In this document: positions 1 to 64,000 of the stretch, piece by piece
How the letters are laid out: each line of letters opens with the position of its first letter
Numbering within the stretch: the stretch's first letter is position 1
Source of the DNA: SAR86 cluster bacterium
GTDB taxonomy: Bacteria > Pseudomonadota > Gammaproteobacteria > Magnimaribacterales > Magnimaribacteraceae
Assembly: GCA_016777005.1 (NCBI GenBank)
Contig: JADHSF010000002.1
Location: 1-64,000 of the forward strand
Direction: 5' to 3'
Length of the DNA: 64,000 nt
Made by a program: the position numbers and the translations under genes
The notes under the pieces: generated by a model
The model's database searches: none
Seen by the model: only the letters and a program-made list of their open reading frames with translations
What the model was told of the DNA's origin: nothing

Positions 1-388
1 CTTTTTCATCAAAGCACACGCAAGGCAGCAGAATTATATCTAAATCAGAAGGATCTATTTCCGGAGTGTCTACGGGCTCTAAAATATTATAAATATTAGC
101 TTTTAAGTCCTGATGGTCTTCTAGTAAACAAAATTTCATCATTTTTGAGTCTTCAGCTACTGTTGGTAAATAAATTGCGGAATCTAACCCAGCTAAATAT
201 TGAATTAATTTTTGGGTAGGCATTTCGTTGCCTATAGACCAATAACAGGCAATTTTCTGACCTTTAAAATAATCCTTATAGCTAACTACCAGATTGAGTA
301 ATTTTTCTTCAGCAGCTAGCAGATATTCCTTAGAAATAGATTTTCTAGATTCAATAAATTTTTTCCTGAGTTCGGATTTAGTAGCCAT
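1..388 (-). CDS. fau: 5-formyltetrahydrofolate cyclo-ligase (partial, C-terminus outside window)
   Basis: The reverse strand from the ATG at 388 reads MATKSELRKKFIESRKS and stays open to the window edge for about 129 residues, so the ORF track missed it. The N-terminal LRKKF...R pattern, the YWSIGNEMPTQKLI stretch, the LP strand and the EPVDTP...DIILLPCVCFDEK segment follow the FAU/MTHFS family layout. The enzyme converts 5-formyl-THF to 5,10-methenyl-THF with ATP in the cytosol. It lies directly downstream of the 6S RNA locus, as ygfA does in E. coli, and is probably co-transcribed with it. The catalytic C-terminal part (usual length about 190 aa) is not visible. Confidence 0.85.
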   Translation of the reverse strand, partial: MATKSELRKKFIESRKSISKEYLLAAEEKLLNLVVSYKDYFKGQKIACYWSIGNEMPTQKLIQYLAGLDSAIYLPTVAEDSKMMKFCLLEDHQDLKANIYNILEPVDTPEIDPSDLDIILLPCVCFDEK

Positions 389-392
389 CGAT

Positions 393-570
393 GGTGTTTC
401 CCAGATTACCGTTGTTGCTTACTGCCCTGAACCGTACAGTTCAAGGCGGTGACCCCGTCAATTTATCAGGCTTCCCATTAGATGGGTATGCACAACAGAA
501 ACTTTTCAGAATCCCCTATTATTTTTTTATCGGCTCGAGAGTAGTAATAACTGACGAATAAACCAGGAAA
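393..570 (-). ncRNA. ssrS: 6S RNA
   Basis: This stretch between zapA and the cyclo-ligase gene has 6S-like features on the reverse strand. The presumed 5' end TTTCCTGG can close a stem with the 3' end CTGGGAAA. The segment GAGCCGATA matches the E. coli 6S 5' arm, and GCCTTGAACTGTACGGTTCAGGGC resembles the 3' half hairpin of E. coli 6S (CCTTGAACC...GGTTCAAGGG). A perfect TATAAT lies 7 bp upstream of the presumed 5' end. 6S RNA binds sigma70 RNA polymerase and represses transcription in stationary phase. The ends are estimated to within about 5 nt. Position and length (about 178 nt) fit the gammaproteobacterial zapA-ssrS-ygfA arrangement. Confidence 0.85.
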
Positions 571-577
571 CAGAAAA

Positions 578-583
578 ATTATA
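578..583 (-). promoter_or_regulatory. -10 element of the 6S RNA promoter
   Basis: The reverse strand reads TATAAT here, 7 bp before the inferred 6S 5' end. The -35 region would fall inside the last codons of zapA, and I do not see a good -35 hexamer there. Confidence 0.6.
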
Positions 584-597
584 ACCTATTATTGGCT

Positions 598-891
598 TCA
601 AAAAGCCAAAGTTTTTAACTGTTTTTGTATTTCTTCAGTAAGATTCTCTAAATCTTCGTTCATTGCCTCATCTCTTGTGCCATTAGATAAGTTCTTAAGA
701 TATTCATTACTGATATTTAATGCTGTGATTATCGCGGCTCTTTTTTCATCTAAGCCAGAGCCTTCTTTAACTTCTGTTAATTTATTATCTAAAAAAACAG
801 CTGCCTTTTTGACTTCTTCAGACTCTTCAGGAGGGCAGGCTATTTTATAACTTGAACCTAAAATTTTTACAGTAGTTGTCTCTTTACTCAT
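598..891 (-). CDS. zapA: Cell division protein ZapA
   Basis: This 97-aa protein has the ZapA layout: a short N-terminal beta part (TVKILGSSYKIACPPEE) followed by a helical region with the conserved KRAAIITALNISNEYL stretch and a C-terminal coiled coil. ZapA binds FtsZ and promotes bundling of protofilaments at the Z-ring. Its ATG overlaps the stop of the upstream coiled-coil gene by ATGA, so the two are translationally coupled. 6S RNA and the cyclo-ligase gene follow downstream, a classic gammaproteobacterial order. Length matches the family (about 100 aa). Confidence 0.9.
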   Translation of the reverse strand: MSKETTTVKILGSSYKIACPPEESEEVKKAAVFLDNKLTEVKEGSGLDEKRAAIITALNISNEYLKNLSNGTRDEAMNEDLENLTEEIQKQLKTLAF

Positions 892-1142
892 GAGATGCTC
901 TTATATTTTTTTATTATTCTTGAGATTCCATCTTTTGCAACTTCAAGATTCTCTGATAATAAATTATTCTCTTTTGAAAGCTGAAGATTTTTTTTTGAGA
1001 GATGTTCGTTAACCTCTTTTAGTTGTTGACTCAATTTAATGAGTTCATGAACCTCATTTTCTAGATTTTCAAATTTATTTTCTTTCATTTTGCGGTTTAA
1101 GTTTAACTTTGAACGTATTTTCTTGCTACCATGTTTTACCAT
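888..1142 (-). CDS. TIGR02449-type small coiled-coil protein
   Basis: This is a small, highly charged protein whose segment NLENEVHELIKLSQQLKEVN and the following leucine-spaced region predict one long coiled coil. It resembles the TIGR02449 family found immediately upstream of zapA in many gammaproteobacteria and is somewhat ZapB-like. Its function is unknown, and a division link is inferred only from the ATGA overlap with zapA. The start is uncertain. The listed ATG at 1142 adds a basic 18-residue leader; the internal ATG at 1088 gives 66 aa and fits the family length better. Neither start has a clear Shine-Dalgarno. It is divergent from pepP. Confidence 0.65.
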   Translation of the reverse strand: MVKHGSKKIRSKLNLNRKMKENKFENLENEVHELIKLSQQLKEVNEHLSKKNLQLSKENNLLSENLEVAKDGISRIIKKYKSIS

Positions 1143-1171
1143 ATTAAGTACTTAAATTAATCAAAAGTGAA

Positions 1172-2476
1172 ATGACATTAAATTTTTCTGAAAGAAGAGA
1201 TCTCTTAGCAGATAAAGTCTTAGAAGATTCAGCAATTATTGTTTCTGCTGCATCAGTGAAATCAAGAATCTCTGATACTGAATATTCTTACAGGCAGGAT
1301 AGCAATTTCTATTATTTATCAGGTTATGAGGAGCCAGAATCACTTATCTTGATCAGGCCTAATCAAGACAAGGAAAGATTTGTTATTTTTTGTAGAGATA
1401 GAGATCCATTAAGAGAGCAATGGGATGGGTTTAGAACGGGTCAAGAGGGAGTCATTCAAGACTATGGAGCAGATGCAGCTTATAGCATTAACTCTATTGA
1501 TGAGATTATGCCTAAACTGCTAGAGGGTACTAAAAATATTTATTTCTCTATGAGCGCTCCTTGTGGTGTGGATGCCAAAATAAGTAGCTGGATAGAGGAT
1601 ATTAGAAAGAACACAAGATCTGGTGCAGAGCCTCCCCAGAACCTCCTTTCTCTTGATTCAATACTTCATGAAATGAGATTGATCAAAGAAAGTGATGAGA
1701 TGGACTTAATGAAGAAGGCTGCAAATATAACTACTGAGGCTCATATAAGGGCAATGCAGTCAGTAAGACCTGGAATGTATGAATATCAACTCGAAGCAGA
1801 ATATTTATATGCATTTAATAAGAATGGAGCTCGTTCACCAGCTTACAATTCAATAGTGGGTGGGGGCAATAACTCTTGCATACTTCATTACGTTGAAAAT
1901 AATGCTGAATTAAAAGATGGAGACCTAGTGCTCGTAGATGCTGGATGTGAATATCAATACTACGCATCAGATGTGACACGAACCTTCCCAGTGAATGGCA
2001 AGTTTTCGCCAGAACAAAGAGAAATCTATTCGATTGTCTTAGAGGCCCATAAGCAATCCATGGAACAGGCTAAGCCGGGCAATAAATGGAACCTTATGCA
2101 TGAAAAGTCTGTTGAAGTTATCGTAGAGGGACTTCTTTCTATTGGTCTTCTACAAGGCTCAAGAGATGAGATTATCGATAAAGGTGAATATTCAAAATTC
2201 TATATGCACCGAATAGGTCATTGGTTAGGAATGGATGTTCATGATGTTGGCAGTTATAAACAAGATGGAGACTGGAGACCGCTTGAAGAAGGAATGGTTA
2301 TGACAGTTGAACCAGGTATTTATATATTAGATTCTATGGAGGGTGTGGATGACAAGTGGAAGGGCATTGGTGTGAGAATAGAGGATGATATAGCTATTAC
2401 AGAATCAGGATTTGAGATATTAACACCCGATGTTCCCAGAACTATTGAAGAAGTAGAACAAACAGTCCAAGGTTAA
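1172..2476 (+). CDS. pepP: Xaa-Pro aminopeptidase (aminopeptidase P II)
   Basis: The 434-aa protein has an AMP_N domain (about residues 1-140, with YRQDSNFYYLSGYEEPE) and a C-terminal M24 'pita-bread' domain. Metal ligands are visible: Asp in LVDAGCEY, Asp in ASDVTRTFP, His in MHRIGHWLG, Glu in TVEPGIY and Glu in RIEDD. It removes N-terminal residues preceding proline, using two Mn(II) ions in the cytosol. Length matches E. coli PepP (441 aa). The ubiH start codon follows its stop directly (TAAGTG), indicating a pepP-ubiH operon. The ygfB gene that precedes pepP in E. coli is absent here. Confidence 0.93.
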   Translation: MTLNFSERRDLLADKVLEDSAIIVSAASVKSRISDTEYSYRQDSNFYYLSGYEEPESLILIRPNQDKERFVIFCRDRDPLREQWDGFRTGQEGVIQDYGADAAYSINSIDEIMPKLLEGTKNIYFSMSAPCGVDAKISSWIEDIRKNTRSGAEPPQNLLSLDSILHEMRLIKESDEMDLMKKAANITTEAHIRAMQSVRPGMYEYQLEAEYLYAFNKNGARSPAYNSIVGGGNNSCILHYVENNAELKDGDLVLVDAGCEYQYYASDVTRTFPVNGKFSPEQREIYSIVLEAHKQSMEQAKPGNKWNLMHEKSVEVIVEGLLSIGLLQGSRDEIIDKGEYSKFYMHRIGHWLGMDVHDVGSYKQDGDWRPLEEGMVMTVEPGIYILDSMEGVDDKWKGIGVRIEDDIAITESGFEILTPDVPRTIEEVEQTVQG

Positions 2477-3652
2477 GTGGATTATCAGGTATCAATTGTA
2501 GGTGGAGGAATTACGGGTGCTTTACTAGCACTTTATCTTGGCAAGGCAGGAATAAAAGTCTGTTTGATTGATAAAAATAAACCCTCTGAATCTATTTCCA
2601 ACCCCGCTGTAGGAAGAACCGCTTCACTCAATCTTTCTTCAATTGAAACTCTAAAGGAAGTTGGGGTTTGGAATATTATTCAACAAAATTCTAAAACCTT
2701 CGACGAAATATTTGTCTGGGATTCGGAAGGTTCATCATCTGTCCAGTTTAAAGCTACAGAGATATCAAGAAATAATCTAGGAGCAATAGTTCATAACAAT
2801 ATTATTCTTGAGGCTCTATTTAAAGAGGTAAAAAAACTCTCAGATGTTCATTTAATTGAAGAAGAATCAGTTAAGAATCTAACAGATGATCGTGACGGTG
2901 CGGTAATCATAACTGAGTCGGGTCTTAAAATTACTTCTGAAATAACCGTAGGCGCTGATGGTTCCCTGTCGCGTATTAGAGATTTGTCTAAGATGTCTAT
3001 AAGAACTTGGAGCTATCATCAATTAGCTATAGTTTCTTCTGTAATAACTGAAGAGCCGCTCAAAGGGACTGCTTATCAAATATTTACAGACACAGGACCC
3101 ATTGCTTTGTTGCCTTTATCTCACGAAGAGAACCTCGCTTCTCTGATATGGTCAACGGATCAGAGTTATGGAGAGAAACTCCTAAGTCTAGATAATGATT
3201 CTTTAATGTATGAACTGCAATTAAAAACAGAAGATAGATTTGGAGCAATTAAGCTTAATGAAGAGATCAGATCCTTTCCCTTGCATCAACTTCATGCAAA
3301 AAAGTTTTTTCAAGGAAGATCGGTACTAGTAGGTGATTCTGCTCATACTATCCATCCTTTGGCAGGTCAGGGCTTGAATCTAGGGATAGCTGATGTAAAA
3401 GCATTAGCAGAATTGGTTATTCCAGCTAATAGGTATGGGAAGAACTTGTATGATGAAAATATACTTGAAGCATACAGCAAAAAAAGAGAGCCAGAGAGTT
3501 ACAAAATGATAGCGTTGATGGAGGCTTTTAAGAGGGGATTCGGTTCTGAAAATCCTTGGGTTAAGCTCGGAAGAAATTTTGCTTTCAACTTTGCCGGAAA
3601 GGCTAAGCCATTAAAGAGAAGGCTTATAAAAGAAGCGGCAGGTATTATTTAA
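2477..3652 (+). CDS. ubiH: UbiH-family FAD-dependent ubiquinone biosynthesis hydroxylase
   Basis: The protein shows all three flavoprotein hydroxylase signatures: [19 protein letters not shown] (dinucleotide fold, residues 8-26), [11 protein letters not shown] (DG motif) and [20 protein letters not shown] (GD motif). It belongs to the UbiH/UbiI/VisC group that hydroxylates the ubiquinone ring. The position after pepP supports UbiH, but the paralogues cannot be separated with certainty here. The start is GTG, directly abutting the pepP stop. The E. coli partner visC/ubiI is missing downstream. Its 3' end overlaps the convergent rpmG by 8 bp. Confidence 0.85.
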
Positions 3653-3800
3653 TTTTACCTTCAGTGTAAAGCACGTGTTTTCTAACAACAGGATCAAATT
3701 TTTTGATTTCCATCTTATCAGGCATAGCGGATTTGTTTTTATCTGTTGTATAGAAATGACCTGTTCCAGCTGAAGATACTAGTCTTATTTTCTCTCTCAT
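3645..3800 (-). CDS. rpmG: 50S ribosomal protein L33 (zinc-free form)
   Basis: This 51-aa ORF is too short for the ORF track. The reverse strand from the ATG at 3800 reads [19 protein letters not shown], then [19 protein letters not shown], a clear L33 sequence. It contains no cysteines, so it is the C-minus form without the zinc ribbon. The start overlaps the rpmB stop as ATGA, which means coupled translation. The last codons overlap the end of ubiH on the opposite strand. It is a large-subunit protein near the E site. Confidence 0.95.
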
Positions 3801-4033
3801 ATCTTTTCTCCTTTGGATCTTATGTCTGCTAGCACTTTATCAATACCGTTTTTATCTATGGTTCTCATGCCTCTCGCTGAGACAGTAAGGCTTATATACC
3901 TATTTTCTGATTCGACCCAAAACTTATGTTTGTGTAGATTAGGCTGGAAGGTTCTTTTGTTCCTATTCTTCGCGAACGAAACATTATTTCCCGCTTGAGG
4001 TTTTTTACCGGTCACTTGGCAGACTTTGGACAT
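3797..4033 (-). CDS. rpmB: 50S ribosomal protein L28
   Basis: The 78-aa product starts [17 protein letters not shown] and contains [17 protein letters not shown] and [14 protein letters not shown]. It aligns along its full length with E. coli L28 (78 aa). L28 is a large-subunit protein. It forms the rpmB-rpmG operon with a 4-bp overlap. A good sigma70-type promoter lies upstream on the reverse strand (TATAAA at 4067-4072, TTGCTT at 4090-4095, 17-bp spacer). Confidence 0.97.
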
Positions 4034-4066
4034 AACTTTCTTAAATAATTCTCTATAGAGTCGCGT

Positions 4067-4095
4067 TTTATACTAGAAGCATTGACAGAAAGCAA
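4067..4095 (-). promoter_or_regulatory. Promoter of rpmB-rpmG
   Basis: On the reverse strand TTGCTT (4090-4095) and TATAAA (4067-4072) are separated by 17 bp, about 34 bp upstream of the rpmB ATG. It interleaves with the divergent coaBC promoter. Confidence 0.6.
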
Positions 4096-4112
4096 GAATA
4101 AGCCGTTATAAT
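4082..4112 (+). promoter_or_regulatory. Promoter of coaBC
   Basis: A consensus TTGACA (4082-4087) and a consensus TATAAT (4107-4112) are separated by 19 bp and placed 22 bp before the coaBC TTG start. A GAGGA Shine-Dalgarno lies at about 4123-4127. The long spacer is the only departure from consensus. Confidence 0.65.
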
Positions 4113-4134
4113 CTTGTACATCGAGGAATAAAAT

Positions 4135-5337
4135 TTGGAATCCTTAGTTAATAAAAACATTATATTGGGCGTTACTGGTGGAATAGCAGCTTATAAATCA
4201 GCTGAAATAGTCAGGCATTTAAAAAAATCAGGAAGTTCTGTGCGTGTTGTAATGACTGCATCTGCAGAAGAATTTATTACCCCCTTAACCATGCAGGCTT
4301 TATCTGGAAATAGAGTTTCCACAGAGCTTCTTGATGTTGAAGCAGAGGCCGCAATGGGCCACATTGAATTAGCGAAATGGGCTGATGGCATCCTAATAGC
4401 ACCAGCAACCGCAAACACATTGGCTAGACTTTCTTCAGGCAGAGGAGATGATTTACTATCGACTGTCACCCTTGCTTTTGACGGACCAATTGCCTTGGCT
4501 CCCGCAATGAATCAAGCTATGTGGAGAGATTCTAGAACTCAAGGAAATTTGGATAGCCTGATTGGTAATGGCTTCACTATTTGTGGGCCAGATTCAGGTG
4601 AACAGGCATGTGGGGATGTCGGTCTTGGAAGAATGTTAGAGCCCATTCAAATATTAGATATCTTTTCATCGTTATTTGATAAAGGAATATTGCTAGGAAA
4701 AGACGTACTAATAACTGCAGGTCCAACCCAAGAGCCCATTGATCCCGTGAGATTTATCACTAATAGGAGCTCTGGAAAAATGGGGTATAACTTGGCAGAG
4801 TCTGCAGTCCAAGCGGGTGCAAAGGTTACCCTCATTAGTGGTCCTGTAAATTTAGATCCTCCTTCAAACTGTCACCTTGTATCTGTTAATACAGCAAAAG
4901 AAATGCATGAGGCAGTTATGCATCATATACAAGGCAAAGATGTTTATATTGGTACAGCTGCAGTGTCTGACTATAGTCCAATAAAGTCTCATGATTCAAA
5001 AATTAAGAAAGATGGAAGTCAGTCCGCAATGGTTCTTGAGTTAAAAGAAAACCGAGATATTCTTAAATCTGTAAGTGAATTAAAAGAACGACCCTATGTC
5101 GTCGGGTTTGCCGCTGAAACAGACAACTTAATCGATAATGCTAAGAAAAAGTTAAATAATAAACACCTTGATTTAATAGTGGCTAATGACGTGTCTGATA
5201 AAAATATAGGTTTTGATTCTGATGATAATGAAGTTACTCTTATTACTCAAAAGGAACAGAAGCTTTTAGAGAAACAAACTAAAAAGAAGATTTCAAATAA
5301 AATAATAGAGTTCATATCAGGGAGAATAAATGATTAA
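4135..5337 (+). CDS. coaBC: Bifunctional phosphopantothenoylcysteine decarboxylase / phosphopantothenate-cysteine ligase
   Basis: This 400-aa protein carries both domains. The N-terminal CoaC flavodoxin-like half (about 1-185) has GVTGGIAAYKSAE, the APAMNQAMW motif and the ACGDVG substrate-clamp region. The C-terminal CoaB half has TAGPTQEPIDPVRFITN and SSGKMGYN. It makes 4'-phosphopantetheine in CoA synthesis. The TTG start is chosen because the product then begins MESLVNKNIILGVTGG, as in relatives, and a GAGGA ribosome site precedes it. It overlaps the next gene by 8 bp, suggesting co-transcription. Confidence 0.95.
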   Translation: MESLVNKNIILGVTGGIAAYKSAEIVRHLKKSGSSVRVVMTASAEEFITPLTMQALSGNRVSTELLDVEAEAAMGHIELAKWADGILIAPATANTLARLSSGRGDDLLSTVTLAFDGPIALAPAMNQAMWRDSRTQGNLDSLIGNGFTICGPDSGEQACGDVGLGRMLEPIQILDIFSSLFDKGILLGKDVLITAGPTQEPIDPVRFITNRSSGKMGYNLAESAVQAGAKVTLISGPVNLDPPSNCHLVSVNTAKEMHEAVMHHIQGKDVYIGTAAVSDYSPIKSHDSKIKKDGSQSAMVLELKENRDILKSVSELKERPYVVGFAAETDNLIDNAKKKLNNKHLDLIVANDVSDKNIGFDSDDNEVTLITQKEQKLLEKQTKKKISNKIIEFISGRIND

Positions 5338-6607
5338 ACTAGCTAAACCAGAGAGTGTGGGAATTTCATCAGAAAGACTTGCAAATATAGGAGACTCTAT
5401 GAGATCTCTTATCGATTCAAAAAAAATACCAGGAACAGTTACTCTAGTGGCGAGGAAAGGAGAGGTTGTCCATTTTGAAGCTAATGGTAAAAGAGATATA
5501 GAAAGAGATTTGCCTATGGAAATTGATACTATCCATAGAATTTATTCTCAATCCAAGCCAGTTACAGGAGTCGCTTTAATGATGCTATTTGAGGAAGGAA
5601 AATTCCTTATGACTGACCCTGTTGCAAAATATCTTCCTGAGTTTTCAGATATGCAAGTTTACGCAGGCGAAGAGAATGGAAAGATGAAGACTGAAGCGGC
5701 AACTTCACCTATTACTATTCAACAGCTTGCTTCACATACTTCAGGTTTGTCATATTCATTCATACCAGGTCCGGTAGGCGCTATGTATATCGCCGAAGAA
5801 GCCGAGAGAGGTTTGGGAAATATCCCAAGCGCTGGCGGAATGCTTTTCCCTGAAGGCACAAAACCACCTTTCAGCAATCTTAGGGAATGGACTAAAGCAC
5901 TAGCAGAACTACCTTTAGTTGCTCAACCTGGAACTGTATGGAATTACAGTGTTGGAATGGATGTTATGGGAGCACTCATAGAAGAATTAGCTGGAATGAC
6001 ATTCGGTGATTTTCTTCAGAAAAGGATCTTTGGCCCTCTTGGCATGGAAGATACCGGTTTCATGGTCCCAGAAGAAAAACTGAATAGATTTTCAGCGAAT
6101 TATAGTCCTCTACCGGACAATATGATGCTTACGGATGATCCTGAAAAGTCAGGTTACAGAACACCACCTCAACTTGAATCTGGTGGCGGAGGACTAGTAA
6201 GTACAGTAGGAGACTACCTGAAGTTTGCGCAGATGTTATTAAACAAAGGTGAATACGAAGGAAAAAGGTATTTAGGGAAAAAGACAGTTAAGTTCATGAC
6301 TGCCAACCATATGGGTTCAGTAAACGCTAATGAAGGTCTGACCAGCCTTTTCAATATGCTTGGGAACGGATATCAAGTACAAGGTATGGGATTTGGTGTA
6401 ACGGGATCAGTAGTTGTAAATCCCGCTCTTACAGGTCTACCGGTTTCAAAGGGGGCTTTTAGCTGGGGCGGCGCAGCCAGTACTCATTTTTGGATAGACA
6501 ATAAAGAAGATCTTATTGGTATTGTTCATACGCAACTTTTACCTGATGGAACATATCCTGTAAGAGAACTGATGCAATTAGCTACCTACCAAGCAATTAT
6601 CGATTAG
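5330..6607 (+). CDS. Serine hydrolase, class C beta-lactamase / class VIII esterase family
   Basis: The 425-aa protein has a beta-lactamase-like serine hydrolase fold. The catalytic SxxK is SQSK (about residues 73-76), followed by an ASHTSGL stretch and a YSV motif in WNYSVGMDVMG replacing the YxN of beta-lactamases. There is no signal peptide, so a cytoplasmic esterase is more likely than an antibiotic-degrading enzyme. The Tyr-Ser-Val motif points to the class VIII carboxylesterase group. A GGGAGA ribosome site lies in the end of coaBC and the start overlaps that gene. A bidirectional terminator follows. The natural substrate is unknown. Confidence 0.85.
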   Translation: MIKLAKPESVGISSERLANIGDSMRSLIDSKKIPGTVTLVARKGEVVHFEANGKRDIERDLPMEIDTIHRIYSQSKPVTGVALMMLFEEGKFLMTDPVAKYLPEFSDMQVYAGEENGKMKTEAATSPITIQQLASHTSGLSYSFIPGPVGAMYIAEEAERGLGNIPSAGGMLFPEGTKPPFSNLREWTKALAELPLVAQPGTVWNYSVGMDVMGALIEELAGMTFGDFLQKRIFGPLGMEDTGFMVPEEKLNRFSANYSPLPDNMMLTDDPEKSGYRTPPQLESGGGGLVSTVGDYLKFAQMLLNKGEYEGKRYLGKKTVKFMTANHMGSVNANEGLTSLFNMLGNGYQVQGMGFGVTGSVVVNPALTGLPVSKGAFSWGGAASTHFWIDNKEDLIGIVHTQLLPDGTYPVRELMQLATYQAIID

Positions 6608-6615
6608 CAGGTAAG

Positions 6616-6648
6616 TAAAAAAAAGACGCTTGATGCGTCTTTTTTTTG
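6616..6648. terminator. Bidirectional rho-independent terminator
   Basis: AAAAAGACGC TTGAT GCGTCTTTTT forms a perfect 10-bp stem with a 5-nt loop. T-runs are present on both strands, so it can end the coaBC-esterase transcript and the convergent rpmE transcript. Confidence 0.9.
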
Positions 6649-6662
6649 ATTTTGATCTTTAA

Positions 6663-7133
6663 CTATTTTTCATCTGAAGGACTTTCTTCTTCAGTTGGTA
6701 GCTCTTCAGCGATAGTTTCTTCAGCCGGTGTTTCTTCTGCTGGCTCTTCATCAACAGGAGCCTCTACAGCTACAGCTTCTTCAACAACCACTTCTTCGAC
6801 AGGAGTTTCTGCAGCCACAGATTCTTCAGCAACTACTTCCGCAGCTATAACTTCCTCGACAGGAGCTTCTTCAACTGCAGTTGCCGCTTTAGTTCTATTA
6901 CCAAAACGTTTTTTGAACTTATCAACTCTACCGCCTTCATTTACAAATTTCTGCTTACCGGTATAAAAAGGATGCGAGGCAGAAGAGATGTCAAGCACAC
7001 AATATGGATATGTGTTTCCTTCCCACTCTTTTGTTTGATCTGTGCCTAGAGTTGAACGAATAAGAAAATACTCATCCACACTTGTATCGTGGAATAGTAC
7101 TTCTCGGTATTCTGGGTGAATTTCTTTTCTCAT
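6663..7133 (-). CDS. rpmE2: 50S ribosomal protein L31 type B with acidic C-terminal extension
   Basis: Residues 1 to about 80 are a type B L31 ([20 protein letters not shown], then [20 protein letters not shown]). They lack the CxxC zinc motif of type A; the single Cys in YPYCVLD is isolated. The remaining 75 or so residues are a low-complexity tail rich in Glu, Ala, Val and Pro (EEAPVEEV-like units). Normal L31 is 70-90 aa, so the tail doubles the protein. There is no frameshift, since it is one open frame ending at the terminator. The tail's role is unknown; a flexible acidic arm on the ribosome is an inference. Confidence 0.9.
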
Positions 7134-7231
7134 TTAATAATTTTGATGGTAAAAATAGGTCGGCGCATTATACAAGACAGATAATACAAGGCAAATGCAT
7201 AATTTAAATTAGAATGAACAATTATTAGTTT

Positions 7232-9442
7232 ATGAGTTCAGATTTAGTAGAAGTTTTAGTCCCCATCCCCTTGATGGAGAAATTCTCCTATTTTCCTCCA
7301 AAGAACAATACTTCTCTTTTAAAACAAGGATCAAGGGTTCTAATTCCTTTTGGTAAGAGAACACTAGTAGGTGTTGTATGGAGTTTTTCAAAAAAAGACT
7401 CCATAGATAAAAGAAAATATAGACACATTGTTGAAGTGCTAGACGAGGCACCTCTATTGGACGCCCATTCGATTAATTTAGCTGAATGGGCCTCTCGTTA
7501 TTACCATTACCCCTTAGGAGAGATAATTGCATACTTTTTCCCTCCTTCAATAAGAAAAGGTAAAGAAGCTAAATTCAGAGAGAGTAAATATTTAGAACTT
7601 ACTTCTAAGGGATCCTTTTTACAATCCGAGGATTTAGCTCGTGCTCCTATTCAACAAAAGTTATTAGCTCTTTTAAAGGAAAAGAAAGAAATAACCCTTA
7701 AGTCTGCTCAGGCCTTTGGAATAAGTACAACTGCGATCAATAGTCTTATTGAGAAAGGGTATATCAATAGATTCTCTAGAGAATTATCGCCATACAAAAA
7801 ATTAGAAAATAAAAAGTTATTGCCATCGAAGAAACTCAATCCAGAGCAAAAAGAAGCAGTGAAAGCTATCAATAGCGCACAAGGAAAGAATATAACCTTC
7901 TTATTGGATGGAATAACTGGAAGTGGAAAAACAGAGGTCTACTTGCAGGCAATTCAAGAAGTTGTTAATCAAGGCAAACAAGCTCTAATCCTCATCCCCG
8001 AGATAGGTCTTGCTCCTCAAGCAGAGGAAAGATTCAAAGAGTATTTTGGAGATAGGGTTATGTCTTTCCATTCTGCTAAAAATGATCGTGAGAAAGTTGA
8101 TGCATGGTTAGGAGCCTCTAGAGGCTTGGTTGATATTATTATTGGCACTCGTTCAAGCGTTTTCTTGCCGATGAAGAACCTAGGTATCATTATTGTAGAT
8201 GAGGAGCATGACCTTTCTTTTAAGCAAATGGATAAGTTTAGATATTCTGCTAGAGATATGGCTTTGTATAGAGCAAAACTTGAAAAAGTCCCCGTTGTTT
8301 TGGCATCAGCTACTCCATCTCTAGAAACATTAAAAAATGCAGAGGAAGATAAGTACAAAGTACTCAAGTTAAGTAAGAGGGCTACTGGAGCAAGTTTACC
8401 CACTTTTCAGGCTGTAGATTTACGAGGCAAAGAATTGAACGAAGGATTAAGTAAAGAACTGCTAGAGGCCACTCACTTGGAACTATCAAAGGGAAATCAG
8501 GTATTAATTTTCTTGAATAGACGAGGCTATGCCCCGTCAATGATTTGTAAAGTTTGTGGATGGATTTCCAATTGTGACAGATGTGATGCGCTTATGACTG
8601 TTCATAAGAATCCATTTAAGCTTCACTGCCATCACTGTGAGGCACAAAAAACTTATCCTAACAAATGTCAGTCTTGCGACTCTAATGATTTTTTGACCTA
8701 CGGTTTTGGCACGGAAAGAATTGAAGAGTTCTTGCAAGGTCATTTTCCAGAGGCGATGACTTTAAGAATAGATAGCGATTCAACAAGAAAGAAAGAAACA
8801 CTAAATGAGTATTTTAATGAAATAAGGAAAGGGAAGCCGATGATCTTATTAGGCACTCAGTTATTAGCTAAGGGCCATCATTTTCCGGATGTAACACTGG
8901 TTGGAATTATAGATGCAGATTCTGGCTTATTCAGTGCCGACTTCAGGGGAAGTGAACGAGTTGCTCAGTTGATGACTCAAGTTTCTGGACGAGCAGGAAG
9001 AGACAAAAAGCCAGGTCGGGTTATTTTGCAATCCTACTGTCCAGATCATCCTCAAATTGAAGAAATCATCACAGGAAGCTATGAAGGATTTGCAAAAAAA
9101 TTATTAGAAGAAAGAAAAAGTTCAAAGATCCCCCCGTTCACCTTTCAGGCCAAAATCTTTGCCGAATCCCCAAAAAGTTTAGTCAGTAGAGATTTCATTT
9201 TAAATTTACTGAATAGGGCAAACGTCGATGAAAAGGTGAAAGCCAATGTTCGTCTTGTAGGGCCTCTACCATCTGTCATGGAAAAAAAATCTGGTGTCTA
9301 CAGATGGGAATTAAGTATCTTTTCGGCCAGTAGATCAAATTTACATAAGTTCTTGGATGTGATGCAATCTAGGCTTTATGACGCGAAAGCATCGAAACAG
9401 GTGAGATGGGCCATTGATGTAGACCCATTGTCATCAATTTAG
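7232..9442 (+). CDS. priA: Primosomal protein N' (replication restart helicase PriA)
   Basis: The 736-aa protein shows the PriA order. A DNA-binding N-terminal domain comes first, then a helicase core with Walker A GITGSGKTE (about residue 229) and DEEH box (IIVDEEHDLSF). A zinc-binding insertion has CKVCGW, CDRC, CHHC and CQSC pairs (about residues 437-485). The second helicase lobe contains LLGTQLLAKGHHFPDVTLV and SGRAGR. PriA reloads DnaB at stalled forks. Length matches E. coli PriA (732 aa). The gene next to rpmE is a familiar gammaproteobacterial pairing. Its end overlaps the convergent SDR gene by 9 bp. Confidence 0.97.
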   Translation: MSSDLVEVLVPIPLMEKFSYFPPKNNTSLLKQGSRVLIPFGKRTLVGVVWSFSKKDSIDKRKYRHIVEVLDEAPLLDAHSINLAEWASRYYHYPLGEIIAYFFPPSIRKGKEAKFRESKYLELTSKGSFLQSEDLARAPIQQKLLALLKEKKEITLKSAQAFGISTTAINSLIEKGYINRFSRELSPYKKLENKKLLPSKKLNPEQKEAVKAINSAQGKNITFLLDGITGSGKTEVYLQAIQEVVNQGKQALILIPEIGLAPQAEERFKEYFGDRVMSFHSAKNDREKVDAWLGASRGLVDIIIGTRSSVFLPMKNLGIIIVDEEHDLSFKQMDKFRYSARDMALYRAKLEKVPVVLASATPSLETLKNAEEDKYKVLKLSKRATGASLPTFQAVDLRGKELNEGLSKELLEATHLELSKGNQVLIFLNRRGYAPSMICKVCGWISNCDRCDALMTVHKNPFKLHCHHCEAQKTYPNKCQSCDSNDFLTYGFGTERIEEFLQGHFPEAMTLRIDSDSTRKKETLNEYFNEIRKGKPMILLGTQLLAKGHHFPDVTLVGIIDADSGLFSADFRGSERVAQLMTQVSGRAGRDKKPGRVILQSYCPDHPQIEEIITGSYEGFAKKLLEERKSSKIPPFTFQAKIFAESPKSLVSRDFILNLLNRANVDEKVKANVRLVGPLPSVMEKKSGVYRWELSIFSASRSNLHKFLDVMQSRLYDAKASKQVRWAIDVDPLSSI

Positions 9443-10294
9443 GTTTATTCCTGTTAGCTCAGTACTAATCCTCCAAAGTGATTCAGATTGTTCTGTGCTT
9501 TTTGCAGCCTCTGAAATTTTTTCTATCTTACAGTCAACAAAATACTCTCCTGAGATGTTTTCAACCTCGGGCGATGAACAAAGATAAATAGAAGTTTCGG
9601 CGCCTTTGTCAGTTTTTCTTGCAAATGGTTTAGCTAGAAACATAAGAACGGTCCATAAAGTCTTATTATTATTTGATCCAATACCAGTACTAACGAAACC
9701 TGGGTGCAAGCAATTTACGGTTACCCCAAAATCAGAGAGCTTTGTGGATAGGGCTTTTGTAAACAAAATATTAGCCAATTTAGATTGTCCATAAACTTGC
9801 ATAGGTTTGTAGTTCTCTTTTGACTGTAAATCATCAAAATTCATATTTTTTACAAACTGATGTGCACCTGAAGCAACGTTAATAACCCTAGATCCTTCAG
9901 TTTGTTTAAGCTTTTCTGAAAGCATTAAAGTGAAAGTAAAGTAAGCGAGATGATTGACTGAAAAAACTTCTTCCAGTCCGTCAACTGTCTCATTTCGCTC
10001 TCTGTTCATTATTCCTGCGTTATTCAAAAGAATATCTAAGGGCTTATCCAAAGATAGAAATTGTTCGGCTGCTTTTTTAACCTGATCTTGAGACGATAGA
10101 TCAGCAATTATCATAGTGGCTTCTCGTCCAGAATCTTTTAATAGTTGTTCTTTTAGCTTATTTCCTTTTTCTTCATTTCTAGCAATAAAGATTATTTCTG
10201 CACCCATTTTATTGAGTTCTTTTGCTGATTCTTCTCCAATTCCATTTGTAGCACCTGTTATTAAACAAACTTTATTTTCTAAGTGTTGATCCAT
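9434..10294 (-). CDS. Short-chain dehydrogenase/reductase, retinol dehydrogenase-like
   Basis: This 286-aa classical SDR has the cofactor motif TGATNGIG (residues 14-21), the NNAGIM stretch, and a catalytic Ser/YGQSK set (VINVASGAHQF ... YGQSK). The overall pattern resembles RDH11-14/WWOX-like SDRs, which favour NADP(H) and lipophilic alcohols or aldehydes. The substrate cannot be read from sequence. It is a single gene between convergent priA and a divergent methyltransferase gene, with about 40 bp for promoters on that side. Confidence 0.85.
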   Translation of the reverse strand: MDQHLENKVCLITGATNGIGEESAKELNKMGAEIIFIARNEEKGNKLKEQLLKDSGREATMIIADLSSQDQVKKAAEQFLSLDKPLDILLNNAGIMNRERNETVDGLEEVFSVNHLAYFTFTLMLSEKLKQTEGSRVINVASGAHQFVKNMNFDDLQSKENYKPMQVYGQSKLANILFTKALSTKLSDFGVTVNCLHPGFVSTGIGSNNNKTLWTVLMFLAKPFARKTDKGAETSIYLCSSPEVENISGEYFVDCKIEKISEAAKSTEQSESLWRISTELTGINLN

Positions 10295-10334
10295 TGTTAT
10301 TGCCTTTAATCTTTGTAAGTATTAGATTTAATCT

Positions 10335-10955
10335 ATGAGTCTATATGAAAAATATGTTCTGCCAAAATTTCTTAATTGTGCATGTGGATCAAAGCCAGTT
10401 GCCCGTCAAAGGGAGAAGGTGGTTCCTCTAGCCGAAGGGAAGGTGCTTGAAATCGGTATCGGCTCAGGCCTTAACCTACCTTTTTATGATAAGACTAAAG
10501 TAGATGAAATCTGGGGCCTAGATCCTTCTGAGGAGCTGAGTGAGATGGCTAGAGCAGTTGCAATCCAAGAAGGCATGGAGGTTAACTTCATATCTTCTGG
10601 CGCTGAAGAGATTCCTTTGCCTGATGATCATTTTGATTCTGTTTTAATCACCTACACCATGTGTACTATCCCAGAAGTCATTAGAGCTAATACAGAAATT
10701 AGAAGAGTTCTTAAAAGCCAAGGAAAGATGATATTTTGTGAGCATGGAGCCGCACCTGATGACAATATAAGAAAATGGCAAAAAAGAATAAATCCTTTTT
10801 GGGGAAAGATTGCTGGCGGATGTAATATTAATAGAAATATTCCCTCATTGATCCAAGAATCAGGCTTCGATATTATTGAGATGGAAGAAATGTATCTTCC
10901 TAATACACCCAAGATCGCCGGGTATAACTTTTGGGGTTACGCGGTAAGTAAATAA
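10335..10955 (+). CDS. Class I SAM-dependent methyltransferase (METTL7/UbiE-like)
   Basis: The 206-aa protein contains SAM motif I LEIGIGSGLNLPFY, an acidic residue after beta2 (GLDPSEEL), motif II SVLITYTMC and the late FCEHG strand. The GCNINRNIPSLI region is typical of METTL7-like methyltransferases. Members methylate lipids, thiols or quinone precursors, so the substrate here is open. The stop overlaps the following EF-hand esterase start by 1 bp (TAATG), so the two are coupled. Confidence 0.8.
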   Translation: MSLYEKYVLPKFLNCACGSKPVARQREKVVPLAEGKVLEIGIGSGLNLPFYDKTKVDEIWGLDPSEELSEMARAVAIQEGMEVNFISSGAEEIPLPDDHFDSVLITYTMCTIPEVIRANTEIRRVLKSQGKMIFCEHGAAPDDNIRKWQKRINPFWGKIAGGCNINRNIPSLIQESGFDIIEMEEMYLPNTPKIAGYNFWGYAVSK

Positions 10956-12034
10956 TGAAAGTCAGATGGGTCCTTTTAAGCCTGTTCCTGATAACAATCG
11001 CTTCTCAATATAAGACGATCCTAGCTTTTGTTGGGACAGAAATCGCCATCTACAGCATCAAACAACTAGATAAAAATTCTGATGGTCAAATAATAAAATC
11101 AGAGTGGCCGGGATTGGGATTCTCACTAATAGATTTTGATAGAGACGGCATTGCCAGTGACGAAGAGTTAAGATCTTTTCTGAGAGAGTACTCTAAAGAA
11201 TTTTCTTGGGAGAATGAGGCAAGTGAAAGGTTTGATTTGCCTGAACAGTTAAAACATGAATCCTTCATCAGTAGTTCAATGCAGATTCCAGTTGGATACT
11301 ACATTTATATTCCAGATTCTTATGTTAAAAATCTAGAAAAAGAATTTAGAACCGTTTATTACCTTCATGGCGGAAGACCAGGCAACGAAGCAAGGTCGGT
11401 TTTTTTGTCATCCTTCATTCACGAACTCTTCATGAGTGAATCCTTAGATCCTGCTTTATATATTTTTGTAAATGGCGGAGAGCTTAGTCATTACAACTCC
11501 GATGAGATGGGTTCTTATGGAGAGGACGTTTTTATAAATGAGTTAATTCCACATATAGATGCAACATACCGAACAATAGCAAAAAGATCAGGAAGAGGTC
11601 TGGAAGGTTTCTCGCAGGGGGGACGAGGAGCAACAAGATATATGTTCAAATATCCTGAGCTCTTTGGAACAGTCTCTGCGGGAGGAGGGTCTTATATGAT
11701 TGAAAAAATGATACAAGACAACAAAGGATATGAGGATGACCCAAGAGGGGTAAAATCCGATGTCTATTATGTCGGAGAAGGGAATGATACCTATTCCTTG
11801 GCTAAGAAGCACAAGGAGTCAGGCAAGGAGACTCCTAAGTTACTACTCTGGTCCGGAGCAGAAGATCCAAATTTATCTAGTATTAGAGAGTACAAGTCTT
11901 ATTTAGATGAATTAAAGATTGACCACGAATTTCTTCTTGCAAAAGAAGTAGATCACAATCCTTTTATTTTTTATGAAAAATTAGGAAAAAATTTGATAAA
12001 TTTTCATCAAGGAGAGATAAATTATGTTCATTAG
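10955..12034 (+). CDS. EF-hand-containing secreted esterase (Fes/esterase D-like alpha/beta hydrolase)
   Basis: An N-terminal hydrophobic segment (about residues 4-28) acts as signal peptide or anchor. Two canonical 12-residue EF-hand loops follow, DKNSDGQIIKSE and DFDRDGIASDEE (about residues 39-70). The rest is an esterase domain with YYLHGGRPG (oxyanion region), the nucleophile elbow GFSQGG, an Asp in SGAEDPN and a His in VDHNPF. It probably hydrolyses esters outside the cytoplasm with calcium-dependent folding. Its 3' end overlaps the next esterase by 11 bp. Fusion of EF-hands to this esterase fold is unusual. The substrate is unknown. Confidence 0.75.
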   Translation: MKVRWVLLSLFLITIASQYKTILAFVGTEIAIYSIKQLDKNSDGQIIKSEWPGLGFSLIDFDRDGIASDEELRSFLREYSKEFSWENEASERFDLPEQLKHESFISSSMQIPVGYYIYIPDSYVKNLEKEFRTVYYLHGGRPGNEARSVFLSSFIHELFMSESLDPALYIFVNGGELSHYNSDEMGSYGEDVFINELIPHIDATYRTIAKRSGRGLEGFSQGGRGATRYMFKYPELFGTVSAGGGSYMIEKMIQDNKGYEDDPRGVKSDVYYVGEGNDTYSLAKKHKESGKETPKLLLWSGAEDPNLSSIREYKSYLDELKIDHEFLLAKEVDHNPFIFYEKLGKNLINFHQGEINYVH

Positions 12035-12935
12035 GCTAGCAATTGTATGTTTCTTATTTCATGCTTCGACGCTCTTAAGTGACCAAAGGATAATTATTCA
12101 TGACGGTATAGAAAGGGAATACATAATCCACATTCCTATGAATCTTACTGAGGATTCACCGATTGTATTTGTTATTCATGGTTTCACAGGTTCTGCTAAA
12201 CAGATCATGGAGTATTCTGGAATGAATGCGATCGCAGACAAAGAAAGCTTCATTGTTGTTTACCCTCAAGGAACTATAGATAGTAGCGGAAATACTTTTT
12301 TTAATGTTGGGTATGAATTTCATAATGGCTCGAAAATTGATGATGTATCTTTTATTCGAGAACTTTTTATCTCTCTTTCTCAAGAATATAGTCTCAAAAG
12401 AAAACGTGCTTTTGCTACCGGAATGTCTAATGGAGGTGATATGAGTTATCTTTTAGCTTGTACTTCTGCAGACTTATTTAGAGCAGTTGCTCCTGTAGCA
12501 GGTTCATTAATGAACAAGATTAAAGATAAATGTGAGACTCAATACCCCGTACCAATTTTTGAAATACATGGCACCGGAGATCAAATTACATTGTTCGATG
12601 GTGATATGAAAAATACTGGAGGCTGGGGAGCTTATTATGACTTACCTTCAACAATTAATTTTTTCGCCGAGGCATACAATTTAGACAAAAAAAATATTAA
12701 AGAGATTATTAGTAAAAAGGACGGTGCTGAATATGATATTTTCTTTGAGCGCCATTGGTCCGATAATTCTGAAGAAGAAGTTTGGATGTATAAGATAATT
12801 GATGGAAGGCATGTGTGGCCAGGTATAAGGATTAATTGGTGGAATAGCCCCATTTTCTGGTACTACTTTGGGTCTGGGAATGAAGATATCAATGCTTCTG
12901 AAGAAGTATGGGCATTCTTCAAAAAATATTTATAA
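12024..12935 (+). CDS. Secreted PHB depolymerase / feruloyl esterase-like (LpqC family) hydrolase
   Basis: The 303-aa product begins with a signal peptide (MFIRLAIVCFLFHASTLLS). It contains FVIHGFTGSAKQ (oxyanion hole), the nucleophile motif GMSNGGDMSY, FEIHGTGDQITLFDG (acid) and GRHVWPG with the catalytic His. This is the LpqC/esterase PHB family acting on polyesters or feruloyl/acetyl esters. An ATG with GGAGAG upstream lies within the end of the preceding esterase gene, so the methyltransferase and both esterases form one transcription unit. It is convergent with the Anbu gene. Confidence 0.82.
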   Translation: MFIRLAIVCFLFHASTLLSDQRIIIHDGIEREYIIHIPMNLTEDSPIVFVIHGFTGSAKQIMEYSGMNAIADKESFIVVYPQGTIDSSGNTFFNVGYEFHNGSKIDDVSFIRELFISLSQEYSLKRKRAFATGMSNGGDMSYLLACTSADLFRAVAPVAGSLMNKIKDKCETQYPVPIFEIHGTGDQITLFDGDMKNTGGWGAYYDLPSTINFFAEAYNLDKKNIKEIISKKDGAEYDIFFERHWSDNSEEEVWMYKIIDGRHVWPGIRINWWNSPIFWYYFGSGNEDINASEEVWAFFKKYL

Positions 12936-12942
12936 ACAGTAT

Positions 12943-13677
12943 TTAATTATTATCTTCCCAGCTGAACTTAGGTAATGAATGTATGGCATCTGTGAGTTTA
13001 TGTGCCCAAGTATCAGATAGTTCTTTGAAATATGGCGATTCGAGTTTGTATCTTCCTTGATAATCTAAATGCATCTGATCTTTCTTGTAGACTACAAAAT
13101 CTATTGGGGGTCCCACGGTTAAATCGCTCCTCATTGTTGAATCGAGTGATAGAAGAGCAACCCTAGCCGAGTCTGCAATAGGTGTTTTTTTGTTGATCAT
13201 CCTATCTAAAATAGGTTTGCCATATTTTGTCTCTCCTATTTGAAGGAAAGGATTATCTGTAGAAGCGTAAATATAATTACCTTCAGGATAGATCAATAAG
13301 ATATTTGGTTCTTGATTCTTTATTTGACCCCCAAGAATAAAATAAGAACCCATAAGTGCTGATTGATTTTGAACTTCTAATGATTGACTATAGATCTCAG
13401 TATTTAGTTTCCCTATGTATGCTGCAACAGCTTCTAGATCTTCACAAAGATTAAGATTTATTTCTGGAGAAGGAGAGTTTATATCTTTTTCTAACTGATG
13501 ATAAACCGCTTGAGAGGTAGCTAAATTGCCTGCTGTTAAGATTACAAATGCTCTATCTCCAACATTGTAGGTAAACATCTTAGAATAGGTATTGACATTG
13601 TCTAAGCCGGCATTCGTTCTAGAATCAGAGGCGAAGACAAGTCCTTCATTTACTTTTATGGCTAGGCAATAAGACAT
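12943..13677 (-). CDS. Anbu, proteasome-type peptidase (bacterial proteasome homologue)
   Basis: The 244-aa sequence starts MSYCLAIKVNEGLVFASDSR and continues TNAG, then SKMFTYNVGDRAFVILTAGN, matching the Anbu (COG3484) family. In that family, removal of Met exposes residue 2 as the N-terminal nucleophile. Here residue 2 is Ser where the family usually has Thr. The DSRTNAG motif and the Lys in SKMF are present, so the Ntn-hydrolase site looks otherwise intact. Anbu genes are typically linked to circularly permuted ATP-grasp and alpha-E genes, and these are exactly its divergent neighbours. The substrate is unknown. Ser can act in Ntn hydrolases, so activity is possible but unproven. Confidence 0.9.
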   Translation of the reverse strand: MSYCLAIKVNEGLVFASDSRTNAGLDNVNTYSKMFTYNVGDRAFVILTAGNLATSQAVYHQLEKDINSPSPEINLNLCEDLEAVAAYIGKLNTEIYSQSLEVQNQSALMGSYFILGGQIKNQEPNILLIYPEGNYIYASTDNPFLQIGETKYGKPILDRMINKKTPIADSARVALLSLDSTMRSDLTVGPPIDFVVYKKDQMHLDYQGRYKLESPYFKELSDTWAHKLTDAIHSLPKFSWEDNN

Positions 13678-13886
13678 GTTTATATAGAAACATGCAATCT
13701 ATATGCCAAAAATACTTTTTATACCTGTTATTCTAGTTTCCTTTTAAAATACTTTACTTAAGATGCTTTTAGGTACTTTCATGCCTTGATTCTTATTCCT
13801 ATCCCTGGATACAGAGCACTCTTATAGTGCGTTTCAGCGCAATAAAGATCAAAATATATTGGCTTCTTAATTGCATACAATTATTT
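13678..13886. promoter_or_regulatory. Divergent intergenic region between the Anbu gene and the ATP-grasp operon
   Basis: About 209 bp separate the Anbu ATG from the preferred ATP-grasp ATG, one of the longest gaps outside the rRNA operon. It must hold the promoters for both directions. A perfect inverted repeat GCACT-CTTAT-AGTGC sits at 13816-13830 and is a possible operator or hairpin. I could not assign clear -35/-10 pairs. Confidence 0.4.
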
Positions 13887-15335
13887 ATGACAAATATTTG
13901 GAAGAAATACTCAGCTTCCCCTTTTTTTGATGAGTATTTTAACTCATCAAAAAGATTTAGACCTCACACAAGTCAGATAGGAAAGTATATAGGTTCATTA
14001 AATTCTAAAGAATTAGATGACATAAATAATGCTACAGAATCAGCAATCAAATCAATGGGCATTTCTTTTAGAGTTTATTCGGAGGAATACATTGATGGCC
14101 AAGATCGTTCTTGGCCCTTAGACTTTATTCCGCGTCTTATAAGAAAAAAGGAGTGGAACAAAGTCGAGTCAGGCTTGAAACAAAGGGTTAAGGCACTAAA
14201 TCTTTTTATAGAAGACTGTTATAACGATCAAAAATTTCTTTCAGAAAGCGATATGGAAGAGTCCTTAGTAACAGATTCTCCTGCTTTTAAAGAGTATTGC
14301 CTAGGAATGAAACTTAAACATAATTCTTGGTCAAGTATTTGTGGATCTGACTTGATTAAAGATAGAGATGGTATTTTTTATGTTTTAGAGGATAACCTTA
14401 GAGTGCCCTCTGGCGTGGGTTATATGCTAGAGAATAGATCTATTATGAAGAGAGTATTTCCGGATCTTTTTAAGCACTATGGCGTTATGCCGGTTAGTTC
14501 ATATCCATCTAAGCTATACGAAACACTAGTATCTCTAAGTTACTCAAGAAGTAAGCAGCCCGAAATAGTTCTTTTAACTCCCGGTATATACAATTCTGCT
14601 TATTTTGAACATTCATATTTAGCCCAACAAATGGGAATAGATATTGTGCAAGGATCTGACTTAGTAGTCCTAAAAGATAACTTTGTTTATAAAAAGACCA
14701 TAGAAGGTCTTGTGAGAGTTGATGTGATTTATCGTCGTATTGATGACGATTATCTTGACCCTATGAAGGGCAATAAAAATTCTGTTTTAGGTGTGGCCGG
14801 TTTAATTGATTGCTGGAGGAAAAAAAATGTATCTATTATCAATGCCCCAGGATGCGGAATAGCAGATGATAAGGCTGTTTATTCTTTTGTACCGGAGATG
14901 ATTAGATACTTTTTGAAGGAAGAGCCTTTGATAAGTAACCTTAAAACCTATCTGATGACGGACAATAAAAGCCGAGACCTAATATCAAAACAATTTAAAG
15001 ACTTTGTAATTAAACCAGTAGCTGAGTCAGGCGGTTATGGCATAGTCATAGGAAAAAATGCTTCGCCAAAAGAAAAAAAACAAACCTTACAATCCATAAA
15101 AAATGATCCACGTAATTACATAGCACAGCCATTAGCCTTGCTATCTACTTCACCTACTTTTGATAAGGGCTCTATTGAGCCAAGACACTTAGACTTAAGG
15201 CCTTTTGTCTTAAGTGGTGAAAAAAGTTATGTAACTGTCGGAGGTCTAACAAGAGTAGCATTGCAAAAAGGCTCAACAGTTGTAAATTCGTCTCAAGGAG
15301 GCGGCAGTAAAGATACTTGGATAGTGGATAAATAA
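13887..15335 (+). CDS. Circularly permuted ATP-grasp protein (COG2308)
   Basis: The family start (SPFFDEYFNSSKRFRPH), the GVMPVSSYPSKLYETL region and a late FVIKPVAESGGYGIVIGKN nucleotide-binding segment mark a circularly permuted ATP-grasp of the DUF404/DUF407 type. Such proteins are predicted peptide or amide ligases. The ORF track start at 13827 is a GTG that adds a hydrophobic 20-residue leader not seen in relatives. I prefer the ATG at 13887 (482 aa). Neither has a good ribosome site. The alpha-E gene follows after 2 bp, so the two form an operon divergent from the Anbu gene. Confidence 0.85.
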   Translation: MTNIWKKYSASPFFDEYFNSSKRFRPHTSQIGKYIGSLNSKELDDINNATESAIKSMGISFRVYSEEYIDGQDRSWPLDFIPRLIRKKEWNKVESGLKQRVKALNLFIEDCYNDQKFLSESDMEESLVTDSPAFKEYCLGMKLKHNSWSSICGSDLIKDRDGIFYVLEDNLRVPSGVGYMLENRSIMKRVFPDLFKHYGVMPVSSYPSKLYETLVSLSYSRSKQPEIVLLTPGIYNSAYFEHSYLAQQMGIDIVQGSDLVVLKDNFVYKKTIEGLVRVDVIYRRIDDDYLDPMKGNKNSVLGVAGLIDCWRKKNVSIINAPGCGIADDKAVYSFVPEMIRYFLKEEPLISNLKTYLMTDNKSRDLISKQFKDFVIKPVAESGGYGIVIGKNASPKEKKQTLQSIKNDPRNYIAQPLALLSTSPTFDKGSIEPRHLDLRPFVLSGEKSYVTVGGLTRVALQKGSTVVNSSQGGGSKDTWIVDK

Positions 15336-15337
15336 TT

Positions 15338-16255
15338 ATGTTGAGTAGAGATGCTGAGCATTTATATTGGCTATCAAGATATGTTGAGCGAGTAGAAAAT
15401 ATAGCCAGGTTAATAAATGTAAATGCAGAATTAATGTTGGACTTTCCAGGTGACAAAACCCTTGGCTGGAAATCATTGATAGATACTTTAGACACACTCG
15501 AAATATATGAAAGAAAATATGTAACTTTCAAGGAAGCAAATGTAATAAATTTTCTTTCTTCCGAAATGAAAAATCCTAACTCAATTAAAAATTGTCTCAT
15601 TAAAGCATCTTACAATGTTAAGGAAACAAGAGATTACTTGCCTCCTGCGTCTACGGAACAGATTAATAATCTCTTAAATGAATTTAATTTGAGTCAATCT
15701 AAGTTACTAAGAAATAATGCTAAGGATCTATATAAACTTATAGAAGGATCGCAGAGATTTTTTGGAATTATTAATGATAATTTCTCTAATGGGTTTGTAT
15801 ATGAATTTATCCGGCTTGGGAGATATATAGAGAGAGTAGATATGGTTTCAAGAACACTTGATACTTTGACGGTGTCTAAGAAAGAATCCCAGACTCACGA
15901 TTTTGCTACTTTGGAGTGGGCAAGTCTGCTCAGAAATTTATCAGCTTATGCGGCCTACCGAGATGAAGCAAAAGGTGAGATAGTTAGAGCTAATGTCATA
16001 AAATTCTTATTTAAGAATAAAGGGTTTCCAAGATCCATCAATACTTGTCTTAGGGAGATAGACAGAGGCGTTGCAGCACTCCCAAATAACAAGCTTTTGA
16101 AACAAGAAGTTTACAAACTCATCGAAAGGGTCAGTTATTCCCGGATTGAGAATTATGATGATGATCAGTTACATCATTTTCTAGACAGTTTTCAGAAGAA
16201 GGTTAACCACTTCGACCAGAGAATTCACAAAAGCTGGTTTCAGCTTCATGGATAG
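15338..16255 (+). CDS. Alpha-E domain protein (COG2307)
   Basis: The 305-aa all-helical protein opens with MLSRDAEHLYWLSRYVERVE, the standard start of the alpha-E (DUF403) family, and contains the second signature FIRLGRYIERVDMVSR. The family is consistently fused to or adjacent to circularly permuted ATP-grasp proteins. It is thought to assist in amide-bond formation, but no biochemical role is established. It starts 2 bp after the ATP-grasp stop and is surely co-translated. The transglutaminase-like gene usually found next is absent; a convergent TauD-like gene begins 1 bp beyond. Confidence 0.9.
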   Translation: MLSRDAEHLYWLSRYVERVENIARLINVNAELMLDFPGDKTLGWKSLIDTLDTLEIYERKYVTFKEANVINFLSSEMKNPNSIKNCLIKASYNVKETRDYLPPASTEQINNLLNEFNLSQSKLLRNNAKDLYKLIEGSQRFFGIINDNFSNGFVYEFIRLGRYIERVDMVSRTLDTLTVSKKESQTHDFATLEWASLLRNLSAYAAYRDEAKGEIVRANVIKFLFKNKGFPRSINTCLREIDRGVAALPNNKLLKQEVYKLIERVSYSRIENYDDDQLHHFLDSFQKKVNHFDQRIHKSWFQLHG

Positions 16256-16256
16256 T

Positions 16257-17195
16257 TTAGGCACTTAATGAGACTAAAACCTCTCTTTTTTTATTTCCTT
16301 CGAAAGGTTTTCTTCCGTGCATTACTCGATAGTTATCTATCAATAAGATATCACGATCCTTCCAGCACCTAAGCAGAGTTGAATTGTTAGCTAATTCAGA
16401 AATGAGTTGAATACTTGATAAAGGTATTTCCTTACCATTACCAAACCTTACTGGCGCGACATCATCTTCAGAATTTTTTCCCCAACCTAAAGATGCAGCA
16501 AGTACTTGGTTAAAGAATGATTTATTACCATCATTCAGTTCTTTGATTGCTTCAAAGGCACGAGTAGTTACAGATAGATTATCTCCTTCAATCCAATTCC
16601 AGGAATAGCCAAGTTTTCGGAGTTTTGTTTCTGCCTCGTCTTTTAACAACACCCCCAATGTTTTTTGCCAACTCCTTCCTTGACCAGAGACTAATTCATC
16701 CCCATTGGACATTGTGGAATGATAAATTACCCCATTTTGTATGAATTCATTAATTAGTGCTGGATCCGCTTTAAGAATTTCTTCGTAAAGTTCATCAGAA
16801 CGACATAGTGGAGTTTGTCCTCCAGCCGAAGAAGCAGATTTGCAAAAGAAAAAAATATTTTTTGGATATGCAGGTGTCTGAGCCATTTCATGATGAAGGA
16901 AAATTTCAATTTCCTTTGGAGCTTCATTAGCTGTGAAAACTTTATCCGTTTTATTTATTCTTACAGCATTGGAAAGAGAGTCTTCATAAGTAAAGGCCTC
17001 ATATTGGAACGAAGATACAAACTGATCAAATTCACTTGCGTTTGTTATGGGCAGCCCACTAAAAAGAATTGCCCCATATTTCTCAAGATCAAATTCAATA
17101 GATATCTTATTCTTAAATATCCAATTCTCTACTGACGTCAGTGTTTCTAGCGCTGAAACATTCGGTATTTCTTTTAAGAAATCGATCTTATTCAT
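16257..17195 (-). CDS. TauD/TfdA-family (SyrP-like) Fe(II)/2-oxoglutarate dioxygenase
   Basis: The iron ligands appear as HHEMAQTP (HxE instead of HxD) and the distal His in YRVMHGRKPF. The 2OG-binding Arg is probably in NKKREVLVSLSA. HxE is normal in the SyrP-like subgroup, some of which hydroxylate amino acids attached to carriers. I prefer the ATG at 17195 (312 aa) to the track start at 17246, because the longer form would overlap the upstream aldo/keto reductase by 59 bp and adds a non-conserved leader. The shorter form overlaps by 8 bp. It lies downstream of the aldo/keto reductase and Gfo/Idh genes on the same strand. The substrate is unknown. Confidence 0.8.
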   Translation of the reverse strand: MNKIDFLKEIPNVSALETLTSVENWIFKNKISIEFDLEKYGAILFSGLPITNASEFDQFVSSFQYEAFTYEDSLSNAVRINKTDKVFTANEAPKEIEIFLHHEMAQTPAYPKNIFFFCKSASSAGGQTPLCRSDELYEEILKADPALINEFIQNGVIYHSTMSNGDELVSGQGRSWQKTLGVLLKDEAETKLRKLGYSWNWIEGDNLSVTTRAFEAIKELNDGNKSFFNQVLAASLGWGKNSEDDVAPVRFGNGKEIPLSSIQLISELANNSTLLRCWKDRDILLIDNYRVMHGRKPFEGNKKREVLVSLSA

Positions 17196-18156
17196 AGATG
17201 GGGAAAAAAGTATTAAAAGCATCTTCACAGAAGACACCAGGGTCATTGAATCTTTTATTTATATTTAGTGAAGATATCTTATCAATCACAGATTTATCAA
17301 GTTCGATGTTTGATGCATATAAATTTTCTTGCATGCGATCTGAATGAGAGCTCTTAACCACAATTGAAGTTCCTCTGTTTAAAGCCCAACTTAGAATTAA
17401 TTGTGCAGGTGATACATTGATATCTTTTGCAATTGATTGAATGCTCTCATTCTTTAACAGAGACTCACTCTCTTCAGCGCCTCCTAGCTCCTCGTATGAT
17501 AAAGAGCCTAGAGGAGAAAAAGCCGTTACCTCAAGTCCATAGTTTTTTGCTAAACGAATAAGTTTTTCTTGAGTTAGATAAGGATGAGACTCCACTTGAA
17601 GTATTTCAGGTTTAGTTTCAGAGTAGTTCATCAGATCATGCAGTAAACTTGAGGAGTAATTGCAAATGCCAATATGTTTAGTCAAACCCTCTGTCTTTAA
17701 CATCTCCATAGCATGCCAAGTATCTGAGAGCGGAACCCTAGAGGGAATCATTACGGGTTCTTTACTATCTGGGTCATTGAACCACTCTGGTGGATATCTT
17801 TGGTCGAAAGGTACAAACTCCAACGAAATAGGAAAGTGAATCATATAGAGATCTAAATAATCTAATTGCAAATCCTGAAGTGTTTTCTCTAAGGCAGGCT
17901 TAACATGATCAGGATGATGATAGGTATTCCATAGTTTTGATGTTACCCATAGATCTTCTCTTTTACATAGCCCCTTATCGATAGCTGCTTTTATACCTGC
18001 ACCAACTTCTTCTTCATTGGCATAGTCTGAAGCTGAATCTAAATGTCTGTACCCAGCCTCTATGGCCCTATAGACAGTATTCGAACAAACATCTTTTGGG
18101 ACTTTCCAAAGCCCAAAGCCAACTTGTGGCATATCTTTTATAGATTTATATTTCAT
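17188..18156 (-). CDS. Aldo/keto reductase
   Basis: The 322-aa TIM-barrel AKR has the signature HLDSASDYANEEEVGAGIK with catalytic Asp and Tyr. The catalytic Lys lies in TSKLWNTYH, the His in YMIHFP, and the C-terminal NADPH site in VVKSSHSDRMQEN. The closest pattern is AKR1/AKR2-like enzymes that reduce sugars or aldehydes with NADPH. It starts 1 bp after the Gfo/Idh stop and overlaps the dioxygenase start, so the three form a tight operon. The natural substrate is not evident. Confidence 0.9.
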   Translation of the reverse strand: MKYKSIKDMPQVGFGLWKVPKDVCSNTVYRAIEAGYRHLDSASDYANEEEVGAGIKAAIDKGLCKREDLWVTSKLWNTYHHPDHVKPALEKTLQDLQLDYLDLYMIHFPISLEFVPFDQRYPPEWFNDPDSKEPVMIPSRVPLSDTWHAMEMLKTEGLTKHIGICNYSSSLLHDLMNYSETKPEILQVESHPYLTQEKLIRLAKNYGLEVTAFSPLGSLSYEELGGAEESESLLKNESIQSIAKDINVSPAQLILSWALNRGTSIVVKSSHSDRMQENLYASNIELDKSVIDKISSLNINKRFNDPGVFCEDAFNTFFPIYE

Positions 18157-18157
18157 T

Positions 18158-19222
18158 TTAATTTTTTAAGAACTCTTTTAGATTAACCGCTTCACCTGTT
18201 TTGATTGATTCTTGTGCAGCCATACCCAGAATAATTGAATTCAGCCCATCCAAGCAATTTACTAAAGGTTGATTGCCAGTTTTTATGCATTCTATCAATT
18301 CTAAATGCTCTACATAACTTGCACCATGATGAAAGCCTACTTCTTTGACTCTTAGATCTTCTTTAATTTCTATCGTGCTATGAGAATTTAATTTTCTATT
18401 TGTTAATAAAAGCTCATTACCAGGAATATGAGTCTCTAATTTACCCCTATCCCCGGTCAAAATAATCTCTTGCTCGTACTTTCCTCCTTCTGCAAACATG
18501 CACAAATCAAGCATAGCTCTTTGACCATCTTCATAATCTATAAGCACAAATGAATTATCAATTATGTCTGGAATTTTGCCATCATACTGCTCATCTAGAT
18601 GATTTACAGATTGATCTCCTGATGCATAAACTTTTATTGGTTTACTGGGCATCATAAGATTCATGAGATCAAAGAAATGACAGCATTTTTCTACTAGGGT
18701 TCCGCCTGTATTTTTATTAAATCTATTCCAGTTCTCAACCTTTTGTAGAAATGGAAACCTATGTTCCCTTATAGATAACATTTTTATATCACCAATCTCT
18801 TCCACGTGATTAATCAAAGACTGAATAGGTGCCATGAACCTATATTCCAGACCAATCCAAACAATACCTTGGTGTTTCTTGCTCATCTCAAGCACTTCTA
18901 ATCCATCAGATAAGTTTGTGCACATTGGCTTCTCAAGTAGAACATGTTTATCTGTTTCAAAGATTTTTCTCATGACATCTATGTGCGTATGGTTTGGGCT
19001 GGCTACTACAACTACATCAATATTATCTTTAGACAGAAGCTCTTCATAGCTTGCGTATAAAACAGGATCAAAAGTCTCTCTACATGTTTGTTTTGCCCAC
19101 TCTCTAGACCTCTTATTGGGGTCTGCAATGGCAACTACATCTACGTTTGGTATTTTCTTGAGATTGCGGATATGCTCGCAACCCATCATCCCAGTTCCTA
19201 TGATTCCGTAATTTAATTTCAT
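18158..19222 (-). CDS. Gfo/Idh/MocA-family NAD(P)-dependent oxidoreductase
   Basis: The 354-aa protein has the Rossmann motif GIIGTGMMGCEHIRNL at the N-terminus, the AIADPN strand end, and the conserved EKPMCTN motif with the catalytic Lys of this family. CCHFFDL supplies the His region. Family members oxidise or reduce cyclitols, sugars and amino sugars. It is the first gene of an operon with the aldo/keto reductase and dioxygenase, so a small polyol, sugar or sugar-amine is the likely substrate class. This is an inference only. Confidence 0.88.
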   Translation of the reverse strand: MKLNYGIIGTGMMGCEHIRNLKKIPNVDVVAIADPNKRSREWAKQTCRETFDPVLYASYEELLSKDNIDVVVVASPNHTHIDVMRKIFETDKHVLLEKPMCTNLSDGLEVLEMSKKHQGIVWIGLEYRFMAPIQSLINHVEEIGDIKMLSIREHRFPFLQKVENWNRFNKNTGGTLVEKCCHFFDLMNLMMPSKPIKVYASGDQSVNHLDEQYDGKIPDIIDNSFVLIDYEDGQRAMLDLCMFAEGGKYEQEIILTGDRGKLETHIPGNELLLTNRKLNSHSTIEIKEDLRVKEVGFHHGASYVEHLELIECIKTGNQPLVNCLDGLNSIILGMAAQESIKTGEAVNLKEFLKN

Positions 19223-19319
19223 TAAAATTCGATTTTTTCTAAACTTTTTTATTCAAGATATCTATACTGGGAAACATCCCAACCATAACAGCAAATATAA
19301 TACATTTCTTTAAAAACTA

Positions 19320-20417
19320 TTGAGCAAATTAGAAAAATTTGAAGTAGATTGCTTAGTTATCGGAGGAGGAGTCTCTGGCATTGCCATTGCAAGAGAACTT
19401 TCATCTAAATTTGATAATATTTTTTTAATTGAAAGAAATAATCAAATTGCTCAAGAAACATCTAGCAGAAACTCTGAGGTAATACATGCTGGAATGTATT
19501 ACGATCAAGGTTCTTTAAAATCAAAGCTTTGCCTTAAAGGTAAAGAGCTACTTTATGATTATCTCAAGGAGAGAAAGATCGAGTTTAATCGTTGTGGAAA
19601 ATATATAGTCTCTACATCGGATAAAGAATCAGAAAAACTAAATACTGTTTATGAAAATGGCATGGCATGTGGCGTTGATGATTTAACGTATGATGATTCA
19701 TTGAAATCGAAATATCCCTTCCTAAGATACAACGAATCTATTTTTTCTCCATCTACTGGAATTTTTGACAGCCATTCCTTCATACACTCATTGAGTAGAG
19801 ACTTTCAGAGCCAAGGTGGGAACATACTGCTCGGTAATGAAACTTTAGATGTAACTCAGTCTAAGAATGGCTTTGAGATTCTGGTTGAAGATAAAAATAC
19901 TAGTCATAAATTCCTGGTTATTTCTAAAGTGTTAGTTAACTCGGCTGGTCTCAATGCAGTCCATATTGCAAATCTTATTAATGATGCAAACAATTATGAA
20001 GAAGAATATGTAAAAGGTGAGTATTACACATACCAGGGTAAGGAAAAATTGGGTAGCCTCATTTACCCCACACCAACTGAAAATAGTTTAGGTCTTCATG
20101 CGACAATTGATTTGGGCAAGGGAATAAGATTTGGACCTTCCGCTTTTGTCGTTGATGAGATTGATTACAGTCTCTCAAAAGATCAAAAATTAAATTTTGT
20201 TGAAGCTGTACAGACTTATTGGCCTGGAATAAAAGAGGAAGATCTTACTCCTGGTTACTCTGGTATTAGACCGAAGCTCAAGGGTATAAATGACTTTGTA
20301 GTAGATTCTGGTGGAGTAAGTAATGCTCAGTATGTAAATGTCCTTGGTTATGCCTCTCCAGGTTTAACATCTTCTTTGGCATTGGCTATAGAAGTCTCAA
20401 ACAGAATAGACATCTAG
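19320..20417 (+). CDS. FAD-dependent oxidoreductase, L-2-hydroxyglutarate oxidase (LhgO)-like
   Basis: The 365-aa DAO-family protein begins with CLVIGGGVSGIAIARELSS and has the LhgO-type segment SSRNSEVIHAGMYYDQGSLK and a C-terminal GYASPGLTSSLALA FAD-binding part. LhgO oxidises L-2-hydroxyglutarate to 2-oxoglutarate and passes electrons to quinone. Length is slightly below E. coli LhgO (422 aa). The start is TTG with no strong ribosome site. It is divergent from the Gfo/Idh gene across 97 bp and meets the phosphoesterase tail to tail. The substrate could be another 2-hydroxy acid. Confidence 0.8.
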   Translation: MSKLEKFEVDCLVIGGGVSGIAIARELSSKFDNIFLIERNNQIAQETSSRNSEVIHAGMYYDQGSLKSKLCLKGKELLYDYLKERKIEFNRCGKYIVSTSDKESEKLNTVYENGMACGVDDLTYDDSLKSKYPFLRYNESIFSPSTGIFDSHSFIHSLSRDFQSQGGNILLGNETLDVTQSKNGFEILVEDKNTSHKFLVISKVLVNSAGLNAVHIANLINDANNYEEEYVKGEYYTYQGKEKLGSLIYPTPTENSLGLHATIDLGKGIRFGPSAFVVDEIDYSLSKDQKLNFVEAVQTYWPGIKEEDLTPGYSGIRPKLKGINDFVVDSGGVSNAQYVNVLGYASPGLTSSLALAIEVSNRIDI

Positions 20418-21293
20418 CTATCTTAAGCCCGATCCAACCTTAATATTGGACCATAAGATTTCATTATCCTCAGCGCTGATAAATTCATATCTTGCTGTAT
20501 TGCCATCAATAGTCATTCTAAGATAACCCGGAGTCTCAATATTGAACTTACCCTTATCAGTTTCTAGCGGAGAGCCTCCTGGCAGGGCTCCTGTTGCGCT
20601 TATAAGTTGAAGCGTTTTCTTATGATCACCTTCATCAGCCAACACATGGTTATGTCCTGCTATGTAAATATCAAAAGTTCCAAAAACATAGTTTTCCAAG
20701 AAAATAGCTAGTTGAGGGTTTGCTCTATCTCTATCACCTGAACTAAATAATGGATGATGAGCTACAGCGATAGAAAACTCACATTGATCTTTCATTCTCT
20801 CAACTTCTTCCGCAAGCCATTTAACCTGACTGCCTCTTTTATAAAAATAATACAACTTATCAAAAATAGTTGTATCTAGAGCAAAAAAGCATAATTGACC
20901 AAACTGCTTGGTATAGAAATTACTAGGGTGATAAATAGAAGGGTAATCTTTTGCAACTTCTAAATAGACAGCAGGGTCGCCTTTGTAGTCATGGTTGCCA
21001 ACAGTGAGATAAAAAGGAATCTCTGTCTCAAGAAATGGCTTGAAGGGGGTTAGAAAACTATCTTGTAGTTCTGGATCATTAATAGATTGAACGCCCAGTT
21101 GCGTGATATCACCCAGATGCCAAACCATCGAACAGTCAGAATTAGCCAAAGCCTCAACGACCATTGCTTGAGTTGGATTCACCTCACCGGCATCCCCCAC
21201 AAAGCAATAAATATCTGATTCATTTGAGGTTATAGGTTGAATGACTGCTATTGAGATTATCAGTAGCAGGGTTCTAAAAGATTTTATTTTCAT
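20418..21293 (-). CDS. Secreted metallophosphoesterase (purple acid phosphatase-like)
   Basis: A signal peptide (residues 1-23) precedes a calcineurin-like domain with all metal motifs: GDAGE, HLGDITQLG, VGNHDYKGD, AVAHHPLFSSGD and AGHNHVLADEG. The enzyme would act in the periplasm on phosphoesters, with the Tyr/Trp patterns typical of PAP-like phosphatases. Its ATG overlaps the tsaE stop by 4 bp. In E. coli this slot after tsaE is taken by amiB, so the phosphatase is a lineage-specific replacement. It could serve organic phosphorus scavenging. Confidence 0.85.
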   Translation of the reverse strand: MKIKSFRTLLLIISIAVIQPITSNESDIYCFVGDAGEVNPTQAMVVEALANSDCSMVWHLGDITQLGVQSINDPELQDSFLTPFKPFLETEIPFYLTVGNHDYKGDPAVYLEVAKDYPSIYHPSNFYTKQFGQLCFFALDTTIFDKLYYFYKRGSQVKWLAEEVERMKDQCEFSIAVAHHPLFSSGDRDRANPQLAIFLENYVFGTFDIYIAGHNHVLADEGDHKKTLQLISATGALPGGSPLETDKGKFNIETPGYLRMTIDGNTARYEFISAEDNEILWSNIKVGSGLR

Positions 21294-21733
21294 GAAATTA
21301 GTAATTCTCTTTTGTTCTTCTGTTCAGTGTCTTTGTAAGATATTTGAACATGGAAGTCAGGTGAAGGAAGAGAGCTTTCACCATTCTTAGGCCATTCAAA
21401 GATCGATACTGATTTTAACTCTTTTAAGTATTCGTCTATACCAATTTCTTCGAGTTCAATGGGCTCAGAGATTCTATACAAGTCAAAGTGGAATACTTTG
21501 TGGCTTTTAGTTTCATGTATTTCTACAAGATTATAAGTTGGGCTTTTAACTAATTCTTCGTAATTGAACCCTTTAAGAATTCCTTTTGTGAAGGTTGTCT
21601 TTCCTGCACCAAGTTCACCCTCTAAAAAAATGACAATAGACCTATCAGCTTTAATTTCTCTAATCTCTATGGCCAGTTCTTCCCCTACTGACATTGTTTC
21701 ATCTTCGTTAGAGGTGACTATAACTCTACTCAT
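21290..21733 (-). CDS. tsaE: tRNA t6A37 threonylcarbamoyladenosine synthesis ATPase TsaE
   Basis: The 147-aa P-loop protein has Walker A GELGAGKTTF (residues 41-50), KSPTYNLVEIH and the HFDLYRI motif characteristic of TsaE. It powers t6A formation with TsaB and TsaD. It overlaps nnr by 8 bp upstream and the phosphoesterase by 4 bp downstream. The order nnr-tsaE divergent from queG reproduces the yjeS-yjeF-yjeE locus of gammaproteobacteria, except that queG is on the opposite strand here. Confidence 0.95.
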   Translation of the reverse strand: MSRVIVTSNEDETMSVGEELAIEIREIKADRSIVIFLEGELGAGKTTFTKGILKGFNYEELVKSPTYNLVEIHETKSHKVFHFDLYRISEPIELEEIGIDEYLKELKSVSIFEWPKNGESSLPSPDFHVQISYKDTEQKNKRELLIS

Positions 21734-23240
21734 ATTTTAGAATTATCCTAAGCTCTTCAATGACATCGCTAGGAGTAAGTCCTGCTTCTCCTACCTCTAA
21801 AGAGGCTAAATCTGCAGCTTTAGCATGTAAATCAACTCCAGCTTCAGTGGCATCTTTCAAGCTTAAACCTTGTGCCAATAAACCGGCTATGACTCCAGTA
21901 AGCACATCACCCATACCGCCAGTAGCCATTCCCGGGTTACCCGCATCACAAAGACCCCACTTTTGAATATTATTAGTTTTATAACAGACAATACTTCCCG
22001 ATCCTTTAAGAACTACAGTGGCATTAAATTTTTGTTGGATTTTAGCTGCAGCAGTAAATCTATCTGATTCAATAGTTGCAACATCTGTATTGAGTAATCT
22101 AGCCGCCTCTCCAGGATGAGGGGTTAGAATCAATTTTCTTGGTAACTTGCTAGATAGTTTTAGTTTGCTTAGAAGATTAAGGGCATCGGCATCCATAATA
22201 ACTGCAACATCTCTTTTTTCAGCTTCCCAAAACACTCTCTGGACCATTTGTTCTGACCAAGCGGATTGACCTAAACCAGGGCCAATTGCAATAACATTTG
22301 GCTTGAGAAGATACTGTTCTAAGTCTTGTCCTGAATTAACACCAATGACCATTACCTCAGGACAAGAGACTAAACTTGCGCTCACATGATCTGGTCTGGT
22401 GGCCAAACTAGTTAATCCTGCTCCAGAATATACTGCAGCTTTAGACGATAGTATTCCTGCTCCTCCAAGACCAGTATCTCCACCTATAACAACCACGTGT
22501 CCGAAATGTCCTTTATGACTATCCTGTTCTCTGTAAACAACTTTATCTATTTTATCTTCATGACTAATGAGTGAAGATGTGGAAGCCACATTAGAAAAAA
22601 TTTTGCTCGGTATATCTAGCTCTGAATAAATTATATCTCCAGAAACTTTTTTCCCAACTGAAGTAAAACAACCTCTCTTGTTGGCAACAAAAGTTGCAGT
22701 GATATCTGCAAAGACACACACATCATTCACGCTTCCTGTATCCGGATTCACACCTGAAGGTATATCAAGGGATACCACTGGTGATTTAATTCCAAGTTGA
22801 TTAATTGCCAAAATAGAGTCTTTTATATTCTTTCTTAGGATCCCTTTTAGCCCGGTTCCTATTAATGCATCTACAATAACCGCGTTATTAGATACTTTAA
22901 GTTTCCCAACAGATTTAGTTGTTATAACCTTAACTTTTGACTCTTTCATCTCTAGAAAAGCTTTTTTAGATACTCCCTTTAATTCACTAGCAGAATTGCT
23001 CATCACTATAGTGACTTGAAGGCCAAATTCTTTTGCATAACTTCCTAAAAGGAATCCATCTCCAGAATTCTTTCCTTTGGAGCAGAAGATAATTAATTCA
23101 TCTAATGGAGAGAATTCTCTGAGAATTACATCTAAAGAAAACTCAGCAGCTATTTGCATTAAAGAGTACCCAGAGATATCTTTTTCTTTTATTGCAAGGT
23201 TATCTATTTTTCTTGTTTCGCTGGCAGTATATAGTTTCAT
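21726..23240 (-). CDS. nnr: Bifunctional NAD(P)H-hydrate epimerase / ADP-dependent dehydratase
   Basis: The 504-aa protein joins an N-terminal YjeF_N epimerase (CSKGKNSGDGF, SLDIPSGVNPDTG; about 1-215) to a C-terminal ribokinase-like dehydratase. The latter has IGGDTGLGGA, GPGLGQS, LTPHPGEAARLL and GNPGMATGGMGDVLTGV. It repairs hydrated NADH and NADPH. Length agrees with E. coli Nnr (515 aa). It overlaps tsaE by 8 bp and is divergent from queG with 63 bp between them. Confidence 0.95.
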   Translation of the reverse strand: MKLYTASETRKIDNLAIKEKDISGYSLMQIAAEFSLDVILREFSPLDELIIFCSKGKNSGDGFLLGSYAKEFGLQVTIVMSNSASELKGVSKKAFLEMKESKVKVITTKSVGKLKVSNNAVIVDALIGTGLKGILRKNIKDSILAINQLGIKSPVVSLDIPSGVNPDTGSVNDVCVFADITATFVANKRGCFTSVGKKVSGDIIYSELDIPSKIFSNVASTSSLISHEDKIDKVVYREQDSHKGHFGHVVVIGGDTGLGGAGILSSKAAVYSGAGLTSLATRPDHVSASLVSCPEVMVIGVNSGQDLEQYLLKPNVIAIGPGLGQSAWSEQMVQRVFWEAEKRDVAVIMDADALNLLSKLKLSSKLPRKLILTPHPGEAARLLNTDVATIESDRFTAAAKIQQKFNATVVLKGSGSIVCYKTNNIQKWGLCDAGNPGMATGGMGDVLTGVIAGLLAQGLSLKDATEAGVDLHAKAADLASLEVGEAGLTPSDVIEELRIILKYE

Positions 23241-23303
23241 TTCTAGCTTAGGATTTGTGTTAGAAAATTATATCTCTACGATAGGCACTCTACTAATTTA
23301 ATA

Positions 23304-24380
23304 ATGAATAATTTACTCACAGAAGATATAAATCTAAATTTGTCATATCAAATTAAGCGGTGGGCCAAAGATTTTGGCTTTAGTTCTGTGGGTATAACAG
23401 ACGTTAATCTTTCTGATGATCAGCGGTATTTAGATAAATGGTTGGAAAATGGATATCAAGGAGAAATGACCTATTTAGAAAGAAATAATTCTAAAAGGGA
23501 ATTTCCTAATGAGTTGGTAGAGGGTACTAGAAGAATCATTTCTGTGACTATGAATTATTTACCAGAAGGTTATAACGGCAGAGAACTCTTAGACCGTGAC
23601 AATCAAGCATTTGTTTCTGGATATGCCAGAGGCAGGGATTATCACAAATTAATGAGATCTAGATTAAAGAAACTAGCAGAAAAGATTAAAGAACATTCGT
23701 CTCATTCCAATAGAGTATTCGTTGATAGCGCTCCAGTTTTAGAAAAAGCTATCGCTCAGAAGGCAGGGTTAGGATGGATTGGAAAAAATACATTACTTTT
23801 GAATAAGAATTCAGGGTCATATTTTTTTCTTGGAGAGATTTACACCGATCTAGAGTTAGCAATTGATAAGCCGAATACTGAAAACCATTGCGGCTCTTGC
23901 ACATCCTGCATCGATATTTGTCCAACTAATGCCTTTGTAGGGCCCAATCAACTTGATGCCAGAAAATGTATTTCTTATCTCACCATTGAATATAAAGGCT
24001 CAATTCCTGAAGATCTAAGATCAAAAATGGGAAATAGAATTTTTGGATGTGATGATTGTCAGATATTCTGTCCATGGAATAAATTCACTCACTATACGGA
24101 TGAAGAAGATTTTTTACCTAGACACCAACTTGACAATATTGAGCTTTGTGAGTTATTTATCTGGAGTGAAGAGGACTTTTTAAGTAAAACAGAAGGGTCT
24201 CCAATTCGAAGAGCAGGTTACGAATCATGGCTACGGAACATAGCTATTGCATTAGGTAATGCAACTTATTCAAAAAAAATTCTTGAGGTTTTAAGTTTTC
24301 GTCAAGACTCTTCTTCAGCGATTGTAAAAGAGCATGTAAACTGGGCAATACAAGAACAACTAAGGAAATCAAATGAGTGA
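23304..24380 (+). CDS. queG: Epoxyqueuosine reductase QueG
   Basis: The 358-aa protein carries the QueG pattern: a cobalamin-binding N-terminal part with VFVDSAPVLEKAIAQKAGLG and WIGKNTLLL. Two [4Fe-4S] clusters follow, formed by CGSCTSCIDICP and CDDCQIFCPWN with the earlier CISYL. It reduces epoxyqueuosine to queuosine in tRNA wobble positions, using cobalamin. It therefore implies B12 import or salvage. The gene is divergent from nnr-tsaE, and its end overlaps the next ORF by 8 bp. Confidence 0.95.
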   Translation: MNNLLTEDINLNLSYQIKRWAKDFGFSSVGITDVNLSDDQRYLDKWLENGYQGEMTYLERNNSKREFPNELVEGTRRIISVTMNYLPEGYNGRELLDRDNQAFVSGYARGRDYHKLMRSRLKKLAEKIKEHSSHSNRVFVDSAPVLEKAIAQKAGLGWIGKNTLLLNKNSGSYFFLGEIYTDLELAIDKPNTENHCGSCTSCIDICPTNAFVGPNQLDARKCISYLTIEYKGSIPEDLRSKMGNRIFGCDDCQIFCPWNKFTHYTDEEDFLPRHQLDNIELCELFIWSEEDFLSKTEGSPIRRAGYESWLRNIAIALGNATYSKKILEVLSFRQDSSSAIVKEHVNWAIQEQLRKSNE

Positions 24381-25386
24381 TATTGAAATAAGGCTTGAAC
24401 CTCAAGATGAATTCAATCATGAGCCAGATGACGCTTCTAATTATAACGAAAGCATGTACTTCAATGTTTTTGATCATGAAAAGAAGATGGGCGGATGGTT
24501 CAGGTTAGGAAACCGACCGAATGAAGGCTATGCGGAAATGACTTGTTGTATATATCTTCCAGATGGAAGGATAGGTTTCATGTTTGGTAGACCAGAAATT
24601 TCTACAAATGAATTTTTTGATGCAGGAGGAATGAAATTTGAAGTTTTAGAGCCTTTCAAAAGCCTGAGAGTAAAGTACAAAGGAAAGATATTGCTTCTTG
24701 ATAATCCAAAAGATATGTTAAATCCTAGTAAGGCATTTAAGGAAAATCCGAGAGTTGAATGTGAAGCTGATATTAATATCAATGGTATATCCCCAATGTT
24801 TGGAGGACAGGCGGTTAGAAAAGATGGTACTTCTCTAGAAACAGACCCAGAGAAAAGTTTTTCAAAAGCGCATTACGAACAACATACATCTGGAAAAGGA
24901 ACGATAAAAGTTAATGGCGAAGAGTGGACCATTGATGGTCTTGGTCTTAGAGATAAAAGTTGGGGCCCTAGGTACTGGCAGGCCATTGAATGGTACAGAT
25001 GGCTAACAATAAATATAAATGACGAGATTGGTTTTATGTTTAGCATCGTCCATCAGAGTGAGGATTCAGAAAGAAGAGGTGGCATAGTCCTTAAAGATGG
25101 TAAATATGAATCTATAAAAGATTGTAAAATCGATACCCAATACAATGATGATAATTTCCAGAAAACATTTACTGCCTGGGCAAGAACAGATCATGAAGAA
25201 TACGAAGTTAAAGGAAAGGTTTTATCTTTGATCCCATTAAGAAATAGAAGAAATACCCCTGATGGAGATAGTCTCGTTACAAGAATTACGGAAGGAATGA
25301 CTGAATATACTTATAACGGAATAGTGGGCTATGGAATGTCTGAATATTTAGATCAAGTTGTAGATGGTAAACCTATTGGCCCATGA
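24373..25386 (+). CDS. Uncharacterised AttH/CrtC lipocalin-like protein
   Basis: The 337-aa cytoplasmic protein has no signal peptide and is predicted to be all-beta. The motif GLGLRDKSWGPRYWQ resembles the DRSWG signature of the AttH/carotenoid hydratase lipocalin-like superfamily (DUF7064/7065-like proteins). An early NVFDHEKKMGGWFRLGNRPN segment also suits that fold. These proteins are often linked to lipid or steroid metabolism but lack a defined reaction. It overlaps queG by 8 bp and lies 4 bp before a luciferase-like monooxygenase, so a shared operon is likely. Confidence 0.6.
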   Translation: MSDIEIRLEPQDEFNHEPDDASNYNESMYFNVFDHEKKMGGWFRLGNRPNEGYAEMTCCIYLPDGRIGFMFGRPEISTNEFFDAGGMKFEVLEPFKSLRVKYKGKILLLDNPKDMLNPSKAFKENPRVECEADININGISPMFGGQAVRKDGTSLETDPEKSFSKAHYEQHTSGKGTIKVNGEEWTIDGLGLRDKSWGPRYWQAIEWYRWLTININDEIGFMFSIVHQSEDSERRGGIVLKDGKYESIKDCKIDTQYNDDNFQKTFTAWARTDHEEYEVKGKVLSLIPLRNRRNTPDGDSLVTRITEGMTEYTYNGIVGYGMSEYLDQVVDGKPIGP

Positions 25387-25390
25387 GACT

Positions 25391-26377
25391 ATGAAGATAA
25401 GTGTTGTTGATCAGTCTCCTATCTTTTCTAACTCAAGTGCTAATAAGGCCATTAAGGAAACAAGAGAGCTTGCAAAGTACTGCGATTCACTAGGTTTAAC
25501 CCGTTTTTGGTTGGCCGAACACCATGGCTCAACATCTTTTGCCGGCTGTTCTCCTGAAGTATTAATTCCGAGTCTAGCTTCAGAAACTGAATCGATCAGG
25601 ATAGGTTCTGGTGGCGTTATGTTAATGCATTACAGTCCCTATAAAGTTGCAGAAAATTTCCGATTATTAGAATCACTTTTTCCTAATAGAATTGATCTTG
25701 GCCTCGGAAGAGCTCCAGGTAGTGATGCTTTTCAAGCAGGCGCTCTGGCATATGGCTCAAAAACGACTGGGCCTGAATTCTTCGCAACTAAGATGAATGA
25801 CTTAAAATCATTCTTGGAAGGAACTGTTTCTTCAACTGAATCCTTTGAGTCCGTAAATGTAACTCCAGGACTAGGAGAGCTTCCTGAGGTCTGGCTATTA
25901 GTTTCATCTAGACAGGGGGCGGAGTATGCAGCTCACTTTGGACTACCAATGTCTTTGGCTTATTTCATTGATCCTTCATGTATAGATTTAGCCGAGGTGT
26001 ATAGAGATAACTTTCAACCTTCTATCTTTTCTAAAGAGCCTAAGATTAGTGTGGGAGTCTTTTCGATATGTGCTGATACGGATAATGAAGCAGAGGAATT
26101 ATCTTTGAGTGCTGCGGCTTGGAGACAAAATTCACAAAAAGGAATTTTTGGATCTTTCCCTACACTACAAGAGGCTAAAGAATCCGTAAATGGTGATTTG
26201 ATAGCAACTAATGACAATAGGACTTTTATTGGGGCACCACAAACAGTCAGGCAAAAGCTCCAACCTATCTTGGATAAAGTTGCGCCAGAGGAATTAAAAG
26301 TAATTACAATTTGCGAACCTTTATCTGCAAGAGTCAGATCATATGATTTAATCAAACAATCTTTTGCTCTTAATTAA
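25391..26377 (+). CDS. LLM-class flavin-dependent oxidoreductase (luciferase-like, MsnO8 group)
   Basis: The bacterial luciferase-like TIM barrel is shown by KISVVDQSPIF, LGLTRFWLAEHHGST, IRIGSGGVMLMHYSPYKVAE, NRIDLGLGRAPGSD and a late FIGAPQTVRQKL. It would use FMNH2 supplied by a partner reductase to oxidise an organic substrate. The ATG at 25391 (328 aa) is preferred over the track start at 25364, because the product then begins MKISVVDQSP as in relatives and it falls 4 bp after the preceding stop. An MFS transporter follows 15 bp later. Confidence 0.88.
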   Translation: MKISVVDQSPIFSNSSANKAIKETRELAKYCDSLGLTRFWLAEHHGSTSFAGCSPEVLIPSLASETESIRIGSGGVMLMHYSPYKVAENFRLLESLFPNRIDLGLGRAPGSDAFQAGALAYGSKTTGPEFFATKMNDLKSFLEGTVSSTESFESVNVTPGLGELPEVWLLVSSRQGAEYAAHFGLPMSLAYFIDPSCIDLAEVYRDNFQPSIFSKEPKISVGVFSICADTDNEAEELSLSAAAWRQNSQKGIFGSFPTLQEAKESVNGDLIATNDNRTFIGAPQTVRQKLQPILDKVAPEELKVITICEPLSARVRSYDLIKQSFALN

Positions 26378-26392
26378 CTAAACAGGAAATAA

Positions 26393-27628
26393 ATGGAATT
26401 AATTAAATCTCGTATTCTGAGTGAAGGAAGTATTTGGCATATCGGTAGTCTGAGCGCAGTTTATTTATCTCAAGGCCTCTCGGGAGGAACTTTATTTGCA
26501 TTAACAACCTATCTAGTTTCGATTGGTGCTTCTGTTTCTGATATCTCTTTATTATTGTCGATCACAATGATCCCTTGGACCTTGAAAGTTTTTATGGGTC
26601 CTATCATTGATTCTTTTACTCTAAGTCGTTTTGGGCGTAGAAGGTTCTGGATCTTGATAAGCCAAGTAGCAATGATGTTAGCTTTACTTCCATTAATATT
26701 TATTGAAGTGAAGTCGGTAAACCTCACTCTCATTGCCTTATTAACTCTTCATAATACATTTGTAGCTATTTCAGATATTTCTATAGATGCTCTTGCAGCA
26801 GATAGCCTGAAGGAGGATCAGCTGGCAAATGCTAATGGTTTTATGTGGGGTAGTAAAACTTTAGGTAGAGGTACTGGCATGGCTTTAGCTACTTTTGTTT
26901 TTTATGGCTATGGAGTAAACGAAGCATTCTTTCTGCTCATATTATTAATGTCTTTTATTTTCTTGTTTCCTTTATTTTCTAAAGAACTTTCTTATAAGGC
27001 TGGATTTCAATCTGAGTCTTATAAAAATAGACTGACATTAAAAGAGTTGATTACTGGTGTAAGTCAAAGCCTCTTTAATATGAGTGCCTTGGCGGCGATG
27101 ACCTTTATGATTTTCTCTAATATAGGCTATGGTATTTTTGATGTTATCTATAACGAGTTTTACATAGAAGTTTTAGGTTGGTCTGGAGAGGAGATAGGTT
27201 ATTTAAGGCCTATTGGCATGTGGCTTGGAGGCTTGCTGGGTTTATCGGCAGGAGTTTTAGCTTTTTATTTTGGAAAACGTTTTCTCTTACTCTTTTTTAT
27301 AACCTGCCAGGCATTTATATTTTTGGCTGTTAGTAGTTTTACTGCAGATACTCCCGACTCTCTGAGTACTATTGCTATTATTGGTATTGACGCCGTAGAT
27401 GCGGGATGGTCAGTTTTGATATTTTCAATTTTAATGGCCCTTTGCACTTCGAATACAAGTGCAACAAACTTTGGAATATTCATGGGATTTGGCAATATCT
27501 CTATGCTAATTGGCAATAATATCGCACCTCTTGTTTTAGATTCCGGAGACTATGGTTTTGCTTTCATAGTAGCAGCCTTATCCCTTATTCCATGTTTGTT
27601 AACTGGATACTATTTAACTAGATCTTAG
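26393..27628 (+). CDS. MFS transporter (AmpG/BT1-like)
   Basis: The 411-aa protein has about 12 hydrophobic segments. The first loop PWTLKVFMGPIIDSFTLSRFGRRRFW corresponds to the MFS motif A region as seen in AmpG-like and BT1-like carriers, with a conserved DISIDALAAD in TM4. The substrate cannot be read. AmpG imports anhydromuropeptides, but this copy is in an operon-like run with a luciferase-like oxidase and lipocalin-like protein, so another substrate is possible. An AGGAAA ribosome site precedes the ATG. The stop codon overlaps the convergent MMPL gene by 4 bp. Confidence 0.8.
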   Translation: MELIKSRILSEGSIWHIGSLSAVYLSQGLSGGTLFALTTYLVSIGASVSDISLLLSITMIPWTLKVFMGPIIDSFTLSRFGRRRFWILISQVAMMLALLPLIFIEVKSVNLTLIALLTLHNTFVAISDISIDALAADSLKEDQLANANGFMWGSKTLGRGTGMALATFVFYGYGVNEAFFLLILLMSFIFLFPLFSKELSYKAGFQSESYKNRLTLKELITGVSQSLFNMSALAAMTFMIFSNIGYGIFDVIYNEFYIEVLGWSGEEIGYLRPIGMWLGGLLGLSAGVLAFYFGKRFLLLFFITCQAFIFLAVSSFTADTPDSLSTIAIIGIDAVDAGWSVLIFSILMALCTSNTSATNFGIFMGFGNISMLIGNNIAPLVLDSGDYGFAFIVAALSLIPCLLTGYYLTRS

Positions 27629-29919
27629 TTAAACTTTCTTTTATCAAATTTTACTAGAAGATTTGGAAAGAGAAAGAAGTCTATAAGAAGAGCAACTATA
27701 AAAGCAATAATAGAAAATTGAGCAAAATCATGAAGTGGAATGAAATTAACTAAATGCAATACTGCAAAGCCCATCGATAGAACAGCTGTCATGATTATTA
27801 AAGCGAAGCCAACCGCTTCAAAAGAAAAATAGATAGCTTCTTCTGGACTTTTGCCCAGTTCTTTTCTTGCCAAGTCATATTTACTAAGTAAATGTACTGT
27901 AAAATCTACAATTATTCCTAAAGTAGACCCCATACCTACGGCAACCATGAAGCTGACTTGTCCATTCAGGATTGCCCAGACTCCAAAAGCACTTCCAATT
28001 GGTAAAATATTTGGAAAAGAAGAAAGAAGGCCAAACAGAGTCGAACGAAAGAAAAAACCAAGAATAAGCGTAATGATAGAGAGGCCAATTGCGACACCTG
28101 TGATTAAAGATTCAACAATAACCTTATTCATGTGTGAAAAGACCACTCTAAATCCTGCCGGTTCTGAAATAATAGAATTTAATCCATTTTCATCTAAGTA
28201 AGCATTAACTTTTTGGTTGAATGCCAGATACTCATTCCCTGTCATATCCTTTAGAGTTGCTGCTATTTTTGTAGAGCCTCTATCCTGACTAATAGAACTA
28301 TTCATATCTAGACCCATCGGAAGGGACATTTCATAAAAGAATAGATATTGAGAAGATAGCTCTTGATCATCAGGTATGACTTTCCAATTTAGGTCATCGC
28401 CGTGCATGCTTTTATTGAGTGTTTTCATTGTTCTCGCTAGAGAAGTTACATGATTTACTTCATCCTGCTCCTCTAACCAAAGAGAGAACTGATCTATAAA
28501 TCTCAGAAATTGAGGATTTGATACACTGCCGTTTTGAGAATCCGCCCTGAAGCTTACTGGAAATGTAACACCTAGTTTTTCATCAAGCCATAAAGTATCT
28601 GGGCTGAAAGAACTGTATCTATCAGAATACATTTGTGTTGGATTATCGTCTAATTCATTTAATGGTATTAATGAAATAAGAAATAAACTCATTGCTGGCA
28701 CCAGCCAAATAAAAGTCTTTCCTTTAGAGAGACTAAATACAGCTATTTTTTTTGCAAATCTTGTTTGAGTTTCGGTTGATTGAGGTATTTTAACTTTTAA
28801 AAATGAGATTATTGGTGCAACAAAAAATATCGTGAAGACAAATGCCAAAAACACTCCTACCGAAATTCCATTACCTAAATCTCTTAGTGGTGCAACTTCT
28901 AAGATATTAAAAGATAAGAAACCTATACAGGTTGTTATGGTGGTTAAGAAGAGAGGTTGAAGATTTAATTCAAGGCTTCTCATCATAGATTCTTCTGTTG
29001 TCTTGCCTTGAGTTCGCTGTTGAAAATAGATACTGAATAAATGGACACAATCCGCTAGTGCGAGAGTGATAATGAGTATTGGAAAAACTATCACCATTTG
29101 ATTAAGTGCATTTTCCATCAATCCAATTGATCCAAATGTAGAACCTATTGTGAGAAAAACAACCGCAACAGTCGCTATCACTGCAGCTAGACTTCTTAAA
29201 AGGAAGAAGACAGATAAGAAGATTAGTAAAAGCATTAGAGGCAAAACTATAGGCACTTCTGCTTGGACCATTTTTGGACTTATGTATTCTTGGTAGGGAT
29301 TACCCGTTAGCCTGATATCGAGTTGAGGATAATCCAATTTTGCTTCATCAAGGAATTCAAGAATAAATTCAACGGTAGTAATTAGATTTGCTTCTTTATT
29401 TGGCTGAGGGGGGTCAATAACAATACTTATAATTGTGGTCTGTTTGTCTTCAGAGACAAGGAATCCGTAAATTGCTTCTTCACTCTCTACCAATTTTTCT
29501 TTTTCTTTAATAATCTTTTCACTTAGAGAAAGTGCATTTTCAACAAAAGGTCCAACTAACAAATCATCTTCTACTGATTTCACATAAGAGTAATTAGTAA
29601 GACTATCAACCCTAATTGAGAATGGAGTTGCCCATGATTTTTTTGTTAATTCTTCAATTAAATTGAGAGTTTCTTTTTTAAAAATTGATTCACCCTTACC
29701 ATTAATAGCAATAACCATATTATCTGTTGGAAGGAAGGTCTCATCTATATCTGTGTTAAGAGCAGTAGCAGGGTGATTTTCTGGAAAAAAAGTTTCCATA
29801 TCGGGATTGAAAGTAAGTTGAGTCACTCCCTGGGTGAGGCCAACAAACAATAGCATGCTAAATAGTATTGAAATAACTCGATATTTAATTATCCAAGATG
29901 CAATTAAAGTTTTGCTCAT
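27625..29919 (-). CDS. MMPL/RND-superfamily lipid exporter
   Basis: The 764-aa inner-membrane protein shows two-fold symmetry. TM1 is followed by a large periplasmic loop with NPDMETFFPENHP, then five TMs including LADCVHLFSIYFQQR, then a second TM and loop and the last TM bundle (VGMGSTLGIIVDFTVHLLSK). This is the MMPL/HpnN-like pattern of proton-driven hydrophobe transporters. It ends the operon TetR - LolA-like - barrel - MMPL, 3 bp after the barrel gene. The cargo is probably a lipid or hydrophobic metabolite. This is inferred, and sterol, hopanoid or fatty acid cargo cannot be told apart. Confidence 0.85.
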   Translation of the reverse strand: MSKTLIASWIIKYRVISILFSMLLFVGLTQGVTQLTFNPDMETFFPENHPATALNTDIDETFLPTDNMVIAINGKGESIFKKETLNLIEELTKKSWATPFSIRVDSLTNYSYVKSVEDDLLVGPFVENALSLSEKIIKEKEKLVESEEAIYGFLVSEDKQTTIISIVIDPPQPNKEANLITTVEFILEFLDEAKLDYPQLDIRLTGNPYQEYISPKMVQAEVPIVLPLMLLLIFLSVFFLLRSLAAVIATVAVVFLTIGSTFGSIGLMENALNQMVIVFPILIITLALADCVHLFSIYFQQRTQGKTTEESMMRSLELNLQPLFLTTITTCIGFLSFNILEVAPLRDLGNGISVGVFLAFVFTIFFVAPIISFLKVKIPQSTETQTRFAKKIAVFSLSKGKTFIWLVPAMSLFLISLIPLNELDDNPTQMYSDRYSSFSPDTLWLDEKLGVTFPVSFRADSQNGSVSNPQFLRFIDQFSLWLEEQDEVNHVTSLARTMKTLNKSMHGDDLNWKVIPDDQELSSQYLFFYEMSLPMGLDMNSSISQDRGSTKIAATLKDMTGNEYLAFNQKVNAYLDENGLNSIISEPAGFRVVFSHMNKVIVESLITGVAIGLSIITLILGFFFRSTLFGLLSSFPNILPIGSAFGVWAILNGQVSFMVAVGMGSTLGIIVDFTVHLLSKYDLARKELGKSPEEAIYFSFEAVGFALIIMTAVLSMGFAVLHLVNFIPLHDFAQFSIIAFIVALLIDFFLFPNLLVKFDKRKFN

Positions 29920-29922
29920 TCC

Positions 29923-31089
29923 TTATTCTCCAAAATAATATATAAATTCTATCCTTAGAAAGTCATCTTCTTTAAAAGATTGAAAAATCTTCCTTTCTCC
30001 GTTGTCCTCGTTTATATCGTCAAAGTAAACCCCTTCTATAGACACTAAACAACAGTTCCCTAATCTCCTAGTTGCTTCTAGAAGAAATCCTATCTCCTCT
30101 GATCTCTCGTTATAGGTTAGACCTGATAAAATTTGAGTATCAGAAATATCATTCAAAGTAAGTCTAGTTCCTAAAACGGTAGGTGAACTGACTAGTCTAT
30201 CGTCATGATTAGCTTCAATAATCCATCCGAGATCTAATCTTGTATGAAGAATTCCGACTTGGGTGTATTCAAAGCCATATGTAGCAGCCGTAAACCGATC
30301 GCCCTGTCCAGAGCGAGAAATAAATTCGCCTTTGAGCGCTAAACTTCCGAAGAAGTACTGCATTTCTAATCCAGATTGATCAATGACTTCGTAAAGAGGA
30401 GAGAGTTTATTAAGTTTCTTTTCTGACGCTATATACCTCGGTTCTCTTGTGGTACCTGAAAAATGTGACAATGCTACTTCAAAATTATCATAGTAATTAC
30501 TCCATCTAATGGCGAAATCGACTCTTTTATTTTTTGCCGAGGAAATATACAAAGGATTGTCAGTATCAGTAATGATACCAAACCTTAGTCTTCCGTCTTG
30601 ACCTGCAAAAGTCCTTTCTCTGAAACCAATAAGCGTATAAATATCAAGAAGACCCCAGTCACTTTCATATGAAAATTTTATCATCGGCTGACCAAGCTTA
30701 TCTTCACCATCGAAGCTTTCTGAAGTATCAGTTTGATTAATAATATCTACTCTATGAGTCGTTTCCGTAACACCCCAAAACTCCTTACTTATTCCAAACT
30801 TAATTTCTTTATCTTCAAATATTTCTAGTAAATATAATTCTTGGATATCAAATAAATTTCTTTCTGCATCTTTGTTGTCCTTCCTAAATTTCGGTTTTAT
30901 ATGAATTATTCTTTCGCCTTCTTCAATAAATAGTTCTGGAGATAAGGTGAAGGAGGTGTGGCTTTTGTCTTGACCTTGTGTTGCCTCATTAAAGAAATAT
31001 CTGTTGTCTATAGAATATTCTCCAATTACCTCACCAGGTAAAACCGTGCTGAAGAAGACCGTAATGGTAAGAATTCTCCAGACAGTCAT
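29923..31089 (-). CDS. Predicted outer-membrane beta-barrel protein
   Basis: The 388-aa protein starts with a signal peptide (about residues 1-22). It continues with repeated amphipathic beta strands bearing alternating aromatic residues and ends with a C-terminal aromatic strand (LRIEFIYYFGE). No enzyme motif is visible. It resembles the DUF1302/porin-like partners found beside MMPL exporters. Placement between a LolA-fold protein and an MMPL transporter suggests an outer-membrane channel or acceptor for the same cargo. I do not recognise a named family. Confidence 0.6.
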   Translation of the reverse strand: MTVWRILTITVFFSTVLPGEVIGEYSIDNRYFFNEATQGQDKSHTSFTLSPELFIEEGERIIHIKPKFRKDNKDAERNLFDIQELYLLEIFEDKEIKFGISKEFWGVTETTHRVDIINQTDTSESFDGEDKLGQPMIKFSYESDWGLLDIYTLIGFRERTFAGQDGRLRFGIITDTDNPLYISSAKNKRVDFAIRWSNYYDNFEVALSHFSGTTREPRYIASEKKLNKLSPLYEVIDQSGLEMQYFFGSLALKGEFISRSGQGDRFTAATYGFEYTQVGILHTRLDLGWIIEANHDDRLVSSPTVLGTRLTLNDISDTQILSGLTYNERSEEIGFLLEATRRLGNCCLVSIEGVYFDDINEDNGERKIFQSFKEDDFLRIEFIYYFGE

Positions 31090-31890
31090 TTACCTAGATC
31101 TTCTTAAACTATTTTGTGAGAAGTCTTTATCTGTGAAACCTGTATTAAGTTTTACATCCTCAAACATCAATATAGAACTCTTTTCGTTCTGATGATTGAT
31201 CATTTTTATCATGTGGGGCTGCCAATAAGAATCTTTGTAGAGCCTGTAATCTTCAAACGTTTGGGTTTTTAGGTGGAAAGACTTTCTATCGTAGTGATAT
31301 ATTTTCTGAACTAGGTAGTTTTCCTTATCAATCCAAACCAGCTGCTTTGTATAGCCAGAGTAGGGGTCAAGAGGGCGTCTTTCAATAACGAAGCATATTA
31401 AATCTTTGCATACTTCTTCTCCGATGAATGTATATTCATATTTTTCTACTTCTTGAAATGAAAAATCTTCAAAAGAAAATTCACTTCCCAAGAAAGGACC
31501 TGATTTATTCTTAGATGCAATCCTTTTCACTCTCTTCAAAGCAGGTAGATATAGCCATTGATCATCCGATTCAACCTTATGAGCATAGGATAATATCGCA
31601 ACACCCTTTACATCTCTTGGACTCTCGAAAACAGCTATTGACTTATCTCCATCTTCTGGGACTTCTAGTCTTTTAAAGGAGAGCTTTCTTTCAACGACAT
31701 CACCTTTTCTGTTAATCAATTGCATTGTCATGGAAGATGAGCTGTCACCATATCCATCATTATTTTTATCACTGAGTTTGGCGATTTCTAGTCCCTTATT
31801 TGCTGAAATTCCTCCAGAGAGGATTAATGTCATTGCAAGGATGAATAGGGCTATCGGTCTTTTAAAAAAGAAATAATTTGATCGACTCAT
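31090..31890 (-). CDS. LolA-fold outer membrane lipoprotein-sorting-like protein
   Basis: The 266-aa protein has a signal peptide ending near residue 30. The following domain fits the LolA-like family annotated 'outer membrane lipoprotein-sorting protein': SSSMTMQLINRKGDVVERKL, DDQWLYLPALKRVKRIASKN, and GSEFSFEDF. It probably binds hydrophobic cargo in the periplasm. It abuts the barrel gene with no gap and overlaps tetR by 4 bp. Members of this family recur with MMPL exporters, so a periplasmic shuttle role is likely, though not the classical lipoprotein pathway. Confidence 0.82.
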   Translation of the reverse strand: MSRSNYFFFKRPIALFILAMTLILSGGISANKGLEIAKLSDKNNDGYGDSSSSMTMQLINRKGDVVERKLSFKRLEVPEDGDKSIAVFESPRDVKGVAILSYAHKVESDDQWLYLPALKRVKRIASKNKSGPFLGSEFSFEDFSFQEVEKYEYTFIGEEVCKDLICFVIERRPLDPYSGYTKQLVWIDKENYLVQKIYHYDRKSFHLKTQTFEDYRLYKDSYWQPHMIKMINHQNEKSSILMFEDVKLNTGFTDKDFSQNSLRRSR

Positions 31891-32546
31891 AATAAAACTC
31901 CTCCATGTATATTTTTAACTATTTTTTTTGATTCTTGGCTTAGATGAGGTTCTAATACCCTTATTAATAAACCCATACCTCTTTGAATTAAGAAACTTTC
32001 ATCTTTGTCTGGGTACTTTCTTGAAGAGAGAGAAAACCAATTATCAGCCACAAGGAAAATGATTTCGCTCAAGTCCTCAAGTTCATTGTCTTTGAAATTA
32101 AAGATACCTATATCCCTACCCAGTAGAGCTTCCTCTTTGATCTTGTTGAATCTGATTTGATTTAAATTATTTAACTTATCGGCTAATGACTGATCACTAG
32201 AAAAATAGTTAATAAGATTATCTCTAAATAAGTATCTGAAATCCCAATTGAAATAATATTGAGAAAATAGTTGTTTGATTAATACCTCTAAATCAATTTT
32301 ATTTACTATTTCTAGTTCAAGATCAAAATTGGCTGTAAAGAGTTCGATATGAGACTCAACCAAACTCTTTTTAGATTTAAAGTGATACCAAAGCGTTCCT
32401 TCACTGACTTTAGCAGAAGAAGCTAAAAGGGAGGTCGTTACTCCAACAAAACCTTTCCTGTTAAAAAGCTCAAGACTGCCTTTAAGTAACTTGTCTTTTG
32501 TGCTGCCTGAAAACAAGGCATTAGTTCTAGTGGATAAATTTATCAT
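31887..32546 (-). CDS. TetR-family transcriptional regulator of the MMPL operon
   Basis: The N-terminal HTH domain is clear (KLLKGSLELFNRKGFVGVTT, then AKVSEGTLWYHFKSKKSLVE), and the variable C-terminal ligand domain has no recognisable specificity. The operon downstream carries its likely targets. Two identical palindromes lie directly upstream of its ATG, supporting autorepression. The ATG at 32546 leaves only 2 nt to the first palindrome and no Shine-Dalgarno, so translation may be leaderless or begin at an internal TTG (residue 11). The ligand is probably a lipid-like effector. Confidence 0.88.
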   Translation of the reverse strand: MINLSTRTNALFSGSTKDKLLKGSLELFNRKGFVGVTTSLLASSAKVSEGTLWYHFKSKKSLVESHIELFTANFDLELEIVNKIDLEVLIKQLFSQYYFNWDFRYLFRDNLINYFSSDQSLADKLNNLNQIRFNKIKEEALLGRDIGIFNFKDNELEDLSEIIFLVADNWFSLSSRKYPDKDESFLIQRGMGLLIRVLEPHLSQESKKIVKNIHGGVLL

Positions 32547-32547
32547 T

Positions 32548-32590
32548 TAGGGTAATTACCCTATATATTAGGGTAATTACCCTAATATAT
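32548..32590. promoter_or_regulatory. Twin palindromic operator for the TetR regulator
   Basis: AGGGTAATTACCCT occurs at 32549-32562 and again at 32570-32583, exactly 21 bp apart (two helical turns). The flanks extend the symmetry to 16 bp for the first copy (32548-32563) and 28 bp for the second (32563-32590). AT-rich -10-like sequences lie between and beside them, so a bound repressor dimer pair would cover the promoter. Confidence 0.85.
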
Positions 32591-32626
32591 CAAATAAGAT
32601 AGATTTAAAGTTAAACAAAATAGTTC

Positions 32627-33508
32627 TTAATCTAGATAGCTTTTTTGAATACTAGAGAAATCAAGATTTTCAAACCCTTGATTATTTAGCTCTTGATATA
32701 GCTCTTTGGCTAGTTTTCCTAAAGGAGTATTAGACTCAGATTGAGTGGCTAGCTCTTCAGCAAGATTTAAATCTTTCAACATCAAGGAGTTCAAGAACCC
32801 TCCTGAATAATTGTTACTTGCAGGAACTTCATCCATGACTCCGGGGAAGGGATTATATTTTTCAAGAGACCAGTTTCCACCTGAACTGTTCTTCATTATT
32901 TCCGACAGAATTGCAGGGTCCATTCCATTATTAACCCCCATAGCGATTGTCTCAGCTGTTCCACACATATGGATTGCTAGAAGCATATTATTACAAAGTT
33001 TAGCTACTTGACCTGATCCTGATGGGCCCGCATAAAAGGTTTTATCACCCATAATTTCAAAAAGAGGAGTTGCTTTCTTAAGGTGTTCATCATTTCCTCC
33101 TACTATGAAAGTGAGAGTTCCAAGTTCTGCACCTTTGACGCCCCCAGACACTGGAGCATCTAACATAGCGATATCCATCTTGGCTGCTTCTTTCGAAACC
33201 TTTTTTGTAACTTGAGGGCTAATTGTGGAAGACTCTATAACAATTATGTCTTTGTTAATTTCTCCTAGTAAATTTTCCTTTAAGAAAATATTTTCTACTG
33301 CCATGTCGTTTGGCAACATTGTGATAAGCGCGTCTATATTCTCTAGAACTTCTGAGGCTGTATTTTTGGTTTTCATCCCTAATTCATCTGCTTTTAGCAT
33401 TGCATACACAGATAAATCGAAGGCATTAATTTCAATACCGGCCTTTAAGATATTACTGGCCATAGGTAAGCCCATATTGCCTAAACCTATAAATCCAACT
33501 CTTTTCAT
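32627..33508 (-). CDS. mmsB: 3-hydroxyisobutyrate dehydrogenase
   Basis: The 293-aa protein has the NAD-binding start GFIGLGNMGLPMASNI, the substrate motif LDAPVSGGVKGAELGTLTFIVGG, and the catalytic Lys region GQVAKLCNNMLL. It oxidises 3-hydroxyisobutyrate to methylmalonate semialdehyde. It is the last gene of the valine operon, 1 bp after the 3-hydroxyisobutyryl-CoA hydrolase gene. Length matches P. aeruginosa MmsB (298 aa). Confidence 0.95.
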   Translation of the reverse strand: MKRVGFIGLGNMGLPMASNILKAGIEINAFDLSVYAMLKADELGMKTKNTASEVLENIDALITMLPNDMAVENIFLKENLLGEINKDIIVIESSTISPQVTKKVSKEAAKMDIAMLDAPVSGGVKGAELGTLTFIVGGNDEHLKKATPLFEIMGDKTFYAGPSGSGQVAKLCNNMLLAIHMCGTAETIAMGVNNGMDPAILSEIMKNSSGGNWSLEKYNPFPGVMDEVPASNNYSGGFLNSLMLKDLNLAEELATQSESNTPLGKLAKELYQELNNQGFENLDFSSIQKSYLD

Positions 33509-33509
33509 T

Positions 33510-34622
33510 TTAAAGATCCTCCAAAGGATTTTGTCTCCAGGCTAGCTCTGTATGCTTGTCTATCCACTCTTTTGATACTTTTGAAATAGACCCATACTTC
33601 CACTTTGGTTTATTGTCTTTATCAATTATTAATGCCCTTATACCTTCCTTGAAATCTCCAATTCTAGTAACTTGTGTAGCTAAATTCAGTTCAAACTGAA
33701 ATACCTCTTTTAGGCTAAGGTTAGGAGAATTTAAACACTGAAGCCAAATTAAATGTGCGGACATTGGGCTTCCTCTTTTAAGTGACTCTTTTCCTTTTTC
33801 ATACCACTCATCTGCAGATGCATTATTCATAATATTCTCAAAAACATCTAAAAGGTTATCCTCACGAGTCATAGACTGTATTGTCTTCAGTTCCTCTTTC
33901 ACTTTACTAGCAGAGAAGTTCGCCACTTTTTCTGAATATTGATTATTTTTGATTAAAGAGTCTAAAAGAATTAAGTTCTTGTCAGCTTCATCTTGCCAGG
34001 TTATGTCTTGAATATCTAAAAGAAAATTATCTATATCTTTAGAGCTTAATGAACCATCTATTAAATTGCAGAAACTCATATCAGCAGAATTAAGTTGGGT
34101 TGCTGTTAGCATAATATAAATACCAAGACCTTCCGGTAGGTCTTTTATTAAAGACGTAAAGCCAACATCAGGAAACAAACCAACACCAATTTCTGGCATA
34201 GCAAACTTTGTTCTTTCAGTTGCAATCTTATAAGAACTACTAAACATCAAACCAGCCCCACCTCCCATTACAATTCCATCTAATAAGGAGACTATAGGTT
34301 TAGAAAAATTATGGAGTTTATAGTCCAATCTATATTCTGATTCAAAAAATGATTCTGCAAAAACAGGACCTTCTGGCGAGCACATTGATTCATATAGCGC
34401 CCTTATGTCACCGCCAGCACAAAATGCTTTTTCACCTGCACCACTTAATAAGACCATTTTAATTTGTGGATCAACTTCCCAATCATCTAATAGATTAGAG
34501 ATCTTGTTAACCATATTCATGGTTAACGAATTTAATGTTTCGGGAGAATTGAGTGTTATGTGACCAACTTTAGTGTCATGTTGACACTCTAATATCTCTA
34601 CTAATAACTCTTCATTAGGCAT
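33510..34622 (-). CDS. 3-hydroxyisobutyryl-CoA hydrolase (crotonase fold)
   Basis: The 370-aa crotonase-fold protein is longer than typical hydratases (about 260 aa). It has the HIBCH-type motifs GAGEKAFCAGGDIRALYE, DGIVMGGGAGLMFSSSYKIA and MPEIGVGLFPDVGFTSLI. Glu in the PEIG and Asp in the LFPD motif are the usual catalytic residues. It releases 3-hydroxyisobutyrate from its CoA ester in valine breakdown. It overlaps the enoyl-CoA hydratase gene by 8 bp. Confidence 0.93.
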   Translation of the reverse strand: MPNEELLVEILECQHDTKVGHITLNSPETLNSLTMNMVNKISNLLDDWEVDPQIKMVLLSGAGEKAFCAGGDIRALYESMCSPEGPVFAESFFESEYRLDYKLHNFSKPIVSLLDGIVMGGGAGLMFSSSYKIATERTKFAMPEIGVGLFPDVGFTSLIKDLPEGLGIYIMLTATQLNSADMSFCNLIDGSLSSKDIDNFLLDIQDITWQDEADKNLILLDSLIKNNQYSEKVANFSASKVKEELKTIQSMTREDNLLDVFENIMNNASADEWYEKGKESLKRGSPMSAHLIWLQCLNSPNLSLKEVFQFELNLATQVTRIGDFKEGIRALIIDKDNKPKWKYGSISKVSKEWIDKHTELAWRQNPLEDL

Positions 34623-35385
34623 TTTGCCAATTGGGTTTTCTTTTATCCAAGAAGGCTTCTACGCCTTCTTTTTGATCTTTTGTGTCAAATAAATTTACGA
34701 AAGGTTCCAGTTCTTCTTTATAAGGTTCCTTAGAGAGACGAGCTTTGTGAATTAACTCTTTGCATTGTGCAATACTACTAGGGCTTTGATTTGCAACTGA
34801 AGTAGCCATCAACATGGCTGTTTCTAAGGCCTTTCCATCTTCCACTTTTTCTTCAATTAAACCAATTCTAACCGCTTGATCGGCTTTGATTTGTTCCCCA
34901 GTTAAGATAATTCTTTTTGCCCAACCTTCTCCCACTAACCTAGGCAAAACTTGTGTACCTCCACCACATGGTAATAAACCAACTTTAGGTTCAGGTAGAG
35001 CAAGTAAGGCCTTTTCTTCAGCTACTCTTATATCACAGGCCAGTGCACACTCAAGTCCTCCTCCCATAGCAAATCCATTTATAGCAGCTATAGAGACACC
35101 TCTGAATTTACTTAGAGCACCAAAAGCTTTTGAAAAAGCATTACTCATTTCTTTTGCTGCTTCTTTTCCGCCTTCATGGAAAACTTTGAGGTCAGCACCG
35201 GCAGAAAAGAATTTTTCTCCTTGCCCAGTGATAACTAAAGCAAAGATTTGATCATCCTGATTAAGCAGTTTAATTATTTCTTCTAATCCTGAAAGACTCT
35301 CAAGATCCCATGTATTTGCACTAGGATTATTTAGTGTAATCTTGGCGGTATTATCTATTTTTTCGAGTATTAATTTATCAGTCAT
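34615..35385 (-). CDS. Enoyl-CoA hydratase (methacrylyl-CoA hydratase in valine degradation)
   Basis: The 256-aa crotonase has the oxyanion-hole motifs GEKFFSAGADLKVF and NGFAMGGGLECALACDIRVA and the PEPKVGLLPCGGGTQ segment with one catalytic Glu region. Placement between an acyl-CoA dehydrogenase gene and a 3-hydroxyisobutyryl-CoA hydrolase gene assigns it to hydration of methacrylyl-CoA. It starts 4 bp downstream of the acyl-CoA dehydrogenase stop. Confidence 0.9.
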   Translation of the reverse strand: MTDKLILEKIDNTAKITLNNPSANTWDLESLSGLEEIIKLLNQDDQIFALVITGQGEKFFSAGADLKVFHEGGKEAAKEMSNAFSKAFGALSKFRGVSIAAINGFAMGGGLECALACDIRVAEEKALLALPEPKVGLLPCGGGTQVLPRLVGEGWAKRIILTGEQIKADQAVRIGLIEEKVEDGKALETAMLMATSVANQSPSSIAQCKELIHKARLSKEPYKEELEPFVNLFDTKDQKEGVEAFLDKRKPNWQNA

Positions 35386-35389
35386 AATC

Positions 35390-36550
35390 TTATTGAATTA
35401 TTGAGGCAGCATCTTCCATTATCATTCTTCGGCCAATTATCATTTTCATAATTTCATTAGTTCCCTCTAGGATCTGATGAACTCTTACATCTCTTACATG
35501 TCTTTCAAGAGGATATTCTTGTATATATCCGTATCCCCCAAAAATTTGTAAGGCTTCATTGCAAACATTAAAACCAACATCAGTTGCAAATCTTTTAGCC
35601 ATTGCGGAGTAGGTTGTTGCTTCCATATCCCCTTTATCGATTTTATAAGCTGCTAAACGAGTCATAGTTCTAGCCGCAACAAGGTCAGTGACCATATCAG
35701 CTATCTTGAACTGCATAGCCTGAAATTCAGATATTTTCTTTCCGAATTGTTCTCTTTCATTCATATAATTCTGTGCCTCTTCTAAAGCAGATTGTGCTGT
35801 GCCAATTGAGCAAGTAGCAATATTTATTCTGCCTCCATCAAGGCCTTGCATGGCAATTTTAAAGCCATTACCTTCTTCACCAATTAAATTATCTTTAGAA
35901 ATTTTTACATCAGTAAGAGACACTAATCTGGTTGGTTGATTTTTCCATCCCATCTTAGGTTCATTTTTTCCATATTCGATGCCAGGTAAGTCGGCTGGAA
36001 CTAGAAAGCAGGAAATACCCTTGGAACCAGTCTCACCTGTCCTAGCCATTAAAATGAGACAGTCAGTAGCGCCTGATCCTGATATGAACGCTTTTGATCC
36101 ATTCAAAATAAAGTCACCCCCAACCTTTTTTGCTGTAGTCCTTAAAGAAGCGGCATCAGAACCTGACCCTGGCTCAGTTAAGCAATAAGACGCAAGTTTT
36201 TCGCCTGTACTAAGTTGCGGAAACCATTCATTTTTGAGTTTTTCTGAAGCAAATCTACTTACCATCCAAATAGCCATGTTATGAATTGTCATAAAAGCAG
36301 TTGTACTTGTGCATCCTTGTGCTAACTGTTCAAAGACAATTGAAGCATCTAGTCTGCCTAATCCCATTCCACCTAAATCTGTATCTACATAAAGCGATAG
36401 AAAGCCAAGTTCACCAGCCTTGTTTAAAGTTTCTTTAGGGAAGAGGGCTTCTTTGTCCCACATTGCAGCAAAAGGCTTTAGCTCTTTATCTGAGAAATTC
36501 TTTGCCAAGTCCCTATAATTCTTTTGATCAGACGTTAAATCAAAATCCAT
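35390..36550 (-). CDS. Acyl-CoA dehydrogenase, probably isobutyryl-CoA dehydrogenase
   Basis: The 386-aa protein has ACAD signatures: YCLTEPGSGSDAASL (FAD contact), QFGKKISEFQAMQFKIADM, and the late QIFGGYGYIQEYPLERHVRD with QILEGTNEIM. The catalytic Glu is expected in the ILEGTNE stretch. The operon context (mmsA upstream, hydratase and HIBCH downstream) indicates oxidation of isobutyryl-CoA to methacrylyl-CoA. Electrons would go to ETF, which is not encoded in this window. Confidence 0.9.
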   Translation of the reverse strand: MDFDLTSDQKNYRDLAKNFSDKELKPFAAMWDKEALFPKETLNKAGELGFLSLYVDTDLGGMGLGRLDASIVFEQLAQGCTSTTAFMTIHNMAIWMVSRFASEKLKNEWFPQLSTGEKLASYCLTEPGSGSDAASLRTTAKKVGGDFILNGSKAFISGSGATDCLILMARTGETGSKGISCFLVPADLPGIEYGKNEPKMGWKNQPTRLVSLTDVKISKDNLIGEEGNGFKIAMQGLDGGRINIATCSIGTAQSALEEAQNYMNEREQFGKKISEFQAMQFKIADMVTDLVAARTMTRLAAYKIDKGDMEATTYSAMAKRFATDVGFNVCNEALQIFGGYGYIQEYPLERHVRDVRVHQILEGTNEIMKMIIGRRMIMEDAASIIQ

Positions 36551-36553
36551 GCA

Positions 36554-38044
36554 CTACTCCAAATTTATGGTTAAGTTTTTAGAACTTTCTTCGTCTTCTT
36601 CAAACCATCGCTCAGTTACAGTCTTTGTTTCTGTATAAAACCTTACAGCTTGTTTACCATATGCATGAAGATCTCCATAGAAAGATTGTTTCCAACCTGT
36701 GAATGAAAAGAAGGGTAGAGGAACTGGAATCGGTACATTAATACCAACTTGACCTACTTCAATTTCATGTCTGAATTTTCTTGCAGACCTACCAGATGCT
36801 GTAAATATAGATGTTCCATTTCCAAATGGATTCTTATTAATCAATTTAATTGCCTCTTCAAGAGTATCAACCTCAATACAAAGTAAAACAGGTCCAAATA
36901 TTTCAGTTTTGTATATTTCTGAATCAGTTTTAACTTTTGAAAAAAGAGTAGCGCCAATCCAATTTCCATTTGGGTATCCTTCTACTTCACATAAACTTCC
37001 ATCTATTAAACAATCAGCCTCGCCTTTTCCTCTTTCTATTAAACCAATAATCTTTTCTTTAGCTTGAGGGCTTATAACAGGACCAAAACCGGACTCCTCT
37101 AAATCCCAAGGACCAGGCTTTACAACTTCCATCTCATTCTTGAGATCATTTATCCATTCTTTTGAAGAGCCAACAAATACTGCAACACTAATCGCCATGC
37201 ATCTTTGACCTGCTGCTCCAACCGAAGAACCAACTAAACTATCGATAGTTTTATTCTTATTTGCATCTGGCATTACAACCATATGATTCTTCGCTCCTGC
37301 AAAAGATTGGACTCTTTTAAGATGTTCTGTCCCAGTTTTATAAATGTATTGCCCTACAGGCACTGATCCAACAAATGAGATAGCTCTTATTTCAGGATGC
37401 TTTATAAGCCTATCTACTTGCTCTTTTCCTCCATGTATAACCTGTAAAAGATTTGCTGGTGCGCCTGCTTGCATGAATAATTCAGCAAGTTTGTTTGCTG
37501 TCATGGGATCTTGCTCTGAGGGCTTTAGGATAAATGTATTACCGCATGCAATTGCCATGGGAAACATCCACAAAGGGATCATCGCTGGAAAATTAAATGG
37601 AGTAATGCCTAGGCAAATCCCAAGCGATTGGATGTAACTATACGAATCTATTTCTCTAGCAACATTTTCAACAGTCTCTCCCATGAGCAGAGGAGTAATA
37701 TTTGCTGCTTGTTCTACCACTTCTATACCTCTCCAAACATCACCTTTAGCATCCTCAAAGGTCTTTCCGTTCTCTTCACTGAGAATTTCAGCGATCTCAT
37801 TTTGATGTGTTTTAAGAAGATCTTGATATTTCATCATCACCCTCGATCTCTCTGGAGGAGGAGTTTCTCTCCATGAAAGAAATGCTTCTCTTGCAAAAGC
37901 TATCGCTTGTTCAATCTCTTCATCAGTTGCACAAGGTGCTTCACAAAGGACTTCTTGGGTAGCAGGATTTAGAACATTAATCCAATTTTTTGTATTACTT
38001 TTAACAAATTTACCATTGATAAAAAGATTTAATTTTTCAGCCAT
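36554..38044 (-). CDS. mmsA: CoA-acylating methylmalonate-semialdehyde dehydrogenase
   Basis: The 496-aa aldehyde dehydrogenase begins with [20 protein letters not shown]. The catalytic Cys lies in [11 protein letters not shown] and the cofactor stretch is [14 protein letters not shown]. The Cys context (GQRCMA) is typical of MmsA. It converts methylmalonate semialdehyde to propionyl-CoA with NAD and CoA. It leads the five-gene operon, with 3-4 bp gaps to the next gene, and is divergent from the nitronate monooxygenase gene across 88 bp. Confidence 0.96.
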
Positions 38045-38132
38045 AAAGTATTTCTTCTTAATTTAACTCAAGTATCTTACTATCTTTCTTGAAAACTGAA
38101 ATAAATTGAATTAAATCATGGAGAGGTGAGTA

Positions 38133-39107
38133 ATGTTAAAAACTAGAATTACAGACTTATTTGGAATAGAGCATCCGGTCATTCAAGGAGGTATGCAATG
38201 GGTTGGATATGCAGAGCTAGTGTCAGCTGTATCTAATGCAGGGGCATTAGGAATTTTAACTGCTTTAACTCAACCAACCCCAGAAGATCTTGCTAAGGAG
38301 ATTGCACGAACTAGGGAGATGACAGATAAACCTTTTGGAGTCAATTTAACAGTCCTACCAACTATAAATCCGCCTCCTTATGAAGAATATGCCCAGGCTA
38401 TTGTTGGATCAGGAGTAAAGATAGTAGAAACTGCAGGCAGAAGCCCCGAGCCCTTTATGGAGCTTTTTAAAGAATACGATGTAAAAGTTATACATAAGTG
38501 CACATCTGTTAGGCATGCATTAAAAGCTCAGTCTGTAGGAGTAAGCGCAATAACAATTGATGGATTTGAGTGCGCCGGGCATCCTGGCGAAGATGATATT
38601 CCTTCTTTGGTTTTATTGCCTCAAGCTGCCGAAGCATTAGATGTTCCTGTTGCAGGTTGTGGAGGGTTTAGTGATGCTAAAAGTATGGTTGCAGCCTTAG
38701 CTTTAGGCGGAGAGGCTATTGTAATGGGCACTCGATTTATGGCCACTAAAGAGGCAGGGATCCACCAAAATGTAAAAGATAAAATGACTGAGGCTGATGA
38801 GCTGTCTACGAATTTAATGTTTAGGACGATGCACAATACCGCAAGAGTTTTTAAGAACTCTGTTTCAGATGAAGTTGTTGAAATTGAATCAACAGGATCG
38901 GCAACTTTTGAAGATGTTAAAGATCTTGTTGCCGGTCAAAGAGGAAGAGTAGTCTTTGAAGAAGGTGATTTAGAGCATGGGATATGGTCTGCAGGAATTT
39001 CAGTTGCTAGAGTGAAAGATGTTCCAACTTGCAAGGAAATGGTTTCAAGATTGGTCTCTGATGCAGAGGATATAATTGATGGTAGACTGCAGTCTATAAA
39101 AGCTTAA
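38133..39107 (+). CDS. Nitronate monooxygenase (2-nitropropane dioxygenase family)
   Basis: The 324-aa FMN-binding TIM barrel has GIEHPVIQGGMQWVGYAELVSAVS at the start, the NLTVLP strand, the GFECAGHPGEDD motif with the catalytic His, GCGGFSDAKSMVAALALG and the GTRFMAT FMN phosphate site. It oxidises alkyl nitronates, and related enzymes act as enoyl reductases. A GAGAGGTGAG ribosome site lies before the ATG. A DUF1330 gene follows 10 bp later. Confidence 0.9.
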   Translation: MLKTRITDLFGIEHPVIQGGMQWVGYAELVSAVSNAGALGILTALTQPTPEDLAKEIARTREMTDKPFGVNLTVLPTINPPPYEEYAQAIVGSGVKIVETAGRSPEPFMELFKEYDVKVIHKCTSVRHALKAQSVGVSAITIDGFECAGHPGEDDIPSLVLLPQAAEALDVPVAGCGGFSDAKSMVAALALGGEAIVMGTRFMATKEAGIHQNVKDKMTEADELSTNLMFRTMHNTARVFKNSVSDEVVEIESTGSATFEDVKDLVAGQRGRVVFEEGDLEHGIWSAGISVARVKDVPTCKEMVSRLVSDAEDIIDGRLQSIKA

Positions 39108-39117
39108 GGAGGAAAAA

Positions 39118-39435
39118 TTGGAAGACATAAGAGTTTACATGGTTGTAAACCTGGAAATAGAGGATAAAGCTACTTACTTAAAATATGAAAAAGGTTTTTT
39201 CCCTATATTAAAGAAACACGGTGGCGAATTTTTAACATTTGATGATTCTTTTAGGCATCTTGAAGGGCCTGAGCCTTTAACGGGTGGACGGGTCATTATA
39301 TTCTCTTTTCCTTCAGAGGAGGCCGCGGATGGATGGTATAAAGATCCGGAATATCAAGAGTTATCAAAGTTTAGAAGAGAAGGGGCTCCCTTGAGATCTC
39401 TGAGTTTGATAAAAGGTTTACCGGCAAGAAACTAA
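39118..39435 (+). CDS. DUF1330 family protein (dimeric alpha-beta barrel)
   Basis: The 105-aa protein fits DUF1330: MVVNLEIEDKATYLKYEKG, FPILKKHGGEFL, then VIIFSFPSEEAADGWYKDPEYQEL. The fold is ferredoxin-like, related to small monooxygenases and YCII proteins; the role is unknown. The start is TTG, supported by a strong AAGGAGGA ribosome site 6-7 bp upstream, the best Shine-Dalgarno in this region. It is co-transcribed with the nitronate monooxygenase gene. Confidence 0.85.
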   Translation: MEDIRVYMVVNLEIEDKATYLKYEKGFFPILKKHGGEFLTFDDSFRHLEGPEPLTGGRVIIFSFPSEEAADGWYKDPEYQELSKFRREGAPLRSLSLIKGLPARN

Positions 39436-39436
39436 T

Positions 39437-39598
39437 TTAATCAAAAAAAGTATAGTAGATTAAGAGCACGAGCATCACATCAATAAACATCAGCATGCTG
39501 ATCGAAGTGCAACCATAGGAAATTTCTTCTTTGTGAAGGGATCTATGAATAGAGAAGGACAAATATAGAAATAAAAAAAGGAGTACCGTCTTTATCAC
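39437..39598 (-). CDS. Small two-helix membrane protein (hypothetical)
   Basis: A 53-codon ORF absent from the track begins at GTG (39598), 4 bp after the alpha/beta hydrolase stop on the same strand. It reads MIKTVLLLFLYLSFSIH, a polar KEE turn, then a second hydrophobic stretch MLMFIDVMLVLLIYYTFF. It would be a hairpin membrane protein. A weak GAAG precedes the start. It fills the otherwise empty 167-bp gap. No homologue is recognised, and chance in AT-rich DNA is possible. Confidence 0.4.
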   Translation of the reverse strand: MIKTVLLFLFLYLSFSIHRSLHKEEISYGCTSISMLMFIDVMLVLLIYYTFFD

Positions 39599-39602
39599 TT
39601 CT

Positions 39603-40478
39603 TCATATCCATTTCTTTGCTATATCCTTAATTGCATCAGCCAGAACTAAGGGTTGATCAAGTAGGATGTGATGAGCGGCTCTTTCTATGGCTACCATAG
39701 GAGTATTCCCTGATACATTGTCTCTTATGAAGCTGAGAATCTCTTCCGACATCATATTGCTTTCTGTTCCATAAATGATGCCCAAATTACATTCCAATTC
39801 AAAGGCTTGATTTTTGGTCATATGAGAAAAACCTAATTTATCAAAAATCGTATCATCAAATTTCCATTGAAATCCATTTTCTACTTCTCTCACAGACCAT
39901 TCAGCTATATATTTTACTAAGTAATCATTTTCGCATTCCTGTTCAGGTGTCAGTCTAAATCTTTCCAAGATAGTCTCCCTATCTGGGTATGTTTTTATTC
40001 TTCTAATTGGACCACTTCTAACATGATTTGAATAATCATAAGTGGGAGGTCTAATTGGTGAATCTACCATGATCACACCTCCAATTTGTTTATTAGATAT
40101 AAGACCAGCATAAGCACTCATGAATCCTCCCATGCTATGTCCACAAATAATCGGATCACCATTATCAAAAAATCCACTATCCTCTGCTACTGATAATATT
40201 TCTTGTCCATAAAGTTCAGGAGAATAATTTTCCCTATGTTCGCTGTCGCCCATTCCCGATAGATCAATTGCACTTATTTGAAAATCCTCGAGTAAGAGAG
40301 GTGCAATAAAGTCCCACCAGTGAGAGTGACTGCCACTACCATGCACCAGGACCATTCCGGGTTTAGAGTTATCACCCCATTTCTGATAAGAAATGAGTCC
40401 ACCCTCTACCTTTATACTTTTTTGCTCTTTGCTCACTGACAAAGCTTCTTTAAACCATTGCGGATGTGTATCTATCAT
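39603..40478 (-). CDS. Alpha/beta hydrolase
   Basis: The 291-aa protein has VHGSGSHSHWWDF (oxyanion hole), the nucleophile elbow CGHSMGGFM, VDSPIRPP, and the catalytic His in ERAAHHILLDQP. Substrate specificity is not apparent; esterase, epoxide hydrolase-like or dienelactone-type activity are all possible. It has its own divergent promoter region shared with the NUDIX gene (86 bp). The small membrane ORF may be its downstream partner. Confidence 0.85.
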   Translation of the reverse strand: MIDTHPQWFKEALSVSKEQKSIKVEGGLISYQKWGDNSKPGMVLVHGSGSHSHWWDFIAPLLLEDFQISAIDLSGMGDSEHRENYSPELYGQEILSVAEDSGFFDNGDPIICGHSMGGFMSAYAGLISNKQIGGVIMVDSPIRPPTYDYSNHVRSGPIRRIKTYPDRETILERFRLTPEQECENDYLVKYIAEWSVREVENGFQWKFDDTIFDKLGFSHMTKNQAFELECNLGIIYGTESNMMSEEILSFIRDNVSGNTPMVAIERAAHHILLDQPLVLADAIKDIAKKWI

Positions 40479-40537
40479 TTAGACATTCCTTTGAAATAAA
40501 TTTATAGTTAATTAAGTTTTAAAAGACCCTAGTCTAT

Positions 40538-40543
40538 TATAAT
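40538..40543 (+). promoter_or_regulatory. -10 element of the NUDIX/MBL operon
   Basis: A perfect TATAAT lies 21 bp before the NUDIX ATG, followed by an AAGGA ribosome site. No good -35 hexamer is seen at 16-18 bp, so the assignment is tentative. Confidence 0.4.
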
Positions 40544-40564
40544 CATGGAAAATAAGGACGATTT

Positions 40565-41413
40565 ATGAAAAATCCATTACAAGGTGCTAATACACAAATG
40601 GCAGATCCAAACGAAGCTGCAACTATTCCTCAGGCAGCTGCTACGGTTTTGCTAGTTAGAGATGCCAGTGAGAAGGGCATTGAAGTATTTTTGGTAGAAA
40701 GAGCTTCAAAAGCAAATTTTGGAGGCGCTTTTGTATTTCCAGGTGGCAAGGTTGATCCTGAGGATGGTCTAGGTCAGATGGAAGCTATTTCTACAGGAGC
40801 TTCTGACCAAGTATTTTCAAGTATTTTGGGAGAAGAAAAAGGTGGTCTCGCTTATTGGGTAGCTTGTATTAGAGAATGCTATGAAGAGGCAGGAATACTT
40901 ATTGCATATAAGGAAGATGGCTCTGTATTTAATCCTTCAGATGCTGATGAAAGAAAAAGATTCGTAGAATATAGGAATCGACTTAATGCCGGCGAGGCTG
41001 TTTTGGAACATATGTGTAAGCAAGAAGGTCTTACACTGGCAACTGATAGGTTGGCATATTTGGCACATTGGATTACTCCTAAGATTGAAAAGAGAAGATA
41101 TACAACCCGATTCTTTGTAGCCATATCTCCTAGTGGACAAGAGGGTCTTCATGATGGCTCAGAAAGCGTTAATAGTCTTTGGATTAAACCTGAAGAAGCT
41201 CTTAGAAAACAAGAGGCAGGAGAGCTATTACTGATTATGCCAACAATCAAGAACCTTCAGAGTATATGTGGTTATTCTGATGTTGAAGAATTACTAAAAG
41301 ATAAGTCCTCTATCGATCCATCAACTATTCCAACTATAGAACCTAAATTCTTTATGCAAGAAGGCAAGATGGTTGGACTCCTTCCTGGTGACGAAGGCTA
41401 TGAGGATCATTGA
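40565..41413 (+). CDS. NUDIX hydrolase, NUDT19/NUDT7-like (probable CoA or nucleotide-sugar diphosphatase)
   Basis: The 282-aa protein has AATVLLVRD and the NUDIX fold, but the NUDIX box is split. GGKVDPEDG and RECYEEAGI are separated by about 45 residues instead of being contiguous. This inserted box is characteristic of NUDT19, a peroxisomal CoA diphosphatase in animals. The ATG with AAGGA upstream is preferred; M12 is an alternative. It is followed directly by an LACTB2-like gene, so the pair probably acts together. Confidence 0.82.
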   Translation: MKNPLQGANTQMADPNEAATIPQAAATVLLVRDASEKGIEVFLVERASKANFGGAFVFPGGKVDPEDGLGQMEAISTGASDQVFSSILGEEKGGLAYWVACIRECYEEAGILIAYKEDGSVFNPSDADERKRFVEYRNRLNAGEAVLEHMCKQEGLTLATDRLAYLAHWITPKIEKRRYTTRFFVAISPSGQEGLHDGSESVNSLWIKPEEALRKQEAGELLLIMPTIKNLQSICGYSDVEELLKDKSSIDPSTIPTIEPKFFMQEGKMVGLLPGDEGYEDH

Positions 41414-41415
41414 AA

Positions 41416-42243
41416 ATGGAAGCTGAAAAAGTTGTTCAAATTAGTCCTTTAATCAGAAGGATTACTGCTGGAAATGGAAGTGTTTTTACAGGGCCAGGCA
41501 CTAATACTTATCTCGTGGGGACTGAAGATGTAACTGTTATTGATCCTGGACCAGCTATGGATAAGCATATAGAGGCTATTCTTGGAGCATCAAAAAATAT
41601 TAAGCAGATTATAGTTACTCATACTCACCCAGATCACTCACCTGGAGTAAGGCTCTTGAAAGAAAAATTAGATATACCTGCTTACGGCATGTTAACTAAA
41701 TCTTCTAAGAATCAAGATACAACATTTAAGCCCCAAAGAATTCTTGAAGATGGCGAACTGCTTAAAGAACAGGATTATTGTCTCGAAGTTGTGCACACTC
41801 CAGGTCATGCCTCTAATCATTTATGTTTTATTCTAAAAGAAGAAAAGTTCATCTTTACAGGAGATCACATCATGAATGGATCGACGGTTGTTATTGGTCC
41901 GCCAGATGGCAATATGAAACAGTATATTCAGTCGCTTGAAAAACTGAAAGAATATGACATAGAAAAAATTGCTCCGGGTCATGGAGAAGTACTTGAGAGT
42001 CCTCATCAAGTTGCTGAGTGGATAATTAATCATAGACTCGCAAGAGAAGAAAAAGTTTTTGCAGCCTTAAAAGAAGTCTCTAGAGGTACGCCTGATTCTC
42101 TAGTTGAGAAAGTTTACGATGATGTAGATCCGTCACTTTTTCCTATTGCGAAGGCTTCGCTTTTAGCTCACTTAATCAAGCTAGAAGAGGATGAAGTTAT
42201 AACAAAAGAGGGTGAAGACTACGTCTGGGGTGGCGTTATTTAA
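41416..42243 (+). CDS. MBL-fold hydrolase, LACTB2-like
   Basis: The metallo-beta-lactamase fold is shown by [20 protein letters not shown], the metal motif [31 protein letters not shown] and a late PGHGE. A C-terminal winged-helix-like tail resembles LACTB2. The start at 41416 (ATG, 2 bp after the NUDIX stop) is preferred to the TTG at 41410 given in the track. Human LACTB2 is an endoribonuclease; bacterial relatives may cleave thioesters or RNA. The tail overlaps msrA by 8 bp. Confidence 0.85.
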
Positions 42244-42877
42244 TTTTCACACCCGTACCTGCTAGAGAGCAATAACCATCAGGATTTTTTGCTAGGTATT
42301 GTTGATGATAGTGCTCAGCATAAAAGAAGTGATCTATTTCTTTAATTTCAGTAGTGATCTTTCCTAATCCGTTTGAATTGAGTTGAGCTTGATATTCGTT
42401 CCTGGTTGTTTCAATAAGTTCTCTCTCATCGGCATTTTGATAATAAATTCCTGATCTATATTGAGTGCCTTGGTCGTTTCCTTGTCGCATTCCTTGAGTG
42501 GGATCATGGTCTTCCCAAAAAGTGATTAATAGAGATTCGTAACTAATTACTTCAGGATCATAAACAACAAGCACAACTTCATTATGTCCTGTCATGCCCG
42601 TACAGACTTCTCTATAAGTTGGATTTTTTGTAATACCTCCTGCATACCCAGCGGAAGTTGAAAAAACACCCTCGAGTTCCCAAAACCTTCTTTCTACTCC
42701 CCAAAAACATCCCATACCAAAAATAGCTTGTTTTAGATTAGGGGCGAAAGGACCTAATAAAGGTGTTCCTTTCACGAAATGCTCAGATGGTACTTCAACT
42801 GCTTCATCTCTACCTTGAAGTGCTTCAGATGCATGCGGTAATATATTTTTTTTATTTAATAGATCCATTAATGACAT
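42236..42877 (-). CDS. msrA: Peptide-methionine (S)-S-oxide reductase
   Basis: The catalytic motif [18 protein letters not shown], the [18 protein letters not shown] stretch and [12 protein letters not shown] are diagnostic of MsrA. The 213-aa length matches E. coli MsrA (212 aa), including an N-terminal extension with [11 protein letters not shown]. It repairs methionine-S-sulfoxide with thioredoxin. The ATG overlaps the acs stop by 1 bp (TAATG), so it may be translated from the acs transcript. Confidence 0.97.
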
Positions 42878-44814
42878 TATTTGTTCTCCCTGTTTTCAAT
42901 TAATGCGTCCACAACAGTAGGGTCGGCTAAGGTTGTGGTATCTCCTAAATTATCAATTTCATTAGTAGCTATTTTTCTTAATATTCTTCTCATAATTTTT
43001 CCTGATCTTGTTTTAGGAAGACCAGGAGACCACTGAATGATATCAGGTTTAGCTATCGCACCAATTTCTTTAGCTACCAATTGAATTAATTCAAGCTTGA
43101 GTTCATCATCTGGCTCTATGCCTGCCATACAGGTAACATAACAATAAATGCCCTGTCCCTTTATCTCATGCTCATATCCAACCACTGCAGCTTCTGCAAT
43201 CTTTTTATGGAGAACCAATGCACTTTCTACCTCTGCTGTTCCTAGTCTATGTCCCGAAACATTCAAAACATCATCAACTCTTCCAGTAATCCAATAGTAT
43301 CCATCTGAGTCTCTTCTAGCACCATCACCAGTTGTGTAATAGCCTGGATACATTGAGTAGTAGGTATCTATACATCTTTGATGATCTCCATATACTGTTC
43401 GAATTTGTGATGGCCAACTAGATTTTATTACTAGATTACCTGATCCTTCTCCCTCTATTTCATTCCCATTTTCATCCAGCAAGGCAGGCTCTACACCGAG
43501 AAAAGGTTTGGTTGCGCTGCCTGGTTTCATGGCAGTGAACCCAGACACAGGCGTTATCATCATGCCTCCGGTTTCGGTTTGCCACCAAGTATCAACAATA
43601 GGGCAGCTAGAATTCCCTACTACTTGAAAATACCACTCCCAAGCTTCCGGGTTAATGGGTTCGCCAACTGTACCAAGAATTCTTAAAGTTTTTCTTGAAG
43701 AAGACAGAACATATTCATCTCCTTGAGCCATGAGCGCCCGCAAAGCTGTAGGAGCGGTATAAAAGATATTCACGTTATGTTTATCAATCACTTCCCAAAA
43801 TCTTGAGGGAGAGGGATAAGTAGGAATACCTTCAAACATCAATGACGTAGCGCCATTTGCAAGAGGGCCGTATACGATATAGGAGTGACCGGTTACCCAT
43901 CCGACATCAGCAGTACACCAATATATTTCTCCATCTTTGTAGTCGAAAACCATTTCATGTGACATCGATGTCTGGAGGAGATATCCAGCGGTAGTGTGCA
44001 ATACCCCTTTTGGTTTTCCTGTAGAGCCTGAGGTATAAAGTATAAATAAAGGGTCTTCAGCATCCATTATCTCTGGCTCGCAGATATCAGAAACTTCTTT
44101 TATAATTTCCTCATATCTTACATCACACTTATCATTCCAATTAATATCAGCACCAGTTCTTGTAACCACTAAGACTGTGTGAACATGTGGACAGGCCAAC
44201 AAAGCCTCGTCTACATTTTTTTTAAGTGGAATTTTTTTCCCTCCTCTTAAGCCTTCATCGGCCGTGATAACTGCTTGGCAATCTGAATCTAAGATACGAT
44301 CTTTTAAGGATTCCGGAGAAAACCCTCCAAAGACTACAGAGTGTATTGCCCCAATTCTTGCACAAGCTAGCATCGCATAGGCAGCCTCAGGAATCATCGG
44401 CATATAAATACATACACGGTCACCTTTCTTAATCTCTCTCTTTTTAAGAATGTTAGAGAATTTGCATACTTCGCTATGAAGCTGTTCATAAGAAACATGT
44501 TTGGATTCATCAGGATTGTCACCTTCCCAAATTAAAGCAATTTTTTCGCCCCTGTCTTTTAAGTGTCTGTCTATGCAATTGACTGAAGCATTTAATTTTC
44601 CGCCTTTAAACCAAGATACTTCACCTTTACTTAGATTACTTTCATGGACCTGATCCCATTTAGTTTCCCAATCTAGGTAGCTATCAGCTTGAGCAGCCCA
44701 AAACTCTTCCGGATTATTTATAGATTCTTCGTAAAGATTGTGAAATTCAGATTCAGTTATATTTGATTTTTCTAGTATTTCTTTAGATGGATTGTAGATT
44801 TTTTGTGTATTCAT
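42877..44814 (-). CDS. acs: Acetyl-CoA synthetase (AMP-forming)
   Basis: The 645-aa ANL-superfamily enzyme has the P-loop [16 protein letters not shown], the [11 protein letters not shown] motif, the [11 protein letters not shown] hinge region and the C-terminal acetylatable Lys motif [12 protein letters not shown]. It activates acetate to acetyl-CoA in the cytosol. Length is close to E. coli Acs (652 aa). It begins 5 bp after the deoxynucleoside kinase stop and overlaps msrA by 1 bp. Confidence 0.97.
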
Positions 44815-44819
44815 GATTT

Positions 44820-45509
44820 CTAAATTAAAGTGGGCGAAGGATTAAAATACATTTTAGAACCTTCAGGTTTATTAAAATAATCTAGCAGTTTTTCCAAGAG
44901 TAAATTGTAATCATTTTCATGTGTTTGAAAATCTAAATAATCAGAGTTCACTATTAATACTGGAGATCTATTGTAGTCAAAGAAGAATTCTTTGTAGGTT
45001 TCATTTAAGAGCTCTAAATAGTCAAAGCTAATTGTTTTCTCCATCTCAATGCCTCTATGCATAACTCTTTCATATAGTGTTTTTGTTTCAGCTTGGAGAT
45101 AAATGACTAAGTCAGGTGTTGGCAGATCTATAGAAAGATAATCATAAATCTGCTCATAGAGTTTTAGCTCTTCAGCTGAAAGTGTTGCCTTTGCAAATAA
45201 CTTATCCTTGTCTAATAAGAAATCTGAAACTTTGTTTGATGAGAAGATATCATCTTGTTTGAGTTCTTGAATTTGTTTCACACGCTGGAACAGAAAGAAT
45301 AGTTGTGTTCCTAGCGCTGCTTGTGACGGATTGACATAAAAGTCCGGAAGAAAAGGATTTTCTGATGGCTGTTCAAGGAAAGTATCATAACTAAAGGAAT
45401 CGGCTAACAGTCTAGTTAATGTGGTTTTGCCCGCACCTATGGGTCCTTCAACGGCTATAAACTTAGGTAATTTATTGAATTGCTTTAGATCAATAGTTTC
45501 TTTTTGCAT
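44820..45509 (-). CDS. Deoxynucleoside kinase (dGK/dAK family)
   Basis: The 229-aa kinase has the P-loop [16 protein letters not shown], the PFLPDFY substrate-side motif, [12 protein letters not shown] and a lid region [11 protein letters not shown]. It phosphorylates deoxyadenosine or related deoxynucleosides for salvage. In other gammaproteobacteria a similar kinase lies downstream of pcnB-folK, and here it follows pcnB with folK missing. It begins 71 bp after the pcnB stop. Confidence 0.85.
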
Positions 45510-45580
45510 ATAGGATAATCTTACAAATATAGCTTCATTAAAACAAAAGAAAGTTATTTTTAATTAAATAATCTTAGATC

Positions 45581-46774
45581 TTAATATGATATTTTCTTGG
45601 TCCACCACTTCCCTACGCCTCCCAGATTTTCACCGGAACCTTCTCTTAACAGCAATAAGTCATATCCTGCCCTGAATCTTTTATGCTTGAGTGTGACTTT
45701 CGATTTTTCGGGCACCCTGAGTAACATGATCTGAAGCTCCCATGTTTCTTTGATCGATTGTTGAATCCTGCCGGGAATAAAACAATTTTCATTTTGCCTC
45801 TTTAAGATCAGGCTAGCTGCTCTTGAAACATTATGTAATTTAGTTTTCTTTGAAGTTAGACCACCCATTTTATTAACAAGGGCCGGCCATAATAATACTG
45901 AAAAGAGGAATGCAGGAGTAAGTGATTTATTTTTGCTGTACCTGTCGTCAGTATTTTTTAATGCATTGTAAATGAATCTCTTATCTTTCTTTGAATTGAG
46001 GAAATCTTTTGTCAGAGGAAGTAGATGTTCAAGTAAATTATGACTATTCATCTCAGTCATTATTAATTCGGCATTCCCAGTCAAAAGCATTTTAAGAGTT
46101 TCTTCGTACTTCCTTCCTGAAGAAATTTCTTTTAGAAGATAAGAAAGTTTTTTCATATCAGCTTCAAGCTTCTTATCCAAATCTAAGCTTAATTTAGCTT
46201 TAAATCTTATTGCCCTTAATATTCTAACTGGGTCTTCTTTAAACCTCTCATAGCTGTCCCCGATTGACTTTAGTTTTTTATTTTGAAGATCTTTGTAACC
46301 ACCTACAAAATCTATAATCTCCATTTTTTCGATATCTAGATATAACGAATTTATAGTAAAATCTCTTCTGTAAGCATCATCTTCAATGTTTCCATAGTTG
46401 TTGTCTCTTAACACAAGGCCTTTGTTGGACTTTTGTGTGTTTCTTTGGCTAGATGACCTGAAAGTTGAAATTTCAGTTATTTTTCTACCACTTCTTGAAT
46501 GGACTATTTTAAATCTTCTGCCTATGATTCGAGTTCTTGGTAAAAGACCATTGACTTGTTCAGGAGTAGCATCGGTTACTACATCGCAGTCTTTGGGCTT
46601 GAGTCCGAGGATAGAATCTCTTACAAATCCACCGACTATATAGCCTTTAAAACCAGCATTGTTGAGTCTTTGGATAATTGATCTTGCATCGCTATCGATT
46701 TGATCAAATTCTATATGATGCTTCGAGACCTTAATGATCTCAGGAGAAATATTATATTGGTCTATTGCAACCAA
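45581..46774 (-). CDS. pcnB: Poly(A) polymerase I (class II CCA-adding family)
   Basis: The 397-aa protein has the nucleotidyltransferase motif GYIVGGFVRDSILG with the DCDVVTDATPEQV metal site, followed by RRDFTINSLYLD and EDPVRILRAIRF. The N-terminal leader (HHIEFDQIDSDAR) is the type seen in PcnB rather than CCA transferase, and position after dksA supports PcnB. It is shorter than E. coli PcnB (465 aa), missing part of the basic C-terminus. The start is TTG, 6 bp after the dksA stop. Confidence 0.88.
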   Translation of the reverse strand: MVAIDQYNISPEIIKVSKHHIEFDQIDSDARSIIQRLNNAGFKGYIVGGFVRDSILGLKPKDCDVVTDATPEQVNGLLPRTRIIGRRFKIVHSRSGRKITEISTFRSSSQRNTQKSNKGLVLRDNNYGNIEDDAYRRDFTINSLYLDIEKMEIIDFVGGYKDLQNKKLKSIGDSYERFKEDPVRILRAIRFKAKLSLDLDKKLEADMKKLSYLLKEISSGRKYEETLKMLLTGNAELIMTEMNSHNLLEHLLPLTKDFLNSKKDKRFIYNALKNTDDRYSKNKSLTPAFLFSVLLWPALVNKMGGLTSKKTKLHNVSRAASLILKRQNENCFIPGRIQQSIKETWELQIMLLRVPEKSKVTLKHKRFRAGYDLLLLREGSGENLGGVGKWWTKKISY

Positions 46775-46780
46775 AATAAT

Positions 46781-47374
46781 TTAACCATATTGCTGTCTCT
46801 CATGAATCTCTTCAATTGTTTTACAATCAATACAGCGTGTTGCAGTAGGCCTGGCTTCAAGTCTTCTAATGCCAATCTCTATCCCACACGATGCACAATA
46901 ACCATAATCACTTGCCTTGAGATCCTCTACTGATTCATTTATTTTTGAAAGAAGCTTCCTTTCTCTTTCTCTTGTTCTTAGTTCTAAAGTAAATTCTTCT
47001 TCATGAGTGGCTCTATCTGATTCATCAGGAAAATGACTGACATTTTTTTGTATTTTGTCTGCAGTCCTATCTTGCTCAATCTGAAGTTGATGTTTCCAGC
47101 TACCTAGAATGTCTAAAAAATGCTGTTTTTGCTTAGCATTCATATATTTTTCGTTCTTTTTTAAAGCATAAGGTTTAATGGAGGCAAGGAATTGTGATTC
47201 TTCGTACTTTACAGTTGCTTTGGTTTTCTTAGGTGTTATCTTTTTTGTCGAAGTCTTTTTAGCTGATTCTTTCTTTGGTGTTGCTTTCTTTGAAGCTACT
47301 GGCTTCTTAGCAACTACTTTTTTTGAAGGAGATTTGGCTTTTACTGACTTCTTAAGTGGTTTTTTTGCAGGCAT
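46781..47374 (-). CDS. dksA: RNA polymerase-binding factor DksA with lysine-rich N-terminal extension
   Basis: Residues 65-197 are a canonical DksA: MNAKQKQHFLDILGSW, the coiled coil with DESDRATHEEEF (the conserved acidic tip), and the zinc finger CASCG...CIDC. The first 60 residues are almost pure Lys/Ala/Ser/Thr/Pro (KSVKAKSPSKKVVAKKP), like histone H1 tails. DksA works with ppGpp at rRNA promoters. The tail is in frame with the same ATG, so it is not an assembly error by inspection. E. coli DksA is 151 aa. Confidence 0.95.
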   Translation of the reverse strand: MPAKKPLKKSVKAKSPSKKVVAKKPVASKKATPKKESAKKTSTKKITPKKTKATVKYEESQFLASIKPYALKKNEKYMNAKQKQHFLDILGSWKHQLQIEQDRTADKIQKNVSHFPDESDRATHEEEFTLELRTRERERKLLSKINESVEDLKASDYGYCASCGIEIGIRRLEARPTATRCIDCKTIEEIHERQQYG

Positions 47375-47434
47375 TTTGAATAATTTTTTATATTGTTTGA
47401 CCTTGAAGGCGCAGCAATTTAGCAGAATATTTTT

Positions 47435-48442
47435 TTAATAGCTAGAAAAAGTTTCTTTAATTTCTAGATACTCATCTTTTGCAAGTCTAGGGCCAGAATT
47501 TTGTACAGTTTTAGAAGCCGCAAAGCATCCAAAATTAGCAGATTCTTCCAGAGTTTTTGATTCATTGATACCGTTGAGAACGGCTCCAGCAAACATATCT
47601 CCAGCTCCATTAGTATCAATCGCGTTCACTTCTATACCTGAAACACTAAACTGACTATTTTGATCGTAGCCTGTGCAGCCGTTTGATCCTTTAGTTATTA
47701 ATAGATTGTCTGTGTAATTTTTGAAATAGCCAAATATTCCTTCTTCTTCGTCAGACCCCGCAAATTCCTTGGCTTCTTCTTCATTACAGAAAATAAGATC
47801 ACACTTTATATTTATGAGTTCCTTTATCTGTTCTTTAAAGGAACTGACTATGAAGGGATCAGATAAAGAAATAGCCACCTTAGTGTCATGAACTTTTGCA
47901 AGATTTATAGCTTTTTTATAGGACTCAAATCCTCCTGGGGAGGCGATTAGATAACCTTCTAAAAAAAGGAATTTTGAGTTTTTTATTACCTCTTCACCAA
48001 CATTATCAATTGAAAATTCTGAATTGATGCCAAGATTAGTACACATTGTTCTTTCTGCATCTTCCGATATCATTACAAGGCATTGCCCTGATGGAATTTC
48101 TGATTCTATGAGCGAAGACGCATGGTTAACATCATTCAATGATAAATCTTTAAGATAAAATCTACCGTTCTCGTCGTCTCCAACTATACAAGTCATATAA
48201 CATGTAGAACCGAATAGAGAGGCGGCTACGACTGAATTTGTACTGGATCCACCGCATGCTTTTTCTGCCGACTTACCTAATGCACCAAGCGCTTCAATTA
48301 AACCATTCTGATCATCTTTATCTATTAAGGTCATTGCACCTTTTGGAATCCCTTGGGCTTCAATCTTTTTTGAAAATTCGTCATCAATTTGAAAAGTCAC
48401 ATCCACTAAGGCACTGCCCAAAGAGCATATATCGTAATTCAT
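47435..48442 (-). CDS. PfkB-family carbohydrate/nucleoside kinase (adenosine kinase-like)
   Basis: The ribokinase-fold protein has MNYDICSLGSALVDVTF, the GGSSTNSVVAASLFG substrate motif and the C-terminal catalytic DTNGAGDMFAGAVL. It is like the adenosine/ribokinase-type 'sugar kinase' common in marine bacteria; which substrate is used is uncertain. The ATG at 48442 (335 aa) is preferred to the TTG at 48454 from the track. It is divergent from mrcB across 66 bp. Confidence 0.85.
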   Translation of the reverse strand: MNYDICSLGSALVDVTFQIDDEFSKKIEAQGIPKGAMTLIDKDDQNGLIEALGALGKSAEKACGGSSTNSVVAASLFGSTCYMTCIVGDDENGRFYLKDLSLNDVNHASSLIESEIPSGQCLVMISEDAERTMCTNLGINSEFSIDNVGEEVIKNSKFLFLEGYLIASPGGFESYKKAINLAKVHDTKVAISLSDPFIVSSFKEQIKELINIKCDLIFCNEEEAKEFAGSDEEEGIFGYFKNYTDNLLITKGSNGCTGYDQNSQFSVSGIEVNAIDTNGAGDMFAGAVLNGINESKTLEESANFGCFAASKTVQNSGPRLAKDEYLEIKETFSSY

Positions 48443-48508
48443 TTTATTACCCAATTATTTTTAAAAAAACGTAGACTGTTCGAAATATGCCAACTTATCA
48501 AGTAAAAA

Positions 48509-50806
48509 ATGAAATTTAAGCGTTCTATAGGTATTATTTTTGGGCTGATTGCTTTTGCCACGCTAATTTTTTCAGCTGCATTGATAGCGGTTATTGATTA
48601 CCGAGTAACCTCAAAGTTAGATGGAGTTCTGTGGACAGTTCCTGCCAAGCTTTATTCGAGGCCATTGGAGCTGGCAGAAAGTATAGAGGTAAATAAAGAT
48701 AACTTAATCAAAGAACTGGAAATGCTTTCTTATCAGAAAGTTAAACGGCCTGAAAAATCAGGACAATTTAGTTTTTCTAGAGATAAGCTAACGATATTTT
48801 TAAGAGGATACAAGAATCAGCGATCGGGGATTTTTGACATTACTTTTGAGAAGTCAAATGTTAAGAGTATTAAAAATCAGTTAGGTATATCTGAAGATCT
48901 TATTAAACTCGAACCTATAGTAATAGGTGGTATGTATCCAGCCCATATGGAAGATAGAGTTTTATTGGATTGGCCGGAAGTGCCTCAAGTGCTTATAGAA
49001 ACCATACTTGCAGTGGAAGACCAGAATTTCTTCAATCACTATGGTGTATCTCTAAGGTCTATCTCAAGAGCCTTCTTAAAGAATATACAGGCAGGTGAGG
49101 TTGAGCAAGGCGGCAGTACAATTACCCAGCAACTCGCAAAAAGTCTTTTCTTTACTTCAGCACAAACGATTAGAAGAAAAGCAATGGAGGCGATAGCCTC
49201 TCTATTGATTGAATTTCATTATTCAAAAGAAGAAATATTATTGGCATATATAAATGATGTTTTTTTAGCTCAATCAGGAAAGCGGGCGATACATGGATTT
49301 GGCATGGGAGCACAACATTTTTTTGGTACTTCAATAAAAAATCTTGAAACAGATCAAATAGCACTTCTCGTTGGGATGTTGAAAGGACCTTCTTTGTATA
49401 ATCCAAGACGTAACCCTGGCAATGCAACTCAAAGAAGAAACTTGGTTCTTACTGTTCTAAATAGAAACTTTAAGATTTCTGACTCTGAGCTTGCACAACT
49501 AAAAACAAAAGAATTGGGAGTGGCGCGTCCAAATTATAGGACGGAAACTAAATATCCTGCCTTCCATGATCTTGTGAGGATCGAATTGCAAGAAAACTTT
49601 AATGAAAAGGACTTAAGGACAAAGGGGTTGTCCATAGAAACTAATGTTGATCCAATTCTTCAAGACGCACTTGAAAAAAGTATTATTAAAACAAAGGCTC
49701 AGCTCATAAAGAAATATGGTAAAAAATTATCAGATATTGAAGGTGCTGCAATCGCGGTAGATGTATCTAACGGTGAAGTTAAAGCGGTGGTTGGAAGTAC
49801 TGCGCCTTCAGCATATGGGTTTAATAGATCAATAAATGCTATCAGACCTATCGGTTCGTTGGTCAAACCATTTATTTATCTTACCGCCTTAGATCAGTAT
49901 AAAAAATATAACCTCACCACTATGCTAGATGATTCTAAGCTCAGTATCCGTAGTGGGGGAGAAATCTGGGAGCCTGATAATTTTGACAAAAAGTTTCACG
50001 GAAAAATCCCTCTCCATGTTGCATTGTGGCAATCTTATAATATTGCTTCTGCAAGACTGGGTTTAGATGTTGGTTTCGAAGCTGTAGAAGATATGTTCTC
50101 TAAGTTAGGAATTGATAAGCAATTTCAAAACTATCCATCATTATTTATAGGTTCTTTTGAGTTATCACCCTATCAAGCCATTCAGGCTTATCAGACAATA
50201 GCAGCAGAAGGTTTCTATACCCCTTTAAGGACTATAAGAGAGATCAAGGATACAAAAGGAGAAATAGAGTTTTCTTACCCTTATAGTATTGAGCAAAGAA
50301 TTAGGCCTGAGCCTGTAGCTTTATTAAAGTTTGCAATGCAACAAACCTTTGAAAGAGGAACTGCGAGGGGTTACTCGTCTGAAGACATTCGATCTTGGAA
50401 TGCTGGAGGCAAAACAGGTACTTCTGATGATCAGCGTGATAGTTGGTTCGTAGGCTTTGCCGGAGAGATACTTGTCTTAGTTTGGTTAGGTTTTGATGAT
50501 AACCGAACAACCCCTTTAACAGGTAGAACAGGTGCATTTCAGGTATGGAAAAATTTTATAGATGAGATAAAACCAATTTCTAAGGCTAAAACTTCCTTAC
50601 CACGTATTAATTATCTCTGGACTGATATGAATGATGGTCTTTTGAGTGGTAAAAAATGCAAGGATTCTTTGCTTGTGCCATTTATAGAGGGCACTGAACC
50701 AAGTTTAATCCCATCTGTCAGAAGGACATGTTCAAATAGAATTGAGAATTCCGATGAAGGTTTATTGGACAAACTCAAGCAAGCTTTCGAGGGAGGTCAA
50801 GGTTGA
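48509..50806 (+). CDS. mrcB: Penicillin-binding protein 1b (bifunctional transglycosylase/transpeptidase)
   Basis: The 765-aa protein has an N-terminal TM (about residues 7-30) and a UB2H-like region. The transglycosylase domain has EDQNFFNHYGVSL with catalytic Glu, then GGSTITQQLAKSLFF. The transpeptidase domain has SxxK (GSLVKP), SYN and KTGTS. It builds peptidoglycan in the periplasm. It is shorter than E. coli PBP1b (844 aa), mainly at the cytoplasmic N-terminus and C-terminus. The lipoprotein gene overlaps its stop codon (TTGA). Confidence 0.96.
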   Translation: MKFKRSIGIIFGLIAFATLIFSAALIAVIDYRVTSKLDGVLWTVPAKLYSRPLELAESIEVNKDNLIKELEMLSYQKVKRPEKSGQFSFSRDKLTIFLRGYKNQRSGIFDITFEKSNVKSIKNQLGISEDLIKLEPIVIGGMYPAHMEDRVLLDWPEVPQVLIETILAVEDQNFFNHYGVSLRSISRAFLKNIQAGEVEQGGSTITQQLAKSLFFTSAQTIRRKAMEAIASLLIEFHYSKEEILLAYINDVFLAQSGKRAIHGFGMGAQHFFGTSIKNLETDQIALLVGMLKGPSLYNPRRNPGNATQRRNLVLTVLNRNFKISDSELAQLKTKELGVARPNYRTETKYPAFHDLVRIELQENFNEKDLRTKGLSIETNVDPILQDALEKSIIKTKAQLIKKYGKKLSDIEGAAIAVDVSNGEVKAVVGSTAPSAYGFNRSINAIRPIGSLVKPFIYLTALDQYKKYNLTTMLDDSKLSIRSGGEIWEPDNFDKKFHGKIPLHVALWQSYNIASARLGLDVGFEAVEDMFSKLGIDKQFQNYPSLFIGSFELSPYQAIQAYQTIAAEGFYTPLRTIREIKDTKGEIEFSYPYSIEQRIRPEPVALLKFAMQQTFERGTARGYSSEDIRSWNAGGKTGTSDDQRDSWFVGFAGEILVLVWLGFDDNRTTPLTGRTGAFQVWKNFIDEIKPISKAKTSLPRINYLWTDMNDGLLSGKKCKDSLLVPFIEGTEPSLIPSVRRTCSNRIENSDEGLLDKLKQAFEGGQG

Positions 50807-51243
50807 ATTTATTAAAGTTAAATATCGTTATTATCATTTCGATATTTTTATACTCTTGTGTGGCTAACCAAAATATAAGAGATGCTTCTCTTTATGCGGT
50901 TCCCGTAAATGATTTTTCACGAACAGTTGAATTGTTAATAGCTAACGAAGAATTTTTAGAGTCAGAAATTATGAAAATTAATGCTTTAAATCCCTCTATC
51001 CAAAGAATAATTCTTGGAGCTGATGATTTTTTAAAGAAAGAAAATTATCCAAAAGCTAACTCTGAACTAGAAAGAGCATTTAGGCTTACAAAAAGTGAAG
51101 GTGCTCTCTACTTGAGAATTGCACACTTGAGATACAAACAAGGCCTGCTTAAGGAATCAGAATCCTTTGCATCAAGAGGCTTGCTGTTAGGTAACATATC
51201 CTCGTGGGAGCGTTTACTGCTAAATGTCTATTTAAAGAACTAG
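50803..51243 (+). CDS. TPR-like lipoprotein, candidate LpoP-type activator of PBP1b
   Basis: The 146-aa protein begins with a lipoprotein signal ending in the lipobox LYSC (about residue 19). The mature part has helical repeats, GADDFLKKENYPKANSELERA and LRIAHLRYKQGLLKESESFA, which look like TPR units. The TTG start overlaps the mrcB stop (TTGA) and has a strong GGGAGGT ribosome site. In Pseudomonas a TPR lipoprotein (LpoP) encoded with PBP1b activates that enzyme. Position and architecture suggest the same role here. Sequence identity cannot be judged by eye. Confidence 0.75.
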   Translation: MNLLKLNIVIIISIFLYSCVANQNIRDASLYAVPVNDFSRTVELLIANEEFLESEIMKINALNPSIQRIILGADDFLKKENYPKANSELERAFRLTKSEGALYLRIAHLRYKQGLLKESESFASRGLLLGNISSWERLLLNVYLKN

Positions 51244-51308
51244 GGCTAGATAGTGTTTTCGCAAAAATATATAATTCCTCGCCCTCAAATAGTCAAGATT
51301 AAAACATA

Positions 51309-52316
51309 ATGAAAAACGTTGGAATAATAGGTGGTTCAGGATTCGCTGGTGAAGAGCTCATTAGGTATCTAAGCGTCCGCGAGGATACTAGTATTTTGGC
51401 GGTAAGTTCTAGAGAGCTTAGAGGGAAGAAAACGCCAAAGATTGTGCAGGACACGGAACTCTTTTTTGTTGATCCTGAAGATGATATTTTCTTTGATTGC
51501 GATGTTGTATTTTTTGCTACTCCACACGGAGTTTCAATGAATAGAGCTAAATCTTTTCTTGAAAAAAACATAAAGGTTATAGACCTTTCCGCCGACTTTA
51601 GACTGAAGGATAGTAAGATCTGGAGAGACTGGTACAAAAGTGAGCATAAAGATTTAGATAATCTATCAAGCTCTACATATGGACTGACCGAACTCAACTG
51701 TGAACTTATCAAAACAAGTAATCTTGTTGCTGTTCCAGGCTGCTATCCTACTGCTTCTATATTAGGCCTCATGCCACTGATGAAGCTGGATAACAATATT
51801 GAATCAATCACTATAGATGCTAAGTCAGGAATTAGCGGAGCAGGAAGAAGTAGGGTAGAAAACGGCTTAAAAGAAGACATCGAAGAAAACTTTTATGCTT
51901 ACGCCACCTCTGGTCATAGACACCTTCCTGAAATAAGCCAGATATTAGATGAAATTTATGGCGAACCTTTAGTATTAAATTTTTTACCTCATTTGATACC
52001 GGCTATGCGAGGGATTTATGCAACCATGTATGTGAATTTTACAAAACTACCTGAGCAAAATATTTTAGAAATCTATAAAAATTTTTATAAGGATTCACCT
52101 AATATTACCTTAATGGATATTGATCAAGTCCCTGAGATTGCCAAAGTATCTTTTACAAACAAATGTCAGATAGGAGTTTATCCTTCTGCTATCTCTAATC
52201 AGCTTGTAATTATTTCTTCAATAGATAATTTAATTAAGGGTGCTGCTGGTCAGGCAATCGAATGTTACAATTTAATGTGTGGACATAACCAAATGAAAGG
52301 CCTTACTAATGGTTGA
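51309..52316 (+). CDS. argC: N-acetyl-gamma-glutamyl-phosphate reductase
   Basis: The 335-aa protein has [17 protein letters not shown] (NADP site), the VFFATPHG strand and the catalytic Cys motif [13 protein letters not shown], with GHRHLPEI carrying the catalytic His. It performs the third step of arginine synthesis. The argC-erpA pair with anmK, a M23 peptidase and tyrS beyond it recreates the Pseudomonas arrangement leading into an rRNA operon. Its end overlaps erpA by 8 bp. Confidence 0.96.
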
Positions 52317-52659
52317 AACTTATACCCCTTCATTAATGCAACTCACTAATGGAGCTGTAAATAAAATACTATCACTAAAAGACAGTGAATCGAATAATGA
52401 TACTTTGAATCTAAGAGTTTATGTAACAGGTGGTGGCTGCTCAGGTTTTCAGTATGGATTTTCATTTGATAGTATCGTCGATGAGGACGATACATGTATT
52501 GAAAAGGAAGGAGCTAACCTAGTAATTGACTCATTGAGCCTCCAGTACCTTCAAGGGTCTACAGTAGACTATGTTGAGGATTTAACTGGGTCCAAGTTTA
52601 TTATTTCTAATCCAAATGCTACCACTACTTGTGGATGTGGAGAGTCTTTCTCTATATAG
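52309..52659 (+). CDS. erpA: Iron-sulfur cluster insertion protein ErpA
   Basis: The 116-aa A-type carrier has [15 protein letters not shown] and the C-terminal CGCGESF, giving the three conserved cysteines. ErpA passes Fe-S clusters to isoprenoid (IspG/H) and respiratory targets. The start overlaps argC. The stop lies in an 8-bp palindrome CTATATAG that also contains the stop codon of the convergent anmK. Confidence 0.95.
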
Positions 52660-53761
52660 ACGGAGAAAATATTCTTCCAAGATAAACCGCACCTTTACTG
52701 CCCGTAATTTCCTCTAATTCAAATTTTACCTCGTCTAATCTTTTCTTGGCGAGCCAAGCAAAGCATATTGCTTCTAAATAATCTGGATCAACACCTATTT
52801 CTTGAGTTGTCTTACACTTTTTATTGAGTCCTCTAGAGATTCTCTCAAGGAGGTATTTATTATGAACACCACCTCCGCAAAAATATATCTCATCTTCAAT
52901 TACATTTAATTTGTTTAAAGAATTTAAAAGACTTTGGGCAGTCATCTCAGCCAGAGTAGCCTGTATGTCTTGAGGTTCCAATTCTTTATTGATATTTTTT
53001 AAATGTGTCTCTAGCCAAGTTAAGCTGAAATAATCAGGACCTGTGCTTTTGGGATAATCTAATAAAAAATATTTATCATTCATCATATTATCAAGAAGAC
53101 TTTGTATTATGTTGCCAGATTTAGCCCATTTTCCATCTTGATCATAGTTTCCTTTTCCATTTTTTCTATTCCAGGAGTCCATAAGACAGTTTCCTGGACC
53201 CGTGTCAAACCCTATTAATTTATCATTACCCAATAAAGATATATTAGTTATACCTCCAATATTTATGATTATTCTGTTTTCTTTACGGGTATTAAAAACC
53301 TCATTATGAAACACTGGTGACAAGGGAGCGCCTTGCCCTCCTGCAGCTATATCATCATTTCTAAAATGACCTACAGTTGTAATACCAAGATTATCACTTA
53401 CTAGTTGTGGATCACCAATCTGAAGAGAGAAAGGATTTCGAGACTTAGGTTCATGTTTAATAGTCTGGCCATGCGATCCGATGGCTTCTACTGTACTTGC
53501 ATCTATAGATATAAGAGCTAAGAAGGCGTTAATGCTATCGCAAAAAAACTCTCCAAGCTCTCTATCAAGAAGCGATAATGATGATTCATTTATTTCTGAT
53601 CTAATGGAGAGTTCTAAAATTTCTTTTTTTAAATGTTTAGGAATGTCAAAGTTTCGCAGCCCCAGAATTTCTATTTCTTCTCCTTTACAATTTATAGCAG
53701 CACAATCTAGTGAGTCTACGCTGGTACCTGTCATTAGACCTATAAAGATCTTATCCTCCAT
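52652..53761 (-). CDS. anmK: Anhydro-N-acetylmuramic acid kinase
   Basis: The 369-aa ASKHA kinase starts [20 protein letters not shown] and contains [32 protein letters not shown] and [12 protein letters not shown]. It phosphorylates anhydroMurNAc in cell-wall recycling. In the first motif the usual DG is DS (VDSLD), a mild deviation. Its ATG overlaps the end of the upstream M23 peptidase gene by 11 bp, linking wall hydrolysis and recycling in one operon. Confidence 0.95.
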
Positions 53762-55055
53762 AGAATTCTCTTTGGTCGATTAGATATTGATATTTTTGTA
53801 ATTCATTAATTAGATCTGATGATTTTTCTTTATAAGCCATTAGCTCAGAAGACCTGATTGGAGATGCATTAGGAAACTTAACCTTAAGCGGATCTGTATG
53901 TTTACCATTTACATGAAATTCATAATGCAAATGAGGTCCTGTTGCAAGACCAGTACTTCCTACATAACCAATAGTTTGACCTTGTTTTATTTTTCTTCCC
54001 ACTTTTGTTCTGGCACTAAACCTATCTAAATGACAATATCTTGTCACGTAATCTTCAGAATGTTTTATCTTGATTTCATTACCACAACCAGCATTATATT
54101 CTGCGAACAGAACAGTTCCATCTCCCGTAGCTCTTATGGGAGAACCCTTATTGGCGGCATAATCTACCCCTCTATGAGCTCTGATTGTATGCAGAACGGG
54201 GTGCCTTCTTTTAAGGTTATATTTTGAACTGATATAGCTCAGCTTTACCGGAGATCTTAAAAAGGCCTTCTTAACATTTTCTCCTTCAAGATTAAAATAC
54301 TCTGAATTTTGTTCATCTAAATCGTATCTCACCGCAATGAACTTCTTATTTCTATTATTAAATTCAGAAATAAGAATATCTCCATCAATTACCTTTTCAC
54401 CGTCAATGATTACTTCTTCATAGACAATACTAAAGGTATCACCAGGACGAATATCATGTGTGAAATCTATATCCCATCCGTTAATGTAGGCTAAATCCAT
54501 TAATACACTGTCAGGAACATTTTCTCTAAGACCCGACATATACATAGAGTCTTTTATAACGACATGCTTAAAGACCTTCACCTTCTCAATTTTGGATTCA
54601 TATCTTGAAATCACATAAGAACTATTAACCCTTTCGGCCTTGATACCAGACTTAATATTATCCACATAGATAAGCTTCTCTAATTCACCATATTCATTAA
54701 CATAAGCCTTAATCTTGTCTCCAACCTCTATTTTTGACAGCAGATCACTTTTTTTACTATTAATTAATTTAATTATATTTTCTTTAGCTACTCCCAGATT
54801 ATCAAGAATAGTAAACAGAGAGTCGTTTCTTTTTATTACAACTTCTTTTTCTATATATGGGATCTCAATTTGATAGTCTTCAGAAAGTGAACTTAGCATT
54901 AATGGCTTTCTAAGTTCAGAGATTTTATCCTCTTCAGTGAAGTCTTTACTACCTAAAATACTTATGCAAGCAAGCAGGAGAAAGCCTAAAATCATAGCCA
55001 AGACATGCTTCATAGGGATGTTTCTTAATATGGTTAATATTTCTGTAACCAGCAT
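53751..55055 (-). CDS. mepM: M23 (LytM-domain) murein DD-endopeptidase, MepM-like
   Basis: The 434-aa protein has one N-terminal membrane anchor (HVLAMILGFLLLACIS), an OapA/LysM-like middle part (ENIIKLINSKKSDLLSKIEVGDKI) and a C-terminal M23 domain. Zinc-site motifs are HRGVDYAANKGSPIRATGDG and HLHYEFHVNGK. It cleaves peptide cross-links in the periplasm. The start is uncertain between the ATG at 55055 (track) and the ATG at 55013. It is co-operonic with anmK and divergent from tyrS (42 bp). Confidence 0.9.
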   Translation of the reverse strand: MLVTEILTILRNIPMKHVLAMILGFLLLACISILGSKDFTEEDKISELRKPLMLSSLSEDYQIEIPYIEKEVVIKRNDSLFTILDNLGVAKENIIKLINSKKSDLLSKIEVGDKIKAYVNEYGELEKLIYVDNIKSGIKAERVNSSYVISRYESKIEKVKVFKHVVIKDSMYMSGLRENVPDSVLMDLAYINGWDIDFTHDIRPGDTFSIVYEEVIIDGEKVIDGDILISEFNNRNKKFIAVRYDLDEQNSEYFNLEGENVKKAFLRSPVKLSYISSKYNLKRRHPVLHTIRAHRGVDYAANKGSPIRATGDGTVLFAEYNAGCGNEIKIKHSEDYVTRYCHLDRFSARTKVGRKIKQGQTIGYVGSTGLATGPHLHYEFHVNGKHTDPLKVKFPNASPIRSSELMAYKEKSSDLINELQKYQYLIDQREFYGG

Positions 55056-55097
55056 AAAGTCGAATGATACCTCAAAAAGATCATATAATAGACCACA

Positions 55098-56288
55098 ATG
55101 AGTAAAGAGAGCTTAGAACTTTTAACAAGAGGAACAGAAGAAATCATCCCAGAAGAAGCCTTCTTAGGGCAAATAGACTCTAAAAGGACTTTGAGAATAA
55201 AGGCAGGGTTTGATCCTACTTCTCCAGACTTACATTTGGGTCATACTGTTCTTCTCAATAAAATGAGGATATTTCAAGATCTGGGACACGAGGTAATCTT
55301 TCTTATAGGAGATTTTACTGGACTAGTAGGTGATCCTTCGGGGGTGAACGAAACCAGACCAGTACTGACTGAAGAACAACTAAATAAGAATGCTGAAACT
55401 TACAAAAAACAAGTTTTTAAAATTCTAGATCCAGATAAAACTGAAATTAGATATAATTCTGAGTGGATGAATGAAGTACATCCTTCAGAATTTATAAAAC
55501 TGTTGTCTTCCTATACTGTAGCAAGAATGCTTGAAAGAGATGATTTTTCAAAGCGGTATAAAGCCCAACAACCTATATCCATACATGAATTCTTATACCC
55601 GATTTTACAAGGCTATGATTCAGTTAAACTAAATGCCGATATTGAAATGGGTGGAACCGACCAAAAATTTAACTTACTTTTAGGCAGGGAAGTTCAGAAA
55701 CATTATGGCCAAAAACAACAATCAATACTCACCGTACCTTTGCTAGAGGGCTTGGACGGGGTAAAGAAAATGTCAAAATCTCTGGGTAATTATATAGCTC
55801 TTGAAGATAAGCCTGATGATATGTTTGGAAAACTTATGTCGATTTCAGATGATCTGATGTGGAGATATTTCTCTTTATTAAGCTTTAGATCATCTAAAGA
55901 AATATTAGTTTTCAAGAATGATATAAATGAGGGAACAAACCCTAGGGATATTAAATTTTTGTTAGCTGAAGAGATTGTTGAAAGGTTTCATGAAGGTTTA
56001 GGAGAAGTTTCAAAAGGAAACTTTATTAATAGATTTCAAAAGGGAAATATTTCGCAAGACATAGAAGAGATAAATATAAATATTGAAAATGATTCTGAGC
56101 TTTTAACAAGAATTATCAAGGAGTCTAAGCTTCTTTCAAGCACTTCTGAAGCTTTACGAATGATCCAGCAAGGAGCAGTGAAGTTGAATGATGAGAAGGT
56201 TTCTGACGGGAAAACCACAGTTCAGAAAGGTTCATCAAACTTAATACAAGTAGGCAAAAAAAAGGTGGCAAAGATATTTGTTCTTTAA
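55098..56288 (+). CDS. tyrS: Tyrosyl-tRNA synthetase (TyrS, TyrZ-type)
   Basis: The 396-aa class I synthetase has the HIGH-type motif [16 protein letters not shown], the KMSKS loop [10 protein letters not shown] and a C-terminal S4 RNA-binding domain ([17 protein letters not shown]). The short spacing and sequence type match the Pseudomonas TyrS/TyrZ group. It charges tRNA-Tyr. It is divergent from mepM and lies just upstream of the rRNA operon, as in Pseudomonas. Confidence 0.96.
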
Positions 56289-56303
56289 AGAGCAAATACT
56301 TCT

Positions 56304-56340
56304 TTGAAACTAGATGATTTGATGTATACTGCGCATCCCC
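56304..56340 (+). promoter_or_regulatory. rRNA operon promoter with GC-rich discriminator
   Basis: TTGAAA (56304-56309) and TATACT (56325-56330) are 15 bp apart, slightly short. The segment after the -10 is GCGCATCCCC, a GC-rich discriminator typical of stringently controlled rRNA promoters. A hairpin CCCTCG-TTCG-CGAAGGG follows at about 56338-56354. The region up to 16S (56289-56490) has no gene. Confidence 0.55.
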
Positions 56341-56372
56341 TCGTTCGCGAAGGGAAGTTTTTTAAAAGTTTT

Positions 56373-56389
56373 AATAAGTAATTCGTGTG
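56373..56389 (+). other. 16S rRNA processing stem, 5' arm
   Basis: AATAAGTAATTCGTGTG is perfectly complementary over 17 nt to CACACGAATTACTTATT just after 16S (58070-58086). The pairing encloses the 16S gene and marks the probable RNase III stem. Confidence 0.8.
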
Positions 56390-56490
56390 GGCGCTTATAA
56401 TTAAGCGCAACTTACCAAAGTTAGTAATTATATTATATTTATATAATTTAAAAGCTGACTTTAGTGTCATTTGACACTTAATTCAAAATT

Positions 56491-58043
<1,553 letters not shown>

Positions 58044-58344
58044 AAATAAAACGTTTTTTTGTAGGCGTTCACACGAATTACTTATTTCTTTTTATCTTTT
58101 TTAGATAAAGAAGAGTTCTTTAACATTTTTATAAGTTCAATCAAGTCATATCATGAATATTTTTATTCATTGGTATGCAAATTAACTATTCTTCAGATCT
58201 TCATATTTATATGAATATTTGTTGAGTAACTGCAAAGTAATTTGGCGTTTTTTGTGTTTTTTTAAAACACAATTTTGTGTCTTTTAGACACAATAAGTAG
58301 ATAGAAATGCTTGGTATATATCATTAAGTTAATTGATGTAATAT
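58044..58344 (+). other. 16S-23S internal transcribed spacer without tRNA genes
   Basis: The 301-bp spacer holds the 3' arm of the 16S processing stem (58070-58086), a TTTATCT-AGATAAA hairpin (58091-58109) and a boxA-like GTTCTTTAACA (58115-58125). Two perfect small hairpins (58254-58270, 58275-58293) and the 5' arm of the 23S stem (58310-58351, running into 23S) follow. No cloverleaf or T-loop sequence for tRNA-Ile or tRNA-Ala is visible. Confidence 0.85.
58115..58125 (+). promoter_or_regulatory. boxA antitermination element
   Basis: GTTCTTTAACA closely matches the E. coli boxA (TGCTCTTTAACA) and follows a hairpin that can serve as boxB. NusB/S10 binding here would support rRNA antitermination. 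Confidence 0.7.
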
Positions 58345-61253
<2,909 letters not shown>

Positions 61254-61260
<7 letters not shown>

Positions 61261-61294
61261 GTATTACATCAAGTAATTTCTTGATATAACCAAG
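61254..61294 (+). other. 23S rRNA processing stem, 3' arm
   Basis: CTTGACCGTATTACATCAA is complementary to the sequence entering 23S (58331-58351) with one G-U pair. Pairing continues with a few mismatches to ACCAAG/CTTGGT (58310), giving a stem of about 40 bp. Confidence 0.75.
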
Positions 61295-61330
61295 TTACTT
61301 AACAGTTAATAGATTGAATTTATAAGTTTA

Positions 61331-61448
61331 TGTCTGATGACAATAGCAAAAGTGAACCACCTGATACCTTTTCGAACTCAGAAGTGAAACCTTTTAGCGC
61401 CGATGGTAGTGTGGTTGCGACCATGTGAGAGTAGGACATCGTCAGACT
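61331..61448 (+). rRNA. rrf: 5S ribosomal RNA
   Basis: TGTCTGATGACAATAGC opens and GTCAGAC closes the terminal helix. The centre has GAACTCAGAAGTGAAAC and GCGCCGATGGTAGTGTGG, matching E. coli 5S. It lies 70 bp after 23S, about 118 nt long. Confidence 0.97.
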
Positions 61449-61456
61449 TCTTTTGA

Positions 61457-61493
61457 AGAAACCCTTCTAATTTTTAATTAGGAGGGTTTTTTT
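61457..61493 (+). terminator. rRNA operon terminator
   Basis: AACCCTTCTAATT-TTT-AATTAGGAGGGTT forms a 13-bp stem with one G-U, followed by a run of T. It lies 10 bp after 5S and overlaps the stop codon of the convergent gene. Confidence 0.92.
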
Positions 61494-62304
61494 CTGCAAC
61501 AAGCATTGCTCCCAGGGCAGAAGCATATTCACCATTTTTAGGAAAATGAGGAGTAAAACCAGTAATTGATGCCGCTTGTTCCAGAGAATTTCTTAGACCC
61601 ACAAAAGATGGTGCTCTGCCTACCACAACAATTTCTGAAGCTTGAAACATCATAGCAACTGAAGTCGCTATTCGAGCTGCTGTTTGACCGACTAAATTTA
61701 CAATACCAGCTGCTATATCCTCTCTGGAATATTCAATATTATCTTTTGATATCTTACCGAAATTTACAGCTGTAGTATTAGATGGAAGTTGACCTATAGG
61801 GCCTGAAACAACATCTTCTAATATAAGATCTACAAAACTTTCATCTCCCTTTTCCGCTAGAGCTGCTATCTCTTCAGGATCTGTTGTACCTAATAAGAGT
61901 TTGCTTAAACCTAGAACAGTACCTCCTCCAACACCAGTACCTGAACAATGAGTAAAGATTCCTCTGTGCGCATGTATGCAAGCAGTACCAGAACCAGCAC
62001 TGACAATAATTGTAGACTCTTCCTCGCTAAGGCCCGAAAGTTTCATAGAACCATGTCCAACTGCATCTATTTCATTTACATGGATAATTGGAGTTGAATC
62101 TATATAGTCTCCAAGCCCTAGATGTTTTCCTCCAGTTACAGCTAAAAATCCTTCATTGGAAACAAAATCAATATCTGGAAATAGTTTTTTCACCCTCTCT
62201 TGATCTAAATTTTTTGAACTCAAATCCATTTTATGAATAAGTTCATCACCTTTTGTTCTAAGTGTGTCCGTTACTGTTATACCGAAATCAGCAGAGATAT
62301 TCAT
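61474..62304 (-). CDS. Type II pantothenate kinase-like protein (Fumble/ASKHA)
   Basis: The 276-aa protein has ASKHA signatures of the type II PanK/Fumble family: ISADFGITVTDTL at the start, HVNEIDAVGHGSMKLSG, IIVSAGSGTACIH, CSGTGVGGGTVLGLSKLLLG and VVVGRAPSFVGLRNSL. It probably phosphorylates pantothenate, the first CoA step. Last codons (EKNPPN) run through the rRNA terminator hairpin. Most gammaproteobacteria use type I (CoaA) or III (CoaX), so a type II-like enzyme is notable. Substrate could be pantetheine instead. Confidence 0.8.
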   Translation of the reverse strand: MNISADFGITVTDTLRTKGDELIHKMDLSSKNLDQERVKKLFPDIDFVSNEGFLAVTGGKHLGLGDYIDSTPIIHVNEIDAVGHGSMKLSGLSEEESTIIVSAGSGTACIHAHRGIFTHCSGTGVGGGTVLGLSKLLLGTTDPEEIAALAEKGDESFVDLILEDVVSGPIGQLPSNTTAVNFGKISKDNIEYSREDIAAGIVNLVGQTAARIATSVAMMFQASEIVVVGRAPSFVGLRNSLEQAASITGFTPHFPKNGEYASALGAMLVAEKNPPN

Positions 62305-62376
62305 GGAGTATTAAAATAAGTTTGAGTTAATATAAGTAAAGGTTTAATTATAAATGGTTATTAAGTAGGAATGTAG

Positions 62377-63108
62377 ATGGATATAAGACAAATAGTAATG
62401 GTTTCTGGGCTTAGAGATCCAGTAGTTGATGACCTTTGTGCTCTTTTTGATTTTGAGGTGGCCTTTAATGATCCCGGAGTATCTCATTTTGGTCTTGAGA
62501 ATGCCGTAATTCCTTTAGGAACTGATTTTCTAGAAGTTGTCAGTCCAGTAGAAGAAAATACTACTGCAGGAAGGTATCTAACTAAAAGAGGTGGCGATGG
62601 CGGATATATGATAATCATACAAGTGGATAAATTTGAAGATTCACAAAAACTAGTAATCGAACATAATATTAAGACGGTCTGGGAAACTGATTTACCAGAA
62701 GCTAAAGCCATGCATCTCCATCCTAAGCAAATGGGCGGAGCCATCCTGTCTCTAGATTGGATGAATCCTAAAGAGAGCTGGAAATGGGCAGGACCGAATT
62801 GGGAAAAAAATATTTCAGGACCTCTCAAAGGTATTGATGGTGTTGAAATTCAATCAGATAATCCTGAACTAATGCAAGAGACCTGGCTTAGGATTTTAGG
62901 GAATGTTAAAAGCGATCAAGATAACAGAATCCTTTTAGATAATACTTGGATAAAATTTACTGAAGCTACTGACGGAAGGGGCCCCGGTATTTCAGCTTTT
63001 AGTCTTAAAGCTGAAAATAGTGACAAAATTATTGAAAGAGCTGAAAGTTTAGGGTTTTTATTAAATGGCACAATAACTATAGGAGGGGTAAAATTCTATT
63101 TAAAATGA
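62377..63108 (+). CDS. VOC-superfamily (glyoxalase-like) protein
   Basis: The 243-aa protein begins DIRQIVMVSGLRDPVVDDLC and has FGLENAVIPLGTDFLEVVSP with GRYLTKRGGDGGYMIIIQVD, the pattern of glyoxalase-like domains of the VOC fold. It seems to hold two VOC modules, the second from about residue 145. The activity (dioxygenase, isomerase or resistance protein) is not evident. Its stop overlaps the next gene by ATGA, so the two are coupled. Confidence 0.75.
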   Translation: MDIRQIVMVSGLRDPVVDDLCALFDFEVAFNDPGVSHFGLENAVIPLGTDFLEVVSPVEENTTAGRYLTKRGGDGGYMIIIQVDKFEDSQKLVIEHNIKTVWETDLPEAKAMHLHPKQMGGAILSLDWMNPKESWKWAGPNWEKNISGPLKGIDGVEIQSDNPELMQETWLRILGNVKSDQDNRILLDNTWIKFTEATDGRGPGISAFSLKAENSDKIIERAESLGFLLNGTITIGGVKFYLK

Positions 63109-64000
63109 AAATATATTTTTTTGTATTCTTCTCAGTGCTTTTAGTTTCTTGTGGAGGAGGCGGTGGTGGAGGAAGTTCTAGCACACCCACACTTCCCGAT
63201 GGAAATACTACGGGCGGAACTACACAAAGCTCAGGTACTTCCTCTGGCAGCTCTTCAACAACTTCATCAACCACATCGACAACTTCCACAACAACTAATT
63301 CTTATAATCCAAATTTACCTAGCTCTGGTGCGATCACTTTAACTGGTAATTTTGAAACAGATAAGACGGAGTATGAGGAGACACAAGAATATCAACAGCA
63401 ATATGGCTTAGATTTAATTAAGGCTTCTTCGGCCTATGCCCGTGGCGCAACAGGAAGAGGGGCGATTATAGGAATTATGGATTCAGGAGTTGATAACTCT
63501 CACCAAGAATTAAATGGGTTTAACAAAATTGTTTCAGGCAGCTATCTGACATACCAAGATAGATCTCCTACTACAGATGAAAAAAGGCATGGCTCTCATG
63601 TTTCAGGCATAGCGTTGGGCGAGAGAGATGGATCTGGCATACACGGAGTGGCATTTGATGCGCAGCTGTTTTTTATATCTATAGAGTTAGGAACTGCTGG
63701 AGATAGTTATGAGCCAGCTACTATAGACTCGACAGTAGATTTTACTGGAATAGATAATAGCTGGTCTCAATTAGAAGCGGAGTTTGTCACTAACAATGTA
63801 ACTGTCGTTAACGGAAGTTTTGGCTATCAAGGTAATATTAATGACTATACAGAAGCAAATATAAGAGAAGCCTTTCCAAAGACTATAGGTGTTTTAGCTC
63901 AAACTCAAAAACCAAACCAAGATAAAACGATTTTTGTTTGGGCTGCTGGAAATGGAGGTGGATATGCCGATCAAGGAGTAGACTATTCTAGTCCTGAAGT
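63105..64000 (+). CDS. Subtilisin-like (S8) serine peptidase lipoprotein (partial)
   Basis: The ORF from the ATG at 63105 is open to the window end (298 residues). A lipobox signal LLVSC is followed by seven Gly, then a Ser/Thr-rich linker of about 60 residues. The S8 domain starts near residue 105 with the catalytic Asp in GIMDSGVDNSH, His in HGSHVSGIALG and the oxyanion Asn in WAAGNGGGY. The catalytic Ser lies beyond the window. It is a surface or periplasmic protease; an autotransporter domain downstream is possible but not visible. Confidence 0.88.
   Translation, partial: MKIYFFVFFSVLLVSCGGGGGGGSSSTPTLPDGNTTGGTTQSSGTSSGSSSTTSSTTSTTSTTTNSYNPNLPSSGAITLTGNFETDKTEYEETQEYQQQYGLDLIKASSAYARGATGRGAIIGIMDSGVDNSHQELNGFNKIVSGSYLTYQDRSPTTDEKRHGSHVSGIALGERDGSGIHGVAFDAQLFFISIELGTAGDSYEPATIDSTVDFTGIDNSWSQLEAEFVTNNVTVVNGSFGYQGNINDYTEANIREAFPKTIGVLAQTQKPNQDKTIFVWAAGNGGGYADQGVDYSSPE

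What the first reader, a model, noticed from the sequence alone, without database searches (positions are those of the whole stretch)
12943..16255. Anbu / ATP-grasp / alpha-E module without transglutaminase, with Ser nucleophile
Seen: an Anbu proteasome homologue divergent from a circularly permuted ATP-grasp plus alpha-E operon. Known: these families co-occur, usually with a transglutaminase-like protein, and are predicted to make and remove a peptide tag or peptide metabolite. Here the transglutaminase slot is empty and Anbu residue 2 is Ser, not Thr. Inference: a minimal ligase/protease pair whose product is still undescribed.
Basis: partly seen in the sequence, partly recalled or inferred. 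Interest (0 to 1): 0.8.

Follow-up and report, generated by a model that had tools for sequence, protein, structure and literature searches.

The report
Nitrogen-starvation Anbu module without transglutaminase
A three-gene set in a very common ocean bacterium (a proteasome-like enzyme facing a peptide-bond-making enzyme and its partner) lacks its usual transglutaminase partner everywhere in its marine lineage, uses serine instead of threonine at its active site, and carries switches suggesting it is turned on when nitrogen runs out.

Summary
An Anbu gene (12943-13677, minus, Met-Ser-Tyr-Cys) lies divergent from a circularly permuted ATP-grasp gene (start corrected to 13887) and alpha-E (to 16255). 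The host groups with SAR86-type genomes. No transglutaminase domain occurs in its genome (82.6% complete), in any of 60 relatives, or in 25 SAR11/other marine Alphaproteobacteria carrying the same Anbu clade. Anbu and the ATP-grasp occur in exactly the same 22 of 61 genomes, in several unrelated neighbourhoods. SAR11 has also lost alpha-E, leaving Anbu plus ATP-grasp. Elsewhere a transglutaminase is adjacent in only 21 of 46 Anbu-bearing gammaproteobacterial genomes, so an empty slot alone is not exotic. Ser2 is not an error: it is fixed in about a dozen species of this lineage, against Thr in 55 of 55 other aligned Anbus.

P. putida and Burkholderia operons of this kind are reported as NtrC-controlled. 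Best reading: a nitrogen-starvation-induced amide-bond ligase/hydrolase pair, a new variant of the known Anbu system; substrate unknown.

The parts
12943..13677 (-). Anbu, 244 aa; Ser2 (mature Ser1) in place of Thr, Asp18 and Lys33 kept
   Evidence: Pfam PF00227; PDB 5loy E 3e-65; alignment columns
13693..13708 (-). sigma-54-type promoter TGGC-N7-TTGCA for Anbu
   Evidence: conserved in the lineage
13816..13830 (.). NtrC-type palindrome GCAC-N7-GTGC (GCACTCTTATAGTGC)
   Evidence: only one in the window; in 14 of 14 lineage loci examined; same motif before glutamine synthetase/ntrBC in two relatives
13860..13875 (+). sigma-54-type promoter TGGC-N7-TTGCA for the ATP-grasp; TTGC lies 12 nt before the start codon in nearly every lineage member, so the transcript is predicted leaderless
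13887..15335 (+). circularly permuted ATP-grasp ligase (start corrected from GTG 13827)
   Evidence: (PDB 3n6x, E 1.9e-171)
15338..16255 (+). alpha-E protein, 305 aa, 2 bp after the ATP-grasp stop
   Evidence: PF04168 E 1.5e-69; alignment

Best explanation
This is a transglutaminase-free Anbu module under nitrogen-starvation control. When nitrogen is short, NtrC bound at the central palindrome would activate RNA polymerase-sigma-54 at both divergent promoters (inferred from conserved sites plus the presence of both regulator genes). The ATP-grasp, helped by alpha-E, would make an amide bond through an acyl-phosphate (inferred from family chemistry). Anbu, with its initiator Met removed, would use Ser1-Lys32-Asp17 as an N-terminal-nucleophile amidase on that bond or a related one, recycling amino-acid nitrogen (inferred). 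The transglutaminase is not needed for the core cycle in this marine clade, and alpha-E is not needed in its SAR11 branch.
For: Anbu and ATP-grasp occupy exactly the same 22 of 61 genomes and stay divergent across several unrelated neighbourhoods. PF01841: 0 of 61 relatives, 0 of 30 marine genomes with this Anbu. Alpha-E: 0 of 25 SAR11/alpha, 5 of 5 SAR86. The marine Anbus form one clade, support 100/100; the ATP-grasp tree separates the same marine group from other gammas. Purifying selection: dN/dS about 0.03-0.05 where dS could be estimated. Two sigma-54 sites plus an NtrC palindrome: relaxed score >=6 in 8/8 loci at each gene against <=0.3% of shuffles; the combined pattern occurs once in 1.2 Mb, here, with no reversed-control hit. 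sigma-54 (E 7e-36) and NtrC (687 bits, cut-off 558.6) are in the genome. The palindrome precedes glutamine synthetase-ntrB-ntrC in two relatives. Published: P. putida PP_2685-2688 induced in nitrogen limitation and attributed to NtrBC (PMC7801951); B. cenocepacia operon genes NtrC/sigma-54-dependent (PMC5491218); yeast proteasome T1S mutant active (PMC4792962).
Against: No Anbu showed peptidase activity on standard substrates (PMC6376114), no substrate is known, and pull-downs of a Yersinia operon found no complex. The sigma-54/NtrC sites are absent by the same scan from the f2, f3, SAR11 and other alpha loci, so this regulation is lineage-specific within the clade. In the own genome the glutamine synthetase region has only imperfect palindromes. 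Everything about regulation is sequence inference.
Confidence: 0.55

Rival explanations
1. Protein tagging and untagging: the ATP-grasp/alpha-E pair adds a peptide or amino acid to proteins and Anbu removes it, like a deubiquitinase (the prediction cited from Iyer et al. 2009 in PMC6376114).
For: Strict pairing of ligase and hydrolase; RimK/RimB offers a ligase-peptidase precedent (PMC12239564).
Against: No dedicated tag gene or fixed fourth gene near the module across neighbourhoods; no substrate known. Compatible with nitrogen control.
Confidence: 0.25
2. Anbu is a general peptidase giving amino acids during nitrogen starvation; the ATP-grasp has a separate role and shares only the promoter region.
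For: Nitrogen-limitation induction in P. putida (PMC7801951); exposed Thr1 binds proteasome inhibitors in P. aeruginosa Anbu (PMC5666114).
Against: No AAA+ unfoldase partner and no peptidase activity found (PMC6376114); complete co-retention with the ATP-grasp, even in two-gene SAR11 loci.
Confidence: 0.2
3. Ser2 has no functional meaning: a neutral, tolerated Thr-to-Ser drift. (This rival concerns the serine only and is compatible with the best explanation.)
For: T1S proteasomes keep activity at reduced rate (PMC4792962); [quoted passage not shown] subtilis CodW (Kang 2003, cited in PMC5506225).
Against: Fixed in 9 of 9 lineage sequences through several Ser codons, never back to Thr, while 55 of 55 others have Thr; two other lineage-specific changes accompany it (positions 170, 173). 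This shows fixation, not adaptation.
Confidence: 0.5

Closest known systems
Anbu operon of Pseudomonas putida (PP_2685-2688)
   Same: Proteasome-beta-like gene and operon of the same kind; control attributed to NtrBC, induced in nitrogen limitation (PMC7801951)
   Different: The P. putida operon has a transglutaminase (PP_2686); here it is absent genome-wide, Anbu is divergent with its own sigma-54 site, and the nucleophile is Ser
Yersinia bercovieri Anbu operon
   Same: Anbu with Thr1/Asp17/Lys32 site, ATP-grasp releasing phosphate from ATP (PMC6376114)
   Different: Four-gene operon with transglutaminase; Thr nucleophile
PDB 3n6x, putative glutathionylspermidine synthase
   Same: Same circularly permuted ATP-grasp family, E 1.9e-171
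   Different: The deposited molecule name is only putative
CodW/HslV with N-terminal serine (B. subtilis)
   Same: Natural Ser nucleophile in a proteasome homologue (title of Kang 2003, cited in PMC5506225)
   Different: HslV family with an AAA+ partner, not Anbu

Membership tests
Anbu | Full-length sequence similarity to solved Anbu structures, including the C-terminal region | tested here: met
   phmmer 5loy, residues 2-241, E 3e-65
Anbu | No propeptide; catalytic residue directly after the initiator Met | tested here: met
   Start ATG-Ser; alternative upstream starts in relatives precede the predicted transcription start
Anbu | Nucleophile Thr1 | tested here: not met
   Ser in 9 of 9 lineage sequences. 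Read as a variant inside the family, since the tree nests it among Thr Anbus
Anbu | Catalytic Asp17 and Lys32/33 | tested here: met
   Invariant in 64 of 64
Anbu | Open split-ring or helical assembly | not testable with these tools
   needs purified protein
Anbu/ATP-grasp/alpha-E/transglutaminase operon | Circularly permuted ATP-grasp and alpha-E adjacent | tested here: met
Anbu/ATP-grasp/alpha-E/transglutaminase operon | Transglutaminase-like gene | tested here: not met
   0 of 61 genomes, 0 of 30 marine Anbu genomes. Frequent but not universal in the known system
NtrC/sigma-54 regulon | -24/-12 promoter with GG-N10-GC | tested here: met
NtrC/sigma-54 regulon | NtrC palindrome, and sigma-54 and NtrC genes present | tested here: met
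NtrC/sigma-54 regulon | Induction under nitrogen limitation | not testable with these tools
   needs expression data

The most novel reading that the evidence does not exclude
In some of the most abundant ocean bacteria the irreducible Anbu system is just two enzymes, an ATP-grasp that makes and an Anbu that cleaves one amide-linked nitrogen metabolite or tag. Transglutaminase and alpha-E are accessories, and one SAR86-type lineage retuned it with a Ser nucleophile and twin sigma-54/NtrC promoters, forming an undescribed nitrogen storage-and-release cycle.
Probability: 0.25. Interest if true: 0.78.

Novelty: new variant of a known kind. Interest (0 to 1): 0.55.

Why it matters
Anbu's function is unknown despite several crystal structures. 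Nature has here removed the transglutaminase, and in SAR11 alpha-E as well, so the core can be tested with two proteins. The NtrC/sigma-54 sites say when to look for the product. Natural Ser and Thr forms of one enzyme in sister families also offer a direct test of why proteasome-like enzymes use threonine.

Tried and rejected
Sequencing error for Ser2: rejected, present in independent assemblies of about a dozen species. Transglutaminase elsewhere in the genome: not found. A replacement fourth gene: neighbours differ between families. Solved relatives of alpha-E: none credible. sigma-54/NtrC sites as a general mark of the clade: rejected, confined to the f1 lineage. Ser2 linked to transglutaminase loss: rejected, as f2, f3 and SAR11 lack it but keep Thr. 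Three papers consulted for alpha-E or transglutaminase links gave little.

Full report
Observation. The three genes are present as described. Anbu (12943-13677, minus) matches five Anbu sequences of the PDB over its full length. The ATP-grasp is circularly permuted type 2 with a solved homologue, 3n6x; alpha-E follows 2 bp downstream. The listed ATP-grasp start (13827) should move to 13887: homologues carry in-frame stops upstream, and the conserved TTGC element sits exactly 12 nt before the homologous start codon in nearly all lineage members.

Host. No name is given for the window's genome. This is an inference.

Transglutaminase. PF01841 and PF08379 are absent from the own genome, PF01841 from all 60 relatives and from 30 marine genomes with this Anbu: 25 SAR11/other Alphaproteobacteria and 5 SAR86. 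The same search found PF01841 in 44 of 46 larger gammaproteobacterial Anbu genomes, which is a working positive control. But only 21 of those 46 have one within 12 kb of Anbu, so an empty slot next to Anbu is ordinary; genome-wide absence across a whole clade is less so. Genome reduction may explain part of it.

Cohesion and history. Anbu and ATP-grasp are found in the same 22 of 61 genomes, physically linked and divergent, with flanking genes that differ between families. In the Anbu tree SAR86, SAR11 and other marine Alphaproteobacteria form one clade (100/100), with the SAR11/alpha branch inside SAR86 (97/87) (row L120 there is a SAR11 sequence mislabelled GAM by me). The ATP-grasp tree separates the same marine group from other gammas, but keeps SAR86 as one side of a branch at modest support (80). 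Transfer between classes is likely; its direction is not settled. Alpha-E is absent from all 25 SAR11/alpha genomes searched and present in all 5 SAR86.

Serine. Nine of nine aligned lineage sequences have Ser2; 55 of 55 others, in the sister families, SAR11 and other gammas, have Thr. Asp18 and Lys33 are invariant in 64 of 64. Several Ser codons are used. Pairwise dN/dS is about 0.03-0.05 where dS could be estimated; many pairs were saturated. Mutant Ser1 yeast proteasome is active but slower (PMC4792962). Function of this Anbu is therefore plausible, not shown.

Regulation. The 209-bp intergenic region holds TGGC-N7-TTGCA facing Anbu (13693-13708) and facing the ATP-grasp (13860-13875), and one GCAC-N7-GTGC palindrome (13816-13830). 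Four exact sigma-54 motifs occur in the window against 0.43 expected; two lie here. In 14 lineage loci examined (some overlap the same genomes) the palindrome is in all 14, the ATP-grasp sigma-54 site in all 14 and the Anbu site by the strict pattern in 13. At a relaxed score of 6 or more, 8 of 8 loci have both, against 0.3% or less of shuffles. The combined pattern has one hit in the 1.2-Mb genome. sigma-54 and NtrC genes are present. In G005 and G008 the palindrome lies just before a glutamine synthetase gene followed by ntrB and ntrC, and before a Gcw_chp gene with a sigma-54 site at the same spacing. In the own genome the glutamine synthetase-ntrBC region carries imperfect copies. The f2 family has sigma-54 but no such sites here; f3 mostly lacks sigma-54, and the SAR11/alpha genomes tested lack it. 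Published work gives the same kind of control for P. putida and B. cenocepacia operons of this type (PMC7801951, PMC5491218), and marine metagenomes associate these domains with urea metabolism (PMC3597751).

Mechanism. Shown here: gene content, linkage, loss pattern, Ser fixation, promoter motifs. Inferred: induction in nitrogen starvation, amide synthesis by the ATP-grasp, hydrolysis by Anbu at Ser1. Unknown: the substrate, and whether it is a metabolite or a protein tag.

Noticed in passing
L064, L070, L085 and other SAR11 loci: SAR11 (Pelagibacteraceae) carry a two-gene Anbu/ATP-grasp module with no alpha-E and no transglutaminase in the genome; no paper describing it was found in the library searched.
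   Followed up: partly
L213:1501-1660, L214:1501-1565, L206: A Gcw_chp (TorF-like) gene next to an S49 peptidase gene has the same NtrC palindrome and sigma-54 site at the same spacing, a probable further NtrC target in this lineage.
   Followed up: partly
genome G036 (C1:833391-833573): In the f3 family sigma-54 is mostly undetected; G036 keeps only a 91-aa open frame matching the C-terminal part of the DNA-binding domain, possibly a decaying gene.
   Followed up: no
13860-13889: The start codon of the ATP-grasp falls 12 nt after the TTGC of the sigma-54 site in nearly all lineage members, predicting a leaderless transcript from a sigma-54 promoter.
   Followed up: partly
L189 (G181), L113, L148: Some other gammaproteobacterial Anbu loci have a GCAC-N7-GTGC palindrome upstream, hinting that NtrC control is wider than this lineage.
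   Followed up: partly
10955-12935: Two predicted esterases (one with EF-hand-like stretches, one like short-chain PHA depolymerases) flank Anbu throughout the f1 lineage but not outside it.
   Followed up: no
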